Positions 1 to 64,000 of a DNA stretch of 64,000 nt are shown in pieces. The notes beneath the pieces were generated by a model. The model did no database searches. It saw only the letters and a program-made list of their open reading frames with translations, and was not told where the DNA came from. Made by a program: the position numbers and the translations under genes. Source of the stretch: an uncultured bacterium (GTDB lineage Bacteria > Cyanobacteriota > Vampirovibrionia > Gastranaerophilales > Gastranaerophilaceae). The DNA is taken from positions 1 to 64,000 of the forward strand of contig CASFGU010000003.1 of assembly GCA_949294395.1 (NCBI GenBank). The letters run 5' to 3'. Every line of letters starts with the position of its first letter. Position 1 is the first letter of the stretch.

Positions 1-497
1 TAATTACCTCCCTTGTAAAGGGAGGTGGCGCGAATGCGCCGGAGGGTTTTGTTAACCTTTCACCCCTTCCACCCTTCAACTTTTCAACAGTTCTGCCTGT
101 CGGATTAGTAAATCCGACCTACAGTTATTCTTGTCCTCCCCTTGCGGGAGGACCGAAATCTCTGATTTCGAGGAGGGGTCAAAAAAGTCAATCTGAAGAT
201 AATGTAAAAGGTTTTTTTGTTAGGCTAAAAGTTCTACAGAAATCACCTGACAGAAACCCCTCACCCGAATTACTAAATTCACTAAGTTCATTAAGTAATT
301 CTACCCTCTCCCTCAAGGGGCGAGGGAGAGTAAAGAATTCACTCTTCACCTTTTCGTGGCTCTTATCGCCTTATAGTCCTAACTTCTTTAAAACCCTCTC
401 CTACCCTATCGGGCACCCTCTCCCGGAGGGAGAGGGCAATAGAGAACGCTTCACCCCTCACTCTTCACGCTTCACTTCCAGAAAGGCAGCCTTTACG
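1..497. repeat. Composite palindromic repeat cluster (locus A)
   Basis: Several repeat units lie end to end. At 6-50 is a GGGAGGTGG-type palindrome ending in GGAGGGTTTT. At about 60-90 is a TTCAAC-rich unit. At 97-121 is the palindrome TCGGATTAGTAAATCCGA. At 132-178 is a paired CCTCCCCTTGCGGGAGG / CGAAATC..GATTTCG unit. At 301-330 and 393-438 are CCCTCTCC/GGAGAGGG palindromes. At 449-476 is a TTCACCCCTCACTCTTCACG unit. Related units recur near 10970-11081, 38829 and 56340-56653. Frames 1 and 2 hit stops almost at once, but frame 3 is fully open and joins the prepilin. Confidence 0.85.
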
Positions 498-1193
498 TTG
501 GCGGAAGTCCTCATAACCCTTGGAATTATCGGAATAGTTGCGGCGATGACGCTGCCGGCGCTTATTCAAAAAAACAATAACAAAGTTGTGGAAACGCGGT
601 TAAAGAAGTTTTATTCTGCTATAAATCAGGCGGTACTCATGGCGGAAAAGGATTATGGAGATAAAAAAGTCTGGTACGAAGATTTAGCAGGAGCGGATGT
701 TGATGAGGAAGGAAATATTATAGATGGCTCATCCGAGGCGGAAGCATGGTTTAGAAAGTATCTTGCACCATATATGAAGATTACTAAGATGGAAACACTG
801 TCTGACGGCTCTTTTGTAGCTTATTTTGCTGACGGAGGAGCTTTGAGAATGCGACTTACTGATTCTACAAGAGATTGGGATTATTTCCCGGGGAATGTAA
901 ACAAATGTTTAAGTAAAAACAGCAGAAATAATTATATAAGAGAATCAACCGGCAAATGCGCATTTACATTTATTTTTAACCCTGCAGTTAATTCTGAATC
1001 GTGGAAATACCATTACAATAAAGGTTTTGAACCATATAAAGTAACATGGGATGGAAATATAGAAACCCTAAAAACAAAAAGTAACTATGGATGTAATTCA
1101 AATCCAAGCAGTTATAGGCAATATTGTACAGCATTAATCCAGATGAATGGATGGAAAATTCCGGATGATTATCCATTTAAGGTAAGTTATTAG
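3..1193 (+). CDS. Type IV prepilin-like protein with repeat-derived leader (5' end outside window)
   Basis: This is a type IV pilin or pseudopilin-like protein. The core around 480-560 encodes R-K-A-A followed by F-T-L-A-E and a long hydrophobic helix, the site read by prepilin peptidase, with Ala rather than Gly at -1. The mature part (about 230 residues) has a soluble domain with Cys pairs near 905-960 and 1090-1130. A TTG at 498 is an available start, but it would delete the F-T of the cleavage motif, so I reject it. The reading frame is open without a stop from position 3 to 1193, and there is no ATG, GTG or TTG codon in that frame between 3 and 497. The start is therefore probably upstream of the window, and the cleaved leader would include the repeat block. 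The gene ends at a strong terminator. Minor pilin versus secretion pseudopilin cannot be decided. Confidence 0.7.
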   Translation: MTSLVKGGGANAPEGFVNLSPLPPFNFSTVLPVGLVNPTYSYSCPPLAGGPKSLISRRGQKSQSEDNVKGFFVRLKVLQKSPDRNPSPELLNSLSSLSNSTLSLKGRGRVKNSLFTFSWLLSPYSPNFFKTLSYPIGHPLPEGEGNRERFTPHSSRFTSRKAAFTLAEVLITLGIIGIVAAMTLPALIQKNNNKVVETRLKKFYSAINQAVLMAEKDYGDKKVWYEDLAGADVDEEGNIIDGSSEAEAWFRKYLAPYMKITKMETLSDGSFVAYFADGGALRMRLTDSTRDWDYFPGNVNKCLSKNSRNNYIRESTGKCAFTFIFNPAVNSESWKYHYNKGFEPYKVTWDGNIETLKTKSNYGCNSNPSSYRQYCTALIQMNGWKIPDDYPFKVSY

Positions 1194-1227
1194 CAGATGA
1201 AAAATAACGTCTGAACCAATTAACCAC

Positions 1228-1262
1228 TAAAGAGGGCGCATTATTAAGCGCCCTCTTTAAAA
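1228..1262. terminator. Bidirectional terminator between prepilin gene and aroF
   Basis: An 11-bp stem (AAAGAGGGCGC with GCGCCCTCTTT, loop about 8 nt) is followed by an A/T tract on both sides. It sits between two convergent genes and can serve both. Confidence 0.85.
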
Positions 1263-1265
1263 AAT

Positions 1266-2315
1266 TTATTTCACATTTGCCGACAGGCAGGTCTTTTCGT
1301 AGTGAAGTCTGTTGTTAAACGTGTTTATCCTTGCCATAATATCTTTAAACATAGGGATTGAGAGGCTCTGTTTACCGTCGGATAGAGCGTTTTCCGGATC
1401 GTGGTGAACCTCTATCATAACACCGTCTGCTCCGACAACAAGCCCTGCTTTTGCCATAGGCTCAATTAAATACCTCTGTCCTGTACCATGGCTTGGATCT
1501 ACTATTATCGGAAGGTGTGAGTATTTCTTAATCACAGGGATTGAGGCTATATCCATAACATTTCTTGTAAATGCACTGTCAAAACTTCTTATCCCGCGTT
1601 CGCAGAGTATTACTTTAGAATTCCCCTGATACATAATGTGTTCGGCGGCAAGAAGAAATTCTCTTATTGTGCTTGCAAGTCCGCGCTTAAGGATTACCGG
1701 CTTGCTGCATCTTCCTACAGCCTGCAAAAGCTTGAAATTCTGGACATTCCTTGCTCCAATCTGCAAAACATCAACGTAATCAAGCATCATCGGAAGATCA
1801 GAAGCGTCCATAATTTCAGATACTGTCAAAAGTCCGGTTTCTTCACCGGCACGCTTCAGGTAACGCAGAGCCTTTTCTCCGTATCCCTGAAAGTCGTAAG
1901 GAGAAGTTCTCGGCTTGAACGCGCCCCCGCGCAAAAATTCGCAGCCCATTTCTTTTGCTGCAACCGCTACTCTTAACAGTCCGGCATAATCGTTTTCTAC
2001 CGAACACGGCCCGACCATTGCGACCGGCTTATTATTCCCGCCTATTTTTACACCGTTAGGAAATTCTATTACGGTATCCTCCGGCTTTCTGTCACGTGAG
2101 GCAAGTCTGAAGGGTTCTCTTATAACTTTAACTTCTTTAACTCCGTCAAGAGCCGCAATCCTGCCTGGCGTAACTGTGGTTTTATCTCCTATAGCATCAA
2201 TAACTGTGTGAATGTTTCCGACATTGCATCTGACTTCAAACCCGTTGTCCTTAAGCAAATCTATAACACGCTGGATTTGAACTTTGGTAGCGTTACGCTC
2301 CATTATGATAATCAT
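1266..2315 (-). CDS. aroF: 3-deoxy-7-phosphoheptulonate (DAHP) synthase, type I-beta
   Basis: This enzyme condenses phosphoenolpyruvate with erythrose 4-phosphate, the first step of the shikimate pathway, in the cytoplasm. The first 70 or so residues look like the ferredoxin-like regulatory domain found in Thermotoga-type enzymes, beginning M-I-I-I-M. The catalytic barrel follows, with GPCSVE near residue 102, RGGAFKPRTSPY, QIGARNVQNF, ILCERGIRSF, DPSHGTGQR and a final EVHHDPENALSDGKQS. The length of 349 residues suits this subfamily. An AAGGAG ribosome site precedes the ATG. It is monocistronic, and the N-terminal domain suggests allosteric feedback control. Confidence in the family is high. 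The symbol is generic, since naming of this subfamily varies between species. Confidence 0.95.
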   Translation of the reverse strand: MIIIMERNATKVQIQRVIDLLKDNGFEVRCNVGNIHTVIDAIGDKTTVTPGRIAALDGVKEVKVIREPFRLASRDRKPEDTVIEFPNGVKIGGNNKPVAMVGPCSVENDYAGLLRVAVAAKEMGCEFLRGGAFKPRTSPYDFQGYGEKALRYLKRAGEETGLLTVSEIMDASDLPMMLDYVDVLQIGARNVQNFKLLQAVGRCSKPVILKRGLASTIREFLLAAEHIMYQGNSKVILCERGIRSFDSAFTRNVMDIASIPVIKKYSHLPIIVDPSHGTGQRYLIEPMAKAGLVVGADGVMIEVHHDPENALSDGKQSLSIPMFKDIMARINTFNNRLHYEKTCLSANVK

Positions 2316-2382
2316 ACTTTTCTATCTCCTTAATCTGTTAATGACGTAGTAATTGTATTAATTAGTGTAATATAAACAATTC

Positions 2383-2985
2383 TTATTGGCAATTTAATTT
2401 AAGCTTTCTTTGAAGATTTATTGCGGGAAAATATTCCGGCAGTACGCCGAGGCATTTGTTTATATAGATTTGAGTGTTTTTAAAGTCGTTTTTATTAAAA
2501 TAATATTCTGCAAAAAGATAGTGAAGTTCAGGATCGTTGTAAAAATAGTTTTCCGCCTGTTGCAGAAAATATAATCCTTCTTTTTCATAGCCGGATTTCA
2601 AGAGAACCCGTCCGATGTACTTGTGAACTTCCGGATTAATTGTGCAGAGCCAGTCAGCGTACCTTATAATATTCTCAAAGTAATCACCTTTGTAATATTT
2701 TAATAAAAGATTTAAGTCAATCTCGAGAAAGTTTCTCAGCTGCAAATATGTCGGGTATGTAGTGACTTGCCCTGCAGCAAGGCTGCAAAGAAATAATCCC
2801 CATTGGGCGCGCACATCTTTTTCAGCATTTCTTGCAAAAAGTTCTTTTGCATTTTTCAAATCGTCTTCCATTAAGCAGCAGTACGCAGCTTCAATATTAT
2901 AACCGTTATTCTCAAAAAATTGCCGGCACCCGTCAATGTCGGATGCCAACAATTTATTTTTTGCAAGTTTATAATTTAATTCCAT
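2383..2985 (-). CDS. TPR-like repeat protein, cytoplasmic
   Basis: This 200-residue protein has no signal peptide or membrane segment. It is built from helical pairs that look like degenerate tetratricopeptide repeats, for example the stretches ending Y-I-G-R-V-L-L-K-S-G and H-Y-L-F-A-E-Y-Y-F-N-K-N-D-F. The function is unknown; TPR proteins usually scaffold protein complexes. It starts 4 bp after the stop of the upstream secreted TPR gene and has no clear Shine-Dalgarno sequence, which suggests translational coupling. The two probably act together. A low-confidence alternative is a SEL1-like helical protein. Confidence 0.6.
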   Translation of the reverse strand: MELNYKLAKNKLLASDIDGCRQFFENNGYNIEAAYCCLMEDDLKNAKELFARNAEKDVRAQWGLFLCSLAAGQVTTYPTYLQLRNFLEIDLNLLLKYYKGDYFENIIRYADWLCTINPEVHKYIGRVLLKSGYEKEGLYFLQQAENYFYNDPELHYLFAEYYFNKNDFKNTQIYINKCLGVLPEYFPAINLQRKLKLNCQ

Positions 2986-2989
2986 AAGG

Positions 2990-4123
2990 TTAATTATTTG
3001 TATTGGTATTCATACTATTCAAACTGTTCATCATTGAATTCATCATCATAGCCTGAATAACGTTCGGGTCGATATTCTGTCCGTTGTTAGCATTCATCAT
3101 ATATGGAAGCATATACATCATAGGATCAGGGCTTGTACTATTACCGCCGTTAAGCATCATGCTCATCTGCTGCATTTGCGGATCCGGAGTGTAAGCCATA
3201 GGATTTTGTGCCGGCTGTACCTGCGGTGTCTGTGCTGCAGGTTGTATTCCATGTACTGCATCGGACTGCGGTTCTGTTTGTGCTGATATATTTAATCCCG
3301 CACGTTTCAGAACATCCAGAGCTTCTAAAACTTCGGAGTTTGAAGGTGTTTTAGAGTTTTTTTTTGAGCCATTATCTGCAAATGCCAGTTTATCAGTTGA
3401 AAGAATTTGTGATTTATTAAGCTGTTTCATTTTTTCAACTTCTTCCGGAGTGAGTGTTTTTCCGTTGTTAATTTTGTTCTGGATAGCTCTGAGCTGCATT
3501 TTTTTCCAGTCTGTATTAAATTCATCTGAAAACCCGTTGCCGTATGGCGATGCTATAAATTCATCCAGTTCATCGGTTCCTTCTCCTGTTGAAGCACCTG
3601 TGCAGGATGGCTCTCCGTTTACACAGGCTTTCCCTCTTACCGCGTATTCGACGAGCATAGGATTTTTATTCAGGTTGATTACTCTCTGGTAAGCCGCAAG
3701 AGCCTGATCTTTCTTTCCTGCCTTTACATAAGCCATCGCAAGATAGTAGTATGCGAGTGAATTTTCCGGTTCTTTTTTCAAGATGGAATAGAGTTCCTGA
3801 ATGCAGCCTGTATAATTATGTTTTTTATATCTGGCTACGGCGCTTTTCATTGTGGCTTTAGGATAGTAGACCGGCAGTTCGGTAATATCTCCGAAAATTT
3901 CTTCATCGGTTACAGGTTCACTTTCGTCAATTGAAGTCTGCTGCTGCGCCTGTTCAGCCTGTTCACGCGCTTCTCTTTCACGTCTAAGCTGTTCTTTGCC
4001 CTTGTACAAATTTTCACCCGGAATGCCTTCCGCATAAGATACGCCTGCCAGCTGTATGCCGGCTGCTGATGTGAACATTATTGCCGCAATTAGTAAAGCC
4101 AGTTTTTTATTCATTTTCATCAT
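2990..4123 (-). CDS. Secreted TPR protein with Met/Asn-rich tail
   Basis: The protein starts with a signal peptide of about 31 residues (M-M-K-M-N-K-K, a hydrophobic core, then S-Y-A). A Glu/Gln-rich charged linker follows, then TPR-like helices around residues 85-165 with the hallmark AYYYLAMAYVKAGKKDQAL. A Thr/Ser-rich low-complexity region comes next. The last 70 or so residues are very rich in Met, Asn and Pro. It is likely exported to the periplasm or outer face. An AGGAAG ribosome site lies just before the ATG cluster, and I kept the first Met. It is the first gene of a two-gene unit with the cytoplasmic TPR protein. The function is unknown; the methionine-rich tail could be a metal-binding or flexible adhesive segment, which is inference only. 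Confidence 0.6.
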   Translation of the reverse strand: MMKMNKKLALLIAAIMFTSAAGIQLAGVSYAEGIPGENLYKGKEQLRREREAREQAEQAQQQTSIDESEPVTDEEIFGDITELPVYYPKATMKSAVARYKKHNYTGCIQELYSILKKEPENSLAYYYLAMAYVKAGKKDQALAAYQRVINLNKNPMLVEYAVRGKACVNGEPSCTGASTGEGTDELDEFIASPYGNGFSDEFNTDWKKMQLRAIQNKINNGKTLTPEEVEKMKQLNKSQILSTDKLAFADNGSKKNSKTPSNSEVLEALDVLKRAGLNISAQTEPQSDAVHGIQPAAQTPQVQPAQNPMAYTPDPQMQQMSMMLNGGNSTSPDPMMYMLPYMMNANNGQNIDPNVIQAMMMNSMMNSLNSMNTNTNN

Positions 4124-4222
4124 CCTTCTCTTCCTAATGTAATGATTTTTTTTACAAAATCAAGTTTCTCTCTTATTATTATATAACATTTTCGGGAAAG
4201 TTTCTAGTATAAATATATGATT

Positions 4223-4774
4223 TTATCTCAAACTGAATTTACACCCGCAGTAATTCTGTCTGTAAAGCCCTAGTTCTTTTGATATTTTGTTAGTTTTTAG
4301 AAATCCGTCTTTTTTCTTAAAATCTATATCAAGGTAATTAAGATTGTATTTTTGTGCAATTTCTTTGCCTAGGGCGGAAAGAAGTTTAAAATTTTTGTGC
4401 GGGCTAATGACTATTGAGGTTGTAAAATTCTCAAATCCGTTTTCTTTTGCGTAAGCGGCTGTTTTTTCAAGCCGGAGTTTAAAGCATTCTGTGCAGCGTC
4501 TGCCTTTTTCCGGTTCATTTTCAAGTCCTTTCGCCGCTGTATAAAATTCTTCAGGATTATAAATTTCTTCAATTAGTTCAACGCCGAGGCTGCCGCAAAG
4601 GGTTTGTTCGGCTTTGAGCCTTTTCCGGTATTCTGTATCCGGATAGATATTCGGGTTGTAGAAGTAAACACTGACAGAGTACCCTGCATCTTTCAAAAAA
4701 GACACAGGGTATCCAGAACATATTCCGCAGCAGGCATGAAGCAGTATTTTATTTCTTTTTTCCACCTTTTTCAA
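4223..4774 (-). CDS. queH: Epoxyqueuosine reductase QueH
   Basis: QueH (formerly DUF208) reduces epoxyqueuosine to queuosine in the tRNA wobble position and replaces QueG where that enzyme is absent. The sequence shows the family cysteines: HACCGICSG at residues 13-21, RRCTECFKLRLE in the middle and YCGCKF at the C-terminus, which bind an iron-sulfur cluster and a second metal. The YFYNPNIYP motif is typical. The 183-residue length fits. The start lies inside the 3' end of the VKOR fusion gene (26-bp overlap), so translation is likely coupled. No queuosine or preQ1 riboswitch is visible, and no other que gene lies in the window. Confidence 0.93.
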   Translation of the reverse strand: MKKVEKRNKILLHACCGICSGYPVSFLKDAGYSVSVYFYNPNIYPDTEYRKRLKAEQTLCGSLGVELIEEIYNPEEFYTAAKGLENEPEKGRRCTECFKLRLEKTAAYAKENGFENFTTSIVISPHKNFKLLSALGKEIAQKYNLNYLDIDFKKKDGFLKTNKISKELGLYRQNYCGCKFSLR

Positions 4775-5957
4775 TTACCCATTTTTTTAAATCCGGATAG
4801 GCTCTGAGACCTATGTAGACATCGTTTCCTATTTTCATTGACGGGGTTCCGTTTATACCCTGTTTAAAGCTTTCGTCAATTTCATCAAGAACCTGTTGTC
4901 TTATCTGAGGACTGTCAGCATCTTTTTTCAGCTGTTCCATATCCAATCCGAGATCTTCTGCAACTTTAAGCATTTTTTGTTCGTCAAAAGGTTCGTTTGC
5001 CGCAATATTCTGGAAAAACGCATTATCTATATCCCAGAGTTTTCCCTGTTTCTGCGCGGCAAGCGCATATCTTGCCATTTTGCAGGAGCCGACATGGTAA
5101 GGCTGGGTAAGATATTTATTGCATTCTGTATCAAGCGGCAGGTTTTTGTGTACGATTTTGACATTCTTTAATTCTTTTGCAAGTTTATAAATCATCATGT
5201 TGTGAACTTTACAGATAGGGCAGCGGTAGTCTGTGTATGAATAAAATATAATTTCTCCGTTTTCGTTGCCGAGAACATTACCCGAAACTGCATATTTATT
5301 AGTCTTTGCTTCAATAAATTCTTTGAAGCCTCTTGCATTTTTTACCTGCGGAGCAAACTTCATTGTGGCGGTTGTATAGGTAAGACCGCCTGCTGCAAGA
5401 AGCATTACAATGATAAACGCAATAAGGTAAGCTTTATTTTTTATTGCATCAAGGAAGTCCATAACGCTCTGTTTGAAAGCTTTTACAACTCCGCCGTTTT
5501 TGTAGTCAAGCGCGGTGAGTGCAATAAGTAAGTCAATAACATAAGTCAGCGCGCAGAGGATACATAATTTTTTAATCTCAAAAAGGCTTATGCAAAGCAA
5601 AATCATTGAAATTGAAAATGCGATTATTCCTAGTGAAGCTATATAATCCAGAGGATTTTTAAACACTTCCATAAATTTAAAAAGCTTGATGTTTTTAAGT
5701 TTATCCGCAATGAGCATAAGAAATATAAAAGAATATAAAAATAATCCCCAGTAGGCAAGCGGTATCCCGAAAAACTGGGATTCCGGAGTCCTTGCAACAC
5801 CGTCGCAGTCAATCAGATCATTTACCGAACAAAAACTCGGCAGTGCATAAGGATTAAAGTTTGCTTCATGATAAATTACGGCAAGTTTTATTGTTGTTAA
5901 AAATCCTATCAACGCAAGTATAAAAACAGCTATCTTCTTCTTAAGTGTGGTTTCCAT
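4749..5957 (-). CDS. VKOR-thioredoxin (DsbA-like) fusion, disulfide bond formation
   Basis: This membrane protein makes disulfides in exported proteins. A vitamin K epoxide reductase domain passes electrons to quinone, and a fused thioredoxin-like domain oxidises substrates. The VKOR half has several transmembrane segments between residues 9 and 190, the loop cysteines C43 and C51, and the CILC redox centre at 132-135. The C-terminal domain (about 205-400) is DsbA/DsbG-like, with C246-P-I-C249 and a cis-Pro region G-T-P-S. Such fusions are characteristic of cyanobacteria and some other diderms. At 402 residues it is full length. It is the first gene of a unit with queH. Cys-bearing exported proteins in this window, such as the prepilin and the protein at 21971, are plausible clients, which is inference. 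Confidence 0.92.
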   Translation of the reverse strand: METTLKKKIAVFILALIGFLTTIKLAVIYHEANFNPYALPSFCSVNDLIDCDGVARTPESQFFGIPLAYWGLFLYSFIFLMLIADKLKNIKLFKFMEVFKNPLDYIASLGIIAFSISMILLCISLFEIKKLCILCALTYVIDLLIALTALDYKNGGVVKAFKQSVMDFLDAIKNKAYLIAFIIVMLLAAGGLTYTTATMKFAPQVKNARGFKEFIEAKTNKYAVSGNVLGNENGEIIFYSYTDYRCPICKVHNMMIYKLAKELKNVKIVHKNLPLDTECNKYLTQPYHVGSCKMARYALAAQKQGKLWDIDNAFFQNIAANEPFDEQKMLKVAEDLGLDMEQLKKDADSPQIRQQVLDEIDESFKQGINGTPSMKIGNDVYIGLRAYPDLKKWVIEKGGKKK

Positions 5958-6046
5958 TATTATATTCTCCTATTCCATAAGGCTATTTTACAATCTTTAT
6001 TATTATAAATCAATACCGGAAAGTAGTAAAAATTTTCGCAAAAACA

Positions 6047-6075
6047 TTGATTAATCTTTTGTTTTAATATATAAT
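6047..6075 (+). promoter_or_regulatory. Sigma70-type promoter for the 6092 gene
   Basis: TTGATT and TATAAT are separated by 17 bp. The -10 ends 16 bp before the ATG, and a GAGG ribosome site lies between. Confidence 0.6.
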
Positions 6076-6091
6076 TTATTTTGAGGTTTAG

Positions 6092-6841
6092 ATGAAGAAA
6101 AATATTTTTAACTTATTTCTGAATAAATTACTCGAGTATCCGCTGTGGGTTAAGCAGGTAGTATATTTAAGACTGCATCAGAACATGCAGAACTATCACT
6201 GTGAACGATATATTGTTAAAAATCCCGATAAACTGTTTTCTACATTTGTTCCGACAGTCACTTTTACCGGCAAAACCGAAATGTGGAACAAAATGAGCGG
6301 GCTGGATACAAATATTTATAATTTTTTAAACCTCTGTTATGAAGGATACAGTATACTGGAAATTTCTCTTAATACATTTCTTTCAATGGAAGAAGTAGCC
6401 AAGCACTGTATATTTTGTATAGAGCAGAATTACATAGAGGTTCCTGACAGCACAGAAGTCCTTGCAATGGCAGGATTTATTGCTGGAAAGTTTAAAACCG
6501 GAGAATATTACAGAATTAACGGTTCAATAACCATAGACCAGCTGGATTACGCTATTATGGAGCAGCGCCGGCTTGACGACAGAATGGAGCACAAACTTTT
6601 CGGAAAAGTTCTTGTCGATCTGGGGTTTGTGACAGAAGAAAACGTAAAAACCCTCTTTATTCTTAGAAACGATGCCAGAAGAAGGTTTATTCTCGACAGC
6701 GACAAAATGGTATCAGCAAAGCTTCCTGATCAGGAGAAAGAAGATTACGACAACGAGATTGAGGAGCTTAAAAAGGAAAACAAAGCTCTTAAGCAAAGGT
6801 TGATGCAGTTATTAGATCTTGTAAAGGATAAATATGATTAG
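6092..6841 (+). CDS. MshEN-like / coiled-coil protein of unknown function
   Basis: I do not recognise a named family for this 249-residue protein. Residues 1-110 resemble a helical winged-helix-like fold. Residues about 145-195 (ITIDQLDYAIMEQ... GKVLVDLGFVTEENVKTLF) resemble the N-terminal domain of GspE/PilB ATPases (MshEN), which can bind cyclic di-GMP. The last 30 residues are a charged coiled coil. There is no signal peptide. It overlaps the asparaginase start by 8 bp, so the two are cotranscribed. A link to type IV pili or c-di-GMP is suggested by the domain and by the pilin and HD-GYP genes nearby, but remains inference. Confidence 0.5.
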   Translation: MKKNIFNLFLNKLLEYPLWVKQVVYLRLHQNMQNYHCERYIVKNPDKLFSTFVPTVTFTGKTEMWNKMSGLDTNIYNFLNLCYEGYSILEISLNTFLSMEEVAKHCIFCIEQNYIEVPDSTEVLAMAGFIAGKFKTGEYYRINGSITIDQLDYAIMEQRRLDDRMEHKLFGKVLVDLGFVTEENVKTLFILRNDARRRFILDSDKMVSAKLPDQEKEDYDNEIEELKKENKALKQRLMQLLDLVKDKYD

Positions 6842-7781
6842 CGATCCTGCGCTTTTAGTTAAATATGTACGAGATGGGCTGGTTGAGCAGACTCATTCAG
6901 GTTTTGTCATCGTTTCTGACAGAGAACATATTATTGACAGCAACGGTGAGTCGAACGGGTATCCTTTCTATCTGCGTTCCTGTGCAAAACCTTTGCAGGC
7001 TGCTCTTATTATAGATTACGGCATGGATATTAAGTACAATATGACACAGGAAGAAATTGCTCTCTGCTGTGCTTCCCACGCAGGCGAAAAAATCCATGTT
7101 GAAACTGCGGTTAATCTTTTAAAAAAAATAGAGCTTGATGAAAGCTGTCTGCACTGCGGGCTGCATAAACCTATATCCAAAACCGAACAGGAAAAACTCC
7201 TTCTTAAAGGAAAAAAGGAAAATATTTTTCAGAACAACTGTGTCGGTAAGCATATTATGATGCTAGGGTTATGTAAAATGAACAACTGGGATTTATCGGA
7301 TTACGAAGATAAAGAGCATCCGCTTCAGACTGCAATCAGAAAGCGTATTTCAGAGTTGTGCGGTTTGAAAAAAGAATACCCTGTAACTAAAGACGGATGC
7401 GGGGTTCCTATTATGTCAATGCCTCTTGAAAATATGGCAAAGGGATATTTGAATCTTTTTTGCAATCCGCGTTATGAAAAGATTAAACTTGCTTTTCTTA
7501 AGTGTCCTTACATAATCGGCGGTGAAAACAGGCTGGATACAAAAATTATGGAAAACTCGGACAAACTTGTTGCAAAAGTTGGCGCTGGCGGGCTATGTAT
7601 TGTTGTTAATACTGAAACTGAAGAAGCCCTTGTTGTCAAAATCTGCGACTGTGATATGAAAGCGCGTGAACTTGTTGTGCTCGATAGTCTTAAAAATCTG
7701 AGGTGGGCGAACATAGACGCAGACCATTCCATAAAAACACTTCACGGTGAAACGGTCGGCGAAATTGTTACCTGTTTATAG
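6834..7781 (+). CDS. Asparaginase (PF06089 family)
   Basis: This is a cytoplasmic L-asparaginase of the family that includes the Rhizobium etli thermolabile enzyme, hydrolysing asparagine to aspartate and ammonia. Visible family motifs are RSCAKPLQA near residue 48, ALCCASHAGE near 80, NNCVGKHIMML near 135, DGCGVPIMSMP near 185, and the C-terminal VAKVGAGGLCIV. The length of 315 residues is normal. The ATG overlaps the end of the upstream gene and has an AAGGA-type ribosome site. The 3' end overlaps the convergent lysozyme gene by 14 bp. Physiologically it could supply aspartate and ammonia from amino-acid-rich surroundings. Confidence 0.9.
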   Translation: MISDPALLVKYVRDGLVEQTHSGFVIVSDREHIIDSNGESNGYPFYLRSCAKPLQAALIIDYGMDIKYNMTQEEIALCCASHAGEKIHVETAVNLLKKIELDESCLHCGLHKPISKTEQEKLLLKGKKENIFQNNCVGKHIMMLGLCKMNNWDLSDYEDKEHPLQTAIRKRISELCGLKKEYPVTKDGCGVPIMSMPLENMAKGYLNLFCNPRYEKIKLAFLKCPYIIGGENRLDTKIMENSDKLVAKVGAGGLCIVVNTETEEALVVKICDCDMKARELVVLDSLKNLRWANIDADHSIKTLHGETVGEIVTCL

Positions 7782-8955
7782 TTTTTATTTTCCCGCCTGA
7801 AAATTCAAGTGCCTCTTTGTTGTAGCCGGTAAGCTGATTTAAAAAATATTGCTGCTGAGAAATTTTCGGATTTTTTAGCTTTTTATATTCACGCGCACAC
7901 TCTTTGCGCAGAAGTTCTACACCATTGTTGTAAACTTTTTGCTGTGTGTTAATGATGGACTGCGGCACTCTGCCTTTATACATTTTTGCGGCTGTGGAAA
8001 TATCAAAGAGCCGTCGTTTGCTTAACCCGCTCATCGCATCACCTTTCTGCGTTTTGTTGTTTGTCATAAGATTAATTGCGGCCTCGTATTTGCCGTTTTT
8101 GAGCGTCCACAAAAGTCCTTTTGTATCTTCAATTATTGCGGTGCCCTTGTTGAATGTCATATCAATCAGGGCTTCTTTAATGCTCTGCGGAAGTCTATCA
8201 TAATTTTTCTTGCCCCCGAGGACACTCCAGAGATTTTCTTCCATTTTGAGCATATCGTTTACAAACAGTTCAAGTACTTCTTTGTTGGAAAGTCTTGTTT
8301 TTTCTCCTTTTTTTAATAAGTGACCTATACCAATGGTTCTGTTGCCGGCATCATCTATATAGGGAGTGTTATGAAATTCATTGTCGGCAAAAGGTTTTCC
8401 GTCGGGTTTGTTGCCGTCTTCAATTCTTTTTAACCTTTTTATAAAATCAGCGCTCACCCCCATTGCTTTTGCGGCATCATTAAGATTATTAATGTGTTTT
8501 GCGTGTCTGCTGTCGGGAATTTTTAGAACATCACCGGGCTGTAATCTTGTTGCTGTCTGTTCATTCAGTCCGTTCAGGGAGAGAATGTTTCTTTCTTCAA
8601 CGTCAAATTTTCTTGCGATTGCCGAAGGGTTGTCGCCTTTTTGGATAGTGTAAGGCTGGTGTCTGGTTATTTTTATATATCGGGCTCTTGTGTTGTTCTG
8701 TTCAATTTGGGCATCAGAAATCTCGGGCATCATGGAAATCTCGTTCCGGTCTGTTCTGGTACCGCCTGACGGAATTGTCAAAATTTGACCGATAGAGAGT
8801 GTGTTTCCTTTGAGGTTGTTGGCTCTTTTTAAATCCTCGACGGAAATACCGGCTGTTTTTGCAATAGAATATAAGGTTTCGCCGGCTTTAACTTTATGCC
8901 CTTCTGGTTTTTGCTGCGGTGACTGACTTTTAAAATTAAAATTAATTTCTGTCAT
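7768..8955 (-). CDS. LysM-LysM-GH24 lysozyme-like muramidase
   Basis: Two LysM peptidoglycan-binding domains (about residues 19-62 and 95-146) precede a phage-type glycoside hydrolase 24 domain (about 170-330). The GH24 part shows KRIEDG with the catalytic Glu and TIGIGHLL with the conserved Thr, as in T4 lysozyme. It would cleave the glycan chains of peptidoglycan. I chose the start at 8955 (M-T-E-I-N-F-N-F-K-S) because an AGAGG site precedes it; a longer frame begins inside the upstream gene without support. It lies 13 bp after the LysM amidase gene, so the two wall hydrolases form an operon. There is no signal peptide, so the export route is unclear. Confidence 0.88.
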   Translation of the reverse strand: MTEINFNFKSQSPQQKPEGHKVKAGETLYSIAKTAGISVEDLKRANNLKGNTLSIGQILTIPSGGTRTDRNEISMMPEISDAQIEQNNTRARYIKITRHQPYTIQKGDNPSAIARKFDVEERNILSLNGLNEQTATRLQPGDVLKIPDSRHAKHINNLNDAAKAMGVSADFIKRLKRIEDGNKPDGKPFADNEFHNTPYIDDAGNRTIGIGHLLKKGEKTRLSNKEVLELFVNDMLKMEENLWSVLGGKKNYDRLPQSIKEALIDMTFNKGTAIIEDTKGLLWTLKNGKYEAAINLMTNNKTQKGDAMSGLSKRRLFDISTAAKMYKGRVPQSIINTQQKVYNNGVELLRKECAREYKKLKNPKISQQQYFLNQLTGYNKEALEFSGGKIKTINR

Positions 8956-8968
8956 TCCAAACCTCTTT

Positions 8969-10825
8969 TTACTTAAGCATAGTTTCTTCAATTGCATTAG
9001 CAATACATTCCGCATATTTTTTCTGGTCAAAGGACGAGAGAAGTGAATTTGTAATTTCTTCATTTGCGATGTTGCCTATTTCAATCAGGGAGGAAGGTAT
9101 TCCCTTTGTTGCATTGTTTACATATAAATCATCATGATGAGCTTCAGGCGTTAATACCTTAAAGCCCTGATTTACATGTTTGCTAATATTATCTGCAAGT
9201 TGTTTGTCAATATCTTTTGTATATCTAACAGTACATTTTTTCTCGTCCGGTGTTTCCTTTGCGGATTCCACATGGACGGACAAAAACAGCATATCTGATT
9301 TGTTTGTGGATGATATTAAATCTCTGACGCTGTCGTCACCTTTTTTGCCTGCCAGCATCTTTTGGATATAATTTTGGGCAGACATACCGCCATTTTTTAC
9401 AGCTCCTGAAACTATAACAACATGTGCTCCGCGGTTTCTGAGGTTATCGGAAATTTTTTCAACGTAGCTTTGTGCGACTCGCCATTCTTCAATCGGCATT
9501 TCTTCACCTTCGGCATTCTTAACCGAAAGTACGGTTCCTGCGTCAAAAAAGCCGTTAGATTGCTGGTATCCTCCATGTCCGGAATTAAGGATAACCACTT
9601 TGCCTTTGAGGCTTCCGTTTTTGGAGGTAGGTTCAAGAACTTCTGTTACAGCTTCAATTTTTTTTGTTTCGGTATTGTAGTTTGGCAGAGGTCGCATAAT
9701 AAATGGATCTTTAACATCTTTAAAGCCTTTATCGCGTTTCGCTCCGCTGATTGCCCAGGATTTTAATGTTCCGGCATTTACATAGTGACCTTCGGCGTCT
9801 TTTATTGTTGTCATGGTTGTAGGGGTAATATCTTTACTTTTGCCACCGTTTGTTGAGTAGAAAATTTCATTCGGATAAACTTTCCCGCTAAGATGTGAAG
9901 CCTCACTGCCGGTGTTGGCGGTACGCTGTCTTGATGATGTTTTACCGGAGGTTCCGGATGTTTTATCCGGATTAATCATATTGTTAATGATTTTGTCCAT
10001 TTTTTTTGTAGATACAAACCCCCAGGAATCAAATTCTTCATTAAGTTCATCTATGAAATTTTGTCTTAACACTCTGTCAGATGAATTCCTTGTTTTCTCA
10101 GCTACAAGATCGAAAATTTTTGTCATAGCTTTTTTTCTGACATCTTTATCACTGCTCCACTCATCGGAAATCATGTTTATTAAACTTTTTCCGTATTTGT
10201 CCTCGAAAGCCTTAACAACATCTATAACGTTGTCTTTATTAATTTGTTTAAAAATTCTATCAAATTCTTCTCTGCCCACTGCACCGATGTAATCATCTGC
10301 CGCTTTTTCAAGTTTTTCTGCAATTTCATCTGCGCCTGGTTTTTGAACGGCAGGTTTATTTTCTGTTTTATGATTAACAGCCGGTGCTGTTTTGCGTTGA
10401 TGCGCAGGTACAGATTTTGGGGATTTAGTAGTATTTTTTTTCTGCGGGTACACGTAAAAATATTCACCCTTTTGCGGTTTGTAATTTTCGCTAATGCCGT
10501 TCAGTTCAGTAAATTCTTTAAGTGTCATACCGTTTTTACGGGCAAGTGCGGCAAGTCCCATTCCGCTTTCAATTTTTGCGGTCGGAACATTTTTTATAAC
10601 CTGACCTTTTTGAAGAGTATCTTTTGTAAGTCCTGTCATGTTTTTAAAATCTGTAAGCGACATTTTAAATTTTTTAGCGATTGCAAACAAGCCTTTTTCA
10701 TTGCCGCTAACACTTACAATGTATTCTCCTCTTGCTCTTGCCTCTTTTTTTAAATCTTCGGTATCTGCCGGCTGCGTTTGGGATGTCTTTTTGGCAGATG
10801 CTGTATTTTCGATTTTTAATTCCAT
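8969..10825 (-). CDS. LysM N-acetylmuramoyl-L-alanine amidase (Amidase_3)
   Basis: This enzyme would cut the amide bond between N-acetylmuramic acid and the stem peptide. Two LysM-like repeats occupy about residues 35-125, followed by a long Lys/Ser-rich and helical middle. An Amidase_3 zinc hydrolase domain fills the last 190 residues: LNSGHGG (His ligand), the E of PIEEWRVAQ, SVHVES where SxHxN is usual, and SLIEIGNIAN with the catalytic Glu. The chosen ATG at 10825 has an AGAGG site 8 bp upstream; a GTG 9 bp earlier would abut that site. There is no recognisable signal peptide. At about 618 residues it is larger than most family members because of the central region. It forms an operon with the LysM-GH24 gene. 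Confidence 0.85.
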   Translation of the reverse strand: MELKIENTASAKKTSQTQPADTEDLKKEARARGEYIVSVSGNEKGLFAIAKKFKMSLTDFKNMTGLTKDTLQKGQVIKNVPTAKIESGMGLAALARKNGMTLKEFTELNGISENYKPQKGEYFYVYPQKKNTTKSPKSVPAHQRKTAPAVNHKTENKPAVQKPGADEIAEKLEKAADDYIGAVGREEFDRIFKQINKDNVIDVVKAFEDKYGKSLINMISDEWSSDKDVRKKAMTKIFDLVAEKTRNSSDRVLRQNFIDELNEEFDSWGFVSTKKMDKIINNMINPDKTSGTSGKTSSRQRTANTGSEASHLSGKVYPNEIFYSTNGGKSKDITPTTMTTIKDAEGHYVNAGTLKSWAISGAKRDKGFKDVKDPFIMRPLPNYNTETKKIEAVTEVLEPTSKNGSLKGKVVILNSGHGGYQQSNGFFDAGTVLSVKNAEGEEMPIEEWRVAQSYVEKISDNLRNRGAHVVIVSGAVKNGGMSAQNYIQKMLAGKKGDDSVRDLISSTNKSDMLFLSVHVESAKETPDEKKCTVRYTKDIDKQLADNISKHVNQGFKVLTPEAHHDDLYVNNATKGIPSSLIEIGNIANEEITNSLLSSFDQKKYAECIANAIEETMLK

Positions 10826-10959
10826 TACATACACCTCTATTAACTTCTACACAGAAAAAATAACGGCACATTTAAAATAAAATTTAAAAAATACCGTTAT
10901 TTTTTTACATAATTTTACAATATAAAAATTAAAAGACATTAGTATTAGTACGCTAGGAG

Positions 10960-11100
10960 CGACAGAAAAGTGAAGCGTGAATTGTGAGGAGTGAAGGGTA
11001 CGACAAAGTTGAAATGTTGAAATGTTGAAGGGATGAACGGTTTAATATTAGTAATGTAGGTTGGATTAGTAAATCCGACCTGCGACTGAACGCCCTGTCG
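10960..11100. repeat. Composite repeat cluster (locus B)
   Basis: From 10970 to 11040 the sequence reads GTGAAGCGTGAATTGTGAGG, then AAGTTGAAATGTTGAAATG and GGGATGAACGGTTT. At 11058-11081 is the palindrome GGATTAGTAAATCC with AGGT/ACCT ends. The same order of units is found at 56335-56420. It separates upp from the amidase gene; nothing else is visible in this 285-bp gap. Confidence 0.8.
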
Positions 11101-11110
11101 TCATTCAACA

Positions 11111-11761
11111 CTAAGTATTAAAAATTCTATCGCCTGCATCGCCCATTCCCGGAACAATATAGCCTTTGTCATTCAGGTGATCGTCAACCGCCGCTGTGAT
11201 AATTTCAATATCCGGATAAAGTTTGTGGATATTTTCAAGTCCTTCAGGCGCCGCGATTATGCAGATTATTTTAATATTATCTATAGGAATACCTTTGTCA
11301 GCATAGAGTTTTATTGCTTCGATGAGCGTGTTGCCTGTCGCAAGCATAGGATCGGTAAGGTAAATATAAAATTTTTCAGGCTCAGGAGCTTCCATTGGAA
11401 CCTTATTATAATACCAGACAGGCTTAAGGTTTTTTTCATCCCTGTACATCCCTATATGACGGATACAGGCCTGCGGAAGTATATCGATTGCCTCATCAGT
11501 AAAAATTAGACCGGCTCTTAAAATTGGCGATATAATAAGGTTTATGTCAGGGTCAATTGTTTTTGTAGTAAATTCCATTAAAGGGGTTGTTATTTTTGTA
11601 TCAACGAGCGGAAGATTTTTGGCAGCTTCATACAGAAGGCAGCGTGTAATCTTCCTTGTGGCAATCCTAACTCCCTGCGAATCTGTATTTTTGTCGCGCA
11701 TTGTACAGAGATTCTGTAGAATTACCGGATTATCAATTATTCTTACCTTCGCTTTGTTCAT
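11111..11761 (-). CDS. upp: Uracil phosphoribosyltransferase
   Basis: Upp salvages uracil to UMP using PRPP in the cytoplasm. The PRPP-binding loop DPMLATGNTLIEAI is present near residue 138, together with SPILRAGLIF and the C-terminal VPGMGDAGDRIFNT that closes the uracil pocket. At 216 residues it is normal length. The start overlaps the MCE gene by 29 bp and uses an AAGGAG site within it, so the two are cotranscribed even though their functions are unrelated. Confidence 0.96.
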   Translation of the reverse strand: MNKAKVRIIDNPVILQNLCTMRDKNTDSQGVRIATRKITRCLLYEAAKNLPLVDTKITTPLMEFTTKTIDPDINLIISPILRAGLIFTDEAIDILPQACIRHIGMYRDEKNLKPVWYYNKVPMEAPEPEKFYIYLTDPMLATGNTLIEAIKLYADKGIPIDNIKIICIIAAPEGLENIHKLYPDIEIITAAVDDHLNDKGYIVPGMGDAGDRIFNT

Positions 11762-12386
11762 CTTTTTTTAACTCCTTTATTAGATTTTTAAATTTCAGGC
11801 GGTTTTGTCTGACAAGTTCAATCTTTTCATCAAGATTGTCAAGGTTTTGCTGCTCATCCTCGATTGATACAGGTTCTTTAACAGGTGCAAATGCAGAAAC
11901 CTCACCCATAAAATGTGAACATCTTACAATTATTGAGCCTAGTTTATTAAACATGTCATCAAGGAGACTGAGTGCTTCGTTGAGGCGCATAGGCTTATTG
12001 ACTGCAATAAGTTTGTTGGAAGCAAGACTTTCTTTTGTCGGCTCGTAAAGTTCAAGTGATTTTGACCCGCCGAGTCCGTTAAATTCTACGGTTGCAATAA
12101 CACCTTTCGGCAGGGTAAGATTTTTATCCTCAAGTACAAATTTTACGTAAACGTGGTCTGCAACAATCTTAACTTTTTCAACATGCCCTATTTGCAGCCC
12201 CATCATTCTTACCGGCGAGCCTACAATAAGCCCGTCAACGTCCTGCAGAAATATCTGGTAAGTCTTAAGCTCTGCCTTCTTTTTGTAATTGTGATACCGG
12301 ATGCCTCCTATAACAAGCGTCAGTATCAGCATCCATACAATTGCCTCAAGCCATAAAAATAATTGAAGCTTTGCTTTTTTATCCAT
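11733..12386 (-). CDS. mlaD: MCE/MlaD-family lipid transport protein
   Basis: MlaD-type proteins are anchored in the inner membrane and carry phospholipids across the periplasm as hexameric MCE rings, working with MlaE and MlaF (not in the window) and, at the outer membrane, MlaA. The sequence has an N-terminal transmembrane helix (about residues 8-28) and one MCE domain (about 38-115) with the signature GLIVGSPVRMMGLQIGHVEKV. A helical tail with a C-terminal coiled coil follows. No ribosome site precedes the ATG; instead a TATAAT lies exactly 6 nt upstream, suggesting a leaderless transcript. The MlaA-like fusion at 26811 may be its partner, which is inference. Confidence 0.85.
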   Translation of the reverse strand: MDKKAKLQLFLWLEAIVWMLILTLVIGGIRYHNYKKKAELKTYQIFLQDVDGLIVGSPVRMMGLQIGHVEKVKIVADHVYVKFVLEDKNLTLPKGVIATVEFNGLGGSKSLELYEPTKESLASNKLIAVNKPMRLNEALSLLDDMFNKLGSIIVRCSHFMGEVSAFAPVKEPVSIEDEQQNLDNLDEKIELVRQNRLKFKNLIKELKKDEQSEGKNN

Positions 12387-12392
12387 GCCATA

Positions 12393-12398
12393 ATTATA
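12393..12398 (-). promoter_or_regulatory. -10 element for a leaderless mlaD transcript
   Basis: TATAAT followed by six bases (TATGGC) and then the ATG on the minus strand. The first transcribed base would fall at or next to the A of ATG. No good -35 is seen. Confidence 0.5.
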
Positions 12399-12526
12399 CC
12401 TTAAGACATGTTTTTTTACTACTTGCGAAAAAATTTTTATATTATATTATAAGAATATCAAAGGTAAAATGTACGCGGTTTGTATGAGTGCAACCGGCAG
12501 CACCGGTCAGAAATGTGAGGTTTAGA

Positions 12527-12766
12527 ATGGAACAGATTATAAAAGTAGCCTGGGATTTGAATGAAAATACAGATAACAGATACCAGCTTGTTTATGAAAT
12601 TGCGGAACTTGCCAAAAAATTAGTTGACGAAAATCAGGCAAAAAAAGCTCATGATGATTTTGCTTTTGAAGAAAATTACGATACAGGTTACACAAGAGAA
12701 AATCCTGTAGAGCATGCTATAATGGTTAAAGCATCGGAAGCCGATGATAATCGTCTGGTAGGCTAA
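12527..12766 (+). CDS. rpoZ: Probable RNA polymerase omega subunit
   Basis: This 79-residue protein begins M-E-Q-I-I-K and contains NRYQLVYEIAELAKKLVD, the conserved core of omega, which helps fold and assemble the beta-prime subunit. A short acidic linker and P-V-E-H-A-I-M-V-K follow, where omega has its second conserved helix. I chose the ATG at 12527 because a GAGG site lies 8 bp before it; an upstream in-frame ATG at 12488 lacks one. It is compact and ends at a terminator. The identification rests on a short motif, so it is probable rather than certain. Confidence 0.65.
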   Translation: MEQIIKVAWDLNENTDNRYQLVYEIAELAKKLVDENQAKKAHDDFAFEENYDTGYTRENPVEHAIMVKASEADDNRLVG

Positions 12767-12789
12767 GTTTTTTAATGTTTAGAATGCAG

Positions 12790-12830
12790 AAAGCGGAATA
12801 TTCAGCCAAAAGTTGTTGTTCCGCTTTTTT
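12790..12830 (+). terminator. Rho-independent terminator after rpoZ
   Basis: A 9-bp stem, AAAGCGGAA with TTCCGCTTT, is followed by a T run. Confidence 0.8.
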
Positions 12831-12850
12831 AATGATTAGGAGTTGTTTAT

Positions 12851-13651
12851 ATGGAAGATACTGTTAATTTTATTAACGAACGTACGGAATGTTTTAAGCC
12901 GCAGGTCGGAATTATTCTGGGCTCGGGACTCGGAGAACTTGCTGATGAATACTGTAAATTTGCTATTCCCTACGGCGAAATTCCTAATTTTATAAAATCA
13001 ACCGTTCAGGGGCATAAAGGAAGGCTCGTGTTTGCGGAAATTTCCGGCAAAAATGTTGTGATGATGCAGGGAAGAAACCACTTCTATGAAGGGCATTCAA
13101 TGCAGGAGATTACTTATCCCGTAAAAGTTATGAAGAAGCTCGGTGTGGAAACGCTTATCCTCACAAATGCAGCCGGGGCTGTTAATGAAAGTTTTACTCC
13201 ATCTGATTTGATGATTATTAAAGACCATATTAATTTTATGGGCTCAAATCCTCTTATAGGCCCGAATAATCCGGACTTAGGCGAAAGATTTCCCGATATG
13301 ACAGAAGTTTACAGAAAAGATTTGAGAAATGTAGCAAAAAAATGCGCGTCAGAACTTGGAATTGATATAAAAGAGGGGGTTTATCTTGCAAACTCAGGCC
13401 CGTCTTATGAAACACCGGCCGAAATCAGGATGGCAAGGCTTCTCGGGGCAGATGCCGTCGGGATGTCAACCGTTCCGGAGGCAATTGTTGCAAACTATTG
13501 CGGCATGCTGGTTCTCGGTATAAGCTGTATTTCAAATACAGCAAGCGCACATGACGGCGAAAAACTTTCGCACGCAGAAGTTATTGATACAACAAATAAA
13601 ACAAAAGAAAAGTTTAAAGCCTTAATAGTAAAAATTCTTGCAAATCTATAA
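12851..13651 (+). CDS. punA: Purine nucleoside phosphorylase (PNP-I, trimeric type)
   Basis: It cleaves inosine and guanosine with phosphate to the free base plus ribose 1-phosphate for purine salvage. Motifs in order are ILGSGLGEL near residue 23, TVQGHKGRLV, MQGRNHFYEGH, ILTNAAGAVN, the guanosine-pocket segment SGPSYETPAE, MSTVPEAIVA and the base-binding ISCISNTASA. At 266 residues it is a standard length. A TAGGAG-type site precedes the ATG. It stands alone between rpoZ and the EF-hand gene. With upp it supports a salvage lifestyle. Confidence 0.96.
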   Translation: MEDTVNFINERTECFKPQVGIILGSGLGELADEYCKFAIPYGEIPNFIKSTVQGHKGRLVFAEISGKNVVMMQGRNHFYEGHSMQEITYPVKVMKKLGVETLILTNAAGAVNESFTPSDLMIIKDHINFMGSNPLIGPNNPDLGERFPDMTEVYRKDLRNVAKKCASELGIDIKEGVYLANSGPSYETPAEIRMARLLGADAVGMSTVPEAIVANYCGMLVLGISCISNTASAHDGEKLSHAEVIDTTNKTKEKFKALIVKILANL

Positions 13652-13786
13652 ATATTAAGTTTTGTAAATTGGTCTGAAACCCTGTTAAATAAGCCATTAA
13701 AACGGGCATAATACATGTATGCAGGCAATTTTATATACTAAATAGTTTTTATATATATATAAAGTATATAAAAGGAAAAAGGATAT

Positions 13787-14323
13787 ATGACACCAGGCGT
13801 AAACGGATTCAGTTATATGCGTCCCGCCGGCTCGATGGCTTCTAAAGGCATGCAATACGGCGGTGCTGCAGGAAATATTGCGAATAAATACAGTACAGTC
13901 GGAAATACAGGCATGAGCAAGGCCGAATTACAAAATTCCGGCAGGGCTGCTTCTGCACAATATCAGTATGAATCCGGTATGCAGAAAACTGCCGAGTACG
14001 CACAGCAATTAAACCAGACCGCACAGATGTGGGGAATAAATAACTTTAATGCTATGATGGCCGATACTGACGGTAACGGCATGATTAGCAAAAAAGAATA
14101 TAATAATATGGAAAAACAGCTGCAAATGTATGCCATGCAGAATATGCGCACAGGCGGAGGCGGAGAAACCTCCTCTACAGGGAATGTGTTTGGAATGTTA
14201 AACAGCATAACAGATACTGCCGGAAATATTATGGGCGCAATCGGAGGCGGAAGCGACGGAGGCTCCGGCGGCGGTGGTTTTCTTGAAAAAGCCGGTAATT
14301 TCCTCGGCGGACTATTCGGTTAA
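13787..14323 (+). CDS. Glycine-rich protein with one EF-hand loop
   Basis: No known family is recognised. The 178-residue protein is Gly/Met/Ala rich and has one canonical 12-residue EF-hand calcium loop, D-T-D-G-N-G-M-I-S-K-K-E, near residue 92. A polyglycine-serine stretch at about 155-162 is followed by an amphipathic C-terminus ending G-G-L-F-G. There is no signal peptide. An AAAGG site precedes the ATG. Calcium binding is likely from the loop alone; the cellular role is unknown. The neighbouring large protein may be functionally related, but the 144-bp gap leaves that open. Confidence 0.6.
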   Translation: MTPGVNGFSYMRPAGSMASKGMQYGGAAGNIANKYSTVGNTGMSKAELQNSGRAASAQYQYESGMQKTAEYAQQLNQTAQMWGINNFNAMMADTDGNGMISKKEYNNMEKQLQMYAMQNMRTGGGGETSSTGNVFGMLNSITDTAGNIMGAIGGGSDGGSGGGGFLEKAGNFLGGLFG

Positions 14324-14467
14324 GATAGAGTTTTTTGATATAAATATGCCGAAATAAAAGCGGGATACTATTTTTAGCTTATTGTTAAATAACGTAAATT
14401 TTTTGCCTTCATGGACTTGTCAAAATTTTCTTTTCGATTAAGAATAGCAAAAGGGAAGGACAAGAAT

Positions 14468-16675
14468 ATGCTAGTAGGAAAAACGCAGTACATAATACGG
14501 CCAAAGCAAAAGGATTACGGGATGCTATCCCAAAATCAGGTTCCTGTTCCTTCCATTCAACAATTTAATAGAGATATTAAGAGACCTTTAAATAATAATT
14601 CAGTCGATTTATCATTTAAAGGTCTTTCTATATCTAAAGCTGTTAACAAACTTATGTTTGCCGAAGGGAAAGAGGTTACCTACAGCGCAAGTGTTCTTTT
14701 TGAAAAAACAAAAGGACACCTTGGCGACATGGTAAAGAATCATTACGAGCACATAAAATCTTCAAAACTTGCTCAGAAACTTGTTAAAATAGAAGGTGAT
14801 AAAATTACTTTCCGTAAAAAGACCATCCCTCATCTTATATGGGATGGTTTAATTTATCCGTTTAAAATTCTTCCTTTTGATATTTTGAACGGAGTGGTGG
14901 AACTTCTCGGCAAAATTAAACCGTTCAAAAAATGGGCGCAGAAAGTTCTTGAAAAACCGTTTTTCAAAAATATCAGACAGCGTTCAAAAATAGAATCGGA
15001 AGTAAGTTCATTAAGAGGGCTTTGCGAAACCGCTGAAAAATTAAAAGATAAACCGGATGCTGAAATTTCTTCAAAACTTTTCCAGCAGTCTGTAAAAATG
15101 TTTGATCCGCGTACAGGCAACTATGATACAAAACATGAACGCGCTTTATGTCGTATGGTGTCGGGGCTTCCGCCGGCAATCCTGCTTGCCACAGACGCTT
15201 ACAATCTTTCGCGTATGATGGACGACGATCCGGCCGCTGCTAAGAAAGAAAAGAAAGCACGATTTCGTCAGGAAATGAGCCGTCTTGTAATGAATGCTTA
15301 TCTGATGCTCGTAACTTTCGGTGCGTTGAACAAATTTATTAACCAGTCTGCTGCAGGCAGTATGCTTATGACCGGCGCAACAACCCTTTTGACTGAAACG
15401 TATTCCCGTCTCAGAAACGGAAAACATATTACACGCCTCACTCCGGAAGAAGCCCGTGCTGAAAATGAAAAGAACAATGCTCCGGAAAAAGATATTAAGC
15501 CGGTATCTTTCCAGTCTGATATGAAGCCTGTGAAAACTAAAGAACAGCAAAAACCGCTCCTTTCATTTAATACCGTGATGAAAGCCTCAGCAGGCGTTAT
15601 TGCAGCAGGATTTGCAGTTAAGGGAGCAAAGAAATACATTCCGGGTGTTGAAGATACTATAAAAATTATCACTGAACCATTTAAGAAAAAATACAAATCA
15701 CTTACACAGATTCAGGATTTCAGAATTTCGGGCGAGAAGTTTGACGAAATTGTGAAAGTATTAAGAGAAAATAATTTTACCGAACTTGCAGATAAGTATG
15801 AACAGGTTGCCGCAACCGCAAGAAACGCTGACGGCTCAATCAGCCTCGGCGTTAAAGATAAAAAGACAAAACCGCTTGTTGATTTTGTGATTGCTCCGTT
15901 CAAGTTTGTCTGGAATACGGTAACACTTCCGTACAAGCTTGTTGACAAGGGTATTCGTGCCATTACAAACAAGAAAACCCCGAAACCTCCGGTTAGAGAC
16001 ATTGAATCCCTTGCAAAAAGTATTGAAAAAATAGGCGCGGAAGCCACTAAAAAAGGCTACAGCAAAGAGAAATTCCAGGCATTTGTAAAAGATAATATTA
16101 TGAAAGCCTTCAATACGGATACAATGTCATCGGTTCCGAACCATGAACTTGCAAACCTTGCGAAAACTGCCGCAACAGCTGCTACTATGTGGTTCCTGAT
16201 GACAGACAACTACAATATGGTTATGCTAAAATCCAACGGAAATGACAAAGAAGGTGCTGAAACAAAAGCTAAAGAAAGATTTGTTCAGGAATGTTCAAGA
16301 TTGTTCTATTCAACATTGTTGATTGACCTGTTTAATAATACATTCCAGAAACAATATAACGCATCACTTCTCGGTATGAGCTGGATTACCCTCACTGATA
16401 CAACAATAAGCGAAATCCTGACAAGAAAATCTGTTGGTATGACAATTAAACCGCACACAAGGGATGAACTTCTTGCGATTGAAGAAAAACAAAATAATGC
16501 AACCGGGGCGCTGAAAGGATATTACAACTTTATGCAGAGATTAACCGGCAAGCGTTCTATAAAATCTTATGAAGTTAAACCTAAAAATCAGACACCTGAA
16601 CCGCAGGCTGCTGAAAAATCCACAGATCCTTCTATGCTCGGCAACAGCATTCTGAATAAAATGATTAAGGGTTAG
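14468..16675 (+). CDS. Large orphan protein with tandem duplicated halves and N-terminal SFKG motif
   Basis: No described family is recognised. I chose the ATG at 14468 because GGAAGGA lies just upstream; the ATG at 14411 has no site. The 735-residue protein carries the short motif L-S-F-K-G at residues 48-52. Two related halves follow, about 110-326 and 455-665. Each has a Pro-Phe-Lys helix region (YPFKILPF versus APFKFVWNTV) and then the pair TDAYNLSRMM..RFRQEMSRL and TDNYNMVML..RFVQECSRL. Each half ends in amphipathic helices and a T-P-E-E-A-R or T-R-D-E-L segment. Some helices are hydrophobic enough to contact membranes. There is no signal peptide. The role is unknown. Confidence 0.6.
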   Translation: MLVGKTQYIIRPKQKDYGMLSQNQVPVPSIQQFNRDIKRPLNNNSVDLSFKGLSISKAVNKLMFAEGKEVTYSASVLFEKTKGHLGDMVKNHYEHIKSSKLAQKLVKIEGDKITFRKKTIPHLIWDGLIYPFKILPFDILNGVVELLGKIKPFKKWAQKVLEKPFFKNIRQRSKIESEVSSLRGLCETAEKLKDKPDAEISSKLFQQSVKMFDPRTGNYDTKHERALCRMVSGLPPAILLATDAYNLSRMMDDDPAAAKKEKKARFRQEMSRLVMNAYLMLVTFGALNKFINQSAAGSMLMTGATTLLTETYSRLRNGKHITRLTPEEARAENEKNNAPEKDIKPVSFQSDMKPVKTKEQQKPLLSFNTVMKASAGVIAAGFAVKGAKKYIPGVEDTIKIITEPFKKKYKSLTQIQDFRISGEKFDEIVKVLRENNFTELADKYEQVAATARNADGSISLGVKDKKTKPLVDFVIAPFKFVWNTVTLPYKLVDKGIRAITNKKTPKPPVRDIESLAKSIEKIGAEATKKGYSKEKFQAFVKDNIMKAFNTDTMSSVPNHELANLAKTAATAATMWFLMTDNYNMVMLKSNGNDKEGAETKAKERFVQECSRLFYSTLLIDLFNNTFQKQYNASLLGMSWITLTDTTISEILTRKSVGMTIKPHTRDELLAIEEKQNNATGALKGYYNFMQRLTGKRSIKSYEVKPKNQTPEPQAAEKSTDPSMLGNSILNKMIKG

Positions 16676-16730
16676 TTCTGTGTGTCCTCTTAAATTAATT
16701 TTGCCGGTCTTTTCGCAGGAGTTTAAATTC

Positions 16731-16946
16731 TTAAGCTAATCTTACTAATGATATTGTATTCTGAGCAGACGGATTTGACGGCGTTTCGTTACGGCTGTTA
16801 AACCAGAAGAACGCACCGGCTGCAATTAACGCTACTATAATTATTACAAAAAGCATTTTTGTAAGTATTGCAAAAACTTTCCCTATGATAAAAAGCGCCG
16901 CAATGACGGCAAGTGCTATAAGTACAATTGTGTAATCCATAAACAT
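16731..16946 (-). CDS. Small two-helix membrane protein
   Basis: This 71-residue protein is almost wholly hydrophobic, with two transmembrane segments at about residues 4-24 and 30-50 and a polar C-terminal tail. Its ATG overlaps the plsY stop codon in the form TAATG, so it is translationally coupled to PlsY. No family is recognised. It could be an accessory to the acyltransferase or a general small membrane protein; nothing in the sequence decides. Confidence 0.55.
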   Translation of the reverse strand: MFMDYTIVLIALAVIAALFIIGKVFAILTKMLFVIIIVALIAAGAFFWFNSRNETPSNPSAQNTISLVRLA

Positions 16947-17551
16947 TACCTCACTTTATTTTCTTCACCCTTAAGAAGCCTCTGGATATTGCTTCTGTGA
17001 AGCCAGATAATATAAACGGCTCCGAGTGCGCAGTATGCAATGTATGCGGGAGGCGCTTTGAACCACCACATCAAAAAAGGTGAAATCGCAAGCGCTATTA
17101 TAGAACCAAGTGAAACGTATTTGGAAGTATATGTAATAACCGCCCATACAGCTGCAATTAAAAGTCCGACAATCCAGTTAAGCGCAAGAATAGTTCCGAC
17201 GCCTGATGCAACAGACTTTCCGCCGGTGAACTTCAAAAAGATTGACTTGCTGTGACCGAGAATTACGGCAATCGCCGCCACAACAGGCAGCAGCCCTATT
17301 CCTGTAAAGGTTGTTGTAAAAAATTTTGCTAAGATAACAGGCAGTGCACCCTTGAACGCATCAAGCAGCAGAGTTATGAAGAACCATTTTTTGCCCATAA
17401 CCCTTTTTACATTTGTAGCACCCGTAGAGCCGGAGCCTATTGTCCTTATATCTTGTCCGGTAAAAGTTTTTACAATTATATATCCTGTCGGAATTGACCC
17501 TATCAGGTAAGCTGTTACAAATACAACGGCAAATTCGAAAATTTTTTCCAT
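16946..17551 (-). CDS. plsY: Glycerol-3-phosphate acyltransferase PlsY
   Basis: PlsY is an inner-membrane enzyme that transfers an acyl group from acyl-phosphate to glycerol 3-phosphate, the first step of phospholipid synthesis; its partner PlsX is not in the window. The three cytoplasmic signatures are present: GSIPTGYI with GSGSTGATNVKR near residues 18-50, DAFKGALPV, and LGHSKSIFLKFTGGKSVAS near 98. Multiple transmembrane helices and a length of 201 residues are typical. A GGAG-type site precedes the ATG. A promoter is predicted at 17575-17604. Confidence 0.96.
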   Translation of the reverse strand: MEKIFEFAVVFVTAYLIGSIPTGYIIVKTFTGQDIRTIGSGSTGATNVKRVMGKKWFFITLLLDAFKGALPVILAKFFTTTFTGIGLLPVVAAIAVILGHSKSIFLKFTGGKSVASGVGTILALNWIVGLLIAAVWAVITYTSKYVSLGSIIALAISPFLMWWFKAPPAYIAYCALGAVYIIWLHRSNIQRLLKGEENKVR

Positions 17552-17574
17552 ACTCTCTCCTTGTTTGCTTTCAG

Positions 17575-17604
17575 ATTATAACACAACTAAAAACCTTATG
17601 GCAA
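17575..17604 (-). promoter_or_regulatory. Promoter for plsY
   Basis: On the minus strand, TTGCCA and TATAAT are separated by 18 bp, with the -10 24 bp before the plsY ATG. Confidence 0.6.
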
Positions 17605-17606
17605 TA

Positions 17607-17635
17607 TTGCTTTAAGTCAAAAAGTATGATATAAA
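17607..17635 (+). promoter_or_regulatory. Promoter for the VWA/FHA/TonB-like operon
   Basis: TTGCTT and TATAAA are separated by 17 bp. Its -35 lies only 2 bp from the -35 of the divergent plsY promoter, so the two promoters are back to back. Confidence 0.6.
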
Positions 17636-17659
17636 TATTTTAAAAGAGAATTGGTATTT

Positions 17660-18328
17660 ATGAATAGAAGATTAATAATTACGGGTATTTTAATTCTGGC
17701 GCTTTCAATTGCCGGAAAACTTATATGGACAGGGTTGAAAAATGTTAAGGTGGATGATTTCAAACCGGCTGCGGTAATTTTTGTGGTGGATTCATCAGCT
17801 TCTAACCAGAAAAAGCTGCCGGAGCAGAAAAAACTTCTAAGACAAATCTGTAACATTCTTGATCCCGAGGATTTGATTAAGATTTTGAAAGTTTCCGAGG
17901 ATTCATATCTTATATACGAAGGCGCACCGTTTAACGGTTCCGGAATTGAAAAAGCTATGAATGCATTCACAGCTTACGATGAAAAAGATTACGGAACAGC
18001 GTACGGTGTCGGCTTAAAAAAGGCTTTTTCACACGCTCTTGAAATGAAAAAGAACGGCTATCTCCCTGCTGTTGTAGTAATAGGCGATCTTGAAAACGAG
18101 GGTGCTGTTGAAAAACAGATTAACTGGGAAACCCTGCCGCAGAACGTTAAAAATGTTCAAAAATATGCGCCGGATCTTGCTATGATGTTTTTATACGCCC
18201 ATCCCGAAAAACTCGACAGGGTGAAAGAAACTCTAACCCCTGTGCTCGGCGAGAAAAAACTCATTGTATCTCCCGAACAAAATTCGGATAAGGCTGTAAA
18301 ATCCTTTATTCATGCTCTTGATAGATAA
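17660..18328 (+). CDS. Membrane-anchored VWA-domain protein
   Basis: An N-terminal transmembrane helix (about residues 3-24) anchors a von Willebrand factor A-like domain outside the cytoplasm. The metal-ion-dependent adhesion site is visible as FVVDSSASN (D-x-S-x-S) near residue 42. A Gly-Thr segment, KDYGTAYGVG, lies in the middle, and VVIGDLENEG may supply the distal Asp. The start at 17660 is preferred to an upstream TTG. It heads an operon with an FHA-like membrane protein and TonB-like proteins. VWA domains mediate protein contacts. The partner is unknown. Confidence 0.65.
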   Translation: MNRRLIITGILILALSIAGKLIWTGLKNVKVDDFKPAAVIFVVDSSASNQKKLPEQKKLLRQICNILDPEDLIKILKVSEDSYLIYEGAPFNGSGIEKAMNAFTAYDEKDYGTAYGVGLKKAFSHALEMKKNGYLPAVVVIGDLENEGAVEKQINWETLPQNVKNVQKYAPDLAMMFLYAHPEKLDRVKETLTPVLGEKKLIVSPEQNSDKAVKSFIHALDR

Positions 18329-18344
18329 TTCTACGAGGTAATTT

Positions 18345-19955
18345 ATGACTATTGTAATTTCATCTTCAAAACAGGAAAAAACTTTTGAGGACAAAGATAT
18401 AATAAATATCGGCAACAACGAGAAATGCGACTTTAAAATCGATACAGGCTATGATGTTTTGCTCACCGTGCAGGTGGATAGTATTACCGGAAAATGCTTT
18501 GTAACAAATAACTTCCGGAATGAAAAAATCCTTTTTAAAGGCAGACCGCTGCAGAAGATTGAAGTTAACAATATTTGTAAAATTGTATTTGCAGATACAA
18601 CAGAATTTATTAGTGTAAAGGTTACGGCTGCAGGAAACCCTGCTGTTTCAGGTTTTTCTTCCGTAAATCAGGATTTGAGCGAAAGCGACCTTAAGCAGAT
18701 TTACGGAAACGATGCGGCTGCAATAACCAGAGCAAAAATCGAAAAACAGCGCGAGCCAATTGAACATGCGCGTGTCGGGATTATAAAACAAGTTGCTTAT
18801 TCTATTAATGAGTTGAAAAATAAAATTTCCGCAAATACCAGAAACAGTATCTTTTTGCATATAGCACTTGCCGTGAGTGCAATTTTCAGCTCTTTTGCAG
18901 TGGCAAATTACTTAATGGGTCTTACTATTCAGGAGGCTGAAAAATACCTTTATCTTCCGACAAATATTAAAGTCTGGGCGGCCTATGCGGTTATAGTTTT
19001 CGGTATCTGCCTTATGCTGAAGCAGGGCGTTTATCTTTACCTGCAGAATAATGTGGTGAAAGAGCTTGCGAAAACTACAAGATTTGCACAGAATTTTATG
19101 CTTATCATTTCAACAATTTTTATTCTTGGAATTTATGCGGTGAACCTTGTTTATTTTATGAATTTGAATAATTTTATCTCATTTGCACTGTTTATATCTT
19201 TATTCTTTGTAGGAATTATGGCAACACTTGCCATAAGCTGCGGGTATTTTAAATGCAACAATTCCGAATGGAGCGCTACATTAAACAAATTTGAATACAG
19301 AGAGGATTTTGAAGCGGTTTTGAAAGCTTACAGACAGTGGATTGACAGGTACATAAACAGCCTCGGCAAAACTAAAATTCAAAACATCAGGGACAGACTG
19401 TTTAATCTCCAGCTTAAGTCCGGAGGGGAAATCCTTGTTGGTATCTTAACAGCTCCGTTTCTGGCTTACGGGGTATCAAACACGCTTGCTATGTGTTTTC
19501 CTGAGGCTGCAGGCTGGGTAAGAATTTCAGGATTGCGTTTCAGCCCGATATTCCTTGTTCTTGCAACATTTTTAATTATTTTCGCATTTTTCGGATTTGT
19601 AAGTGCGTTTACGGCGTCCAAGAAAATTCAGGCCTCACAGGTAATAAAGCAGGACGGGTTTAGCGATTACAGGCAGCATTCAGTGAATATCTTCGGGCTT
19701 GAGGGTGTCAGAAAGCTTAACGCTGATAAAAACCGTTACCTTGCAATTGCTTGTTCTATAATATTTATTGAATTTTCAATGAACGTGTCATATTTTATGA
19801 CAGAAATAGGCGGGGATTTGCAGGGAATAGGCCTCAGTGTCATTGCCGCACTTGTTCCGACTGCGCTTTTGATTGCGGAAACTTTAATGCTCAGCCAGAC
19901 GCAGTTTGATATTTATGCCTGCGATGAACTGCTTGCAAAAATAGATAAAGATTAA
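18345..19955 (+). CDS. FHA-like domain fused to multi-pass membrane protein
   Basis: Residues 1-95 resemble a forkhead-associated fold (INIGNNEKCDFKID in place of the usual I-G-R-x-x-x-C-D), which in other proteins binds phosphothreonine; the usual Arg is Asn here, so binding is uncertain. After a linker, hydrophobic segments begin near residue 166. Four helices are followed by a soluble stretch of about 100 residues (EYREDFEAVLKAYRQW and GGEILVGILTAPFLAYG), then at least three more helices. The arrangement loosely recalls MotA/ExbB-type proteins, but I cannot assign it. It starts 17 bp after the VWA gene and ends 4 bp before the TonB-like gene. Confidence 0.55.
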   Translation: MTIVISSSKQEKTFEDKDIINIGNNEKCDFKIDTGYDVLLTVQVDSITGKCFVTNNFRNEKILFKGRPLQKIEVNNICKIVFADTTEFISVKVTAAGNPAVSGFSSVNQDLSESDLKQIYGNDAAAITRAKIEKQREPIEHARVGIIKQVAYSINELKNKISANTRNSIFLHIALAVSAIFSSFAVANYLMGLTIQEAEKYLYLPTNIKVWAAYAVIVFGICLMLKQGVYLYLQNNVVKELAKTTRFAQNFMLIISTIFILGIYAVNLVYFMNLNNFISFALFISLFFVGIMATLAISCGYFKCNNSEWSATLNKFEYREDFEAVLKAYRQWIDRYINSLGKTKIQNIRDRLFNLQLKSGGEILVGILTAPFLAYGVSNTLAMCFPEAAGWVRISGLRFSPIFLVLATFLIIFAFFGFVSAFTASKKIQASQVIKQDGFSDYRQHSVNIFGLEGVRKLNADKNRYLAIACSIIFIEFSMNVSYFMTEIGGDLQGIGLSVIAALVPTALLIAETLMLSQTQFDIYACDELLAKIDKD

Positions 19956-19959
19956 TCCT

Positions 19960-20751
19960 ATGACGTGGCTTAAGGTTTTTGTAGTAATTGCATTTGTATT
20001 TATTAACTTGTGTGTTCTGGCATTTGAGCCGTCTGTGCACGCGCCGTTTGTAATGGAGAAGAAAGACTTTAAGCTAGCAAAATCCTATCAGGAGCCGAAG
20101 TCAACCGACAATATCAACCTTTTAAGAATTGGAATTTCCGGCAAACCCGTGCAGGAAGCATCGTCCGGAACAGAACTTGCAGCGGCTGATTCCGTGCAGA
20201 CCGTTACAAGAGAAGTTCATATTGAGCCTTCAGAGTTTTACAGGCAGGCGAGCGGGTACGGAATACGGAATGTTTCAAACACACGGCAGAAGATTTCTGA
20301 AAGGGTTAAAACTCCTCCTGAAAATTCCGTCATTCAGAAGCGGATAGGAAATGTTACAAATCCTGTTGAAAAAAAGCCTAAAAAGCTTACACGCAGGGAA
20401 GAAACAATTGCCTGGAATAACTGGCGCAGCAGTCTGCAGAACAGAATTATGGACGAAAGTCAGATTGCGGCACCTATGGGAACTCTTGTAACATTCTCAT
20501 TCCGTGTAAGCAGCCGGAAGACGATTTCAAAAATAAAAATAAACAGTACAAACTGGAATTATACGGAAAAAATCAGAGAATCTATGATACCGCTCATACA
20601 AAGCTATGCAGGTAAAGATTTTCTGGCATTTCCGGAGGGTTCAGAGAGAAAATTCACAGACTTTAAAGGGGCGTTTTTAATCTGGTACGAAACCAGTTAT
20701 TCATCGCCTGATGATTATAATGATTTTGAAAGGGTGCACCGTTATGAGTAA
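19960..20751 (+). CDS. TonB-like periplasm-spanning protein
   Basis: An N-terminal hydrophobic anchor (residues 4-23) is followed by a long extended linker rich in Lys, Glu and Ser. A C-terminal domain of about 95 residues begins with L-Q-N-R-I-M, then FSFRVSSRKTISKIKINS, a pattern like the TonB C-terminal fold. In TonB systems this domain transmits motion to outer-membrane receptors. It overlaps the next 44-residue membrane peptide by 8 bp. The assignment is structural inference; the canonical TonB Pro-rich spacer is absent. Confidence 0.5.
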   Translation: MTWLKVFVVIAFVFINLCVLAFEPSVHAPFVMEKKDFKLAKSYQEPKSTDNINLLRIGISGKPVQEASSGTELAAADSVQTVTREVHIEPSEFYRQASGYGIRNVSNTRQKISERVKTPPENSVIQKRIGNVTNPVEKKPKKLTRREETIAWNNWRSSLQNRIMDESQIAAPMGTLVTFSFRVSSRKTISKIKINSTNWNYTEKIRESMIPLIQSYAGKDFLAFPEGSERKFTDFKGAFLIWYETSYSSPDDYNDFERVHRYE

Positions 20752-20878
20752 AAAAAATCTTGTCATACTGTTAATCTGTGCGGCAGCGGGGCTTGCCGTG
20801 ATTACGGCATCTGTGGCTGTTTTGAAGCCTGATATTAACAAATCGGTTGTCTTGCAGATTATAAAATATAAAAAATAA
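20744..20878 (+). CDS. 44-residue single-pass membrane peptide
   Basis: This short gene begins M-S-K-K-N-L and has one transmembrane segment of about 20 residues (IVLLICAAAG-like, Leu/Ala/Val rich) and a short basic tail ending K-Y-K-K. Its ATG overlaps the stop of the TonB-like gene in ATGAGTAA, which strongly supports translation by coupling. No family is recognised. It may be a small subunit of the envelope complex encoded by this operon. Confidence 0.55.
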   Translation: MSKKNLVILLICAAAGLAVITASVAVLKPDINKSVVLQIIKYKK

Positions 20879-20971
20879 CAGCGTGTGAAAATAATAAAAT
20901 TTGCTTAAAAGACGATAATTTCAACAGTTAAGAGGATTGCGCTAAATAAGTGCTGTAATAAAATTATAAGT

Positions 20972-21589
20972 ATGTTTAAATGTACTGTATGCCAAAGATT
21001 ATATGCTGCCCGCGTTGACTACTGTGACTGCGGGAATGATACCTTTGAGGAAATACAGGTCGCGACAGCGCCTCAGATTTCCTCGAAAACTTTTACGCTG
21101 CAGGATATACTGTCATGGGGAATTTTTGCTGTCTGTATTTTACTTTCTGTATATGTACTGTTTTTTACCGGCACAAAAAATGTGCACAGAAAATCAGAGC
21201 CGGTTATTGAAAAAACTATTCCGTCAGTAAATGTTCCGGATATTGACAGTGTATGGGATAATACTCCTGCTCAATCCACAGTTTCGGATGGTGGAAGTGA
21301 AATGGATATTTACAAAAAAGGTCTGCAAAACCTTTTTTATTCAAACCTCGCCTCAAGAATAATTCAATCTCCCGGAGAGTGTGAAATAGAATTCAGGATT
21401 GCCTCTGACGGCTCGTTGACGAACCGGAAAATGTATAAAAGACAGGGCGATAAAATTTTTAACAAAACTGTTCTTGATATGCTGAAAAAAACTTCTTCTT
21501 ATAAAACTCCTCCTGCTGATTATACAGGCGACAAAATAAAAGCCTATGTTTATACAAACAACGATGAGATAAAAATATTTATAAAATAA
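20972..21589 (+). CDS. Zinc-ribbon membrane protein with TonB-like C-terminal domain
   Basis: The N-terminus is a short zinc ribbon (C4, C7, C18, C20) facing the cytoplasm. One transmembrane helix follows (about residues 48-67), then a periplasmic linker and a C-terminal TonB_2/TolA-like domain with the pattern CEIEFRIASDGSLTNRKM and a V-L-D-M-L-K-K segment. It thus resembles the upstream TonB-like protein with a cytoplasmic metal-binding head. A TAAAAT element lies 7 nt before the ATG and a TTGCGC 16 bp further up, so it may be leaderless with its own promoter. Confidence 0.6.
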   Translation: MFKCTVCQRLYAARVDYCDCGNDTFEEIQVATAPQISSKTFTLQDILSWGIFAVCILLSVYVLFFTGTKNVHRKSEPVIEKTIPSVNVPDIDSVWDNTPAQSTVSDGGSEMDIYKKGLQNLFYSNLASRIIQSPGECEIEFRIASDGSLTNRKMYKRQGDKIFNKTVLDMLKKTSSYKTPPADYTGDKIKAYVYTNNDEIKIFIK

Positions 21590-21604
21590 AAAAGACGATA
21601 AGAC

Positions 21605-21692
21605 GTTAAGTGCAACAAAAGGCGATGGGGCGATATGAAATAAACCTTTCAACCCATCACCTGTTTAATTTTTTTGCACTTAAGCGCCTATT
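21605..21692. repeat. Imperfect inverted repeat after the zinc-ribbon gene
   Basis: TTAAGTGCAA and its complement TTGCACTTAA bracket a segment that also pairs GATGGG with CCCATC. It could be a folded RNA end or a repeat remnant. The left arm shares GATAAGACG-type sequence with the repeat clusters. Confidence 0.5.
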
Positions 21693-21708
21693 ATTCTTAA
21701 CGCATAAT

Positions 21709-21882
21709 TTAAAGCGAGGTTACGTTGAAATCCCTTTCCGATTTTGAAGAAGAATTTTCAAATACAACTTTGAGACACTTTTCAATAAAGGCTTCAATGC
21801 CTGAAATTTCTGCTTTTAAAGCTTCGTAATTTTCCTGTTTTCTGCCTTCAATGGTTTCTTTAAGATTTTCGTAATCGTACAT
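21709..21882 (-). CDS. Small helical protein of unknown function
   Basis: This 57-residue protein starts M-Y-D-Y-E-N-L and is predicted to be largely alpha-helical and charged, with one Cys. An AAGGAG site 8 bp upstream fixes the start at 21882; a longer frame to 21906 lacks one. No family is recognised. It is a single gene. Confidence 0.5.
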   Translation of the reverse strand: MYDYENLKETIEGRKQENYEALKAEISGIEAFIEKCLKVVFENSSSKSERDFNVTSL

Positions 21883-21970
21883 AATTAATACTCCTTTTAA
21901 CTTCACAGGAAATTAAGACGGAGGATTTTTTGAAAATCTTTAATACTTACAGTTAAATTTTTACAAAACT

Positions 21971-22423
21971 TTAATTAAACACAGGCAAATATGCCGGATC
22001 AATCTGGAAGCCCTTGCTGTAGTATTCTGACCGTTTGTATGTGCAGTTTTTCGGGTTTTGCATAGCTTTTTGCCAGATTTCTTCTGTTTTGTTAATTCCT
22101 GCTCTGTAATCAGGTTTTAGCAGCAGTGCATTATATAAATCCCGTGAAAGCGTTTCGTTAAAGGAACAGCTTACCGTAAGGATGCCGTTTGCGGTGCCTG
22201 TAACCTGCAAATATTCACAGTTTTTCCCGTTTCTGCCGAGTATTTGCTTGCTGTCGTGGAATACTGTTCCTGCCATATTAAATGTGGCATTCTCTATATA
22301 AACATCACAGTTTTTGAATTTTTGCGTGAATTTCTTGCTGAACCCGTTATCCGTGCGTTCGTTCGCAATTACACCTGCACAGCCCGCTGCTGCAATAAGG
22401 ATTAATAAAAAAATCTTCTTCAT
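21971..22423 (-). CDS. Small secreted Cys-containing protein
   Basis: The 150-residue product begins M-K-K-I-F-L-L-I-L-I with a classical signal peptide. A Cys in A-A-A-G-C could make it a lipoprotein, but the -3 residue is Ala, so a signal peptidase I site after V-I-A is equally likely. The mature part has several Cys that could pair. No family is recognised. There is no ribosome site; TATAAT stands exactly 6 nt before the ATG, suggesting a leaderless transcript. An upstream extension of the frame overlaps the divergent LysM gene and is rejected. Confidence 0.55.
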   Translation of the reverse strand: MKKIFLLILIAAAGCAGVIANERTDNGFSKKFTQKFKNCDVYIENATFNMAGTVFHDSKQILGRNGKNCEYLQVTGTANGILTVSCSFNETLSRDLYNALLLKPDYRAGINKTEEIWQKAMQNPKNCTYKRSEYYSKGFQIDPAYLPVFN

Positions 22424-22429
22424 ATTTTT

Positions 22430-22435
22430 ATTATA
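22430..22435 (-). promoter_or_regulatory. -10 element for a leaderless transcript of the 21971 gene
   Basis: TATAAT, six bases (AAAAAT), then ATG on the minus strand. This is the same spacing as for mlaD, gmk and the sensor kinase. Confidence 0.5.
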
Positions 22436-22549
22436 AGGCAATTTTTGTAAATGAAAAGTTTTAATATAAATATAAACAGTTCCGGCTGTCGAAAAATCGT
22501 GGTACAAACGGCGCCGGATTAATCGGGGAAAAATAAAGGGGATAAAATT

Positions 22550-23260
22550 ATGGTTGACAAAGTTAAGGAACAGGCGTACATCGATTACATGATGAGAAAG
22601 CTTCCTGATGTGAAGCAGGGTAAGGTGCATAAACTGCAAAAAGGCGACAGCCTCTGGGGACTTGCTAAAAAAGAACTCAATAACCCGAAAGCTTCTAATC
22701 AGGAAATCAGTGAATACATGCTTTTAATTGCAAAACTTAATAATCTCGATACAATAGACGATATGAATAGTCTGAAAATTAACGACAAAATTTATCTGCC
22801 GGAACAGGCTGCCGCAAAATCTGTACTTTCACCTAAAACACAGCCGGTGAAAAAGTCTGCCGCAAAAAGGCAGCCTACAGACGCGGAAGCAAGTTTTGCA
22901 GGGGTAAAAGATGCTCTGTTTAATGATAAAACCATTCATGTTGCAAAAGCATATCCGCAAGAATTAAATTTATTCCATGTATATCAGTATTATCATGATA
23001 AGGAGAGCGGTTACATATCAAATCATCATCCTGTAGTATCTTTTACTCTCGATAAGAACGGAAAGTTCAAATCTGCGTCTTTTGAAGGCGAAAAGAATGT
23101 AAATACTTTAGGTTATGATTATAATATCGACAAAAACGGCACGATTACCCAGCGAAACAAATTTATGGATAATGCACGCGGCAAGGTTGATGCAGCGGAT
23201 ATGAATGAGGTTAAAGTCCGTCTGGAAGAATTGTCAAAGCAGGCCGTGCTTTCTTATTAA
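22550..23260 (+). CDS. LysM-domain protein, no signal peptide
   Basis: A LysM domain lies at about residues 24-85: KVHKLQKGDSLWGLAKKELN, then KINDKIYLPE. It should bind N-acetylglucosamine-containing glycan such as peptidoglycan. A Lys/Pro-rich linker and a C-terminal domain of about 120 residues with repeated short beta-type segments (FTLDKNGKFKSASFEG, YNIDKNGTITQRN) follow. No export signal is visible. A GGGG/AAAGGGG site precedes the ATG. Together with the two LysM hydrolases at 7768-10825 this makes three LysM proteins without signal peptides. Confidence 0.75.
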   Translation: MVDKVKEQAYIDYMMRKLPDVKQGKVHKLQKGDSLWGLAKKELNNPKASNQEISEYMLLIAKLNNLDTIDDMNSLKINDKIYLPEQAAAKSVLSPKTQPVKKSAAKRQPTDAEASFAGVKDALFNDKTIHVAKAYPQELNLFHVYQYYHDKESGYISNHHPVVSFTLDKNGKFKSASFEGEKNVNTLGYDYNIDKNGTITQRNKFMDNARGKVDAADMNEVKVRLEELSKQAVLSY

Positions 23261-23300
23261 AGAATAGCAAAAAAATATATTTACGGGTTTGTTATCCGGT

Positions 23301-24362
23301 ATGCAGATTACTCCGTATAATAACAATCCCGTATTTAAAGGCTATGATGCAAGACGCCTCAGGGCGCTTGCTATGACCAGCAACAGAGGAAATATCGCAA
23401 AAGAACTCAAAGAAATAGGCGACAGAAAAGGTTTTAAAGTCTGGCTTGCCGGACATGATGATCTGGTTGAGGATGGCTTTGAGAATGTCCTTGACCGGTA
23501 TCCTTATACAACCTGCTGGGCTCAGGATATTGCAGGGGTTACACCTGACGGAAAGGTTTATTATCCGTGGCGGGCAGACGGTCTGGGGTGGCTTCTTTCA
23601 AATTTTAAAAAGTTTCAGGGAATTCTTGCTCAGAACCATGTTTCCGGAGGTAACTATTTTATAGTCAAAAACGGGGCGAAAAACGATTTAATTGCCGGCA
23701 AAAATGCTGAATTACTGCTCGGGGTTGATAAATTGAAGTCACGTTTTTGCGCGGAAAATATCTGTATTATTCCGCAGATGGATTATCATATTGATTTAGG
23801 TATCAGGCCTTTGACTAACAAAAATGTTCTTGTCTGCGACGATGATTTAACGGTGGCAGAACTTGAAAAAGGCATAAAACGTACAGAAAATTTCAGAATT
23901 GTAAACGAAAACCTGCGAGTAATTCTGGCAAGATTTAAGGAGGCTGTCAGCAAAAATTTCCATGAAAAACCTTCTAAAACTGCAAAAGTCCTTTCTGACC
24001 ACGGGTACAATCCGATTAGTGTGCCTGCAAGAATTTATGATGTAAAATTTAAACCCTCTACAAAAAGTACAGGGCTTGTTTATAATTTGAATTATGTAAA
24101 TGCCGTAGCTCTTGAAAACAACAAAAATGAGATTATTTATATGACAAATAAATCCCTGCTTGACAGGCAGTGCGGAATTACACCTGATACTGAACGCAGG
24201 ACAGGATTCAGTTTTGAAAAAATGTTTAAAGACAGTTTAAAACCCTATGTAGATGAAAACAATATATATTTTGTATCCGGTGAAAATTATGAAATTGCGG
24301 ATTATCTGACAAATTTTGACGGAGGCATACACTGTCTTTGCACGGAAATACCTCAGCTGTGA
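23301..24362 (+). CDS. Guanidino-group-modifying enzyme-like protein (deiminase fold)
   Basis: The pattern fits the agmatine/peptidylarginine deiminase superfamily, which hydrolyses guanidino groups through an Asp/His/Cys triad. Visible are TCWAQDIAGV (W-x-x-D), VSGGNYFIV, YHIDLGIRPL (catalytic His then Asp) near residue 165, and the C-terminal GGIHCLCTEIP, where the family has G-G-x-I-H-C-x-T. The Cys near 345 is the likely nucleophile. The N-terminus carries N-P-V-F-K-G at about residues 9-14. I chose the ATG at 23301; a TTG four codons earlier is the alternative. Substrate is unknown: free agmatine, arginine and protein arginine are all possible. The 3' end overlaps the decarboxylase gene by 10 bp. 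Confidence 0.65.
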   Translation: MQITPYNNNPVFKGYDARRLRALAMTSNRGNIAKELKEIGDRKGFKVWLAGHDDLVEDGFENVLDRYPYTTCWAQDIAGVTPDGKVYYPWRADGLGWLLSNFKKFQGILAQNHVSGGNYFIVKNGAKNDLIAGKNAELLLGVDKLKSRFCAENICIIPQMDYHIDLGIRPLTNKNVLVCDDDLTVAELEKGIKRTENFRIVNENLRVILARFKEAVSKNFHEKPSKTAKVLSDHGYNPISVPARIYDVKFKPSTKSTGLVYNLNYVNAVALENNKNEIIYMTNKSLLDRQCGITPDTERRTGFSFEKMFKDSLKPYVDENNIYFVSGENYEIADYLTNFDGGIHCLCTEIPQL

Positions 24363-25981
24363 TAAATCTGTTTCATTAAAGGCGGAATTTCAAGTTTGTC
24401 AGTAAATATTTCTATATAACAGAGCTTATCCTGCACGGCAAGTTCAGCATTACGGAGGGCTTCATCAAGCTCTTTATTATTTTTTGCCTTTGCTGTCCAA
24501 ATATTACCGCCGAAATCCTCCGCGATTTTTGTGTAATTCCAGTCAGGTATGCTGTTAAATTCCGCCTCCGGAGTTTTGGAAAGTACCCGTTCTATCGTGT
24601 AGCCGGAATTGTTCAGAACAATTATAACAGGTTTAATTTCATACCTGAGCATAGAGCTTAATGTCTGAAATGTAAGCTGATGTGCGCCTTCTCCGGTCAG
24701 TAAAATCATTCTTTTCTGCGGTTCTGCTAATTGTGCCCCGAATACGGCAGGTGCTGCCCATCCGATGGATGCCCATAAAAGCTGTGAGTACCATACAGCA
24801 TTTTCAGGCAGGTTTATACACGGCATCATGTATGAAAATACGCCGGTATCCGTAAATATGCAGTCATCGGGGTTGAAAAATTCCTCCAGCCGAGATGTTA
24901 TGTATTCAAAGTCAAGCGGCTTTTCTTCATTAATAATTGAATGCGCAGGGCAGGATTTATCTTTTATAAAATCAAGGTTTTTGGTTTTTATGTTTTGCGA
25001 AAGCTCATTCAGAAGCTCTTTCATCAGAACATTGTCATAGAGTTTTCCCTGAATAACTGTATAGGTGCCCTGTATATTGATAGCGTTATCGGGGTTGATT
25101 TGTATATCAAAATTAAGAGTATTAAAGTCGCTGAAGATTGTTCCTATACATATCGGGCAGTCTGAATTGTTAACCTGATAATTTACATTCGGGTTTGCGT
25201 AATTTGCAAGATAGGTGCCGATGAAATTCTGACAGTTTTCATTAAGAAGCCCTTTCCCCATAAGAAGTGTTGTTGCAGGAAGCCCGCTTTTTGCCAGAAA
25301 GTCGTAAAATTCATTTTTGCTGTCATAGCGGACAATTAGAGAATCTCCTATAACTATCGGGGATTGTGATTTTTCAATTAATTTAATTGCATGTTCAACT
25401 GCTTTTTTTAATTTCTGTCTGTCACTCCGTACACTTTTAATTTCCGGAACTGCCTCTATTTGAATATCACAGACATCTTCCGGAATTGAAATATAGACAG
25501 GCTTTTTGTGTTTTCTGAACATATAAAGAAGCCGTTCTATTTCCTGTTTTGCATTTTGTTCATTAAGTATTGCCGCACCCTGTGTGAAGCAGGAATATGC
25601 GTTAAAGCTTGCAAAATAATCAGGCGTACTGAAATTATGATGCAGAAGTGTATTATTTTTTATATGTTTTGAGGATGGCATTCCTACTATATGAATTACC
25701 GGAACGCTTTCTGCCATAGAGCCACCGATTGCGTTTATTGCAGAGAGTTCTCCCACGTTGTATGTAGTAATTAGCGCTCCATAACCATTTAGTCTTGCAT
25801 AGCCGTCTGCTGCATATCCGGCATTAAGTTCGTTTGTACAGCCTATCCATCCGGTTTCAGGATTTTTTGTAACTGCATCTATTATCTTAAAACAGTAATC
25901 TCCGGGAAGTCCGAAAAAACGGCTTATGCCCAGGTTTGCAAGCTCCTGTATTAAAAAATCAATCACTTTAATCTTTGCCAT
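24353..25981 (-). CDS. Thiamine-diphosphate-dependent 2-keto acid decarboxylase
   Basis: The enzyme removes CO2 from pyruvate, indolepyruvate or another 2-keto acid to give an aldehyde. The order of domains is right: N-terminal FFGLPGDYCF and TNELNAGYAADGYAR with the catalytic Glu, a central domain, and the C-terminal TPP site GEGAHQLTFQ followed by VLNNSGYTIE (GDG-x-NN motif with GEG here). At 542 residues it matches pyruvate/indolepyruvate decarboxylases. An AAAGGAG site precedes the ATG. Substrate cannot be chosen from sequence; aromatic or branched keto acids are plausible. Confidence 0.88.
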   Translation of the reverse strand: MAKIKVIDFLIQELANLGISRFFGLPGDYCFKIIDAVTKNPETGWIGCTNELNAGYAADGYARLNGYGALITTYNVGELSAINAIGGSMAESVPVIHIVGMPSSKHIKNNTLLHHNFSTPDYFASFNAYSCFTQGAAILNEQNAKQEIERLLYMFRKHKKPVYISIPEDVCDIQIEAVPEIKSVRSDRQKLKKAVEHAIKLIEKSQSPIVIGDSLIVRYDSKNEFYDFLAKSGLPATTLLMGKGLLNENCQNFIGTYLANYANPNVNYQVNNSDCPICIGTIFSDFNTLNFDIQINPDNAINIQGTYTVIQGKLYDNVLMKELLNELSQNIKTKNLDFIKDKSCPAHSIINEEKPLDFEYITSRLEEFFNPDDCIFTDTGVFSYMMPCINLPENAVWYSQLLWASIGWAAPAVFGAQLAEPQKRMILLTGEGAHQLTFQTLSSMLRYEIKPVIIVLNNSGYTIERVLSKTPEAEFNSIPDWNYTKIAEDFGGNIWTAKAKNNKELDEALRNAELAVQDKLCYIEIFTDKLEIPPLMKQIYHS

Positions 25982-26068
25982 GTAATACTCCTTTTTGTTC
26001 AGTATTACATATTCTAATATCTTGAAAAATTTTTTGATATTAGAAAAGAGGTTAAATTTTTATAAAAA

Positions 26069-26107
26069 AGGGGGCGCAGCCTGATTTCAGGCTGCGCCCC
26101 CTTTTTT
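26069..26107. terminator. Strong bidirectional terminator
   Basis: A 15-bp perfect stem (GGGGGCGCAGCCTGA with its complement, TT loop) has A and T runs on both flanks. It follows hsp20 on the minus strand and separates it from the decarboxylase. Confidence 0.95.
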
Positions 26108-26130
26108 TGTTGAGATGTGAGATTTTAGAA

Positions 26131-26586
26131 TTACCTTACAGTTAATTTTTTAATGCCTTCGGTTTCTGCTTTTACTTTTGGCGCAATGATGGAGAGAATA
26201 CCGTGTTCAAGTTTAGCTTCGGTTTTTTCAACATCAATATCCATAGGGAAGTATACTGTTCTTGAGAAATCTCCGTATTTAAATTCGGATTTTCTGTAAC
26301 CTTTAGTATCTTCTTCGTGTTCTTCTTCTTTTTTAGCGTTTATTGTAAGGTGGTTTTTGTCAATATCAATATCAAGATTTTCTTTTTTAACTCCGGGGAG
26401 TTCAGCTTTTACATAATATTCTTTTTCTCGTTCTTTAATTTCTACAGGCATTGCAAATTTATCCATTTCTTCGGAGAAAATGTATTCAGGGAAGAAACTG
26501 TCAAAGTTACGGCTTAGAATAGAGCTGATTTCATCATTGACTGACTTAATAAAACCATCCGGTGTTTTTTTAATTAGAAATTTCAT
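26131..26586 (-). CDS. Hsp20/alpha-crystallin small heat shock protein
   Basis: This ATP-independent chaperone holds unfolding proteins. The alpha-crystallin domain covers about residues 45-145: PVEIKEREKEYYVKAELPGV, the A-x-x-x-x-G-I-L core as LEHGILSIIAP, and a C-terminal tail. An N-terminal Phe-rich segment promotes oligomers. At 151 residues it is typical. An AAAGGAG site precedes the ATG. No CIRCE element is seen in the 224-bp divergent region to the MlaA gene. Confidence 0.95.
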   Translation of the reverse strand: MKFLIKKTPDGFIKSVNDEISSILSRNFDSFFPEYIFSEEMDKFAMPVEIKEREKEYYVKAELPGVKKENLDIDIDKNHLTINAKKEEEHEEDTKGYRKSEFKYGDFSRTVYFPMDIDVEKTEAKLEHGILSIIAPKVKAETEGIKKLTVR

Positions 26587-26810
26587 AACCTACTCCTTTC
26601 GTTTCCATTTTCATTTCTTCTTACATTATTATTATTACTCTGTTTTTGCTCAAACCTTTTATAATTAACCAATTTTTAACAATTCATAAAGTTTTGTAAA
26701 AAGTTTAATCCTCCCCCTTTTATAGCTTGCGGTGTAATGACATTTGTATACGGGTAAGCTCATTATAAGACGTAATTCGTATTCACTTATCAGAAGATTA
26801 AAGAGGACAA

Positions 26811-28937
26811 ATGTTTAAAAGAAAAAAATATTATGCGGCCTTTGCCTGTCTGATTTTGATGCTGGCTGCAGTGCCGGTATTGGCGGAGAATTCTGACGCA
26901 GTACAGAGCAAATATCCTGATTATGCTTATCAGTATCTTGGGCGTGACAGGTTTGAAAACTTCAACAGAAAGATGTTTACATTTAATTCAAAGTTGAATA
27001 AATTTGTGATAAAGCCTGTTCATATTTTGTACGCATCTGTAATGCCGCAGTTCGGGATGGACAGGATTAAGTGCGCGTGTTCTAATATTGAATACCCGAT
27101 AAGGCTTACAAGCTGTTTAATTCAGAGAGATTTCCCTGCCTCGGGGCGTGAAACTCTCAGATTTCTAACAAATTCCACAATAGGGTTAGGCGGTTTGTTT
27201 GACCCTGCAAAGAGATTCTTTCATCTGGAGCCGGTTGCGGAGGATATGGAGCAGGCGCTTGCAAAATGTAAAATTAAAAGCGGGCCTTATCTTGTTGTAC
27301 CGGTTTTATCATCAACCACACCGCGCGGGCTTGCAGGAAAGGCTCTCGATGCGGCGCTTAATCCTTCCTGTTATATTGCAACCCCGATTATAGCAATTAT
27401 AAAAGCGGGGCTTACTCTGAACAAATCAACTGCAATTCAGCCGCTTGCCAAGACGCTTGAAACAACCTATGCTGATCCTTACGAGGTTGCACGGAAACTT
27501 TACGGACTTGATAATTTTATAAAAAATTCCAACCTTGACAGAAAAGAGGTGCTTGACACGCAAATTAACCTTTTTGACGGTAAAGAACTTGTTGAAAGTA
27601 ATGAGGACAATGAGGTTAACGTAACCGCGCTGGCTCCGGAAGAAGAAGCGCAACCTGTTGATAAAATTGCGCTTAACGATATTTTAAAGGGCGGCACTAA
27701 TATGGATGATATTATCCTGAAAAGTTACGATAACAAAAATTCAAAACTCCTTGCTGATATGATACTTTTTGATTACAATCCGCAGGGCCCTGTGATTGAC
27801 GCTATGAGGACGGCGCTTTTTGACCTTCCTGAAATAAACGATTCTATCTGGAATGAACTTTCTGTGTGGAACAGGTGTTTCAGCAAGAAAATTAAAACAG
27901 CCTCGGTTTCTGTTGTGCCTGAGCGTGAGAACTACCGTTTCCGGTATATCATGCAGAAAGACAAAAATGCACCGGTTGCGATTATTTATCCGTCAATCGG
28001 TGAGGGGATTATGTCTTATCATTCGGTTGTGCTGGCAAAACTTTTTTATGATGAAGGGTATTCTGTTATAATTCAGGGAAGCCACTTCCACTGGGAATTT
28101 GTGAACAGTATGCCGGAAAATTACGCGCCCGGGATACCTTCCGACGATGCGGATTACCTGAAAACCGTGACTGCAAAAATTATTGATAAGCTTCAGGCAA
28201 AATACGAGTGCACATTCAGGGGAAAAGTGCTTATCGGAACATCTTTCGGCGCAATGGAAACACTCTTTCTTGCCGCTAAAGAAGCCAAGAATAACACCCT
28301 CGGTATCGACAAATTTATCTCCATAAACCCTCCGGTGGAACTTATTTATGCGATGAAACAAATAGATAAAAACAGCGAAGAATGGAATAAAAGTCCGGAA
28401 AATTTTAAGAATAAGACAGCGGTTACTGCTGCCAAAGTTATGAGAATTTATAAAATAAAGGCAGAAGATCCGGATAGGGAAATTAATGAACTGCCGTTTT
28501 CCGAGGGTGAAGCAAAACTTATTACAGGGTTTATTATGCACCAGAAACTTTCGGATGTGATTTTTGCGATTGAACAAAAATCAAAAAGCAACAAGTGTTC
28601 GGATTTTTATCAAACAGTTAACAATACAAATTATCAGGACTATGCGGAAAAATATCTTCTCTCAGGTGATTACAGAACAGTTGACGACCTTGAGTATGAT
28701 GCAAGTCTGCATTCAATTGCAGATTATCTACAGAATAATGACAACTACAAAATATACCATGCGCTAGATGATTATCTTGTAGACCACAGTCAGCTTAAAA
28801 AGCTTAAGCAGTACACAAAGGATAATTCGTTGTATATGAGTAACGGTTCACACCTCGGGTTTTTGTACAGGAAAGAATTTATTGATGATTTGAGAAAAGA
28901 AATTTCCTTAAGCCGTTCTGCCATTGCCTCAAAATGA
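26811..28937 (+). CDS. MlaA (VacJ)-like protein fused to an alpha/beta-hydrolase domain
   Basis: The 708-residue protein has a signal peptide (residues 1-25, V-P-V-L-A-E) without a lipobox Cys. Residues about 40-240 are MlaA/VacJ: DRFENFNRKMFTFNSKLNKF, then RFLTNSTIGLGGLFDPA and GPYLVVPVLSSTTPRGL. MlaA proteins remove phospholipid from the outer leaflet of the outer membrane. After an acidic linker, residues about 385-690 look like an alpha/beta hydrolase with the nucleophile elbow GTSFGAME (Ser near 478). This pairing could couple lipid extraction to hydrolysis or lipid handling; that is inference. A GAGGA site precedes the ATG. Confidence 0.75.
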   Translation: MFKRKKYYAAFACLILMLAAVPVLAENSDAVQSKYPDYAYQYLGRDRFENFNRKMFTFNSKLNKFVIKPVHILYASVMPQFGMDRIKCACSNIEYPIRLTSCLIQRDFPASGRETLRFLTNSTIGLGGLFDPAKRFFHLEPVAEDMEQALAKCKIKSGPYLVVPVLSSTTPRGLAGKALDAALNPSCYIATPIIAIIKAGLTLNKSTAIQPLAKTLETTYADPYEVARKLYGLDNFIKNSNLDRKEVLDTQINLFDGKELVESNEDNEVNVTALAPEEEAQPVDKIALNDILKGGTNMDDIILKSYDNKNSKLLADMILFDYNPQGPVIDAMRTALFDLPEINDSIWNELSVWNRCFSKKIKTASVSVVPERENYRFRYIMQKDKNAPVAIIYPSIGEGIMSYHSVVLAKLFYDEGYSVIIQGSHFHWEFVNSMPENYAPGIPSDDADYLKTVTAKIIDKLQAKYECTFRGKVLIGTSFGAMETLFLAAKEAKNNTLGIDKFISINPPVELIYAMKQIDKNSEEWNKSPENFKNKTAVTAAKVMRIYKIKAEDPDREINELPFSEGEAKLITGFIMHQKLSDVIFAIEQKSKSNKCSDFYQTVNNTNYQDYAEKYLLSGDYRTVDDLEYDASLHSIADYLQNNDNYKIYHALDDYLVDHSQLKKLKQYTKDNSLYMSNGSHLGFLYRKEFIDDLRKEISLSRSAIASK

Positions 28938-28966
28938 TATTGAAAATGAAGGCTTTTTCGACAGGA

Positions 28967-29130
28967 GCAGTAATCCCATCTGATAACGTCAACGAAATGA
29001 GCAGACAATGTTCTGCGAAATAGCGGTAAAAGCAAGTGTTGTCTGAGCGTAAGCGAGTTCACTTGCTTCATGTTGAGCAGATTACAATTGTCTAGCGAAT
29101 GAAGTTTTAGTTATAAGATGGGATTACTGC
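28967..29130. repeat. Large imperfect palindromic element
   Basis: GCAGTAATCCCATCTGATAA at 28967 pairs with its complement ending at 29130 with one mismatch in 21 bp. Inside are a nested AGCAAGTG/CACTTGCT hairpin and AGACAAT/ATTGTCT. It fills most of the 348-bp gap before the efflux operon; no coding or promoter is clear elsewhere in that gap. Confidence 0.7.
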
Positions 29131-29285
29131 CCGTCGGATTATTAATCTTTTTTATCAACTACTTTATATGATGGATGTGAGATAACCCTGATTTTTGTAC
29201 CATATATAAAGGAAAAGTGTGCCATTGAGCAGCAGTGTGCACATGCGGCAGTGCAGAACTAACGATAATTAATATGGAGAAAAGT

Positions 29286-30437
29286 ATGAAACTAAGTTTG
29301 ACAAGAAAACAGTGGGGAATATTAATTTTACTGATTATAATTGTTCCGATTATATATAATAAAGCCTCGGGTTTTGTTGCTGCAATTATACAGCGTCAGG
29401 CTATGATGATGCCAAAAGAAGTTGAGGTCGACAATCCTCATATCGAAGCTGTTAATGTTTCTGCAGAAGCCACAGGCAGGGTTGAGGCAAAATATTCGGT
29501 TGATTTAGTTGCAAGGGTTCCGGGATTTTTGCTGAAAAAATATTTTAAAGAAGGTGATTTTGTCAAAAAAGGACAGACACTTTTTCAGATAGATCCGCGT
29601 GAATACCAGATTGAGGTTAACAATTCAGCTGCAAACGTAAACCAGTACAGCGCGCTTCTCAAAAATGCACAGCAGGAATTGAACAGAGCAAATGCGCTGA
29701 TTAAGGAAGATTTAATCAGCCGTTCCGATGTTGATTCAAGCCTTGCTGCCAGAAACCAGAACAAAGCGCTTCTTGATGCGGCACGCCAGCAGCTTGAACT
29801 TGCAAAGGTAAATCTCAGCTACACAACTATTAAATCGCCGATTGACGGAAGAATTGGTAAGGTTAACATTACCGAAGGAAACTACGTTACTGCAACCTCG
29901 GGTTCGCTTGTTAATATTTCAAGCGTTAACCCTGTTTATGTTACTTTCAGTGTGAAAAATGATGATTTTGTTAATCTTTTGAAAGCAAGCAACCACCTGA
30001 AAGATGTTAAAGTTGAAGTCCAGTTTGACGGCGGAAACTGGTACGACAAAACTGGTACAATTAACTTTGTTGATAATAAAATCGATAAGGATTCCGGCTC
30101 TGTATATATGAGAGCTACTTTTGACAACTCGAAGATGTGGCTCGTTCCGGGCGCTTATATGAAAGTTAAACTTACAGCCCCGAAACTTGTTAAGTTTATT
30201 ACTGTTCCGCAGGCATGTACGAAAGGGGATGCTATGAGCGGTTATTACGTCTGGGCTGTCGAAGATAACAAGGCTGTAAGAAAAAATATTAAAGTAAGCG
30301 AAAATATTAATAATAACTGGGTTGTAAACTCCGGACTTAATCTTTCTGATGTGGTTGTAGTGTCCGGTATCCAGAATATTGCCTCGGAAGGTCAGAAATT
30401 AAAAATTGTTGAAAAAAAGGATAAAGCAGATAAGTAA
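29286..30437 (+). CDS. RND efflux periplasmic adaptor (membrane fusion protein)
   Basis: This protein links the inner-membrane RND pump to TolC. The N-terminus is a single hydrophobic anchor (residues 8-34). The biotinyl-lipoyl halves are visible as [19 protein letters not shown] and [15 protein letters not shown], with a coiled-coil hairpin between ([20 protein letters not shown]). Beta-barrel and membrane-proximal domains follow. The ATG at 29286 has a GGAG site; the longer frame lacks one. It is the first of three genes, 17 bp before the pump. Confidence 0.95.
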
Positions 30438-30454
30438 TAGCAGGGTTAAAATTC

Positions 30455-33400
30455 ATGAAAAAAATATTTGATAAAGACAAGTTATTTTTCTTTATAAGAA
30501 AACCAAGATTTGCACTGGTAATATCACTTTGTATCGTAATACTGGGTTTAATTTCTATTTTAAGCCTCAAACAGGAGAGTTATCCTGATGTAACCCCTCC
30601 TCAGGTAAGGGTTTCCGCAAATTATCAGGGCGCGAGCGCAGAGGTTATTGAATCTACCGTTGCAACGATTCTCGAAAATAAGCTTAACGGTGTTGAAAAT
30701 ATGACCTATATGACCTCAACTTCAACTGACGGCAGCTATACTTTAACCCTTTATTTTAAAGTAGGTACAGATAAAAACATTAACCTTATGAACGTCCAGA
30801 ACCTTATCCAGCGTGTTCAATCACAGCTTCCCGAGGATGTTCAAAGAACAGGTGTTACAGCAATCAGCCGTTCTTCAGGCTCAGGTGCAATTATCCTGAC
30901 ACTTTATCCGGAATCCGGCAACTGGACACAGTTAGACCTGACAAACTACGGTTCTATATATATTAAAGACGAACTTAAACGTGTCGAAGGTGTTGCGGAT
31001 GTAATGGTATTCGGCGGCGGGAACTACTCTATGAGAATCTGGCTTGACCCGCAAAAAATGGCAGGGCTGAATATCTCGACAAGCGAAGTTGCAGCAGCCA
31101 TCAAAAACCAGAATACTCAGGTTGCAACAGGTGCACTAGGACAGCTCCCGACAGATGAAAAACAGGCGCTCCAGATTACCCTGAAAACCCCGGGGCGTTT
31201 ATCTGATGTAAAAGAGTTTGAAAATATAATTATCCGCTCAAATATGGACGGCACCAATGTCAAAATTAAAGATATTGCCCGTGTTGAACTCGGTGCTGAA
31301 TCATATTCAAATTTAGGTCTTGTTAACGGGAAACCGTCTGCGGTTGTTGTAATTTCACAGCTTCCGGATGCCAATATTATTAACCTTTCAAAAGCTGTTA
31401 AAGCCAAGGTTAATGAACTGAATTCCAGACTGACCAACGGTATTAAAATTCTTTATGTAAAAGATGATGCGGACTTTATCCACGAATCTATGAAAGAAGT
31501 TGAATTTACAATCCTTCTTACCGCATTAATCGTTGTTATAATTATTTACCTGTTCCTCGGGGACGGTATGGCGACCCTTGTTCCGTGCGTTACAATTCCG
31601 GTATCATTAATCGGCACGTTTTTCGCGCTGAAAGCCATGGGGATGACGATTAACCTTCTGTCGCTGTTCGCGCTTGTACTTGCCGTTGGTGTTGTTGTTG
31701 ACGACGCAATTGTTGTTATCGAAAACGTAAACCGTCACATTGAAGAAGGTAAATCTCCGGTGATTGCAACCCAGCTTACTATGGAAGAGGTAGGCTTTGC
31801 CCTTGTTGCAATGGCTCTGGTATTGATGGCAGTATTTGTGCCTATTATCTTTATGACAGGCATGACCGGCGTTATGTATAAGCAGTTTGCCGTATGTATT
31901 GCTGTTTCTATTGCAATTTCGGCAATCTGCGCGCTTACTCTTTCTCCTGCAATGTGTTCGCACTTTTTCGGGCATAAAAATCAGGAGCCCCACGATTATT
32001 CTAAGTATCCGTGGATGAAAACAGTTGACCACATAAAAGAGAGAATCAGCAGACGTACATCGGTTCTTGTTGTTAAATTCAATGAAATGTTTGCAAAACT
32101 CGAAGATTTTTATCTCGAGTATGTAACAAAGTTTGTTTATAACAAAAAGCTTGTTGCAATATTTTATGCAGTAATACTTGCGTTGACATTGATTTCATTT
32201 AAGACAATATCAACCGGCTTTATTCCGGATGAAGATCAGGGTGTATTGCTTGCCTCAATTACTCTGCCTGACGGGGCGTCGCTTTCAAGAACGGAAGAAG
32301 TTTCAAGACGTTTTACCGAGCAGATAAAAGATATTCCTGGCGTTAACCCTGAAAAGTTGACGGTATTCGGCGGCGATGGTGCGACAAACCAGTCAACCGT
32401 AATTATTCAGCTTAAGGATTACGCAGAAAGAAAGATGAATCCTGTAAAATGGGTTGCATATAAATTACAGGGCAAACCGACCGACCTTTCTCATGTTGCA
32501 ATTTTGAATAAGGTTAGAGCGGTTGCCGCAAATACCAAAGAAGCATCGATTATGGCGTTTTCACCACCGGCAATTAACGGTATGAGTATGATGGGCGGTT
32601 TTGAGTTCCAGATGCTCTCTCAAGGTGAATACACTGCACAGGAACTTGAAACCTGGGCAAACAAACTCGTTGCCGCTGCAAACCAGAACCCGTCTTTATC
32701 AAGCGTATATACTTCATTTCAGGCAAACGTTCCTCAATACATAGTTGATATTGACTATGAAAAGGCGCTTGCGCAGAACATTGATTTGCAGGAGCTTTAT
32801 ACAACTCTTTCTTCAATGCTCGGTACAAATTACGTAAACGATTTTAATAAATATGACCGTGTATTTAAGGTTCAGATGCAGGCAGAAAGCGACTTTAGAA
32901 ATAAGGCCTCCGACCTTTCCGGCATATATGTTAAAAACAAAAACGGTGTAATGGTTCCGATACTTTCTGTAGTAAAACTTAAACAGACAGTAGGTACAGC
33001 CTCAATATCAAGGTACAACCAGTACAAATCAGTGCAAATTCAGGGTCAGCAGGCAGCCGGTAAGAGTTCCGGAGATGCTATGACAGCTATGGAAGAAGTT
33101 GCAAAAAGTGTTCTTCCGTCTGATATAACATACGACTGGTCAGGTACGTCAGCACAGGAAAGAGAAGCTTCCGGGCAGACTGCTATGATAGTAGGTATGG
33201 CGCTTATATTTGTATATTTGTTCCTTGTAGCATTGTACGAAAGCTATACAATTCCTATTGCGGTACTGTTGATTTCGCCTATTGCGGCACTTGGTGCGTT
33301 AGTGTTCCAGATGATGATTAACCAGTCTTTCGATATTTATTCTCAAGTAGGTATGATTACGTTAATCGGGCTTGCCGCAAAACAGTCAATCTTGATTGTC

Positions 33401-33718
33401 GAGTTTGCCAAAGAAGAACATGAAAAACACGGACTTCCGGTAAAAGATGCTGCTATAAAAGCTGCAAAACTCAGGTTCAGAGCGATTATGATGACAGAAA
33501 TGGCGTTTATCTTAGGTGTAATGCCAATGTTATTCGCAGCCGGCGCAGGAGCAAACTCAAGAATTTCGGTAGGTTCTACCGTATTTGGCGGTATGATTGC
33601 GGCTGCAACTCTGGGTGCTGTACTTACTCCGGCATTCTACGTTATAGTTCAGGAATTTGTTGATTTATTCCCTAAGAAAGAAATTACTGAAAAAGATTTG
33701 GAGATTTCAATAAAATGA
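30455..33718 (+). CDS. RND multidrug efflux permease (HAE1 / AcrB-like)
   Basis: This is a 1087-residue proton-driven pump of the inner membrane. It has 12 transmembrane segments in the usual two halves and two large periplasmic loops. Signatures are [18 protein letters not shown] (proton-relay Asp pair in TM4), the N-terminal [20 protein letters not shown] and the C-terminal [19 protein letters not shown], then [16 protein letters not shown]. The substrate is likely drugs, bile salts or lipids; it cannot be told from sequence. The start is 17 bp after the adaptor gene. Its last bases overlap the TolC ATG (ATGA). Confidence 0.96.
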
Positions 33719-35238
33719 AGAAGATTTTGAATATACTTTTAATATGTTCGGTGCTTGCAATTTCCTCAGGAAGTGTTCTTGCAAAGGATGCAAAAACACA
33801 GGAGCCGGTGAATATTGCCAAAAAGCCCGAGGAAATTCATATTGTAAAACCTGAAAAGAAAAAGAAGGTTAGCAAGCGGCAGGAACGCAAAAAAAATGCA
33901 GAAAATGCAAAATCAAAGCAGGAATCTTCTAAAGAAGCGGAAGGCATGTATGAAACAAAATTCCCTGTCATAAACAGCCAGATAGAATATGCTGATATGA
34001 ACGGCGAGGTTACGCTTGTTGACTGTATTAAGCTTGCTATAACCCACCACCCTACAATTATGTCCGCGATAAGCAACGCTGAAATCTACAAATCCAGAAT
34101 AGGTCAGGCATGGGCAAATTACTTCCCGACAATCGGCGCAGGTGTAAGTTATTCCAGAAACGATACACTTATGACTATGAACAGTTCTTACGCACGTATG
34201 ATGTCGCAGAAATATAATATGTTCTATGCTCCTACCCTTTCTGCAAACATGCTTCTGTTTGATTTCGGTAAAACAAAAGCTTCTGCAGATATGGCAAAAA
34301 GAAATTACGAAGCTTCCAGATACGATGCTGAAACAAGTATTGAGCTTGTAATTTATAACGTGAAGGTAGCATACTACAATCTGATTTTTGCGGAAATTCA
34401 AAAAACTGTATACGAAGATACAGTAAAAGATTTTGAACTACAGCTTAAGCAGGCGCGTGCTCAGTATGAAATCGGCAGAAAAGCAAAAATTGATGTTACA
34501 ACTGCCGAATACAACCTGGGCAATGCAAAGGTTAACCTTATTAAAGCAAAAAATACCCTTGAACTTGCTGCGGCAGAACTTGCAAACGCTGTAGGTATTC
34601 CGGAACTTGAAGGGGTGGTCTTGAAAGATAAGCTGAACACAAAAGCTTATGACGTAAATTTAAAAGACCTGCTTGCAACAGCACAGGCTTCCCGTCCGGC
34701 ACTTCTTGCTTCCAAAAAACTTATGGATGCTGCAGAAATGAATGTAAGGGCAGCCAAAAGAGCATTTGCTCCGGACTTGAGCGCATTCGGATCTTACAAC
34801 AACGGCGGGCGTCAGATTGACTCCGATTACGGTTATCAGTTTGGTGTACAGCTTAACTATTCGGCGTTAAATATTCTTCTGTTGAAAAAGCAGGTTGATG
34901 AAGCCAGTGCAACTTATAAAAAATATGTAGCCGATTACGAACAGCAGAAGCAGAATGTTTATCTGGAAGTTAAAAGCGCTTATATAAATCTTTTGAATTC
35001 TCATGACAGCCTTGATGTTTCAAAACTTGCGCTGCAGCAGGCAAAGGAACGTCAGTATCAAGCATTCCGCCGTTATCAGGTAGGGCTGGGCGATGCTATT
35101 GAGTTTAAAGATGCGGAAAACTCCTATCTGAATGCACAGCTTGATTACTATTCAAATGTTTTGAACTACAATATTAATGCCGCCGAAGTTGAAAGGGTTA
35201 TCGGCGCTCCTATAAAAGAATCCGATAAGGATTTATAA
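33715..35238 (+). CDS. TolC-family outer-membrane efflux protein
   Basis: The outer-membrane duct of the RND system. A signal peptide (residues 1-23, V-L-A-K) precedes a Lys-rich spacer of about 75 residues. The duplicated TolC-like helical repeats follow, for example [22 protein letters not shown] and [19 protein letters not shown]. At 507 residues it is normal apart from the basic spacer. It shares ATGA with the pump gene. The operon is closed by a terminator. Confidence 0.94.
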
Positions 35239-35275
35239 TAAAAAACTGTTTTTTAGTGAAGTATGAAATTGATTA

Positions 35276-35316
35276 AAAAAGGTTGAACGTTTCTGTTTGG
35301 CGTTCAACCTTTTGTT
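35276..35316 (+). terminator. Terminator of the RND/TolC operon
   Basis: GGTTGAACG pairs with CGTTCAACC (11-nt loop), followed by TTTTG. Confidence 0.85.
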
Positions 35317-35393
35317 GTATAAAGAGTTTTAAAGATAAGCGCGGCATTTTTGCCGGATTATAACCTTTCAGGCGCACTTATTATGTTGTAGTT

Positions 35394-36929
35394 TTATTTT
35401 TTTAGTATTTCCTTTAAATCTTCCTCCGGTGTTGTAATTGGTTTTATTTTGAATTTTTCAACGAGAATATTTAGAACCTCCGGAGATACAAAAGCCGGAA
35501 GTGTCGGGCCAAGACGGATGTTTTCAATCCCCAGATAAAGGAGAGTTAAAAGGATACAAACCGCTTTCTGCTCATACCATGAAAGCACCAGCGACAGCGG
35601 AAGTTCGTTTACACTGCAATTAAAAGCTTTAGCAAGCTCTGATGCGACTTTGACGGCAGAGTAGGCATCGTTGCATTGTCCCATATCAAGAAGCCGCGGA
35701 AGCCCGTTTATTTCCCCTAAATCAATATCGTTAAACCGGTATTTCCCGCATGCAAGTGTAAGAACAAGTGTGTTTGAAGGAGTTTGCTTTACAAATTCTG
35801 TGTAGTAATTCCTTCCGGGCTTTGCGCCGTCACAGCCGCCGACAAGAAATATATGCTTAATTGCTCCGTTTTTTATAGCTTCAATAATTTTATCCGCTGC
35901 CGCGAGCACCGTGTTGTGTCCGAAACCGGTTGTCAAAACTTCACCGCCGTTTATACCTGTCATCTTTTGTAATTCTTTATACCCGCCGAGTTCCAGAGCT
36001 TTTTCTATGACAGGTGTGAAATCCTTATCTTCTCCTATGTGTTTCATTTCCGGATATTCTACTACCGAGGTTGTGAAAATTCTGTCTGCGTAGCTTTCTT
36101 TGACAGGCATAATACAGTTTGTTGTGAAAAGCACCGGAGCCGGAATGTTTTCAAACTCTTTCTGCTGGTTTTGCCATGCTGTCCCGAAATTCCCTTTCAG
36201 GTGCGGATATTTTTTTAATTCAGGGTAAGCATGGCACGGAAGCATTTCTCCATGTGTGTAGATGTTTATTCCTTTATCCTTTGTCTGCTCGAGCAGAATC
36301 GCAAGGTCATGAAGATCGTGCCCCGTTACGACAATAAACGGGCCTGCCTCAATGTTTGTACTAACTTTAACCGGAACAGGGCTGCCATAAGTTTCAGTGT
36401 TTGCCCTGTCCAGAAGCTCCATACATTTAAGGTTTATTTCGCCTGTTTTCAGAACAAGGGCTGTTAACTCATCCGCGCTTAAGTCTTTTGAAATACTCTG
36501 CAGACCTGTGTAGAAAAAATCATCCACTTCCGGGTCTTTATATCCGAGAATCCTTGCATGGTGGGCGTAAGCTGCTATTCCTTTAAGCCCGAAAAGTATA
36601 AGTGATTTTAAACTCCTGATATTTTCATCCGCTTCCCAGACGGATTTTATATCGAATTTGCTGCCGCAGGTTATATTTTTTTTTACCTTCTCCGTAAATT
36701 TTGAAATTGAATCGTTATCGAAGTTTACGTTAGTGATAGTTGTGAATAGTCCGTCTGTTAAAAGTTCTGTATTTGTATCATTTTTTTCGCCGCAGTTTGC
36801 AAGTTCTATTATCGCATTAGTTAATTCATCCTGAAGATTTGCTGTATCAGGTTTTTTGCCGCAGACACCTGAAATGGTACAGCCTTTCCCCTGTGCTGTC
36901 TGCTCGCATTGAAAACAAAACATATTCAT
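35394..36929 (-). CDS. hcp: Hydroxylamine reductase (hybrid cluster protein)
   Basis: Hcp carries a [4Fe-4S] or [2Fe-2S] cluster and a 4Fe-2S-2O hybrid cluster and detoxifies nitric oxide or hydroxylamine in anaerobes. The N-terminal motif is C-F-Q-C, then eight residues and C, then five and C. This spacing is the strict-anaerobe class. Hybrid-cluster ligands are visible in ...TTNCIMPV, GGCDGAKPGR, LACGKYRFN and MGQCNDAYSA. At 511 residues it is typical. A GGAG site precedes the ATG. No operator is identified with confidence in the 180 bp upstream. Confidence 0.95.
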   Translation of the reverse strand: MNMFCFQCEQTAQGKGCTISGVCGKKPDTANLQDELTNAIIELANCGEKNDTNTELLTDGLFTTITNVNFDNDSISKFTEKVKKNITCGSKFDIKSVWEADENIRSLKSLILFGLKGIAAYAHHARILGYKDPEVDDFFYTGLQSISKDLSADELTALVLKTGEINLKCMELLDRANTETYGSPVPVKVSTNIEAGPFIVVTGHDLHDLAILLEQTKDKGINIYTHGEMLPCHAYPELKKYPHLKGNFGTAWQNQQKEFENIPAPVLFTTNCIMPVKESYADRIFTTSVVEYPEMKHIGEDKDFTPVIEKALELGGYKELQKMTGINGGEVLTTGFGHNTVLAAADKIIEAIKNGAIKHIFLVGGCDGAKPGRNYYTEFVKQTPSNTLVLTLACGKYRFNDIDLGEINGLPRLLDMGQCNDAYSAVKVASELAKAFNCSVNELPLSLVLSWYEQKAVCILLTLLYLGIENIRLGPTLPAFVSPEVLNILVEKFKIKPITTPEEDLKEILKK

Positions 36930-37110
36930 AAATTATTCGCTCCATTTTTTATGTGTGTCGATTTTATTCTTACAGAGATAAAAATTTTTGTCCACAACCT
37001 GTTTACTAATATTCTGAATAAAAAAACGATGGCTTTCCGTCAACGCGCCTTCTTTGTAAATCAATAATCAGCGTGTATAATTTATTTGTAATACTTGTGA
37101 AGGAATTTTT

Positions 37111-37704
37111 ATGTTAGAAAATTATCCGGCTTATTTGATGTTCATAAATGACAGGATTGCAAAGTTTTTCGAAATGCAAAAGCCTTATATATCCTGTTCA
37201 AAAGGGTGCGCAAAATGCTGTAAAAATGCACAGTTTCCGTATTCTGAAATTGAGATAAAATATCTTTTGTCAGGTTTTTTGCAGCTTGATGAGAGTACAA
37301 AGGCTGTTATTGAAAACAATATAAATAAGGTTCTGGAGCAGAAAAAGAATTTTAATGGGGAAGAATTTTTCTACGATTGTCCTTTTTTAATAAATGATGT
37401 TTGCTCTGTATATCATTACAGAGGGCTTGTTTGCAGAACTTTCGGGCTGCTCGCAAGAGGGGCTGACGGCAGAATGAAAATTCCTTTTTGCGCCTATGAC
37501 GGTTTAAACTATTCAAACGTTCTGGATTTAGAGAAAAGAGAAATTTCTAAAGAAAAAGTTGAAGCCTTAAATTTCCCGGAGAAACCTGCAGGTTTTAATA
37601 TAAGCTATACATTTTTAACGGATCCTGATTTTGAGAAAACGTTCAATTTTAAATTCGGGGAAAAGAAGTCGCTTATAGACTGGTTTGATGCGGAAAATAA
37701 TTAG
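37111..37704 (+). CDS. YkgJ-family cysteine cluster protein
   Basis: The CxxxCxxCC motif of YkgJ-type metal-binding proteins is present as CSKGCAKCCKNAQF near residue 29, with further Cys at CPFLINDVCSVYHYRGLVCRTFG. The cluster probably binds zinc or iron-sulfur. The function in bacteria is unsettled. An AAGGAA site precedes the ATG. It is a single gene, near Hcp but divergent. Confidence 0.85.
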   Translation: MLENYPAYLMFINDRIAKFFEMQKPYISCSKGCAKCCKNAQFPYSEIEIKYLLSGFLQLDESTKAVIENNINKVLEQKKNFNGEEFFYDCPFLINDVCSVYHYRGLVCRTFGLLARGADGRMKIPFCAYDGLNYSNVLDLEKREISKEKVEALNFPEKPAGFNISYTFLTDPDFEKTFNFKFGEKKSLIDWFDAENN

Positions 37705-38061
37705 ACAGGCCGCTAGTTTCCCGCTGCGGAAAATTTTTTAATTTGTAAGTTCAATAAAAGGAATATTTTTATTAGGTTTGGCAGTCAGTATCCCAAGTCA
37801 AAATTTATTACCGTAGGTTACTGAAGTATGTCCGGTCTGCATACTCTGGTAAAGTCTGACAATGTAACGAAATGTAAATTTAAATTTAAAAACATCTGAA
37901 ACCCTGATATAATCTGCTATATGATATGATATGATATGATGCGATGCGGGCGGAGCAATATTTTTGACCCGTTTGTTTTTATTGAAGTATAGAGAAATGT
38001 AAAAATTGCAATTATACAATTTCAAAGAACTTTATATAATCAAGGGAAAAAGGAGTTTGTT
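37705..38061. other. Intergenic region with a 5-bp microsatellite
   Basis: No gene or hairpin is visible in these 357 bases. At 37919-37940 the unit ATATG is repeated four times and then GCGATGCGG; it lies about 120 bp upstream of the next ATG, in promoter position. Confidence 0.7.
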
Positions 38062-38781
38062 ATGCAATACATAAAAATTTTATCTGTTGCTCGGGAAATA
38101 CTGCCAAAAGCCTTTAAAGGTTCGCAGGCTGCAAAAAATACAGAATTATTGAATAAGATAGGTTTCATCCGTTCCGGAGAAAAATTAGTAGGATTGAAAA
38201 ACGGAATTGCCGTTATTGAAGATGCTGTTCCAGAGAATCATGGAACAACAACAGTCAGAAAGTTTTTGGGATTAGATGATAAAGGTGAACTGGTTTCGTT
38301 AAGAAATAAAGCAATTTATAAATGTAACCCGTCAGAATTGGATAGAAGGTCTATATCAGCTTCATGGAAGTATGATTACAAAACTAATATGACGACCAAA
38401 AGAAGCTCAGTTAGTGTTGACGGGAAACTTAAAGAAGTAACTGTTTATAAAGAAAACAGTAACAATTCTGATGTTGCGGGACTATTCTATCATCTGGCTT
38501 CACTAAATAAAAACTTTAAATCATTTACCAAATTAGATTATTCCAATGGAACATACTCCAAAATGTTGCAGGATATTTCAGGAAATAGAGGACTTGGTGT
38601 TGAATACGGTCGTCTTTCCGGCAACGGAGTAAAAGAAAAAATCTCATCAATGGTTTATAATCCAAATCTAGGACAATTGATGGGTAAAGATTGGATACCG
38701 TCAGGATATTCTTTTTATCCACTTCAACTCAAGTCAAAACCAATGGCAGAATTTTTAAAGGAGTATCTAACTAAGAAATAA
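38062..38781 (+). CDS. Orphan protein with AFKG N-terminal motif
   Basis: No family is recognised for this 239-residue soluble protein. It begins M-Q-Y-I-K-I-L and has A-F-K-G at about residues 17-20, comparable with F-K-G near the N-terminus of other orphans in the window. The rest is mixed alpha/beta with no signal peptide. An AAGGAG site precedes the ATG and a terminator follows. Confidence 0.55.
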   Translation: MQYIKILSVAREILPKAFKGSQAAKNTELLNKIGFIRSGEKLVGLKNGIAVIEDAVPENHGTTTVRKFLGLDDKGELVSLRNKAIYKCNPSELDRRSISASWKYDYKTNMTTKRSSVSVDGKLKEVTVYKENSNNSDVAGLFYHLASLNKNFKSFTKLDYSNGTYSKMLQDISGNRGLGVEYGRLSGNGVKEKISSMVYNPNLGQLMGKDWIPSGYSFYPLQLKSKPMAEFLKEYLTKK

Positions 38782-38812
38782 AAAATACCGGACATTTGTC
38801 CGGTATTTTTTA
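38781..38812 (+). terminator. Perfect-stem terminator after the 38062 gene
   Basis: AAAAATACCGGACA pairs with TGTCCGGTATTTTT; the A/T ends make it usable from both strands. Confidence 0.9.
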
Positions 38813-38828
38813 CTGAAAAACTTTGAGC

Positions 38829-38851
38829 CGGATTAAGTAAATCCGACCTAC
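38829..38851. repeat. Solo TCGGATT..AATCCGA palindrome
   Basis: GGATTAAGTAAATCCGACCT is a lone copy of the palindrome seen at 97-121, 11058-11081 and 56629-56653. Confidence 0.8.
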
Positions 38852-38935
38852 TTTTTATTGTATATATAACAAACCGGACATAAAAATACAATAATCTATC
38901 TATCCGTACAAATCAAACTGGACAAAAAATTACAC

Positions 38936-38971
38936 TAAAAATCCCCTTTCGCTGACTGCCTGAGGGGTTTT
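38936..38971 (-). terminator. Terminator after tRNA-Gln
   Basis: CCCCT with AGGGG, followed on the minus strand by ATTTTTA, 11 bp beyond the tRNA 3' end. Confidence 0.6.
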
Positions 38972-38981
38972 TGTATTAATC

Positions 38982-39052
38982 TGGGACGGAAGGATTCGAA
39001 CCTCCGAATGGCTGGACCAAAACCAGCTGCCTTACCACTTGGCGACGTCCCA
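38982..39052 (-). tRNA. tRNA-Gln(TTG)
   Basis: The minus strand folds as a 71-nt cloverleaf. The acceptor stem is TGGGACG/CGTCCCA, the anticodon arm GCTGG-TTTTGGT-CCAGC gives anticodon TTG, and the T arm contains GGTTCGAATCC. CCA is not encoded. A promoter and a terminator bracket it. It is the only tRNA I see in the window. Confidence 0.95.
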
Positions 39053-39070
39053 TTAATTGTCACATCTATT

Positions 39071-39098
39071 ATTGTACCTGATAAACCGGTATTGTCAA
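39071..39098 (-). promoter_or_regulatory. Promoter of tRNA-Gln
   Basis: On the minus strand TTGACA, 16 bp, TACAAT. The -10 ends 18 bp before the tRNA. Confidence 0.75.
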
Positions 39099-39240
39099 TA
39101 TTCTATTTCTTTGAAAAAGTCATTTATGTCAACCTGAAGAATTTTTTACAGTTTGAAAATGAACGAGTAGCACGGTATGTTTGTTATTTGCACTGCAGCG
39201 ACTTAAGCCGGGAGAGTAAAAAGACGTGTAAGTAATAATA

Positions 39241-39939
39241 TCAATAGTTAAACGGGCTTTTTTCCGCTGCGCGAACAGTTTCAATGTCCGGAAGAAGCTT
39301 TTCAAAGACTTCAAGAACCGGAATTTCACTTTCAAAATGTCCGGTATCAAAGAGGACAATCGGGCTTTCAAGCGCCATGTGAAACTTTATATCGCCTGTA
39401 ATGAGTGCGTCTGCACCTTTTTCAAAGGCTTCTTCTATAAATTCCGAGCCGCTTCCCGCACAGAAGGCAAGTTTATTTAATTCTTTAATCCCGTGGTTAT
39501 TTACGTAGCGGAGATTTGGCGAAAGGTTCAGAAGTCTGTCACGCAGTTCATCTATAGAAATTTTTACATCTGTAAATCTTAAAAAATCAGAGGTTTCACT
39601 CACCTCAAATCCGAGTTTTGCAACAAGTGTGTCTGTTGTTCCGCCCTGTGTGCGGTCGAGGTTTGTGTGGGCTGTGTAGATGTCAATATACGGCTGCAGA
39701 GATTCTGAAACAAGTTCAGAATGACAATTTATTGAAAACATCGGGTGGTGGGAAATTATCATATCGCAATTTTGTTGAATCGCCTGTCTTATTATATCTT
39801 CTGTTACTGTGAGACAGAGCATAATTTTGTTAATTTCTGATCTGTTTGTTTCAACTGCCCATCCCGAACAGTCCCAGCTTTCCGCAAGTTCTGGCGGCGC
39901 AAAGCTTTCAATCCTTTTTACAATTTCGTATTTATTCAT
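39241..39939 (-). CDS. Nif3-like dinuclear metal-centre protein (with in-frame palindromic insert)
   Basis: This is the NIF3/YbgI (GTP cyclohydrolase I type 2-like) family, hexameric proteins with two metal ions. Motifs are SHHPMF near residue 64, HTNLDRTQGG near 91, GSGSEFIEEA, ITGDIKFH and DTGHFESE. The 232 residues match the shorter family form. Residues 71-81 (N-C-H-S-E-L-V-S-E-S-L) are an insertion between the H-H and H-T-N-L-D motifs, encoded by a palindromic repeat at 39697-39727. Function of the family is not settled. It is coupled to coaBC by an 8-bp overlap. Confidence 0.9.
   Translation of the reverse strand: MNKYEIVKRIESFAPPELAESWDCSGWAVETNRSEINKIMLCLTVTEDIIRQAIQQNCDMIISHHPMFSINCHSELVSESLQPYIDIYTAHTNLDRTQGGTTDTLVAKLGFEVSETSDFLRFTDVKISIDELRDRLLNLSPNLRYVNNHGIKELNKLAFCAGSGSEFIEEAFEKGADALITGDIKFHMALESPIVLFDTGHFESEIPVLEVFEKLLPDIETVRAAEKSPFNY
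39697..39727. repeat. Palindromic repeat inside nif3
   Basis: GATTCTGAAACAAGTTCAGA with a TGACA end. It is a member of the same family as 40169-40198 and 59576-59640, and it is read in frame. Confidence 0.85.
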
Positions 39940-41128
39940 TTATAACCTTTAAAATTCCGCGTGCGATTTCAGATTTTGATGCGCGTTCAAGTTTTATCAT
40001 ACCGCCGTTTTTATCTAGGATTGTGACTTCATTATAATCGCTTGAAAATCCGATGTCTTTTCTTGAAATGTCGTTTGCGATTAAGTAGTCGCAGCCTTTT
40101 TTTTGAATTTTTTCTTTTGCGTTTGCGAGGAGATTTTCACTCTCTGCGCAGAAGCCGACTATTATTTTGTCATGCTGAACTGGTTTCAGTATCTCTTCGT
40201 TTTTTCTTTCACATAAACTTTTTAAGATGTCGGGATTTTTGACAAGTTCAAGCGTTAGGGTGTCATCATCTGTCTTTTTAATCTTTTGTCCGGATATATT
40301 TTTCACCCTGTAATCCGCGACGGCTGCAGCCATTATTATAAAATCAGCAATTTCAAATTCTGCGTTAACAGCCTCCTGCATTTCGATTGCTGATTTTACT
40401 TTTATAATTTTGTAGGGTCTTGCGACAGCGACAGTTGTGATTAACGTGACATCATTGCCGCAGCGGTAAGCCTCATCCGCAAGTGCAATCCCCATTTTGC
40501 CGGAGGAGTAATTTGAAATATACCTTACGGGGTCAATATCTTCAATTGTACCACCTGCAGTGATTACGTATTTTTTGCCTCCGGTTTTTGAGGTAAGAAT
40601 TGCGGCTGCTTCATCGTAAATTTTTTCTAAACTGCAAAGCCTGCCCTTGCCTTCATAGCCGCAGGCGAGGATGCCGCTTTCAGGGTCAAGAATTTTGTAG
40701 CCGCGTGAGGAAAGTTTTTTTAAATTCTCCTGAATTGCAGGGTTTTCCCACATATTACAGTTCATTGCCGGAGCGATTATGACAGGCTTTTTAAATGCGC
40801 AGACGATTGATGTCAGAAGGTTATCACAGATACCTGAGGCAATTTTAGAGATTGTATTTGCTGTTGCGGGCGCGATTATCATAATATCCGTTTCATCAGC
40901 GTAAGATATGTGTTCCGGTTTGAAATCCGGAATGTCAAATTCATCGACACCGACTTCGTTCTGGCTGAGGTTCCGTAGTGTTAATTTAGTGACAAAGTTT
41001 AAGGCATTCGTAGTGCATACAACACGGACGTTTGCCCCTTTTCGTTTGAACATTCTTATAAGTTCACAGATTTTATAAGCTGCAATTCCGCCGCAGATGC
41101 CGATTAGAATATTTTTCCCGCTCAGCAT
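39932..41128 (-). CDS. coaBC: Bifunctional phosphopantothenoylcysteine decarboxylase/synthetase CoaBC (with in-frame insert)
   Basis: CoaBC makes 4'-phosphopantetheine for coenzyme A: CoaB joins Cys to phosphopantothenate, and CoaC decarboxylates. The CoaC half shows GICGGIAAYK, PAMNCNMW near 120 and the active Cys C156-G-Y-E-G-K-G-R-L. The CoaB half shows ITAGGTIEDIDPVRYISNYS near 189-208 and AAAVADYRVK. Residues 311-321 (E-E-I-L-K-P-V-Q-H-D-K) are an insertion encoded by a palindromic repeat between two conserved motifs. The order gmk-coaBC resembles many bacteria. It overlaps gmk by 7 bp. Confidence 0.95.
   Translation of the reverse strand: MLSGKNILIGICGGIAAYKICELIRMFKRKGANVRVVCTTNALNFVTKLTLRNLSQNEVGVDEFDIPDFKPEHISYADETDIMIIAPATANTISKIASGICDNLLTSIVCAFKKPVIIAPAMNCNMWENPAIQENLKKLSSRGYKILDPESGILACGYEGKGRLCSLEKIYDEAAAILTSKTGGKKYVITAGGTIEDIDPVRYISNYSSGKMGIALADEAYRCGNDVTLITTVAVARPYKIIKVKSAIEMQEAVNAEFEIADFIIMAAAVADYRVKNISGQKIKKTDDDTLTLELVKNPDILKSLCERKNEEILKPVQHDKIIVGFCAESENLLANAKEKIQKKGCDYLIANDISRKDIGFSSDYNEVTILDKNGGMIKLERASKSEIARGILKVINE
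40169..40198. repeat. Palindromic repeat inside coaBC
   Basis: TGTCATGCTGAACTGGTTTC and TCTCTT. It matches the repeat in nif3 in the opposite orientation and is also open in frame. Confidence 0.85.
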
Positions 41129-41697
41129 TTTGGTTCTCCGTAGATAATTTTTTCTAAATCACCGATTGCTTTATCAAGGTCATCGTTTACAACTTTGTAA
41201 TCAAAATTTTCGGCGCGCTCAAGTTCAGTTTTTACTTCCTGAAGCCGTTTTTGAATAGTAGCTTCATCTTCGGTATGGCGGCCTCTGAGCCGATTTTCCA
41301 GCGCTTCAATTGATGGCGGGCAGATAAAAATCAAGACGGCTTCCGGCATTTTCTTTTTAACCTGAAGGGCGCCTTGAGTATCTATTTCAAGGATAATGTC
41401 TTTGCCTTCCGCAAGGCACTGCTGAATATATTTTTTCTTTGTGCCGTAACGGTTTCCGGCAAATTCTGCCCACTCTAAGAATTTGTCATTATCAATGCAG
41501 TTTTGGAATTCCTCTTTCGCAATAAAAAAGTAATTTACGCCGTTTATTTCGCCTTCACGCGGAGAACGAGTGGTGCAGGAAATTGACAGCATAAAGTTAG
41601 GATGTCTGGATAGAAACCCTTTCAGGACAGTGCCTTTCCCGACACCTGAGGAGCCGGAAATTACAAATAATTTTTTTGTTCCGGAATTTTTGTTCAT
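41122..41697 (-). CDS. gmk: Guanylate kinase
   Basis: Guanylate kinase phosphorylates GMP to GDP. The P-loop VISGSSGVGKGTV is near residue 13, followed by TTRSPREGEINGVNYFF and the lid segment. At 191 residues it is normal. I chose the ATG at 41697; a TTG at 41712 would need five extra residues. There is no ribosome site, but TATAAT sits exactly 6 nt upstream, so the mRNA is probably leaderless. It heads the operon gmk-coaBC-nif3. Confidence 0.95.
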   Translation of the reverse strand: MNKNSGTKKLFVISGSSGVGKGTVLKGFLSRHPNFMLSISCTTRSPREGEINGVNYFFIAKEEFQNCIDNDKFLEWAEFAGNRYGTKKKYIQQCLAEGKDIILEIDTQGALQVKKKMPEAVLIFICPPSIEALENRLRGRHTEDEATIQKRLQEVKTELERAENFDYKVVNDDLDKAIGDLEKIIYGEPKC

Positions 41698-41711
41698 ATT
41701 ATAATTATACA
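41698..41711. promoter_or_regulatory. 14-bp bidirectional -10 region for gmk and the sensor kinase
   Basis: The whole gap between the two divergent ATGs is ATTATAATTATACA (read on the plus strand). On plus, TATAAT at 41700-41705 and six bases, then ATG. On minus, TATAAT at 41709-41704 and six bases, then ATG. No ribosome site fits in this gap. Confidence 0.6.
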
Positions 41712-42896
41712 ATGAATATTTCTCATGAAAAATTTTTGGGTAAATTTTTGAAAAAACTTAATACTATCTGCACCGTAAAGGAGTTGTGCGCTGAAACAGT
41801 TCAGGCGGTAATGAAATACACAAAAGCGCAGGCGGGATGGGTTTATCTTTCCAATCATGAATTTAATACTGTTGCGGTGAGGAAGGTTTATTATGCGTCT
41901 GACATAAATAAAAAGCCGGATATAAAGAAGAGTGCGGAAAATATTTTTACACTCGGAGAAGATTTGTTTTCCAACGGTTATGAGATGGAAGATACGATTG
42001 ACTATTTCAAAAAGTTGTCTAAAGAAAATACAATAATAGTGCCGGTATCAGCGCACGGGTTTTTAATCGGATATTTTGCTCTAATCGGCAGGAGGATGGA
42101 GTTTAATTACAATTTTGAAGAACTTGTTGAAGTTATCACGGATTTTTTGAGCGCGCGAATAGAGATAATGCTTTTGAGAGAAGACCTGGATAATCACGAC
42201 AGAGAAAAAATCCAGTTTCTCGCAAGCATTTCTCATGAATACAAAACCCCGCTGAATTCTATAATAGGCTTTTCAGATATATTAAAAGGCAGATTGAATG
42301 ATAAAAACGATTATAAATATATAGATAATATTTCTAAAAGTGCTAAATTTTTATTGAGTTTGATACAGGATATACTTGATTTGTCAAGAGCCGAGATAGA
42401 TAAGCTTGAGCTGAACAAGGAGGTTTTTAGAACAAAAGAAATTATAGAGGATATATCTTACAGCTTTGATGAGATTGTGAAATCAAAAAACCTTCACTTT
42501 TCCTATACAGTGATGGATGTTGAGATTTACGCGGATTTGAGGCGGTTTAAGCAGTTGATTTATAACCTGATTTCAAACGCTGTAAAATTTAACAAACTTA
42601 ACGGCAAGATAACAATTGTTTCTTATATGAATGATGAAAACGAATTTGTTTTTGAGATAAAGGACACCGGCGACGGAATTAGAAAAAAGGATTATGACAC
42701 AATATTTTCTTTTTTCTCGCAGGTAAACAGGAGCGTTCTGAAACGCCAGCAGGGTTCGGGAATAGGGCTTGCGCTGTGTAAAAAAATAGTTGAAGCACAC
42801 GGCGGTGTGATTGGCTTTAAGTCGAGGTTGAATTGCGGAAGCACCTTCTGGTTTACCATCCCCCAGCCGGAACCGCTGAATATTTCTGAAGAATAA
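41712..42896 (+). CDS. GAF-like sensor histidine kinase
   Basis: A soluble histidine kinase of 394 residues. A GAF-like sensory domain covers about residues 15-150; a short coiled linker precedes HisKA with FLASISHEYKTPLNSIIGF (phospho-His near 173). HATPase_c follows with NLISNAVKFN, DTGDGIRK and GSGIGLALCKK. There is no membrane segment, so the signal is cytoplasmic or cofactor based. There is no neighbouring response regulator; two lie at 50032-51314. The ATG at 41712 has TATAAT 6 nt upstream, and a longer frame starts in the gmk region without support. Confidence 0.9.
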   Translation: MNISHEKFLGKFLKKLNTICTVKELCAETVQAVMKYTKAQAGWVYLSNHEFNTVAVRKVYYASDINKKPDIKKSAENIFTLGEDLFSNGYEMEDTIDYFKKLSKENTIIVPVSAHGFLIGYFALIGRRMEFNYNFEELVEVITDFLSARIEIMLLREDLDNHDREKIQFLASISHEYKTPLNSIIGFSDILKGRLNDKNDYKYIDNISKSAKFLLSLIQDILDLSRAEIDKLELNKEVFRTKEIIEDISYSFDEIVKSKNLHFSYTVMDVEIYADLRRFKQLIYNLISNAVKFNKLNGKITIVSYMNDENEFVFEIKDTGDGIRKKDYDTIFSFFSQVNRSVLKRQQGSGIGLALCKKIVEAHGGVIGFKSRLNCGSTFWFTIPQPEPLNISEE

Positions 42897-42924
42897 AAAG
42901 CCTCTCAATTAAGAGAGGCTTTTG
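42896..42924. terminator. Bidirectional terminator between the sensor kinase and the MFS gene
   Basis: AAAAGCCTCTC and GAGAGGCTTTT flank a 6-nt loop, with T/A ends. Confidence 0.9.
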
Positions 42925-42925
42925 T

Positions 42926-44311
42926 TTAAACCTGTTTCTTTTTCTCTTCAATCATAAGCACTGTACAGATAGCAATACAGATTAGCGCTGATACAACCCA
43001 GAAAGCAATTGCTCCGTTCCAGCCGAATTTATCAACCATAAATCCTGTTCCTGTAGCTGATAAGACTGCCCCGATGTATCCGAAGGTTCCTGTAAAGCCT
43101 GTTGCTGCGGAAGCAACTTTTTTGGAACTGCTTTCTACTGCGCATAAACCGCCTATCATCATCTGCGGGCCGTATGTGAACGCTCCGAGAAGCCCTATTA
43201 ATACAAAATCTAAAGCGCTTATTGTGTTGAATTTCAGCAATATAAGACAAATTACAACCCCTGCAAGATATATAAGGTTAACAGGCGCTCTTTTGCCTCT
43301 GAATATCTTATCAGAAATCAAACCGGCACAAATTGTTCCTGCTATACCAATCAGCGGAAGTGAATCCAGTTTTATTACAGCAAGCTTTAAAGAGTTCCCC
43401 TTTGCTTCATGCAGGTATTTTATCAGCCAATCCTCTGCGCCAAATCTTATTATATATACAAAAATGTAAGCAATAGCCAGAAGCCAGATTGTTTTGTTAT
43501 ATAAAATATTTTGTTTGAAAATTTCTACATAAGAACGGTTATCCTCCTCTGAAGCACCTGTATTTTTTTCTTCAGGTTCGTTATTATAGGTTTCAATATC
43601 AGGAAGTCCCAGTGACTGCGGTCTGTCGCGGAGGTTCATAAACAGCCATATTGCAACAAGGATGGCAAGAATACCCGGTACAAAAAAAGCCATCTTCCAG
43701 CCCCATTGTTCAACTACAAATCCTGATATCGTAACGCTTAAAAAGGTTCCAACCTGATGCGAACATGACCAGAGCGACCATTTTGTTCCGCGCTCGGAAT
43801 TTGAATACCAGTAAGTCAGGCTTTTTGCAACCGCCGGAAATCCTGCTGACTGAAACCATCCGCTTGCCCCCCAGAAAAATACAAACAGCCATAAAAGAAT
43901 TGTGTTTGCCGGCAGTCCGAAAAACGAAAGGTGTCCCGGAGTTATAAATACTGCAGACAATGCAAAACAGATATTTGCTATCGCCGTCATGATAAGCGCT
44001 GTGGGAAGAAATTTCCTGACATCAGAACCGTCTGCCAGAACTCCGTTTACAAACTTCCCGATACTGTAAGTAAGATACAATGAACTTCCGAGAATTCCGA
44101 GTTCTGTATTTGAGTAACCGTACTCTTCGCTCAGTCCAGGAAGCGCTACCGCAATATTCTTTTTGCACAAATAAAAAACAGTATAGCCTATAAAACAGGC
44201 GTAAAATATTCTCAACCGCCAGTGAGAATACATGCTTTTTACTTTTTCACTGTCCTGAATTGTTTCTTTTACGGGCGGTTCTTTAAAAAATTCAGCTATT
44301 CTTTTTAACAT
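42926..44311 (-). CDS. OPA-family MFS transporter (organophosphate:phosphate antiporter)
   Basis: This 461-residue inner-membrane protein resembles GlpT, UhpT and UhpC. Visible signs are the RLRIFYACFIGYTVFYLCKK start, SSLYLTYSIGKFVNGVLAD, WGASGWFQSAGFPAVAKS with the WYSNSERGTKWS loop and GFTGTFGYIGAV near the C-terminus. About twelve transmembrane helices are expected. The likely cargo is glycerol 3-phosphate or a sugar phosphate exchanged for phosphate, but specificity cannot be fixed. It starts 2 bp after the exonuclease stop, so the two genes are cotranscribed. Confidence 0.88.
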   Translation of the reverse strand: MLKRIAEFFKEPPVKETIQDSEKVKSMYSHWRLRIFYACFIGYTVFYLCKKNIAVALPGLSEEYGYSNTELGILGSSLYLTYSIGKFVNGVLADGSDVRKFLPTALIMTAIANICFALSAVFITPGHLSFFGLPANTILLWLFVFFWGASGWFQSAGFPAVAKSLTYWYSNSERGTKWSLWSCSHQVGTFLSVTISGFVVEQWGWKMAFFVPGILAILVAIWLFMNLRDRPQSLGLPDIETYNNEPEEKNTGASEEDNRSYVEIFKQNILYNKTIWLLAIAYIFVYIIRFGAEDWLIKYLHEAKGNSLKLAVIKLDSLPLIGIAGTICAGLISDKIFRGKRAPVNLIYLAGVVICLILLKFNTISALDFVLIGLLGAFTYGPQMMIGGLCAVESSSKKVASAATGFTGTFGYIGAVLSATGTGFMVDKFGWNGAIAFWVVSALICIAICTVLMIEEKKKQV

Positions 44312-44313
44312 AA

Positions 44314-45225
44314 TTACTTCCCTGCTTTTATAATTTGAATATTTCTTGTTTCGGTGATTTCCTGACGGGCGTCTTTAATAATCTCTTTTTTGTCCTCATC
44401 AAGCCTGTAAACAAGTCTGTCAACAAAACCAGTGTTTAATTTTACGGCTTTGTCAAAAGCCCCGACTTCTTCAAGAACATCTTTTATCTGATGAAGGTCG
44501 TACCCGAAAGTCTGTTTGGAATTATAAACAAGGGTTTCCCCTGACTGGGCGACAATCGGTGTTCCGCCCTGTTCAAAATAAAGCTTAAACACAGATTTTA
44601 AATCCTGAAGTTCAGACTGGAGCGTATTTATTGTCTGCTGAATCCTTAAATATCTCTCAAAAAGATATTCGACATTGTCAAGCTGTTTTTGCTCCCAGTC
44701 GTATTTCTGGAGGTAAAGTTTTTTTAGTTTCGGATACGCAAGCGCAAGCCCCATTGTGTCGGCCATTGCTCTGTGATGGTTTGTAAGCGGAACTTTGAAC
44801 TTTTCGGTGAGCGCCTCAAGCCCGTGGGATTCCAGATCGGGATAAACCTCTTTAAACATCTGCTGGGTGTCTATTCTGGCGTTTGTAATCTCTTTCCCGA
44901 AAACTCTTTTGCTTGCTTCATTAATGAATGTAAAGTCAAAAATCGCATTGTGCGCAACAATCGGATAATCCCCAATAAATTCTAGAATCTCCGGCATTGC
45001 TTCCGCTTCGGTAGGGGCGTCCTCAACCATTTCCGGTGTGATACCATGGATTGCCATACTGGATTTTCTAATGTGCTGCTGCGGATTAATCAGTGTCTGA
45101 AATTCATCTTTAATTTTGCCGTTTTCAAGCCTTACCGCGGCAAATTCTACCATCTTTTCTTTTGTAAAATCAAGTCCTGTTGTTTCTGTATCAAGGACTA
45201 TTTCTATAATTTTTTTTCTAACCAT
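44314..45225 (-). CDS. DnaQ-like 3'-5' exonuclease (DEDDh)
   Basis: The three exonuclease motifs of the DnaQ superfamily are present: ExoI LDTETTGLDF near residue 11, ExoII IVAHNAIFDFTFI near 85 and ExoIII NHHRAMADTMGLA near 152. That makes DEDDh. A C-terminal extension of about 120 residues is helical, with no known domain recognised. It may be the polymerase III epsilon proofreader or an independent exonuclease; the extension makes an independent role likely. An AGGAT site precedes the start. Confidence 0.85.
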   Translation of the reverse strand: MVRKKIIEIVLDTETTGLDFTKEKMVEFAAVRLENGKIKDEFQTLINPQQHIRKSSMAIHGITPEMVEDAPTEAEAMPEILEFIGDYPIVAHNAIFDFTFINEASKRVFGKEITNARIDTQQMFKEVYPDLESHGLEALTEKFKVPLTNHHRAMADTMGLALAYPKLKKLYLQKYDWEQKQLDNVEYLFERYLRIQQTINTLQSELQDLKSVFKLYFEQGGTPIVAQSGETLVYNSKQTFGYDLHQIKDVLEEVGAFDKAVKLNTGFVDRLVYRLDEDKKEIIKDARQEITETRNIQIIKAGK

Positions 45226-45314
45226 TTCTTATCCTGTTGAATTCTATTAAGATAATAGCATAAAAAAAATTTCTGTGATAAAATACCGTTTGTTGAATAA
45301 GTAAAGGAGAAATT

Positions 45315-45638
45315 ATGTCAAACGCGATAGATATTAATGATGCAACTTTTGAGCAGGAAGTTTTGCAGTCGGAAGTTCCTGTTGTAGTTGATTTTTGGGC
45401 TCCGTGGTGCGGGCCGTGCAGAAAACTCGGGCCTGTGCTTGATGAAGTCGCAAATGAATTTGAAGGCAGGGTGAAATTTGTTAAAGTGAATACGGATGAA
45501 AATCTTAACACTGCTAAAAATTATTCAATTAGCGGTCTGCCTAGCCTTCTTGTTTTTAAAGACGGAAAAGCTGTCGAAAGACTTGTCGGGCTTATGCCGA
45601 GAACGTCTATTGTTTCTAATATTGAAAAACATCTGTAA
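45315..45638 (+). CDS. trxA: Thioredoxin
   Basis: At 107 residues it is a standard cytoplasmic thioredoxin. The redox site WAPWCGPCRK is near residue 28-37 and the cis-Pro region is YSISGLPSLLVF. It reduces disulfides of ribonucleotide reductase and other enzymes. AAAGGAG precedes the ATG. It is divergent from the exonuclease and followed by a terminator. Confidence 0.97.
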   Translation: MSNAIDINDATFEQEVLQSEVPVVVDFWAPWCGPCRKLGPVLDEVANEFEGRVKFVKVNTDENLNTAKNYSISGLPSLLVFKDGKAVERLVGLMPRTSIVSNIEKHL

Positions 45639-45686
45639 ACCTGAACCGCCTTTGAAACGACGGTTTATAAATAAAAGTAAACTTGA

Positions 45687-45726
45687 AAACCCGTCATATA
45701 CTGCTGAAGCAGCCGGCGGGTTTTTA
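45687..45726 (+). terminator. Terminator after trxA
   Basis: AAACCCG pairs with CGGGTTT around an internal CTGCT/AGCAG hairpin, ending in T5. Confidence 0.75.
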
Positions 45727-45828
45727 AATTTAGTTTTGTAACAAAAATCTGATTTTATCTAAAGTTTTTTCCGGAGTATGCCGTTATCCATAGCAGATAG
45801 TAGTATCTTTAAAAGGAAAGGCCTGTTA

Positions 45829-48800
45829 ATGCTGGAAAGCATCTCCGAAATAAAGAAAAAAACAGCAGCGTATAAATATCTTTCAAAAGGGGAAGATATT
45901 GATGTTGATGCTCTTGTTCTGCAATTGAAAGCGGATTCCAGATTCTCAAAGTTTTCCGAGGGAGAACTGTATGGATACGCTCTCGGTATGATTGCTAACG
46001 GTCAGAGTTCAGTTTACAAAAACGGAATGCAGTCTATACTTGATAAAGTCAATAAAGGTAAACCGAATGATCCTATATGGAACCAGTATTCGTACGAAGA
46101 AATTATTGCAATGGAAGAAAACGGTGTCCTCGTGCCTGAAGATTTTCTTGAATGGGCTCATTCTATGCAGGATGCAGATACTACATCTTATCAGATTGAA
46201 AATGAATCGGATGACTCTAATGCGTTTGACAATCTTGAAACTGATACTGAAACAATGACAAAGTCTGACATTCAGAAAAAAGCTCAGGCTTTTGCATCCA
46301 AGGCAGAAGCTCAGGAAGATTTGACCAAATCCGAGATTGAAAAAACTCAGCCTATGACTGCTCAGGTTGAAACAAAACAGAATGAAATCGCAAGAACACA
46401 ACAGCTTTCTATTGACCGGATGGAAGATATGAAAAGAGAGTGGACAGCTCTTGATAAAAAATTCCAGAACGGTGAAGTTTTAACAGATACCGAGCAGAAA
46501 AGATACACAGAACTCGGTACTCTTTTAAATAATCAGCAAAATGATATTGTAGCGCAGGCAGACAGTCTTACTGCCGATATTGATGAATTAATGTCGCAGA
46601 TTGATAAAATATCTGATCTTGTAAATACAAACGGTCGTATTGAAGAAGAATTGAAAGATGTAGGAACAAGATTATCAAAATTTGAAGGCGGTGACAGAAA
46701 AACATTTTTGCCGAATATGCCAAACACCGGTTTGACCGGCATGCAAGCAAGTTTTTACTTTGCGGCAATGGGCAACAACCTCTCTACTGAAACTGAATCT
46801 ATCAATACAAGGTTGTATTTTGATACAATGGATGTTCAGCATAAGCTTAATGCAAATGTCGCACTTTCAGAACTCGCTTCAAGCCAATCTGTTGAAGTTA
46901 AGGATGTTTCTAAAGTCGCAGACACTGTTCCGCAGCAGCAGGGTTCTGTTCAGGCTCAAAATGCAAGCAATGAAGATGAGGAGCTTCCGCTTCCGGAAAA
47001 CCGGCAGTCACAGCCTCAATCAGCAAATGCTTCCGCAGCTCCGCAGCGTCCGGAATCTGAGGTGACAAGCGCGCAAACAACATCAACCGATGCAGCCCAG
47101 ACAACACCGGGCGCTAATACAGCCGCTGAAACCGCCCCTTCAACCGATACAGGCGAAACTACCCCGACCGCAGGAGCTGAAGACCCGCTTGAAGCCGAAA
47201 CAAAATCTTATGTTGAAGCCTGCGCTGTTAAAAATCAGGAGATGCTGCAGGCAGAAGAAGCCCTTGAACCTCTTAAAAAGCAGGTTTTGCAGATTAAAAA
47301 GAATCAGAAGCAGGAAGATGCAAAACTTGAAAAAGACCTTAAAGATGCACTGAAAGAATACAATTCACTCCTTAAAAAAGTTCAGTCCGGAAACGATCTC
47401 GGCAAAAAAGATATGATGAGATTTGATTTTCTCGGCAAACTTCTCAGCGCTGATAACGGTAAATTTATAGTTCAGATGCAGAACAAAGTTGACGTGCTCA
47501 CCGGTTTCAGTTCGGAACTTGAAAAAGACATTAGCCTCAGCGTTTCAAATGCTCAATACGGTGCGCAGGCTGTTGAAAAAGGTAAAGAATATGCCAAATC
47601 AGTTCTCGGTGACAGAGAAGGGCTCGCGGAGACCTTCTGGTTTAAATCAATGCCAAAAGAACAGAAATACGATATTCTTTACGGTAAAGCAGGAGAATCC
47701 GCCGGTCGTGATGCTATTGACAGCGGGGAAATTCTCGTTGCAAATTCCAATGCCTCCAATACAAGATTGTCGGCTTCTCTCCCATTAGGCGCGTTTGCTA
47801 CTGAATATTCAGGTGTTCTAAATGAAAAAATTGCAAATACCAATAAAGAAGTCAACACTATGAATCAGGACTTTGATGAAGCTTTCGCGAAGAACGCCGA
47901 AAAGAAACAATCAGAAGGCGGTTCTCAGTCCGGTGAACTTCCGCAAAATGTATCAACCAACAATGCTAACAGCAATCAGTCCGATTCATCTGCTAACTCC
48001 GAAAAAAAAGAGGTTACCGAAGAGGACGGCAAAAACGTTGAAAAACAGGGCAAAGACGTTAAAAAAGACGGTGATGAAGCAAAAAGTCAAGATAAAGAAT
48101 ATAAAAAAGAGAAAAAATCAACAGATAAACAAATAAAAACAGAAACCGCAAACCTTAAAGCAAACGAAAAGCGGATAAAAACCTTTACAAAAGATACAGA
48201 AAAAGCTAACAGGCAGATGGAGCAGATGGCAATTGAAGTTCAGTCGATTGTACAGTCGCTTGAACAGCAGCCTGCACAACAGTCAGAGCCGCAGCAGACA
48301 CCTGCTGCAGCACAGCCTGCAACTGCAGTTATGCCGGTTACGCCTGTTGCAGCAGCAGGCAATAATGTAGTTGCCGCAAGAACTATGTCAGCCGCCGCAG
48401 TTAATTCAAATTCTGCAAGATCTGCTGCTCCGCGTCAAACTTCAACACCTGCGGTGTCAGCTTCAAATTCTACAGGTGCAGCTGTATCTCAGGCTTCATC
48501 AGAGGCGGCTGTAAGACTTCAAACTATTGCCGCTCAATCCCCGCAGCTTCAACAGCGCGTTGCAAAAAATGCTTCCAATATTACAAAACTTCAAAAATCA
48601 AGCACTAAAAAAGCCAAGAAAATAGACAAACTCTACAGGGTAAAATTAAGCGAAGCAAAATATCTTGCAAAGCAGCAAGAAGAATCTGTTAAAAATAATG
48701 AAAAACTCAAAGGCACCGTTACTAAAATCGGTTATGTATTTACCGGTACCAAAATAGCCGGTCAGGCTTTAATGCTGATGCCATGGTCAGCTGCTGCCGG

Positions 48801-49476
48801 TGCTATTATGTTCAGCGTCGGCAAATATGGTGAAGTTGCCTGCTATGTTACAAATGCTGCAATAGATGTTGCAAACGGCAACTTTTTAGGTGCTCTTGTA
48901 AGTGTCGGTGCGGCTGCAATGAGTTTTGCAAGCGGCCCTGTAAAAATTAACGGTGCATCTGAAGCTGTTAAGGGTGCCGCAAAAGAAGGTACAAAAGCCG
49001 TGGCTGAAGAAGGCGGTAAGCAGGCACTTGAACAGGGTGTTCAGCAGGCAACAACACAGGTCGCAGAGCAGACTACACAGCAGGTAACCCAGCAGGTATC
49101 CCAGCAGGCACTGACCGCTACAACTCAGGAAATTGCAAAAGCACCTCTACAGCAGGCTATGCAGGGAAGCTTGCAGGCCGCAACAGCAGGCGCCGGAGAA
49201 ATGATGAAACAAACTGCCGCTACTGTTTCCAAACAAATGGCTGCTGAAGCCGCTAAGTCCGCTACTAAACAGGCGCTTATTAACGGTGGTTTGCAGGCTG
49301 CCGGTTCCGCTACCCAGATGTTAGGTCAAAAATTCGGTCAGGAAAATACGCCGGAAGAAGATAAAAAACAGCGCATGTTTGTTTCATACGAAGAAAAGAA
49401 ACGCCGTAGAGCCAACCTCAATAAAATTCAGAACTCAAGAAGAGTCGGATACAACAACAGAAATTCTTATGCTTAA
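45829..49476 (+). CDS. Giant orphan coiled-coil protein with hydrophobic segment
   Basis: No family is recognised for this 1215-residue protein. The ATG at 45829 follows an AAAGGAAAGG site. An N-terminal helical domain (residues 1-130) is followed by long charged coiled coils. Thr/Pro/Gln/Ala-rich low-complexity linkers lie at about 375-450 and 690-760 and around 820-890. A hydrophobic Gly/Ala segment spans about 964-1039, and a repetitive T-Q-Q-V and A-A-K-S-A tail leads to a basic C-terminus. There is no signal peptide. The architecture recalls secreted effectors or translocators of diderm bacteria, but this is analogy only. Confidence 0.5.
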   Translation: MLESISEIKKKTAAYKYLSKGEDIDVDALVLQLKADSRFSKFSEGELYGYALGMIANGQSSVYKNGMQSILDKVNKGKPNDPIWNQYSYEEIIAMEENGVLVPEDFLEWAHSMQDADTTSYQIENESDDSNAFDNLETDTETMTKSDIQKKAQAFASKAEAQEDLTKSEIEKTQPMTAQVETKQNEIARTQQLSIDRMEDMKREWTALDKKFQNGEVLTDTEQKRYTELGTLLNNQQNDIVAQADSLTADIDELMSQIDKISDLVNTNGRIEEELKDVGTRLSKFEGGDRKTFLPNMPNTGLTGMQASFYFAAMGNNLSTETESINTRLYFDTMDVQHKLNANVALSELASSQSVEVKDVSKVADTVPQQQGSVQAQNASNEDEELPLPENRQSQPQSANASAAPQRPESEVTSAQTTSTDAAQTTPGANTAAETAPSTDTGETTPTAGAEDPLEAETKSYVEACAVKNQEMLQAEEALEPLKKQVLQIKKNQKQEDAKLEKDLKDALKEYNSLLKKVQSGNDLGKKDMMRFDFLGKLLSADNGKFIVQMQNKVDVLTGFSSELEKDISLSVSNAQYGAQAVEKGKEYAKSVLGDREGLAETFWFKSMPKEQKYDILYGKAGESAGRDAIDSGEILVANSNASNTRLSASLPLGAFATEYSGVLNEKIANTNKEVNTMNQDFDEAFAKNAEKKQSEGGSQSGELPQNVSTNNANSNQSDSSANSEKKEVTEEDGKNVEKQGKDVKKDGDEAKSQDKEYKKEKKSTDKQIKTETANLKANEKRIKTFTKDTEKANRQMEQMAIEVQSIVQSLEQQPAQQSEPQQTPAAAQPATAVMPVTPVAAAGNNVVAARTMSAAAVNSNSARSAAPRQTSTPAVSASNSTGAAVSQASSEAAVRLQTIAAQSPQLQQRVAKNASNITKLQKSSTKKAKKIDKLYRVKLSEAKYLAKQQEESVKNNEKLKGTVTKIGYVFTGTKIAGQALMLMPWSAAAGAIMFSVGKYGEVACYVTNAAIDVANGNFLGALVSVGAAAMSFASGPVKINGASEAVKGAAKEGTKAVAEEGGKQALEQGVQQATTQVAEQTTQQVTQQVSQQALTATTQEIAKAPLQQAMQGSLQAATAGAGEMMKQTAATVSKQMAAEAAKSATKQALINGGLQAAGSATQMLGQKFGQENTPEEDKKQRMFVSYEEKKRRRANLNKIQNSRRVGYNNRNSYA

Positions 49477-49479
49477 TCT

Positions 49480-50010
49480 TTAATAATCGCTGCTGCTGTA
49501 GTCATCTTCATCTTTCAGGGATGAAAGGTCGTCTTTGTATCTGGTATCAAAATCATCAGGCAGGTACTCTGCATCCGGCCAGGTTGTGTCTTCATCAAAC
49601 CTGCAGGCATCAAGGTTATAAGAGCCGCTGAAATCCGAGTTGCTCAGGTCACTTTCCGAGAAAATGCACCCTGCAAGGTCTGCATCCGTAAAGTTACAGT
49701 AGGTCATCTCTGCGTAACTGCAGTCCGCACCGGTCACTATACTTTCGGAGAAGTCGCATTCAATTACCTTTGCCCTTGTAAAGTCGACAGAGGTTAAATC
49801 TGCATTGTTAAATTTTACAAAAGATAATGTGCAATCCGCAAAAGAACTTGAATTCAAGTCCACATCTGAAAAATCAATTTCAGAAAAGTTCATTCCGGAA
49901 AAGTCAACTTCTGACAGGTCAACTTCTTCCTGATCAAGTTTCCATTCGTTAAATTTTTCCGGATGTTTCCGCAGCAATTCTACTAATTCTTCTTTTGTAT
50001 AATCTATCAT
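49480..50010 (-). CDS. Pentapeptide-repeat protein
   Basis: Residues 30-140 are tandem pentapeptides of the form A(D/N)LxX, here D-F-S-x-x, N-F-S-E-I, D-L-N-S-S, A-D-L-T-S and so on, which build a right-handed quadrilateral beta-helix. The N-terminal 25 residues are a helix and the C-terminal 40 are acidic. There is no signal peptide. Roles in this family range from DNA mimicry of gyrase targets to structural. The acidity makes DNA mimicry possible but unproven. An AAGGAG site precedes the ATG; it follows the regulator genes. Confidence 0.85.
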   Translation of the reverse strand: MIDYTKEELVELLRKHPEKFNEWKLDQEEVDLSEVDFSGMNFSEIDFSDVDLNSSSFADCTLSFVKFNNADLTSVDFTRAKVIECDFSESIVTGADCSYAEMTYCNFTDADLAGCIFSESDLSNSDFSGSYNLDACRFDEDTTWPDAEYLPDDFDTRYKDDLSSLKDEDDYSSSDY

Positions 50011-50031
50011 TCGTTTCTCCTTATTAATCTT

Positions 50032-50652
50032 TTATTCTGTTAAGTTTGAATTCATTGCCACAAGAACTGCCTGAGTTCTGTTTGTGACGTTTAATTTTTT
50101 GAAAATACTGTTCATGTGGCTTTTTACAGTAACTTCCATAAGATAGAGCTGCTGGGCAATTTCTTTATTATTTGCCCCTTTTGCCGCGAGTGCAAGAACC
50201 TCTTTTTCTCTTGCTGTAAGAGGAGCCGGTTTCTTTTCTGTTTTAAACGGCAGAGAACTATTTTTAACGGTCTGTGCCGGCCACTTTGCACGCCTCAGAA
50301 GCGCTTCCATCCTTGCAAGAAGGTTAGGCAGGATAAACGGTTTTACTATATAATCATCAGCGCCGGTTTTCAAGCCGGAAATCATTTTTTGTTCTTCATT
50401 TACCGCAGTAATCATTATAACAGGCGTATATTTTGTTTCCGTTTTTTTTCTTATGGCTTTCAGAGTTTCCCACCCATTCATATTAGGCATCATAACATCA
50501 AGAAGAATTAAATCAAATTTATTTTTTTCAAGAATTTTCAACGCCTGAACACCATCTGCCGCAGTTTCTACATTATATCCGTAAAATGGCAGAGCATCTT
50601 TCAGGTATTTAGGATTGTCATCAACTAACAAAATATTAGCTAATTCAGACAT
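50032..50652 (-). CDS. NarL/FixJ-type response regulator
   Basis: An N-terminal receiver domain (about residues 4-115) has ILLVDD, the phospho-Asp in LILLDVMMPN and K in YIVKPF. A C-terminal LuxR-type helix-turn-helix (about 140-200) has LTAREKEVLALAAKGANNKEIAQ. I start at 50652, where AAGGAAG is well spaced; the ATG at 50667 overlaps the upstream stop. It is coupled to the next response regulator. Confidence 0.92.
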   Translation of the reverse strand: MSELANILLVDDNPKYLKDALPFYGYNVETAADGVQALKILEKNKFDLILLDVMMPNMNGWETLKAIRKKTETKYTPVIMITAVNEEQKMISGLKTGADDYIVKPFILPNLLARMEALLRRAKWPAQTVKNSSLPFKTEKKPAPLTAREKEVLALAAKGANNKEIAQQLYLMEVTVKSHMNSIFKKLNVTNRTQAVLVAMNSNLTE

Positions 50653-50666
50653 TAATTCTTCCTTCA

Positions 50667-51314
50667 TTAAACTATTTTGTACTTTAAGGCTTTTAATGCA
50701 GCCTGAAGCCGGTCATCGACTTCAAGTTTCTGGAGAATATTTGCAACATGCGCCTTTGTTGTGTTGATACTTATAACTAAAATTTGTGCAATTTCCATAT
50801 TGCTGTAACCTTCTGTCATAAGTTTAAGTATCTGGGTTTCTCTTGAAGTCAGGTCGTAGGAGCGGGCATTGTTTTCGCTGTCTATGACGGGAGAGTTTGT
50901 TGTTGCCCTGAGAACTATGTGAGCAATACTCGGGTCAAACCAGGCTGCGCCGTCCGCAACTGATTGTACTACCTGAATAAGCCGCTGCGGGTTAATTTCC
51001 TTTGAACAGTAAGCGTTTGCTCCGGCTCTTAAGCTGTTCAGGACTTCTTTTTCATCATTATGGGAGGTTAGTATAATTATTTTTACATCTTTATTTGAAG
51101 ACCGGATTCTCTTTGTGGCGTCAATTCCGTTCATTGCCGGTAATCCTAAGTCCATAATAACAATATCAATTTTGTTGTTATTAAAAATTTCCAGCGCGGT
51201 TTCAGCAGAATCCGCTTCATAAAGTTTGTCGACAAAGTCAACGCCTTCAAATGCGGTTTTCAGTCCGAATCTTGTAAGTTCGTGATCCTCTACAATCAAG
51301 ATTTTTTGCTTCAT
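50667..51314 (-). CDS. NarL/FixJ-type response regulator
   Basis: Receiver with ILIVEDHELT and phospho-Asp in IVIMDLGLPAM, Thr in ILTSHND and K in AYCSKE. LuxR-type HTH is visible as LTSRETQILKLMTEGYSNMEIAQ. At 215 residues it is a classic NarL family member. It overlaps the upstream TPR gene by 4 bp. No cognate kinase is adjacent; the orphan GAF kinase at 41712 is the only histidine kinase in the window. Confidence 0.95.
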   Translation of the reverse strand: MKQKILIVEDHELTRFGLKTAFEGVDFVDKLYEADSAETALEIFNNNKIDIVIMDLGLPAMNGIDATKRIRSSNKDVKIIILTSHNDEKEVLNSLRAGANAYCSKEINPQRLIQVVQSVADGAAWFDPSIAHIVLRATTNSPVIDSENNARSYDLTSRETQILKLMTEGYSNMEIAQILVISINTTKAHVANILQKLEVDDRLQAALKALKYKIV

Positions 51315-52858
51315 ATACTTAATTCCTCTTTCGCAGGTTTAAAATCAGGGTTTATAGAAAGACTTTTTCTGAAGTTATAAATTGCATCCTGCAGCATTCC
51401 CTGCGCTTTGCAGACTAATCCTTGATAATAATAATATCTAAAATCATTTTCGTCAATATATTTTGCAATTGCGAGGTAGTGTCTTGCCGCATTATAATTC
51501 TGTTTGTCTATCGCAAGTTTTGAGAGCGCAAGCCAGCCTTCCGTAAAATCAATATTCAAGGAAACTGCTTTTTTAAAATATTCGGATTGTCTGGTTTTAT
51601 CGTTAAGTCCGACATTATAGTATGCCATTGCACAGTCGGAATGTTCTTTCAAAATTTTTGAATAAATTTCCTGTGCCTGTTTGACTTTTCCTGTGCGTTC
51701 GAGTGTTTGTGCAGTTTTTACTGCAGGAACAGTCGACTTTTTCTCTTTTGAGGCTGCTTTTTCGTAGTATTCAAGAGCTTTTTTAAATTCGCCGTTTCTG
51801 TAATTTATATCACCGAGCACAAGAAGTGCCATGACGTTTGAGCCGTCAAGTTTTCTTGATTTTTCCGCAAAACTTTCTGCTTTTTCAAACTCTTTCATCT
51901 CATAATAAACTTTTGCTGTAAGTGCGTAGACGTCTTTGTTGTACTTTTTTTTCTGTGTAACTGCAGTCTGGAGGGTTCTGAGTGCTTTGTTTAATTCTCC
52001 TTCATAATAGTAGTAATATGCAAGGTGGTATTTTTTTTCGGTGTCATTTTTTACTGTTTTATAAAGAACGTACTGCTCAAGCGAATCAACTTTTGTGGTA
52101 AAGTCTTCTGAAAGCAGCGGTTGTTTTTTTATTTCCTCTACAATTTTCAGTGCATTTTTAGGTTTTTTGCTCTGAAGCATGATTTCAGCTTTAAGTTTTT
52201 TAAAATTAAGATTTTGCGGGTTTTTTTCGATTGCATTATCAATAAATTTCTGAGCCTGCTCAATGCTGCCAGCTTTTAGAGAACCCAGTGCAGCAAGATA
52301 GTTTGCGTAATCCGAGTTTGAAAGCAGCTGCTGATTTTTGAGAATTTCATTAACGGCCTCACGGCTCTGGTCGTTGTAGATAATGTTAGAAAACATCTCC
52401 GCAAGGTAAACTTCATCTTTCGGATGAAGTTTGAATACCGGAAAGTAGAATTGTTTTATATCCTGTTCGAGTACATTTGAAATGTTTTCATCCGAAACCT
52501 TTGAAAGGGCAAGCTCTGAAAGGTTAAAAAATCCTAGATCAGCCATGTTCATTGCCATCTGCAAATACGCATAGTCATTAGGTACGATTGTTTCTATCAG
52601 AATTTTAAAATCTGCATAGGAAGCCCTTACGTTGCACTGGATAAACCTTTCAAGCGCAATTGCGTAATGATTGTGGACATCGTTTTTGGTAAGGGTTGCT
52701 TTTTTAGGAATAGAAAGCTGAATACCATGATTTGTGTTAAAAGCTGGTTGTTCTGCAAGCGGGTCTGCCGGCTTTATTGCATCAAACCCGTCCGCACTGT
52801 ACACCGGTGCGGTTAAAAGGCTTATTAGCAGTATTGCTGACAGTATTTTTTTCTCCAT
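51311..52858 (-). CDS. Exported multi-TPR protein
   Basis: A signal peptide (M-E-K-K-I-L, hydrophobic core, V-Y-S-A) is followed by about ten tetratricopeptide repeats from residue 40 to the C-terminus. Good repeats are YAYLQMAMNMADLGFFNLSEL, LKLEAEIMLQ-type pairs, ALLVLGDINYRNGEFKKALEYYE and YYYQGLVCKAQGMLQDAI. It should act as a periplasmic scaffold. I chose the ATG at 52858; GAGGGCG lies upstream. The HD-GYP gene ends 4 bp before. Partners are unknown. Confidence 0.8.
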   Translation of the reverse strand: MEKKILSAILLISLLTAPVYSADGFDAIKPADPLAEQPAFNTNHGIQLSIPKKATLTKNDVHNHYAIALERFIQCNVRASYADFKILIETIVPNDYAYLQMAMNMADLGFFNLSELALSKVSDENISNVLEQDIKQFYFPVFKLHPKDEVYLAEMFSNIIYNDQSREAVNEILKNQQLLSNSDYANYLAALGSLKAGSIEQAQKFIDNAIEKNPQNLNFKKLKAEIMLQSKKPKNALKIVEEIKKQPLLSEDFTTKVDSLEQYVLYKTVKNDTEKKYHLAYYYYYEGELNKALRTLQTAVTQKKKYNKDVYALTAKVYYEMKEFEKAESFAEKSRKLDGSNVMALLVLGDINYRNGEFKKALEYYEKAASKEKKSTVPAVKTAQTLERTGKVKQAQEIYSKILKEHSDCAMAYYNVGLNDKTRQSEYFKKAVSLNIDFTEGWLALSKLAIDKQNYNAARHYLAIAKYIDENDFRYYYYQGLVCKAQGMLQDAIYNFRKSLSINPDFKPAKEELSI

Positions 52859-52862
52859 GAAA

Positions 52863-54608
52863 CTAAGCGCCCTCATTGTTATCTTCTATATTACCAGAAT
52901 AATAGTAATTGAAAAGATTGACAAGTCCTTTTTGTTCTTCTGTTGCATTTTCGTCATTTGAGAAGTTATAAATATCCATAAGATTATACCTGCTTAACTG
53001 TTCGGCATCCTCCGGTTTGAGACTGTGATGGTTTTCTGTTAAGAAAACTTTCACAATTTTATCAACCGGAATTTTCAGGAATACGTCTACTATATTTTTG
53101 TCAAAATGAGTTCCTGAATCTTTAAGAAGGATACTTATAACATTTACTATCGGCATTTTATCACGATAGTGGCGGCGTGAGGTTATCGCATCGAATACAT
53201 CCGACACGGCTAATATTCGTCCGCCATAAGGGATTTCTTCTCCTTTCAAATGTCTGTAATAACCGCTGCCGTCGTATTTTTCGTGGTGGGAGCAGGCAAT
53301 TTCGGTTATTTGTTTGAAATCTTCTGTCATACAGATTTTATCAAGGATGTTATGCGTAATCTGAACGTGTTCCTGTATGTGTTTGTATTCTTCCGGTGTT
53401 AATTTCCCTTCTTTTTGAAGAACGGAGTCTCTTATGCCGATTTTGCCTATATCATGGAGGGTTGCGGCTTTTTCAATGATTTCTTTCATTTTGTCATCAA
53501 GGTTAAGCGCGTTAACAATCAGCATTGCGTAAAGTTTTACACGGTTTGAATGACCTGCCGTAATCTTGTCGCGGGCATCGATTGAGGCAGCGAGTGTGTT
53601 GATAAAGCTTTCAAACAGAAGCTTTTGTTCTTTGTAGAGTTCTTTCTGCTGTTCAAAGAGCTGCGCATTTTCTAAAGCAATGCTCGCACTGCCGCCGATT
53701 GCCGCAAGAAGATCTTCATCGCTTTTGGTAAACACACCGTCGATTTTGTTTAAAACCTGAAATGCTCCGATAATTTCCTGATTGTTATTCTTTATAGGCA
53801 TACAGAGCATAGTTTTGGTTTTGTAGCCGGTTTCTTTGTCGACTTCAGGATTGAAGCGTTCATCGTTGTAGGCGTCCTCAATGTTGATGGATTCGCCGGT
53901 TCTGACAACATATCCTGCAAGCCCTTTATCTGCTGGAAATCTGATTTCCTGACTGTCCATGCCGAGCGCCACCATTGACCAGAGTTCATTTTTATCTTTA
54001 TCAAACATAAAAACGGAACATCTGTCAGCCTGCATTGCCACCTTTGTTTCTTCCGCAATAACTTTCAAAAGTACGTTAATATCGGTCAGTGCGTTAATTG
54101 AGCGGCCTATTTTAACCAGTGAAACGAGTGGATCGCTTTTTATGGGAAGTGTAAATTCCAGCCCGCTTTTTATCTGTTTAATCCTTGTCAGTATGTAGCC
54201 TACAAGATTGTATTCATCATTTTTAATCCCGATATTTTTTGCATTTTCGTAATGAAGAAGTGCAATATCGTTATTTTTTTCACAAAAGTTAATATTACCG
54301 AGTGAAATTTCATTAAACAGTTTTGCAGTCCTGTCTTTGCAGATTTCTGCCATTGAGGTTCCGTCATGAACCAGCGCCAGTGCTCTGTCATAATTCTTTG
54401 TGTCGCGCAGATATTCAATCATGCCTATAAGGCTAAGGCAGATTGACAGTCCTTTTGTTGAATTTGTTTGTTTAAATATTTCCTGCGCTTCAAGAATAGT
54501 CTTTTCCGCAACATCGTAGTCCTGATTTTCTATATGGGAAAGCCCGTGTATTATAAGCTCTTTCCCTTTTTCATATACATCACCGGATACATTTTCAGTT
54601 TGTTCCAT
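52863..54608 (-). CDS. TPR-GAF-HD-GYP domain protein
   Basis: Residues 1-160 contain TPR-like helices, about 165-320 a GAF domain (RCSVFMFDKDKNELWSMVA) and 340-510 an HD-GYP domain. The HD motif is ATLHDIGKIGI; the GYP signature HHEKYDGSGYYRHLKGEEIP has Tyr for the usual Pro. HD-GYP enzymes hydrolyse cyclic di-GMP, and the catalytic metal ligands are kept, so activity is expected but unproven. An AAGGAAT site precedes the ATG. It is the first gene of the cluster HD-GYP, TPR, two response regulators, pentapeptide protein. Confidence 0.9.
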   Translation of the reverse strand: MEQTENVSGDVYEKGKELIIHGLSHIENQDYDVAEKTILEAQEIFKQTNSTKGLSICLSLIGMIEYLRDTKNYDRALALVHDGTSMAEICKDRTAKLFNEISLGNINFCEKNNDIALLHYENAKNIGIKNDEYNLVGYILTRIKQIKSGLEFTLPIKSDPLVSLVKIGRSINALTDINVLLKVIAEETKVAMQADRCSVFMFDKDKNELWSMVALGMDSQEIRFPADKGLAGYVVRTGESINIEDAYNDERFNPEVDKETGYKTKTMLCMPIKNNNQEIIGAFQVLNKIDGVFTKSDEDLLAAIGGSASIALENAQLFEQQKELYKEQKLLFESFINTLAASIDARDKITAGHSNRVKLYAMLIVNALNLDDKMKEIIEKAATLHDIGKIGIRDSVLQKEGKLTPEEYKHIQEHVQITHNILDKICMTEDFKQITEIACSHHEKYDGSGYYRHLKGEEIPYGGRILAVSDVFDAITSRRHYRDKMPIVNVISILLKDSGTHFDKNIVDVFLKIPVDKIVKVFLTENHHSLKPEDAEQLSRYNLMDIYNFSNDENATEEQKGLVNLFNYYYSGNIEDNNEGA

Positions 54609-54711
54609 TTTTTTGCTTAATTCCTTTTACAATCATCCATTTTTATTATACAATATTTTTTAGAATTAGACAAAGGTTTAATAGTTTTTAAAGATAAATT
54701 CTGGAGTTTAA

Positions 54712-55398
54712 ATGAAGAAGGTTAGTATTTTAATCCCTGTATACAATGAAGCCGCAACACTGGAAGCTATTTTAAAAAAAGTTGAGGCAGCTGATTTTTG
54801 CGGTCTGGAAAAAGAGATTATTCTGATTGATGATTATTCAACAGACGGCACGCGTGATATTTATCCGAAATTTCCGTATAAAGTTTTTTATCATGAATTC
54901 AATCAGGGCAAAGGGGCGGCATTAAGAACCGGTTTTGAAAACGCTGCCGGCGATATAATTGTTATTCAGGATGCGGATCTTGAGTATGAACCTGCGGATT
55001 ATTCCCCTCTGATAAAGCTGATTTTAGACGGTCATGCCGATGTTTGTTACGGAACGCGGCTCGCAGGCGGAAAACCGTCAAGGTCTTTTATGTTTACGCA
55101 TCTTCTCGGGAATAAATTCCTTTCGCTTCTGACAAATATTCTTTACGGCTCGACGCTTACAGATATGGAAACCTGTTACAAGGCTTTTAAAGCTGATTTT
55201 ATAAAGGGTATTAAAATTAAATCCAACAGGTTCGACTTTGAGCCGGAAATTACGGCAAAGGTGCTAAAGCGCGGGGCAAGGCTTTATGAACTCCCTGTTT
55301 CATATTATGGCAGAGAGTTCTCCGAGGGTAAAAAAATTACCTGGAAAGACGGTATCCATGCTATTATCGCTTTAATTAAATACCGATTTACGGATTAG
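54712..55398 (+). CDS. Family 2 glycosyltransferase (DPM1-like)
   Basis: A polyprenyl-phosphate hexose synthase-type enzyme of 228 residues. Residues show VSILIPVYNEAATLE, IILIDDYSTDGT, IVIQDADLEYEP and GSTLTDMETCYKAFK, typical of the dolichyl-phosphate mannosyl/glucosyltransferase group. It would move a sugar from a nucleotide donor to a lipid carrier at the membrane. There is no C-terminal transmembrane anchor. A GGAG site precedes the ATG. Confidence 0.9.
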   Translation: MKKVSILIPVYNEAATLEAILKKVEAADFCGLEKEIILIDDYSTDGTRDIYPKFPYKVFYHEFNQGKGAALRTGFENAAGDIIVIQDADLEYEPADYSPLIKLILDGHADVCYGTRLAGGKPSRSFMFTHLLGNKFLSLLTNILYGSTLTDMETCYKAFKADFIKGIKIKSNRFDFEPEITAKVLKRGARLYELPVSYYGREFSEGKKITWKDGIHAIIALIKYRFTD

Positions 55399-55407
55399 GA
55401 ATAATAG

Positions 55408-55436
55408 TATCCGGTACGGGTTAATGGTGCCGGATA
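55408..55436 (+). promoter_or_regulatory. Leader hairpin before the M48-like gene
   Basis: TATCCGGTAC pairs with GTGCCGGATA (one G-U) around a 9-nt loop, 23 bp before the ATG. There is no T run, so it is more likely a leader structure than a terminator. Confidence 0.5.
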
Positions 55437-55459
55437 AGGAAAAAATAAGGAGATATGTT

Positions 55460-56290
55460 ATGAAGAAAATTTTTTTATCGTTATTTGCGGCAATTGTTAT
55501 TACACTGCCGGTTTCAGCTGCAACATGGTCTGCTGCTGACAGAGTTCCTGTTGTCGGGAAGCAGCTTCTCAGCAAGAACAGCCTTCCTTCAAATACTACA
55601 TTTAAAGTTACCGCGCACGGAGGCGACAACTCAAATGTAGCTTATACTAACGTTGTTTATATTTCAAAAGATTTGCTTGAATACGCGGGGAATGACAACG
55701 AAGTTGCAGCCGTTGTTTCAACAGAACTAGGGCATATTATAAACGGTCATTACGCAAAAAATAAGATGTTAAATCTTGCAAAAGAAGCACTTACAAGTAA
55801 TTTGAGCGCTGATAATGTTATCACAACAACCGCAAACAGCGATTATGTAGCAAATAAAACTAGCCTTAATGACAACAAGGAAGCTGATATAACAGGTGTC
55901 GATATGATGGTTCAGGCCGGTTATAATCCGCTTGCAATGGTTGTTGTAATTACCAAAATGCCGGGCAGCACATGGGAAATCCTTACCGGAAAACCTGCCA
56001 ACGCAGAGCGAGCCATGAACGTTTATGACTATCTCACTTACAACTACCCGTCAAAGGTTAAAGCAGGCTACGGCTGTAATGAATACAGAGCTTTCTTATC
56101 TTACGCTGACCCGATTGTGGAAAAAAGAAATTCCAGCACCAAAAAACTGGAAAAATTTAACAAAGAACAGGAAAAAGCAAAACAGGAAAGAGCTGCAAAT
56201 ATTGCAAAATACAAAGCCACAGGAGGACTGAGCGGCTGGGATGCTACTTATACCATACTGAAAAATCTTTCGGAAGGTGCTGAAAAGTAA
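55460..56290 (+). CDS. M48 peptidase-like exported protein with altered zinc motif
   Basis: This protein has a signal peptide (M-K-K-I-F-L-S-L, cleaved near V-S-A-A). It resembles M48 metalloproteases of the BepA/LoiP type: VAAVVSTELGHIINGHY near residue 85 and NKEADITGVDMMVQAGYNP near 138, which carries the third zinc ligand Glu. The first His of the H-E-x-x-H site is Thr, so it probably cannot bind zinc normally and may be a pseudoenzyme or a chaperone. I chose the ATG at 55460, which follows AAGGAGA. A charged coiled coil ends the protein. Confidence 0.72.
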   Translation: MKKIFLSLFAAIVITLPVSAATWSAADRVPVVGKQLLSKNSLPSNTTFKVTAHGGDNSNVAYTNVVYISKDLLEYAGNDNEVAAVVSTELGHIINGHYAKNKMLNLAKEALTSNLSADNVITTTANSDYVANKTSLNDNKEADITGVDMMVQAGYNPLAMVVVITKMPGSTWEILTGKPANAERAMNVYDYLTYNYPSKVKAGYGCNEYRAFLSYADPIVEKRNSSTKKLEKFNKEQEKAKQERAANIAKYKATGGLSGWDATYTILKNLSEGAEK

Positions 56291-56334
56291 GCTGAAGTTG
56301 TGGGCGGATATATTTGAAATAAATAAGGCTTTTA

Positions 56335-56660
56335 AAGTGAAGAGTGAAGTGTGAGGAGTGAAGGGGTCGTCAAAGTTGAAAGGTTGAAAGGGTGAACGGT
56401 TTGACATTAGTAAGTAGGTCATCAAGAGCAGTATCAAAAACCTCCCTTTGTAAGGTGTCTGTTAACTTTTCATTGCTACCCCTCCTCGAAATCGAAGATT
56501 TCGGTCCTCCCGCAAGGGGAGGACAAAAATCTTAAAATTCAAAGCAATAAAAAGTTAACAATGCCCTTTGTAAGGGAGGTGGCACGAAAGTGCCGGAGGG
56601 TTTTGTTCAACCTTTCAACAGTTCTGCCTGTCGGATTTGTAAATCCGACCTGCCTCTTAT
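56335..56660. repeat. Composite repeat cluster (locus C)
   Basis: From 56336 the order is GTGAAGAGTGAAGTGTGAGG, AAGTTGAAAGGTTGAAAG, GGGTGAACGGTTT (as at locus B), then an inserted unit at 56460-56560. A GGGAGGTGG palindrome follows at 56564-56606 and TGTCGGATTTGTAAATCCGA at 56629-56653, as at locus A. It fills the 455-bp gap; nothing else is visible except the promoter at 56690. Confidence 0.85.
56460..56560. mobile_element. MITE-like element with 18-bp terminal inverted repeats
   Basis: TGTTAACTTTTCATTGCT at 56460-56477 and AGCAATAAAAAGTTAACA at 56543-56560 are inverted with one mismatch. Between them are nested CGAAATCG/GATTTCG and CCTCCC/GGGGAGG hairpins. No coding. It interrupts a CCCTTTGTAA repeat, whose two parts lie on its flanks. 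Confidence 0.55.
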
Positions 56661-56689
56661 CGCCTCTTCGCTTTTTGTAACATTTATCA

Positions 56690-56718
56690 TTGACAAGTTT
56701 GTTAAGATATGTTAAGAT
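56690..56718 (+). promoter_or_regulatory. Promoter for the TFIIB-zinc-ribbon gene
   Basis: TTGACA, 17 bp, TAAGAT, 27 bp before the ATG, with GGAGG between. Confidence 0.7.
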
Positions 56719-56745
56719 GATGCCTGTACAACTGGAGGGTTAATA

Positions 56746-57255
56746 ATGGCTGATTCACATCAAACTTTAAGATGTCCTGCGTGCGGTGAAGAAATGCAGA
56801 AGGTTTTTGTGCCATCGCAGGGAGTTAATATTGATATTTGCACAAAAGGCTGCGGCGGAATTTTCTTTGACAACAGAGAATTTCAAATGTTTGATGAGCA
56901 GGATGAGAATATTGATGATATTATTCAGGCTGTTGAAAATAATGATTTTAAAGAAGTCGACGGTTCTTTGCCGAGATATTGTCCTGCGTGCGGCGCTAAG
57001 ATGGCAAAGAATTTCTCAAGCATTAAAAAGGAAATTCAGGTTGATGAATGTTATTCCTGCGGCGGGAAATTTCTTGACCACGGCGAACTTACTGCAATAA
57101 GAAATGAATACGAAAATGATTTAGAGCGTACCAATGACGTTATGCAGTTTGTTTATAATGAAATGGGAGTTGATTTTATTCATCAGGACGCCACAAAATC
57201 CGACCGCAGGAGGTCGCCTCTGCAAAAATTGTTTAATAAAATGATAGGCTTATAA
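56746..57255 (+). CDS. Double TFIIB-type zinc-ribbon protein
   Basis: Two zinc ribbons of the zf-TFIIB (PF13453) type: residues 8-42 (RCPACGEEMQK..ICTKGCGGIFFDNREF) and about 76-112 (YCPACGAKMAK..ECYSCGGKFLDHGEL). Each has CxxC and CxxCGG-type pairs. A basic C-terminal tail could contact nucleic acid. A single promoter and a GGAGG site drive it. Function is unknown. It overlaps the phosphohexomutase 3' end by 6 bp. Confidence 0.85.
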   Translation: MADSHQTLRCPACGEEMQKVFVPSQGVNIDICTKGCGGIFFDNREFQMFDEQDENIDDIIQAVENNDFKEVDGSLPRYCPACGAKMAKNFSSIKKEIQVDECYSCGGKFLDHGELTAIRNEYENDLERTNDVMQFVYNEMGVDFIHQDATKSDRRRSPLQKLFNKMIGL

Positions 57256-58626
57256 TACAGCCTGTTTAAGTTTTTCAATTTTTTCAGGGCTGTCGCTTTC
57301 AAAATAAATTCTTAAAAGCGGTTCGGTTCCGCTCGGACGGATGAGTATCCAGCTTGAATTATCATCAAAATAAAGTTTAACACCGTCTTTTAAGGCGGTG
57401 TTTTTCACTTTGAAACCGCCGATTTCAGATAGGTTTTTGTATTTTTCAAGCAGAGGTTTAATTTCGTCTGTATTTTCAAGGCGTTTATCTACCCTGTCAT
57501 TATAAAATCTGCATCCTGCAAGTTCATACAGGGCTTTTTGCAGTCCGGTGAGCGGTTTATTTTCATAAGCCATAGCCTCAAGTATCAATGAATTGGCAAG
57601 AATGCCGTCTTTTTCCGGAATATGTCCCTGAATACTCAATCCTCCGCTTTCTTCCCCTCCGATAACGGGATTATATTTGCGCATGGCTTCTCCGACGTGC
57701 TTAAAGCCGACGGCGGTTTCTATGACCTCTACGCCGAGTTTTTCAGCGACTCTGTCAAGTAAAAGACTTGCGCCAACTGTTTTTACAAGCGGGCCGTCAA
57801 GCTTTTTATTTTTTTTCAGGTGCATTAAAAGGATTGCGATAATTTCGTTCGGTGAAACGTATTCGCCGTTTTCGTTTATAACCCCGAATCTGTCGCCGTC
57901 TCCGTCATTTGCAAATCCGATTGAAGCCGGTGTTTGTTTTACTTTTTCGATTAAATCTTTCAGGTATTCGGGTTTCGGCTCCGGCATTCCGCCTCCAAAG
58001 TTTGTATCGTGTTCCATGTGAAGGCTTTCAAACGGAATATCATTCATTGAAAGAATTCTGTCAAAGTAACCTATTGTTGCCGAATACAGTCCGTCAAAGA
58101 TTATATTTGTCTTTAATTCTTTAATTTTTTTGTAATCAATGATTTTGTTGAGATGTGCAAAGTAATCCGGTTTGAAATTATATTTTCGGATTTCGCCTTT
58201 TTTAAGGTGTTCCTTTATGGAAAATCCGAGGTTGTACATAATTTCATCCGTAATATCCTGTGTGGCAGGCCCTGCGTAATCCGGAATGAATTTTATCCCG
58301 AGGTATTCCGGCGGATTGTGGGAAGCTGTGAACATTACGGCGCAGGCGTTCAGATGTTTTGCGTTATAAGCAAGGACAGGCGTCGGAATGACAGAATTAC
58401 TGTAGAGAACTTCAAACCCGTTGTCCGCAAAAATTTCTGCGCATTTATACGAAAACACATCCGCCATATTCCGCGGATCATAGCCGATGATTATCTGTTT
58501 TTCCAGTCCAAAGTTGTCATAAATGTATTTTGCTATGGCATTTGATGCTGTAATTACGTTTTCTTCCGTGAAATCTTTCCCTACAACAGCTCTCCAGCCG
58601 TCTGTCCCGAACTTTATACTTCCCAT
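57250..58626 (-). CDS. Alpha-D-phosphohexomutase (phosphoglucomutase/phosphomannomutase)
   Basis: It interconverts hexose 1- and 6-phosphates. Motifs in order: N-terminal FGTDGWRAVVG, the phosphoserine loop MFTASHNPPEYLGIK near residue 99, the metal loop ANDGDGDRFG near 235, the sugar-binding GGEESGGLSIQGHIPEKDGI near 328 and the C-terminal phosphate-binding IRPSGTEPLLRIY. At 458 residues it is normal. GGGC-type site. Glucose versus mannose preference cannot be read from this. It may feed the glycosyltransferase at 54712. Confidence 0.93.
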   Translation of the reverse strand: MGSIKFGTDGWRAVVGKDFTEENVITASNAIAKYIYDNFGLEKQIIIGYDPRNMADVFSYKCAEIFADNGFEVLYSNSVIPTPVLAYNAKHLNACAVMFTASHNPPEYLGIKFIPDYAGPATQDITDEIMYNLGFSIKEHLKKGEIRKYNFKPDYFAHLNKIIDYKKIKELKTNIIFDGLYSATIGYFDRILSMNDIPFESLHMEHDTNFGGGMPEPKPEYLKDLIEKVKQTPASIGFANDGDGDRFGVINENGEYVSPNEIIAILLMHLKKNKKLDGPLVKTVGASLLLDRVAEKLGVEVIETAVGFKHVGEAMRKYNPVIGGEESGGLSIQGHIPEKDGILANSLILEAMAYENKPLTGLQKALYELAGCRFYNDRVDKRLENTDEIKPLLEKYKNLSEIGGFKVKNTALKDGVKLYFDDNSSWILIRPSGTEPLLRIYFESDSPEKIEKLKQAVL

Positions 58627-58684
58627 TTCTTGCCCTCGCTTAATCTTTTGATTATAATTATAGGTAAAATACGGAGTAATGCAA

Positions 58685-59560
58685 ATGATGAATTTCGAGA
58701 ACGTACAGAGAATAGCTTATCTTGGCCCCGCTGCATCTTTTTCTGAGATGGCAAAAGATTTATTCTGTGCAAAATATGAGATTAAGGCTTGCCCTGAACC
58801 GGTGCAGACTATCAAGCAGGTTCTGGAATTCGTGGAACAAAATCCTGGCACACTCGGGGTTCTGCCTGTTGAGAATTCAATTGAAGGCAGTGTTCGCGAA
58901 AGCCTTGACTGCCTTATGACAAGCAATAACCCAAACATAAAAATCCTTTCGGAAATTATCATGCCGATACATCACTGCCTGCTTTCAAGAACAACGGAGT
59001 TTTACAGTATAACCGGTGTTATTTCCCATCCGCAGGCGCTTGCCCAGTGCCAGAATTTCCTGCATGACGAAATGCCGCGCAATTTGAATATTATTGAGGC
59101 GACAAGCACGGCGGAAGCCGCAAGAAGTCTTGCCAATTATAATCTTACGTATGCGGCTATAGGCAGTGAAAAGACTGCAGAGGTTTACAACCTGAACATT
59201 CTTAAAGAAAATATTAACGATGATAAATCAAATCAGACACGGTTTACACTAATCGGAGATTTTGAAACGGAAAAGACCGGCCGCGACAGGACTTCTCTCG
59301 CTTTTTCCACCGCAAACAAGCCGGGCGCGCTGCTGGAAATTTTGAATATATTTTATGAAAATCATATAAATCTAACATTTATTGCTTCAAGACCGTCCAA
59401 GCAGGGTTTTGGCGAATACATATTCTTTGTGAATTTTGACGGGCATATCCGGTCTAAAAAAATTCTGGATACAGTCAGCAAAATTAAAGAAAAAACTATT
59501 TTTATGCGTTTTCTGGGTTCTTATGAAAAGTGTAGGGAATTATATACAAGTTTACACTAA
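58685..59560 (+). CDS. pheA: Prephenate dehydratase with ACT domain
   Basis: It converts prephenate to phenylpyruvate for phenylalanine. The catalytic part has AYLGPAASFSEMA, GVLPVENSIEGSV and SHPQALAQCQ, with TRFTLIGD near residue 192. The ACT domain (about 210-290) with KPGALLEILNIF and the Phe-binding IASRPSKQGFGEYIFF gives feedback inhibition. I chose the ATG at 58685, as GGAG lies 8 bp upstream; an ATG at 58679 is too close. The last codons lie inside a 27-bp inverted repeat. Together with aroF it makes aromatic amino acids. Confidence 0.94.
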   Translation: MMNFENVQRIAYLGPAASFSEMAKDLFCAKYEIKACPEPVQTIKQVLEFVEQNPGTLGVLPVENSIEGSVRESLDCLMTSNNPNIKILSEIIMPIHHCLLSRTTEFYSITGVISHPQALAQCQNFLHDEMPRNLNIIEATSTAEAARSLANYNLTYAAIGSEKTAEVYNLNILKENINDDKSNQTRFTLIGDFETEKTGRDRTSLAFSTANKPGALLEILNIFYENHINLTFIASRPSKQGFGEYIFFVNFDGHIRSKKILDTVSKIKEKTIFMRFLGSYEKCRELYTSLH

Positions 59561-59676
59561 ACAATATCAAAAATGTCACCCTGAACTCGTTTCAGGGTCT
59601 CATTAGTTAGAGATGCTGAAACAAGTTCAGCATGACAGTATTACGCATATTTAGTGTAAACTTGTATATAATTCCC
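59535..59676. repeat. Inverted duplication of the pheA 3' end around paired palindromic repeats
   Basis: GAATTATATACAAGTTTACA within 59535-59561 is repeated in inverse at 59650-59676, 27 bp perfect. Between them two ELVS-type repeats stand head to head: CCCTGAACTCGTTTCAGGG and GCTGAAACAAGTTCAGC. The whole makes a 142-nt hairpin that covers the pheA stop codon. Confidence 0.9.
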
Positions 59677-59688
59677 AAAGTGTAATGC

Positions 59689-59718
59689 TTGACGAAACGG
59701 GTGTATATAAGGTATAAT
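59689..59718 (+). promoter_or_regulatory. Promoter with overlapping operator-like palindrome
   Basis: TTGACG, 18 bp, TATAAT at 59713-59718. GTATAATAT-GTTT-ATATTATAC at 59712-59733 is a perfect 9-bp dyad that covers the -10, as in phage or other repressor sites. It drives the phage-like pair. Confidence 0.6.
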
Positions 59719-59776
59719 ATGTTTATATTATACGCCTTAATTCAGACATGGTTCCTGAGTATTAGAAAGGAACTAT

Positions 59777-60691
59777 ATGTCAAATTCTCTTATTCCATAT
59801 TCTTTTACTCCCGGAACAAAAGCCAAAGCGCAGGAAGTTAACGCCAATTTTATTGCTCTGGCTACCCAGATTGAGGAGAACAAAGAGTACACTACCGAAT
59901 TGGTTCAGGATACTGTTGCATCCTTTAATTCGGATAAAGCAGACAAAAATTTGTCAAACACAGGTTTGGTTACAAACTGTGTGCTTGAAGCACCGAACGG
60001 CGTTGTAACTTATTCCGGAAACACTATAACAATTAAAAGCGGCTTAAAAGTTCTTATTCCTGACGGGAGGAATACGGACGGCTCAGTTAAGAGTATAGCT
60101 TATACTGTTGATGAGGATTTTACTATTACAACAGTAAAAAATGACACCGTAAACTGTGTGTATCTAACAACAGGTACCCACGGAACCGCTGAAATGTACC
60201 ATTATTCTCCATCAACTCCTGTTAATTCTAAAGGTATCTGGTTTAATCCTCCGGAAAATAAAACCTACATTTACAGCACATCTTCCGCTTCATGGGTAGA
60301 AACCCCTGCCGTAATTATTGCTACTTATGAAAATACTGATGAAACTGTTTCCAATCTAAAAACAGTAAATCCGTATTCAATTTTAAAAGAAAACGATGTT
60401 GAAACTATTTGCAGCTGGCGGAATCTTGATTACTCCAAAGCTGTTGGAAAAACTCAGAATGTTACCTATACTGCACCTGTAGACGGGTATATATACGCTT
60501 ATGGCGATACCCAGCAGAATCAGGATCAGGCTGTGACAATTAATTCAACAAGAATGCCTTTCGGATACCACATGAACGGTCATATCGGCAGTGCGGGGAT
60601 TTGTTTTCCACTTACAAAGGGCGATACTTATAATATTTTTGGCTACCATATTACAGTAAGTTACTTTATACCGTGCAAAGGAGGCGTGTAA
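59777..60691 (+). CDS. Phage tail-fibre-like protein
   Basis: The N-terminal F-T-P-G-T-K-A-K-A-Q-E-V-N-A-N-F is typical of phage tail or baseplate proteins. The remaining 270 residues are rich in Thr, Ser and Asn with beta-strand patterns, and the last 60 resemble a trimer-forming tip. There is no signal peptide. An AGGAACTAT site precedes the ATG. No other phage genes are near except the following chaperone-like gene, so it is an isolated tail-fibre module or degenerate prophage. Confidence 0.55.
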   Translation: MSNSLIPYSFTPGTKAKAQEVNANFIALATQIEENKEYTTELVQDTVASFNSDKADKNLSNTGLVTNCVLEAPNGVVTYSGNTITIKSGLKVLIPDGRNTDGSVKSIAYTVDEDFTITTVKNDTVNCVYLTTGTHGTAEMYHYSPSTPVNSKGIWFNPPENKTYIYSTSSASWVETPAVIIATYENTDETVSNLKTVNPYSILKENDVETICSWRNLDYSKAVGKTQNVTYTAPVDGYIYAYGDTQQNQDQAVTINSTRMPFGYHMNGHIGSAGICFPLTKGDTYNIFGYHITVSYFIPCKGGV

Positions 60692-61062
60692 TGTTTTATG
60701 TAATAAAAGATAATATTTTGTACGAATACGGCGATAGAATTTCTGCCGGCTGGAACTGTCCGCAGGAAGCTAAAGAACTTTCCGGAGTTACAATGGCTGA
60801 TTTTATTGCTGACAGAGAAAAATACGCCGTTGAAAACGGGTGTCTGGTGGATATTTCTTCCACTGAAACATATATTGCCTCGCAGCAGGAAAAACAAAAA
60901 GAAGCTCGAATTACAGAGATAAAAGCGGAACTTGACGTTCTGGATTTAAAATGTATCAGGGCAATTAGAGAAGGCGGTAACGATACGGACGGCGTGCCGT
61001 ATCTTGAAAAATTCCAGCAGCAGATAAATACGCTGCGTGCAGAATTAAATTCGTTAGAATAA
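60691..61062 (+). CDS. Phage tail-fibre assembly-like protein
   Basis: The 123-residue product starts M-F-Y-V-I-K-D and ends with a coiled coil, ELDVLDLKCIRAIREGG...EKFQQQINTLRAELNSLE, like small tail-fibre assembly proteins that cap and fold fibres. The ATG shares TAATG with the preceding stop and GGAGG lies 6 bp upstream, so the pair is translated together. A terminator follows. Confidence 0.6.
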   Translation: MFYVIKDNILYEYGDRISAGWNCPQEAKELSGVTMADFIADREKYAVENGCLVDISSTETYIASQQEKQKEARITEIKAELDVLDLKCIRAIREGGNDTDGVPYLEKFQQQINTLRAELNSLE

Positions 61063-61116
61063 GTAATTGAAGGAGAACTGCAGCACGATGTGCGGCACCG
61101 GTTGCAGAAATCAATT

Positions 61117-61153
61117 CAGGCTGTTTTTATAAGCAGCCTGTTTTTTTATTTTT
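61117..61153 (+). terminator. Terminator after the phage-like pair
   Basis: CAGGCTG pairs with CAGCCTG across a 10-nt loop, then T7-A-T5. The T run is only on the plus strand. Confidence 0.85.
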
Positions 61154-61679
61154 AAGCAAAATATTCCATCATTGTATTTTCAAGTGATTTATTTATTTTT
61201 TGCGCACAGAGTTTAACAGACTTAGGGTTGTGAATTGCATCAATATATTCGTCCGGATATTTGTTTAATTCGATTGACAGGCTGCGTGTTAGAAGCAGTG
61301 CACGGTCTACATAAGGGCTTATTAAATATTGTCTGTCGTTTACAAAATTTTTTTCTGGTTTTTGTGCGATTTTTTGCGTGATTTTTGCAATAAATGAAAA
61401 TACCGGAAGATAACCGTCTGTTTCCGGAACAATTATTCCGTTAAGTTTGAACACATTTGTTCCGCCGTTGTTTATGCAGGCTATATTCACAAAATTGGAG
61501 TAATACTGGTTTTTAAAAGAATCGTATTTTTTAACAAGATTTTTGTATTCGGTCAGGTCGTTGCCGTCCTCATCGTCTTTAAGCTGGGTATTTAGATAAC
61601 GGACTGTGATATTTCTTTTGTCTTTAATTTTTTCAACAATACTGCTTGTATTTCGTGTGCCGGTAAATGATATTTGCAT
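61152..61679 (-). CDS. Orphan protein with ISFTG N-terminal motif
   Basis: No family is recognised for this 175-residue protein. It begins M-Q-I-S-F-T-G-T-R-N, the clearest example of the F-x-G start in this window. The rest is helical with one Cys and ends M-M-E-Y-F-A. AAAGGA precedes the ATG at 61679; the longer frame overlaps the tyrS leader. It is divergent from tyrS. Confidence 0.55.
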   Translation of the reverse strand: MQISFTGTRNTSSIVEKIKDKRNITVRYLNTQLKDDEDGNDLTEYKNLVKKYDSFKNQYYSNFVNIACINNGGTNVFKLNGIIVPETDGYLPVFSFIAKITQKIAQKPEKNFVNDRQYLISPYVDRALLLTRSLSIELNKYPDEYIDAIHNPKSVKLCAQKINKSLENTMMEYFA

Positions 61680-61766
61680 ATTTTTTCCTTTGTATCTAAC
61701 TGGTGTGTCCAATCTATGGAACACGATTTTTCATATTAAAACCTGCGTATAAAATTTTTTGCGGTT

Positions 61767-61795
61767 TTGTAAAGAAATTTTGTTTCTGTTACAAT
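61767..61795 (+). promoter_or_regulatory. Promoter for tyrS
   Basis: TTGTAA, 17 bp, TACAAT, then AAAGGAG and ATG. There is no T-box-like structure in the 25-bp leader. Confidence 0.6.
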
Positions 61796-61819
61796 CATTT
61801 TACTAAAAGGAGAGAAATT

Positions 61820-63043
61820 ATGGTTGAAATAAGACAGGAATTTTTGGAGCAGGCAAAGCATTTAACAAGAAATGCGGAAGTATTACCGGGCGGAATTGAA
61901 GAACTTGCAATCAAATTGCAGCATTCACATGATACAAACACTCCGTTGAGGGTAAAACTCGGTATGGATCCGACAAGACCGGATTTGCACCTCGGGCATA
62001 CCGTTGTTATGAGAAAATTAAGAGAATTTCAAAACCTCGGGCATAAGATTGTATTAATTGTCGGCGGTGCAACCGCAATGGTCGGCGACCCTTCCGGCAA
62101 ATCCGAAACAAGACCGGCTTTAACAAAAGAGCAGGTTGAAGAAAATGCCCAATCTTATTTTGAGCAGATGTCAAAAGTTCTGGATGTTTCAAAAGCGGAG
62201 GTTACAAATAACGCGGACTGGCTGCATAAGATGAGTTTTATTGATTTATTAAAGCTTGCTTCACAGGTAACTGTTGCGCAGATGATGACGCGTGACGATT
62301 TTGCAAAAAGATACGCAGAAGGAAAGCCTATTGCAATTCATGAATTTTTCTATCCTTTAATGCAGGCTTATGATTCAGTGGAAATTGATTCCGATATAGA
62401 ACTCGGCGGAACGGATCAGCGGTTTAATACTCTTCTCGGACGTGATATTCAGGCAGCTTACGGTAAAAAGTATCCTCAGCTTGTAATGCTTCTTCCTTTA
62501 TTGGAAGGTACGGACGGTGTTGTGAAAATGTCAAAAACTTATCCCGAACACTGTATTTCTCTGACGGATTCTGAATTTGATATGTTCGGAAAACTAATGA
62601 GTATTCCTGACAATATGATTTCGAGATACTTCAGCCTTCTGACTGACGCCACAAAAGAAGAACTTGAAACTATAGATAAACAGCTTGCGGAAGGTTCTGT
62701 AAACCCCCGCGACATCAAAATGAAATTAGCATACACAATTACCGCGGAATACCACGGCGAAGAAGGTGCAAAAAGAGGTCAGGACGCCTTTATAAATATA
62801 GTATCAAATAAGGGAATTCCCGATGATATAGAAGAAGTTTCAGGCATGAACGGCAAAGGTATTCTTGATGTGCTGGTTGAACTTAAATTTGTTCAGAGTA
62901 AAGGCGAAGCTAAACGTCTTATTCAGGGCGGCGGTGTAAAGATTAACGGAGAAAAGATTGCCGGTATGGCCTATACCCTTAACCTCACTGAAGATGTAGT
63001 ATTGCAGGCAGGGAAAAGAAAATTCATTAAGTTGAAGGGGTGA
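61820..63043 (+). CDS. tyrS: Tyrosyl-tRNA synthetase
   Basis: It charges tRNA-Tyr. The catalytic HIGH-equivalent is HLGH near residue 50, the KMSKS site is KMSKT near 236, and GGTDQRFN is between. A C-terminal S4 RNA-binding domain has ILDVLVELKFVQSKGEAKRLIQGGGVKING. At 407 residues it is normal. It is the TyrZ-like group by the N-terminal HDTNTPLRVKLGMDPTRPDLH. The ATG at 61820 follows AAAGGAG. The stop codon falls inside a repeat arm. Confidence 0.96.
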   Translation: MVEIRQEFLEQAKHLTRNAEVLPGGIEELAIKLQHSHDTNTPLRVKLGMDPTRPDLHLGHTVVMRKLREFQNLGHKIVLIVGGATAMVGDPSGKSETRPALTKEQVEENAQSYFEQMSKVLDVSKAEVTNNADWLHKMSFIDLLKLASQVTVAQMMTRDDFAKRYAEGKPIAIHEFFYPLMQAYDSVEIDSDIELGGTDQRFNTLLGRDIQAAYGKKYPQLVMLLPLLEGTDGVVKMSKTYPEHCISLTDSEFDMFGKLMSIPDNMISRYFSLLTDATKEELETIDKQLAEGSVNPRDIKMKLAYTITAEYHGEEGAKRGQDAFINIVSNKGIPDDIEEVSGMNGKGILDVLVELKFVQSKGEAKRLIQGGGVKINGEKIAGMAYTLNLTEDVVLQAGKRKFIKLKG

Positions 63044-63057
63044 AAGGTTGAAAAGTC
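63031..63057. repeat. Left arm of an inverted repeat bracketing the four-helix gene
   Basis: GTTGAAGGGGTGAAAGGTTG, then AAAAGTC. 23 of 27 bases match the inverse of 63448-63474. It contains the tyrS stop. Confidence 0.85.
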
Positions 63058-63059
63058 GA

Positions 63060-63449
63060 ATGGTTAATTTAAATGAATCATATAAATTTGGATTTGAAAA
63101 ATTGGATGTTTGGCAAAATTCAATAGAACTGGCAAAACAAATCTATGTTTTAACAGAATCATTCCCAAAAGAAGAATTATACGGGTTAACTTCACAGATA
63201 AGAAGGGCTGTAATTTCTGTTTCTTCAAATATTGCAGAAGGTTCTAGCAAGAATTCTTTCAAAGATCAGGCAAGATTTTCTGAAATATCATTTGGTAGTT
63301 TACTTGAAGTTTTAAATCAAATTATTTTGGCTCGTGAATTGGCTTATATAACAGAGGAAAGCTTTATTTCTTGTCGTAAGAATATTGAAATTATTTCAAG
63401 ACAACTGAATTCTTTGAAGAATTCACAATTAAGCAGAATTATAGATTAA
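63060..63449 (+). CDS. Four-helix-bundle protein (23S rRNA IVS-protein / Avd-like family)
   Basis: A 129-residue protein of the S23/IVP four-helix-bundle family: FEKLDVWQNSIELAKQIY, then FPKEELYGLTSQIRRAVISV and SSNIAEGSSKNS, and a C-terminal helix. Members lie in 23S rRNA intervening sequences or occur free, and relatives act in retroelements, though no reverse transcriptase is here. I chose ATG 63060; a TTG at 63048 is the alternative. It is bracketed by inverted repeats and its stop lies in the right arm. Confidence 0.9.
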   Translation: MVNLNESYKFGFEKLDVWQNSIELAKQIYVLTESFPKEELYGLTSQIRRAVISVSSNIAEGSSKNSFKDQARFSEISFGSLLEVLNQIILARELAYITEESFISCRKNIEIISRQLNSLKNSQLSRIID

Positions 63450-63474
63450 CTCTTCAACCATTCACCTCTTCAAC
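63448..63474. repeat. Right arm of the inverted repeat
   Basis: AACTCTTCAACCATTCACCT, then CTTCAAC. It is the inverse of 63031-63057 and contains the stop of the four-helix gene. Confidence 0.85.
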
Positions 63475-63509
63475 TTTTCATCTTTTGGTAAAATGTAAAG
63501 GACAATAAG

Positions 63510-64000
63510 ATGTTTAAGATACTTAAACGCGGAATAACAAAAGTAAAAGAAGATATTCAGGTAATCTACGACAAAGACCCTGCGGCAGAAAATCTGCTGG
63601 AGGTAATTCTTTGCTATCCGGGGCTGCATGCCCTGATAGCCTATAGGTTTGCCCACAGGCTATACAAATGGCATATCCCTTTAATCCCGCGGATAATTTC
63701 TTATATAACAAGGATTATAACGGGGATAGAAATTCATCCTGCTGCAAAAATAGGCAGAAGGTTTTTTATAGACCATGGTGAAGGTGTCGTAATCGGTGCG
63801 ACAACCGTAATCGGTGATGATGTCTTGATATATCAGCAGGTGACACTCGGCGGAACAGGCAAAGAACACGGCAAACGCCACCCGACACTGGGGCACGGCG
63901 TAATCGTCGGGGCAGGTGCAAAGGTTCTCGGTAATATTACGCTCGGAGATTACGTGAGAGTGGGCGCCGGTTCTGTTGTTGTGGAAGATGTTCCCGAGTA
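63510..64000 (+). CDS. cysE: Serine acetyltransferase CysE (truncated by the window end)
   Basis: This makes O-acetylserine for cysteine synthesis. The visible 163 residues begin M-F-K-I-L-K-R and contain [19 protein letters not shown] and the left-handed hexapeptide helix with [48 protein letters not shown] and [17 protein letters not shown] precedes the ATG. The rest of the gene lies outside the window. Confidence 0.95.

Follow-up and report, generated by a model that had tools for sequence, protein, structure and literature searches.

The tyrS-cysE junction of this genome raises the question of why a small four-helix-bundle gene should stand between inverted repeats inside an operon of protein genes. 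In the window, by which the whole 64-kb stretch of DNA analysed is meant, tyrS, the IVP/S23 gene and cysE are all co-directional, and the locus is made up as follows.

61820 to 63043, forward strand: tyrS, the last codons and stop of which now come from the left arm (KLKG* replacing KLVK*).
63031 to 63070, forward strand: left arm, five 8-bp units GTTGAAGG GGTGAAAG GTTGAAAA GTCGAATG GTTAATTT, holding the tyrS stop and overlapping the IVP start.
63060 to 63449, forward strand: IVP/S23 four-helix-bundle gene, 129 aa from the ATG at 63060 or 133 aa from the TTG at 63048.
63449 to 63486, reverse strand: right arm, an 8-bp array as in the left arm, inverted, of about 4.9 units.
63485 to 63494, forward strand: what is left of the ancestral 3' end of tyrS, TTGGTAAAAT (CTGGTAAAAT at empty sites), pushed beyond the right arm.
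63510 to 63998, forward strand: cysE, the downstream gene of the tyrS operon, present with its start only and continuing past the window.

The arms at 63029-63056 and 63449-63476 are 28 nt each, with 392 nt between them, and are complementary at 25 of 28 positions, which confirms the bracketing of the gene for which the preliminary description had counted 23 of 27 matching bases. The tyrS stop (63041-63043) lies inside the left arm, in unit 2, as had been stated there, and the IVP ATG lies within unit 4 of the same arm. The IVP stop (63447-63449), which had been placed in the right arm, touches that arm by its last base, 63449 being the first base of the arm. The arm unit is the octamer GKTGAANN, and the pattern is found with 0 mismatches in both arms, the expectation in shuffled sequence being 0.02 matches at up to 3 mismatches. 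An equally good inverted repeat with a spacing of 100-1000 bp occurs at only one other place in the window, 39698-40196, and is an unrelated palindromic element. This latter repeat is of the GATTCTGAAACAAGTTCAGAATGACA type and has its halves in or beside two neighbouring genes, and the upstream protein contains the peptide SELVSES, which is typical where palindromes of this sort lie within coding sequence.

The encoded protein is a full-length match to PF05635 (124.9 bits against a cut-off of 33.8; E 2e-36) and to TIGR02436 (113.6 bits against a cut-off of 24), and it matches XCC0516 (2GSC), a homologue of solved structure that forms a homopentameric ring (PMC4990558). IVP is the sole ORF between the arms and no recognisable transposase was found there, nor was any promoter-like site beyond chance found in the element or any Rfam match near it. 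A search of the genome for further four-helix genes sharing these arms, as the preliminary description had proposed, gave none, because the window gene is the only PF05635 gene that the genome has.

Of the 12 other members of the genus, 8 have a clean tyrS-cysE junction of 2-5 nt, and the empty junction by which the cassette reading was to be checked thus exists. As for the rest of the 12, G004 carries the same element, G006 and G007 carry other repeats and G003 is unreadable. The empty form reads ...AAATTCGCCAAACTGGTAAAATAAA-ATG, and the left flank in the window ends ...AAATTCATTAAG(TTG), with the displaced tyrS tail TTGGTAAAAT following the right arm. Since this ancestral tail lies beyond the right arm, comparison of the filled and empty forms shows that the cassette entered tyrS at its final codons, within the tyrS-cysE operon. 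Any target-site duplication would be at most 3 nt at tyrS and perhaps 7-8 nt at groES; the flanks are too diverged, and none is clear. At tyrS-cysE of G006 and G007 (L040, L041), tyrS ends in AAGTTGAAGTTTTAA, which may be a scar, one unit long, left by an octamer element since lost; some 350 nt of unrelated repeats come next.

Elsewhere in the genus, IVP was found with heptamer or octamer inverted arms at rfaE2-lpxD (G006, G007) and at rimP-nusA (G003), both sites being empty in most other members, and at rfaE2-lpxD G003 has the arms without the gene. Across the family an over-cut-off IVP match was obtained in 66 of 288 genomes, and 69 IVP copies were examined, 66 of them lying in sense between two co-directional genes. 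The sites, whose gene identities were taken from protein sequences and ORF lists, were mostly rimP-nusA (22), groES-groEL (15), rfbC-rfbB (about 8), tyrS-cysE (6) and rfaE2-lpxD (5); gatC-gatA, a first identification of one site, was dropped, as the protein sequences show groES-groEL. Within a single genus the groES-groEL site was filled in about 10 genomes, empty at about 11 places and in a decayed state in 1. Occupied and empty states of one and the same locus were seen at groES-groEL as well as at tyrS-cysE, rfaE2-lpxD and rimP-nusA. Among individual loci, the decayed element at groES-groEL (L303, in G306) retains its arms and has its IVP cut to about half, L143 (Candidatus Gastranaerophilales) has arms as in L099, and the IVP genes of L108 and L111, which diverge from the rest as a subgroup scoring about 40 bits, likewise stand between inverted arrays, built of AATGGAAA / AATTGAAA units.

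In 69 of 69 family copies the gene was flanked by inverted arrays with a unit length of 7-9 bp, and relatives in which the gene stands without arms, which the preliminary description had named as speaking against a cassette, numbered 0 of 69. The inverted-repeat score of the family IVP copies had a median of 28 and a minimum of 15, versus a median of 14.5 for neighbouring genes (p 2e-21), and the controls scored 11 (Avd-type genes), 14.5 (GIY-YIG genes), 12.5 (mispaired arms) and 14 (direct orientation). Most elements (46) have a period of 8, while 18 have a period of 7 and 5 a period of 9, and an arm comprises about 4.3 units. The units vary strongly among elements (GTGAATA, AAGTGACT, GACGTTAA, GGCGATAA, AGTTACTAA and others), and the two arms of an element match. 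Arm similarity was 0.63 within an element, 0.30 between different sites of one genome and, where IVP is at least 70% identical, 0.73 for one site compared across genomes, the background being 0.26; the arms therefore follow the IVP lineage and not the host genome. In the IVP tree the clades are mostly site-specific, and tyrS-cysE was colonised twice, by clades unrelated to each other. The clade of the window IVP, with GTTGAA-type arms, is found in different species at tyrS-cysE, at an lpxD junction and between 2-oxoacid oxidoreductase subunit genes. The cassette reading is well supported by the empty junctions and by gene and octamer arms travelling together, and from arms that are matched per element and inherited with the gene we infer that the cassette would make use of the repeats.

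The ends of the window element are complementary, so that a stem is possible (25 of 28 pairs), as in the intervening sequences (IVS) of 23S rRNA. The IVS of Coxiella is 444 nt long, has a 28-bp stem and tandem heptamers before the S23p ORF, and is excised by RNase III; the IVS of Leptospira, Coxiella and Brucella resemble the present element in protein family, size (about 450 bp), complementary ends (about 28 bp) and patchy distribution (PMC4990558). An element of the same kind could act in mRNA, where the arms would pair, RNase III would cut the stem, the excised RNA would carry the IVP message and the operon genes would be uncoupled. Size and anatomy as in Coxiella agree with this, as do the sense orientation inside operons and a predicted RNA fold of the element that is better than shuffles (z -3.7). 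G-U wobble would, however, be expected among the arm differences, and 166 wobble-compatible versus 182 incompatible differences were counted (p 0.42), the one statistical test on which the DNA-versus-RNA argument rests. This count speaks against selection for RNA pairing of the arms but does not decide the matter, and a motif scan placed 0 of the fetched loci within 23S rRNA, so that excision from mRNA is judged unlikely. Unlike the 23S rRNA IVS, the element stands at operon junctions of protein genes such as tyrS-cysE and not in 23S rRNA, and its arms are matched tandem arrays without an RNA-pairing bias in their differences.

In 13 of 14 close IVP pairs dN/dS was 0.00-0.16, the remaining pair being without synonymous change, which indicates that IVP is under purifying selection. 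IVP divergence in the close pairs tracks the divergence of the neighbours, as under vertical inheritance, and neither movement nor a gain at strain level was seen. Spread by horizontal transfer from genus to genus at a given site was considered and found unsupported, IVP being rarely more alike than the neighbours. Purifying selection would also be expected of a host-serving regulatory module, in which the IVP pentamer, much as TRAP does with its triplets, binds a leader array of the mRNA and tunes the operon gene downstream, the module being kept for its benefit and immobile. Repeated placement before nusA, groEL and cysE would suit such a module, as would the 4-5 units per arm, which match a five-fold ring (PMC4990558), but the presence is patchy, other members of a genus having cleanly empty sites, and the operons are very different. 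Moreover, the right arm is complementary in mRNA, and only the left arm could therefore bind as RNA. With these points taken together we regard a regulatory module as distinctly improbable.

Insertion in sense into operons would also fit an RNA intermediate, and a non-autonomous retroelement can be conceived in which reverse transcriptase is supplied in trans and IVP acts like the Avd of diversity-generating retroelements. Avd has structural similarity to the IVP fold (PMC10053308), and the bAvd model gave the window IVP 23.7 bits, below its cut-off, in line with a distant relationship. However, PF00078 reverse transcriptase was absent from all five IVP-bearing genus genomes, this one included, and in the family no association of reverse transcriptase with IVP was found (22/58 with IVP versus 105/230 without; p 0.30), which makes a retroelement very improbable. 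Avd-type genes in the same family are, unlike IVP, without arms (score 11), and IVP elements, unlike Avd, need no reverse transcriptase in the genome. The lack of wobble bias and of any need for reverse transcriptase favours an element at the DNA level, and as the same sequence stands at both ends on opposite strands, recognition is most likely of DNA.

The octamer is also found apart from the gene, with 347 matches in this genome versus 17 for the reversed control. At up to 1 mismatch there were 227 in this genome, 27-42 in G004, G006 and G008, 6 in G007 and 0 in five species; these five are also without an over-cut-off IVP. As G008 has many arrays and no IVP, the association of octamer and IVP holds at the subclade level and is not strict. 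Arms beside unrelated genes, which the preliminary description had likewise held to speak against the cassette, were found in part, as gene-less octamer arrays at many places and, at one site, as a left-arm remnant beside a GIY-YIG gene. At this site, rfaE2-lpxD of G000 and G004 (L228, L227), the GIY-YIG gene is fused to the left heptamer-arm remnant, and GTCATTGCGAGCG...GAAGCAATCC repeats follow. GIY-YIG as a partner gene of the element class was rejected, 30 GIY-YIG genes being without arms (median 14.5) and the right arm being absent at rfaE2-lpxD, and on the same grounds the GIY-YIG gene at that site is read as the replacement of an earlier element. Dispersed gene-less composites were observed in the window at 10960-11045 and 56330-56405 and in L002, L007, L008 and L019; they are made up of four heptamers GTGAAGN and GTWCGACAAA, then 4-5 octamers GKTGAANN in the same direction, and several assembly contigs end in composite repeat clusters. 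A figure legend in PMC10910872 names the 23S rRNA IVP among proteins associated with CRISPR adaptation modules, and going by that legend our guess is that arms built as tandem arrays could be mistaken for CRISPR arrays.

A further 80 loci were drawn from Bacteroidota, proteobacteria, Clostridia, Gemmatimonadota, Neomarinimicrobiota, Planctomycetota, Elusimicrobia, CPR and Methanophagales, and their inverted-repeat score had a median of 22 versus 12 for mispaired arms. About 50 of the 80 scored at least 20, some of these being long low-identity alignments and not arrays, and about one third had no convincing arms at the threshold used. Sense orientation between co-directional genes was found at 59 of the 70 loci where both neighbours were readable. 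IVP loci of cyanobacterial plasmids had inverted arrays of heptamer units in 7 of 8 cases, and 2 of 8 were antisense to their neighbours; sense orientation is therefore a strong tendency and no rule. That two octamer arrays merely happen to flank a small gene in an array-rich genome might be entertained in view of the abundance of the octamer family here, but the arrangement recurs in 69 of 69 family copies, whose units differ, and in other phyla, and with the controls negative such a coincidence has a practically negligible probability.

The cyanobacterial short tandem repeats known as STRR are usually 7-bp tandem units, hairpin-forming and intergenic, and of unknown function (PMC2670836). 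The IVP genes of cyanobacterial plasmids are like them in having heptamer arrays, here as inverted arms; dispersed tandem units occur in the present genome too, but the window arms consist of octamers. We found no earlier work connecting STRR with IVP genes, and no description of IVP genes with array ends outside rRNA was found in the open-access literature. What is novel here is an S23/IVS-type element that lies outside rRNA and has tandem arrays as its ends.

A single gene between inverted repeats, with gene-less repeat copies dispersed in the genome, is also the arrangement of RAYT/REP (the REPtron), but RAYT is a tyrosine transposase and IVP a small four-helix bundle. The cassette looks like a little-known and very small mobile element. 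Our best explanation, which we hold to be reasonably probable, is that the cassette is a compact insertion element, about 450 bp long, with two inverted terminal arrays and one IVP/S23 gene, the ends of which would be read by the IVP ring and cut by another enzyme. The comparisons show the insertion, the general architecture, filled and empty sites within genera and the joint inheritance of arms and gene; mobility and mechanism we infer. Such an element would move rarely to new operon junctions and otherwise stay by descent, with frequent loss. It would survive when landing in sense behind a stop codon, where it would be read with the operon and the arms would give a new stop codon and a purine-rich leader; that the element is without a recognisable promoter would explain its persistence in sense within operons. 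It is a natural guess that the IVP ring, homopentameric in the homologue of known structure, would recognise the 4-5-unit array at both ends, the DNA ends being recognised symmetrically. We know of no nuclease, recombinase or catalytic motif in IVP, and another enzyme would for that reason have to do the cutting and joining.

More tentatively, IVP/S23 genes at large may be the coding members of widespread minimal mobile elements with tandem-array ends, of which the pentamer would read 4-5 units, and dispersed repeats such as STRR and the heptamer and octamer clusters elsewhere may be their gene-less relics or passengers. To our knowledge, no function has been assigned to S23/IVP proteins since their discovery in 23S rRNA insertions. 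The occurrence of the gene with matched inverted arrays, family-wide and in several phyla, ties the function of these proteins to the origin of dispersed short tandem repeats. The pairing of gene and array also yields a prediction of the binding target of IVP, which could be tested in cultured Bacteroidota, betaproteobacteria and cyanobacteria. The element further accounts for small insertions within operons, for example in groESL and rimP-nusA.
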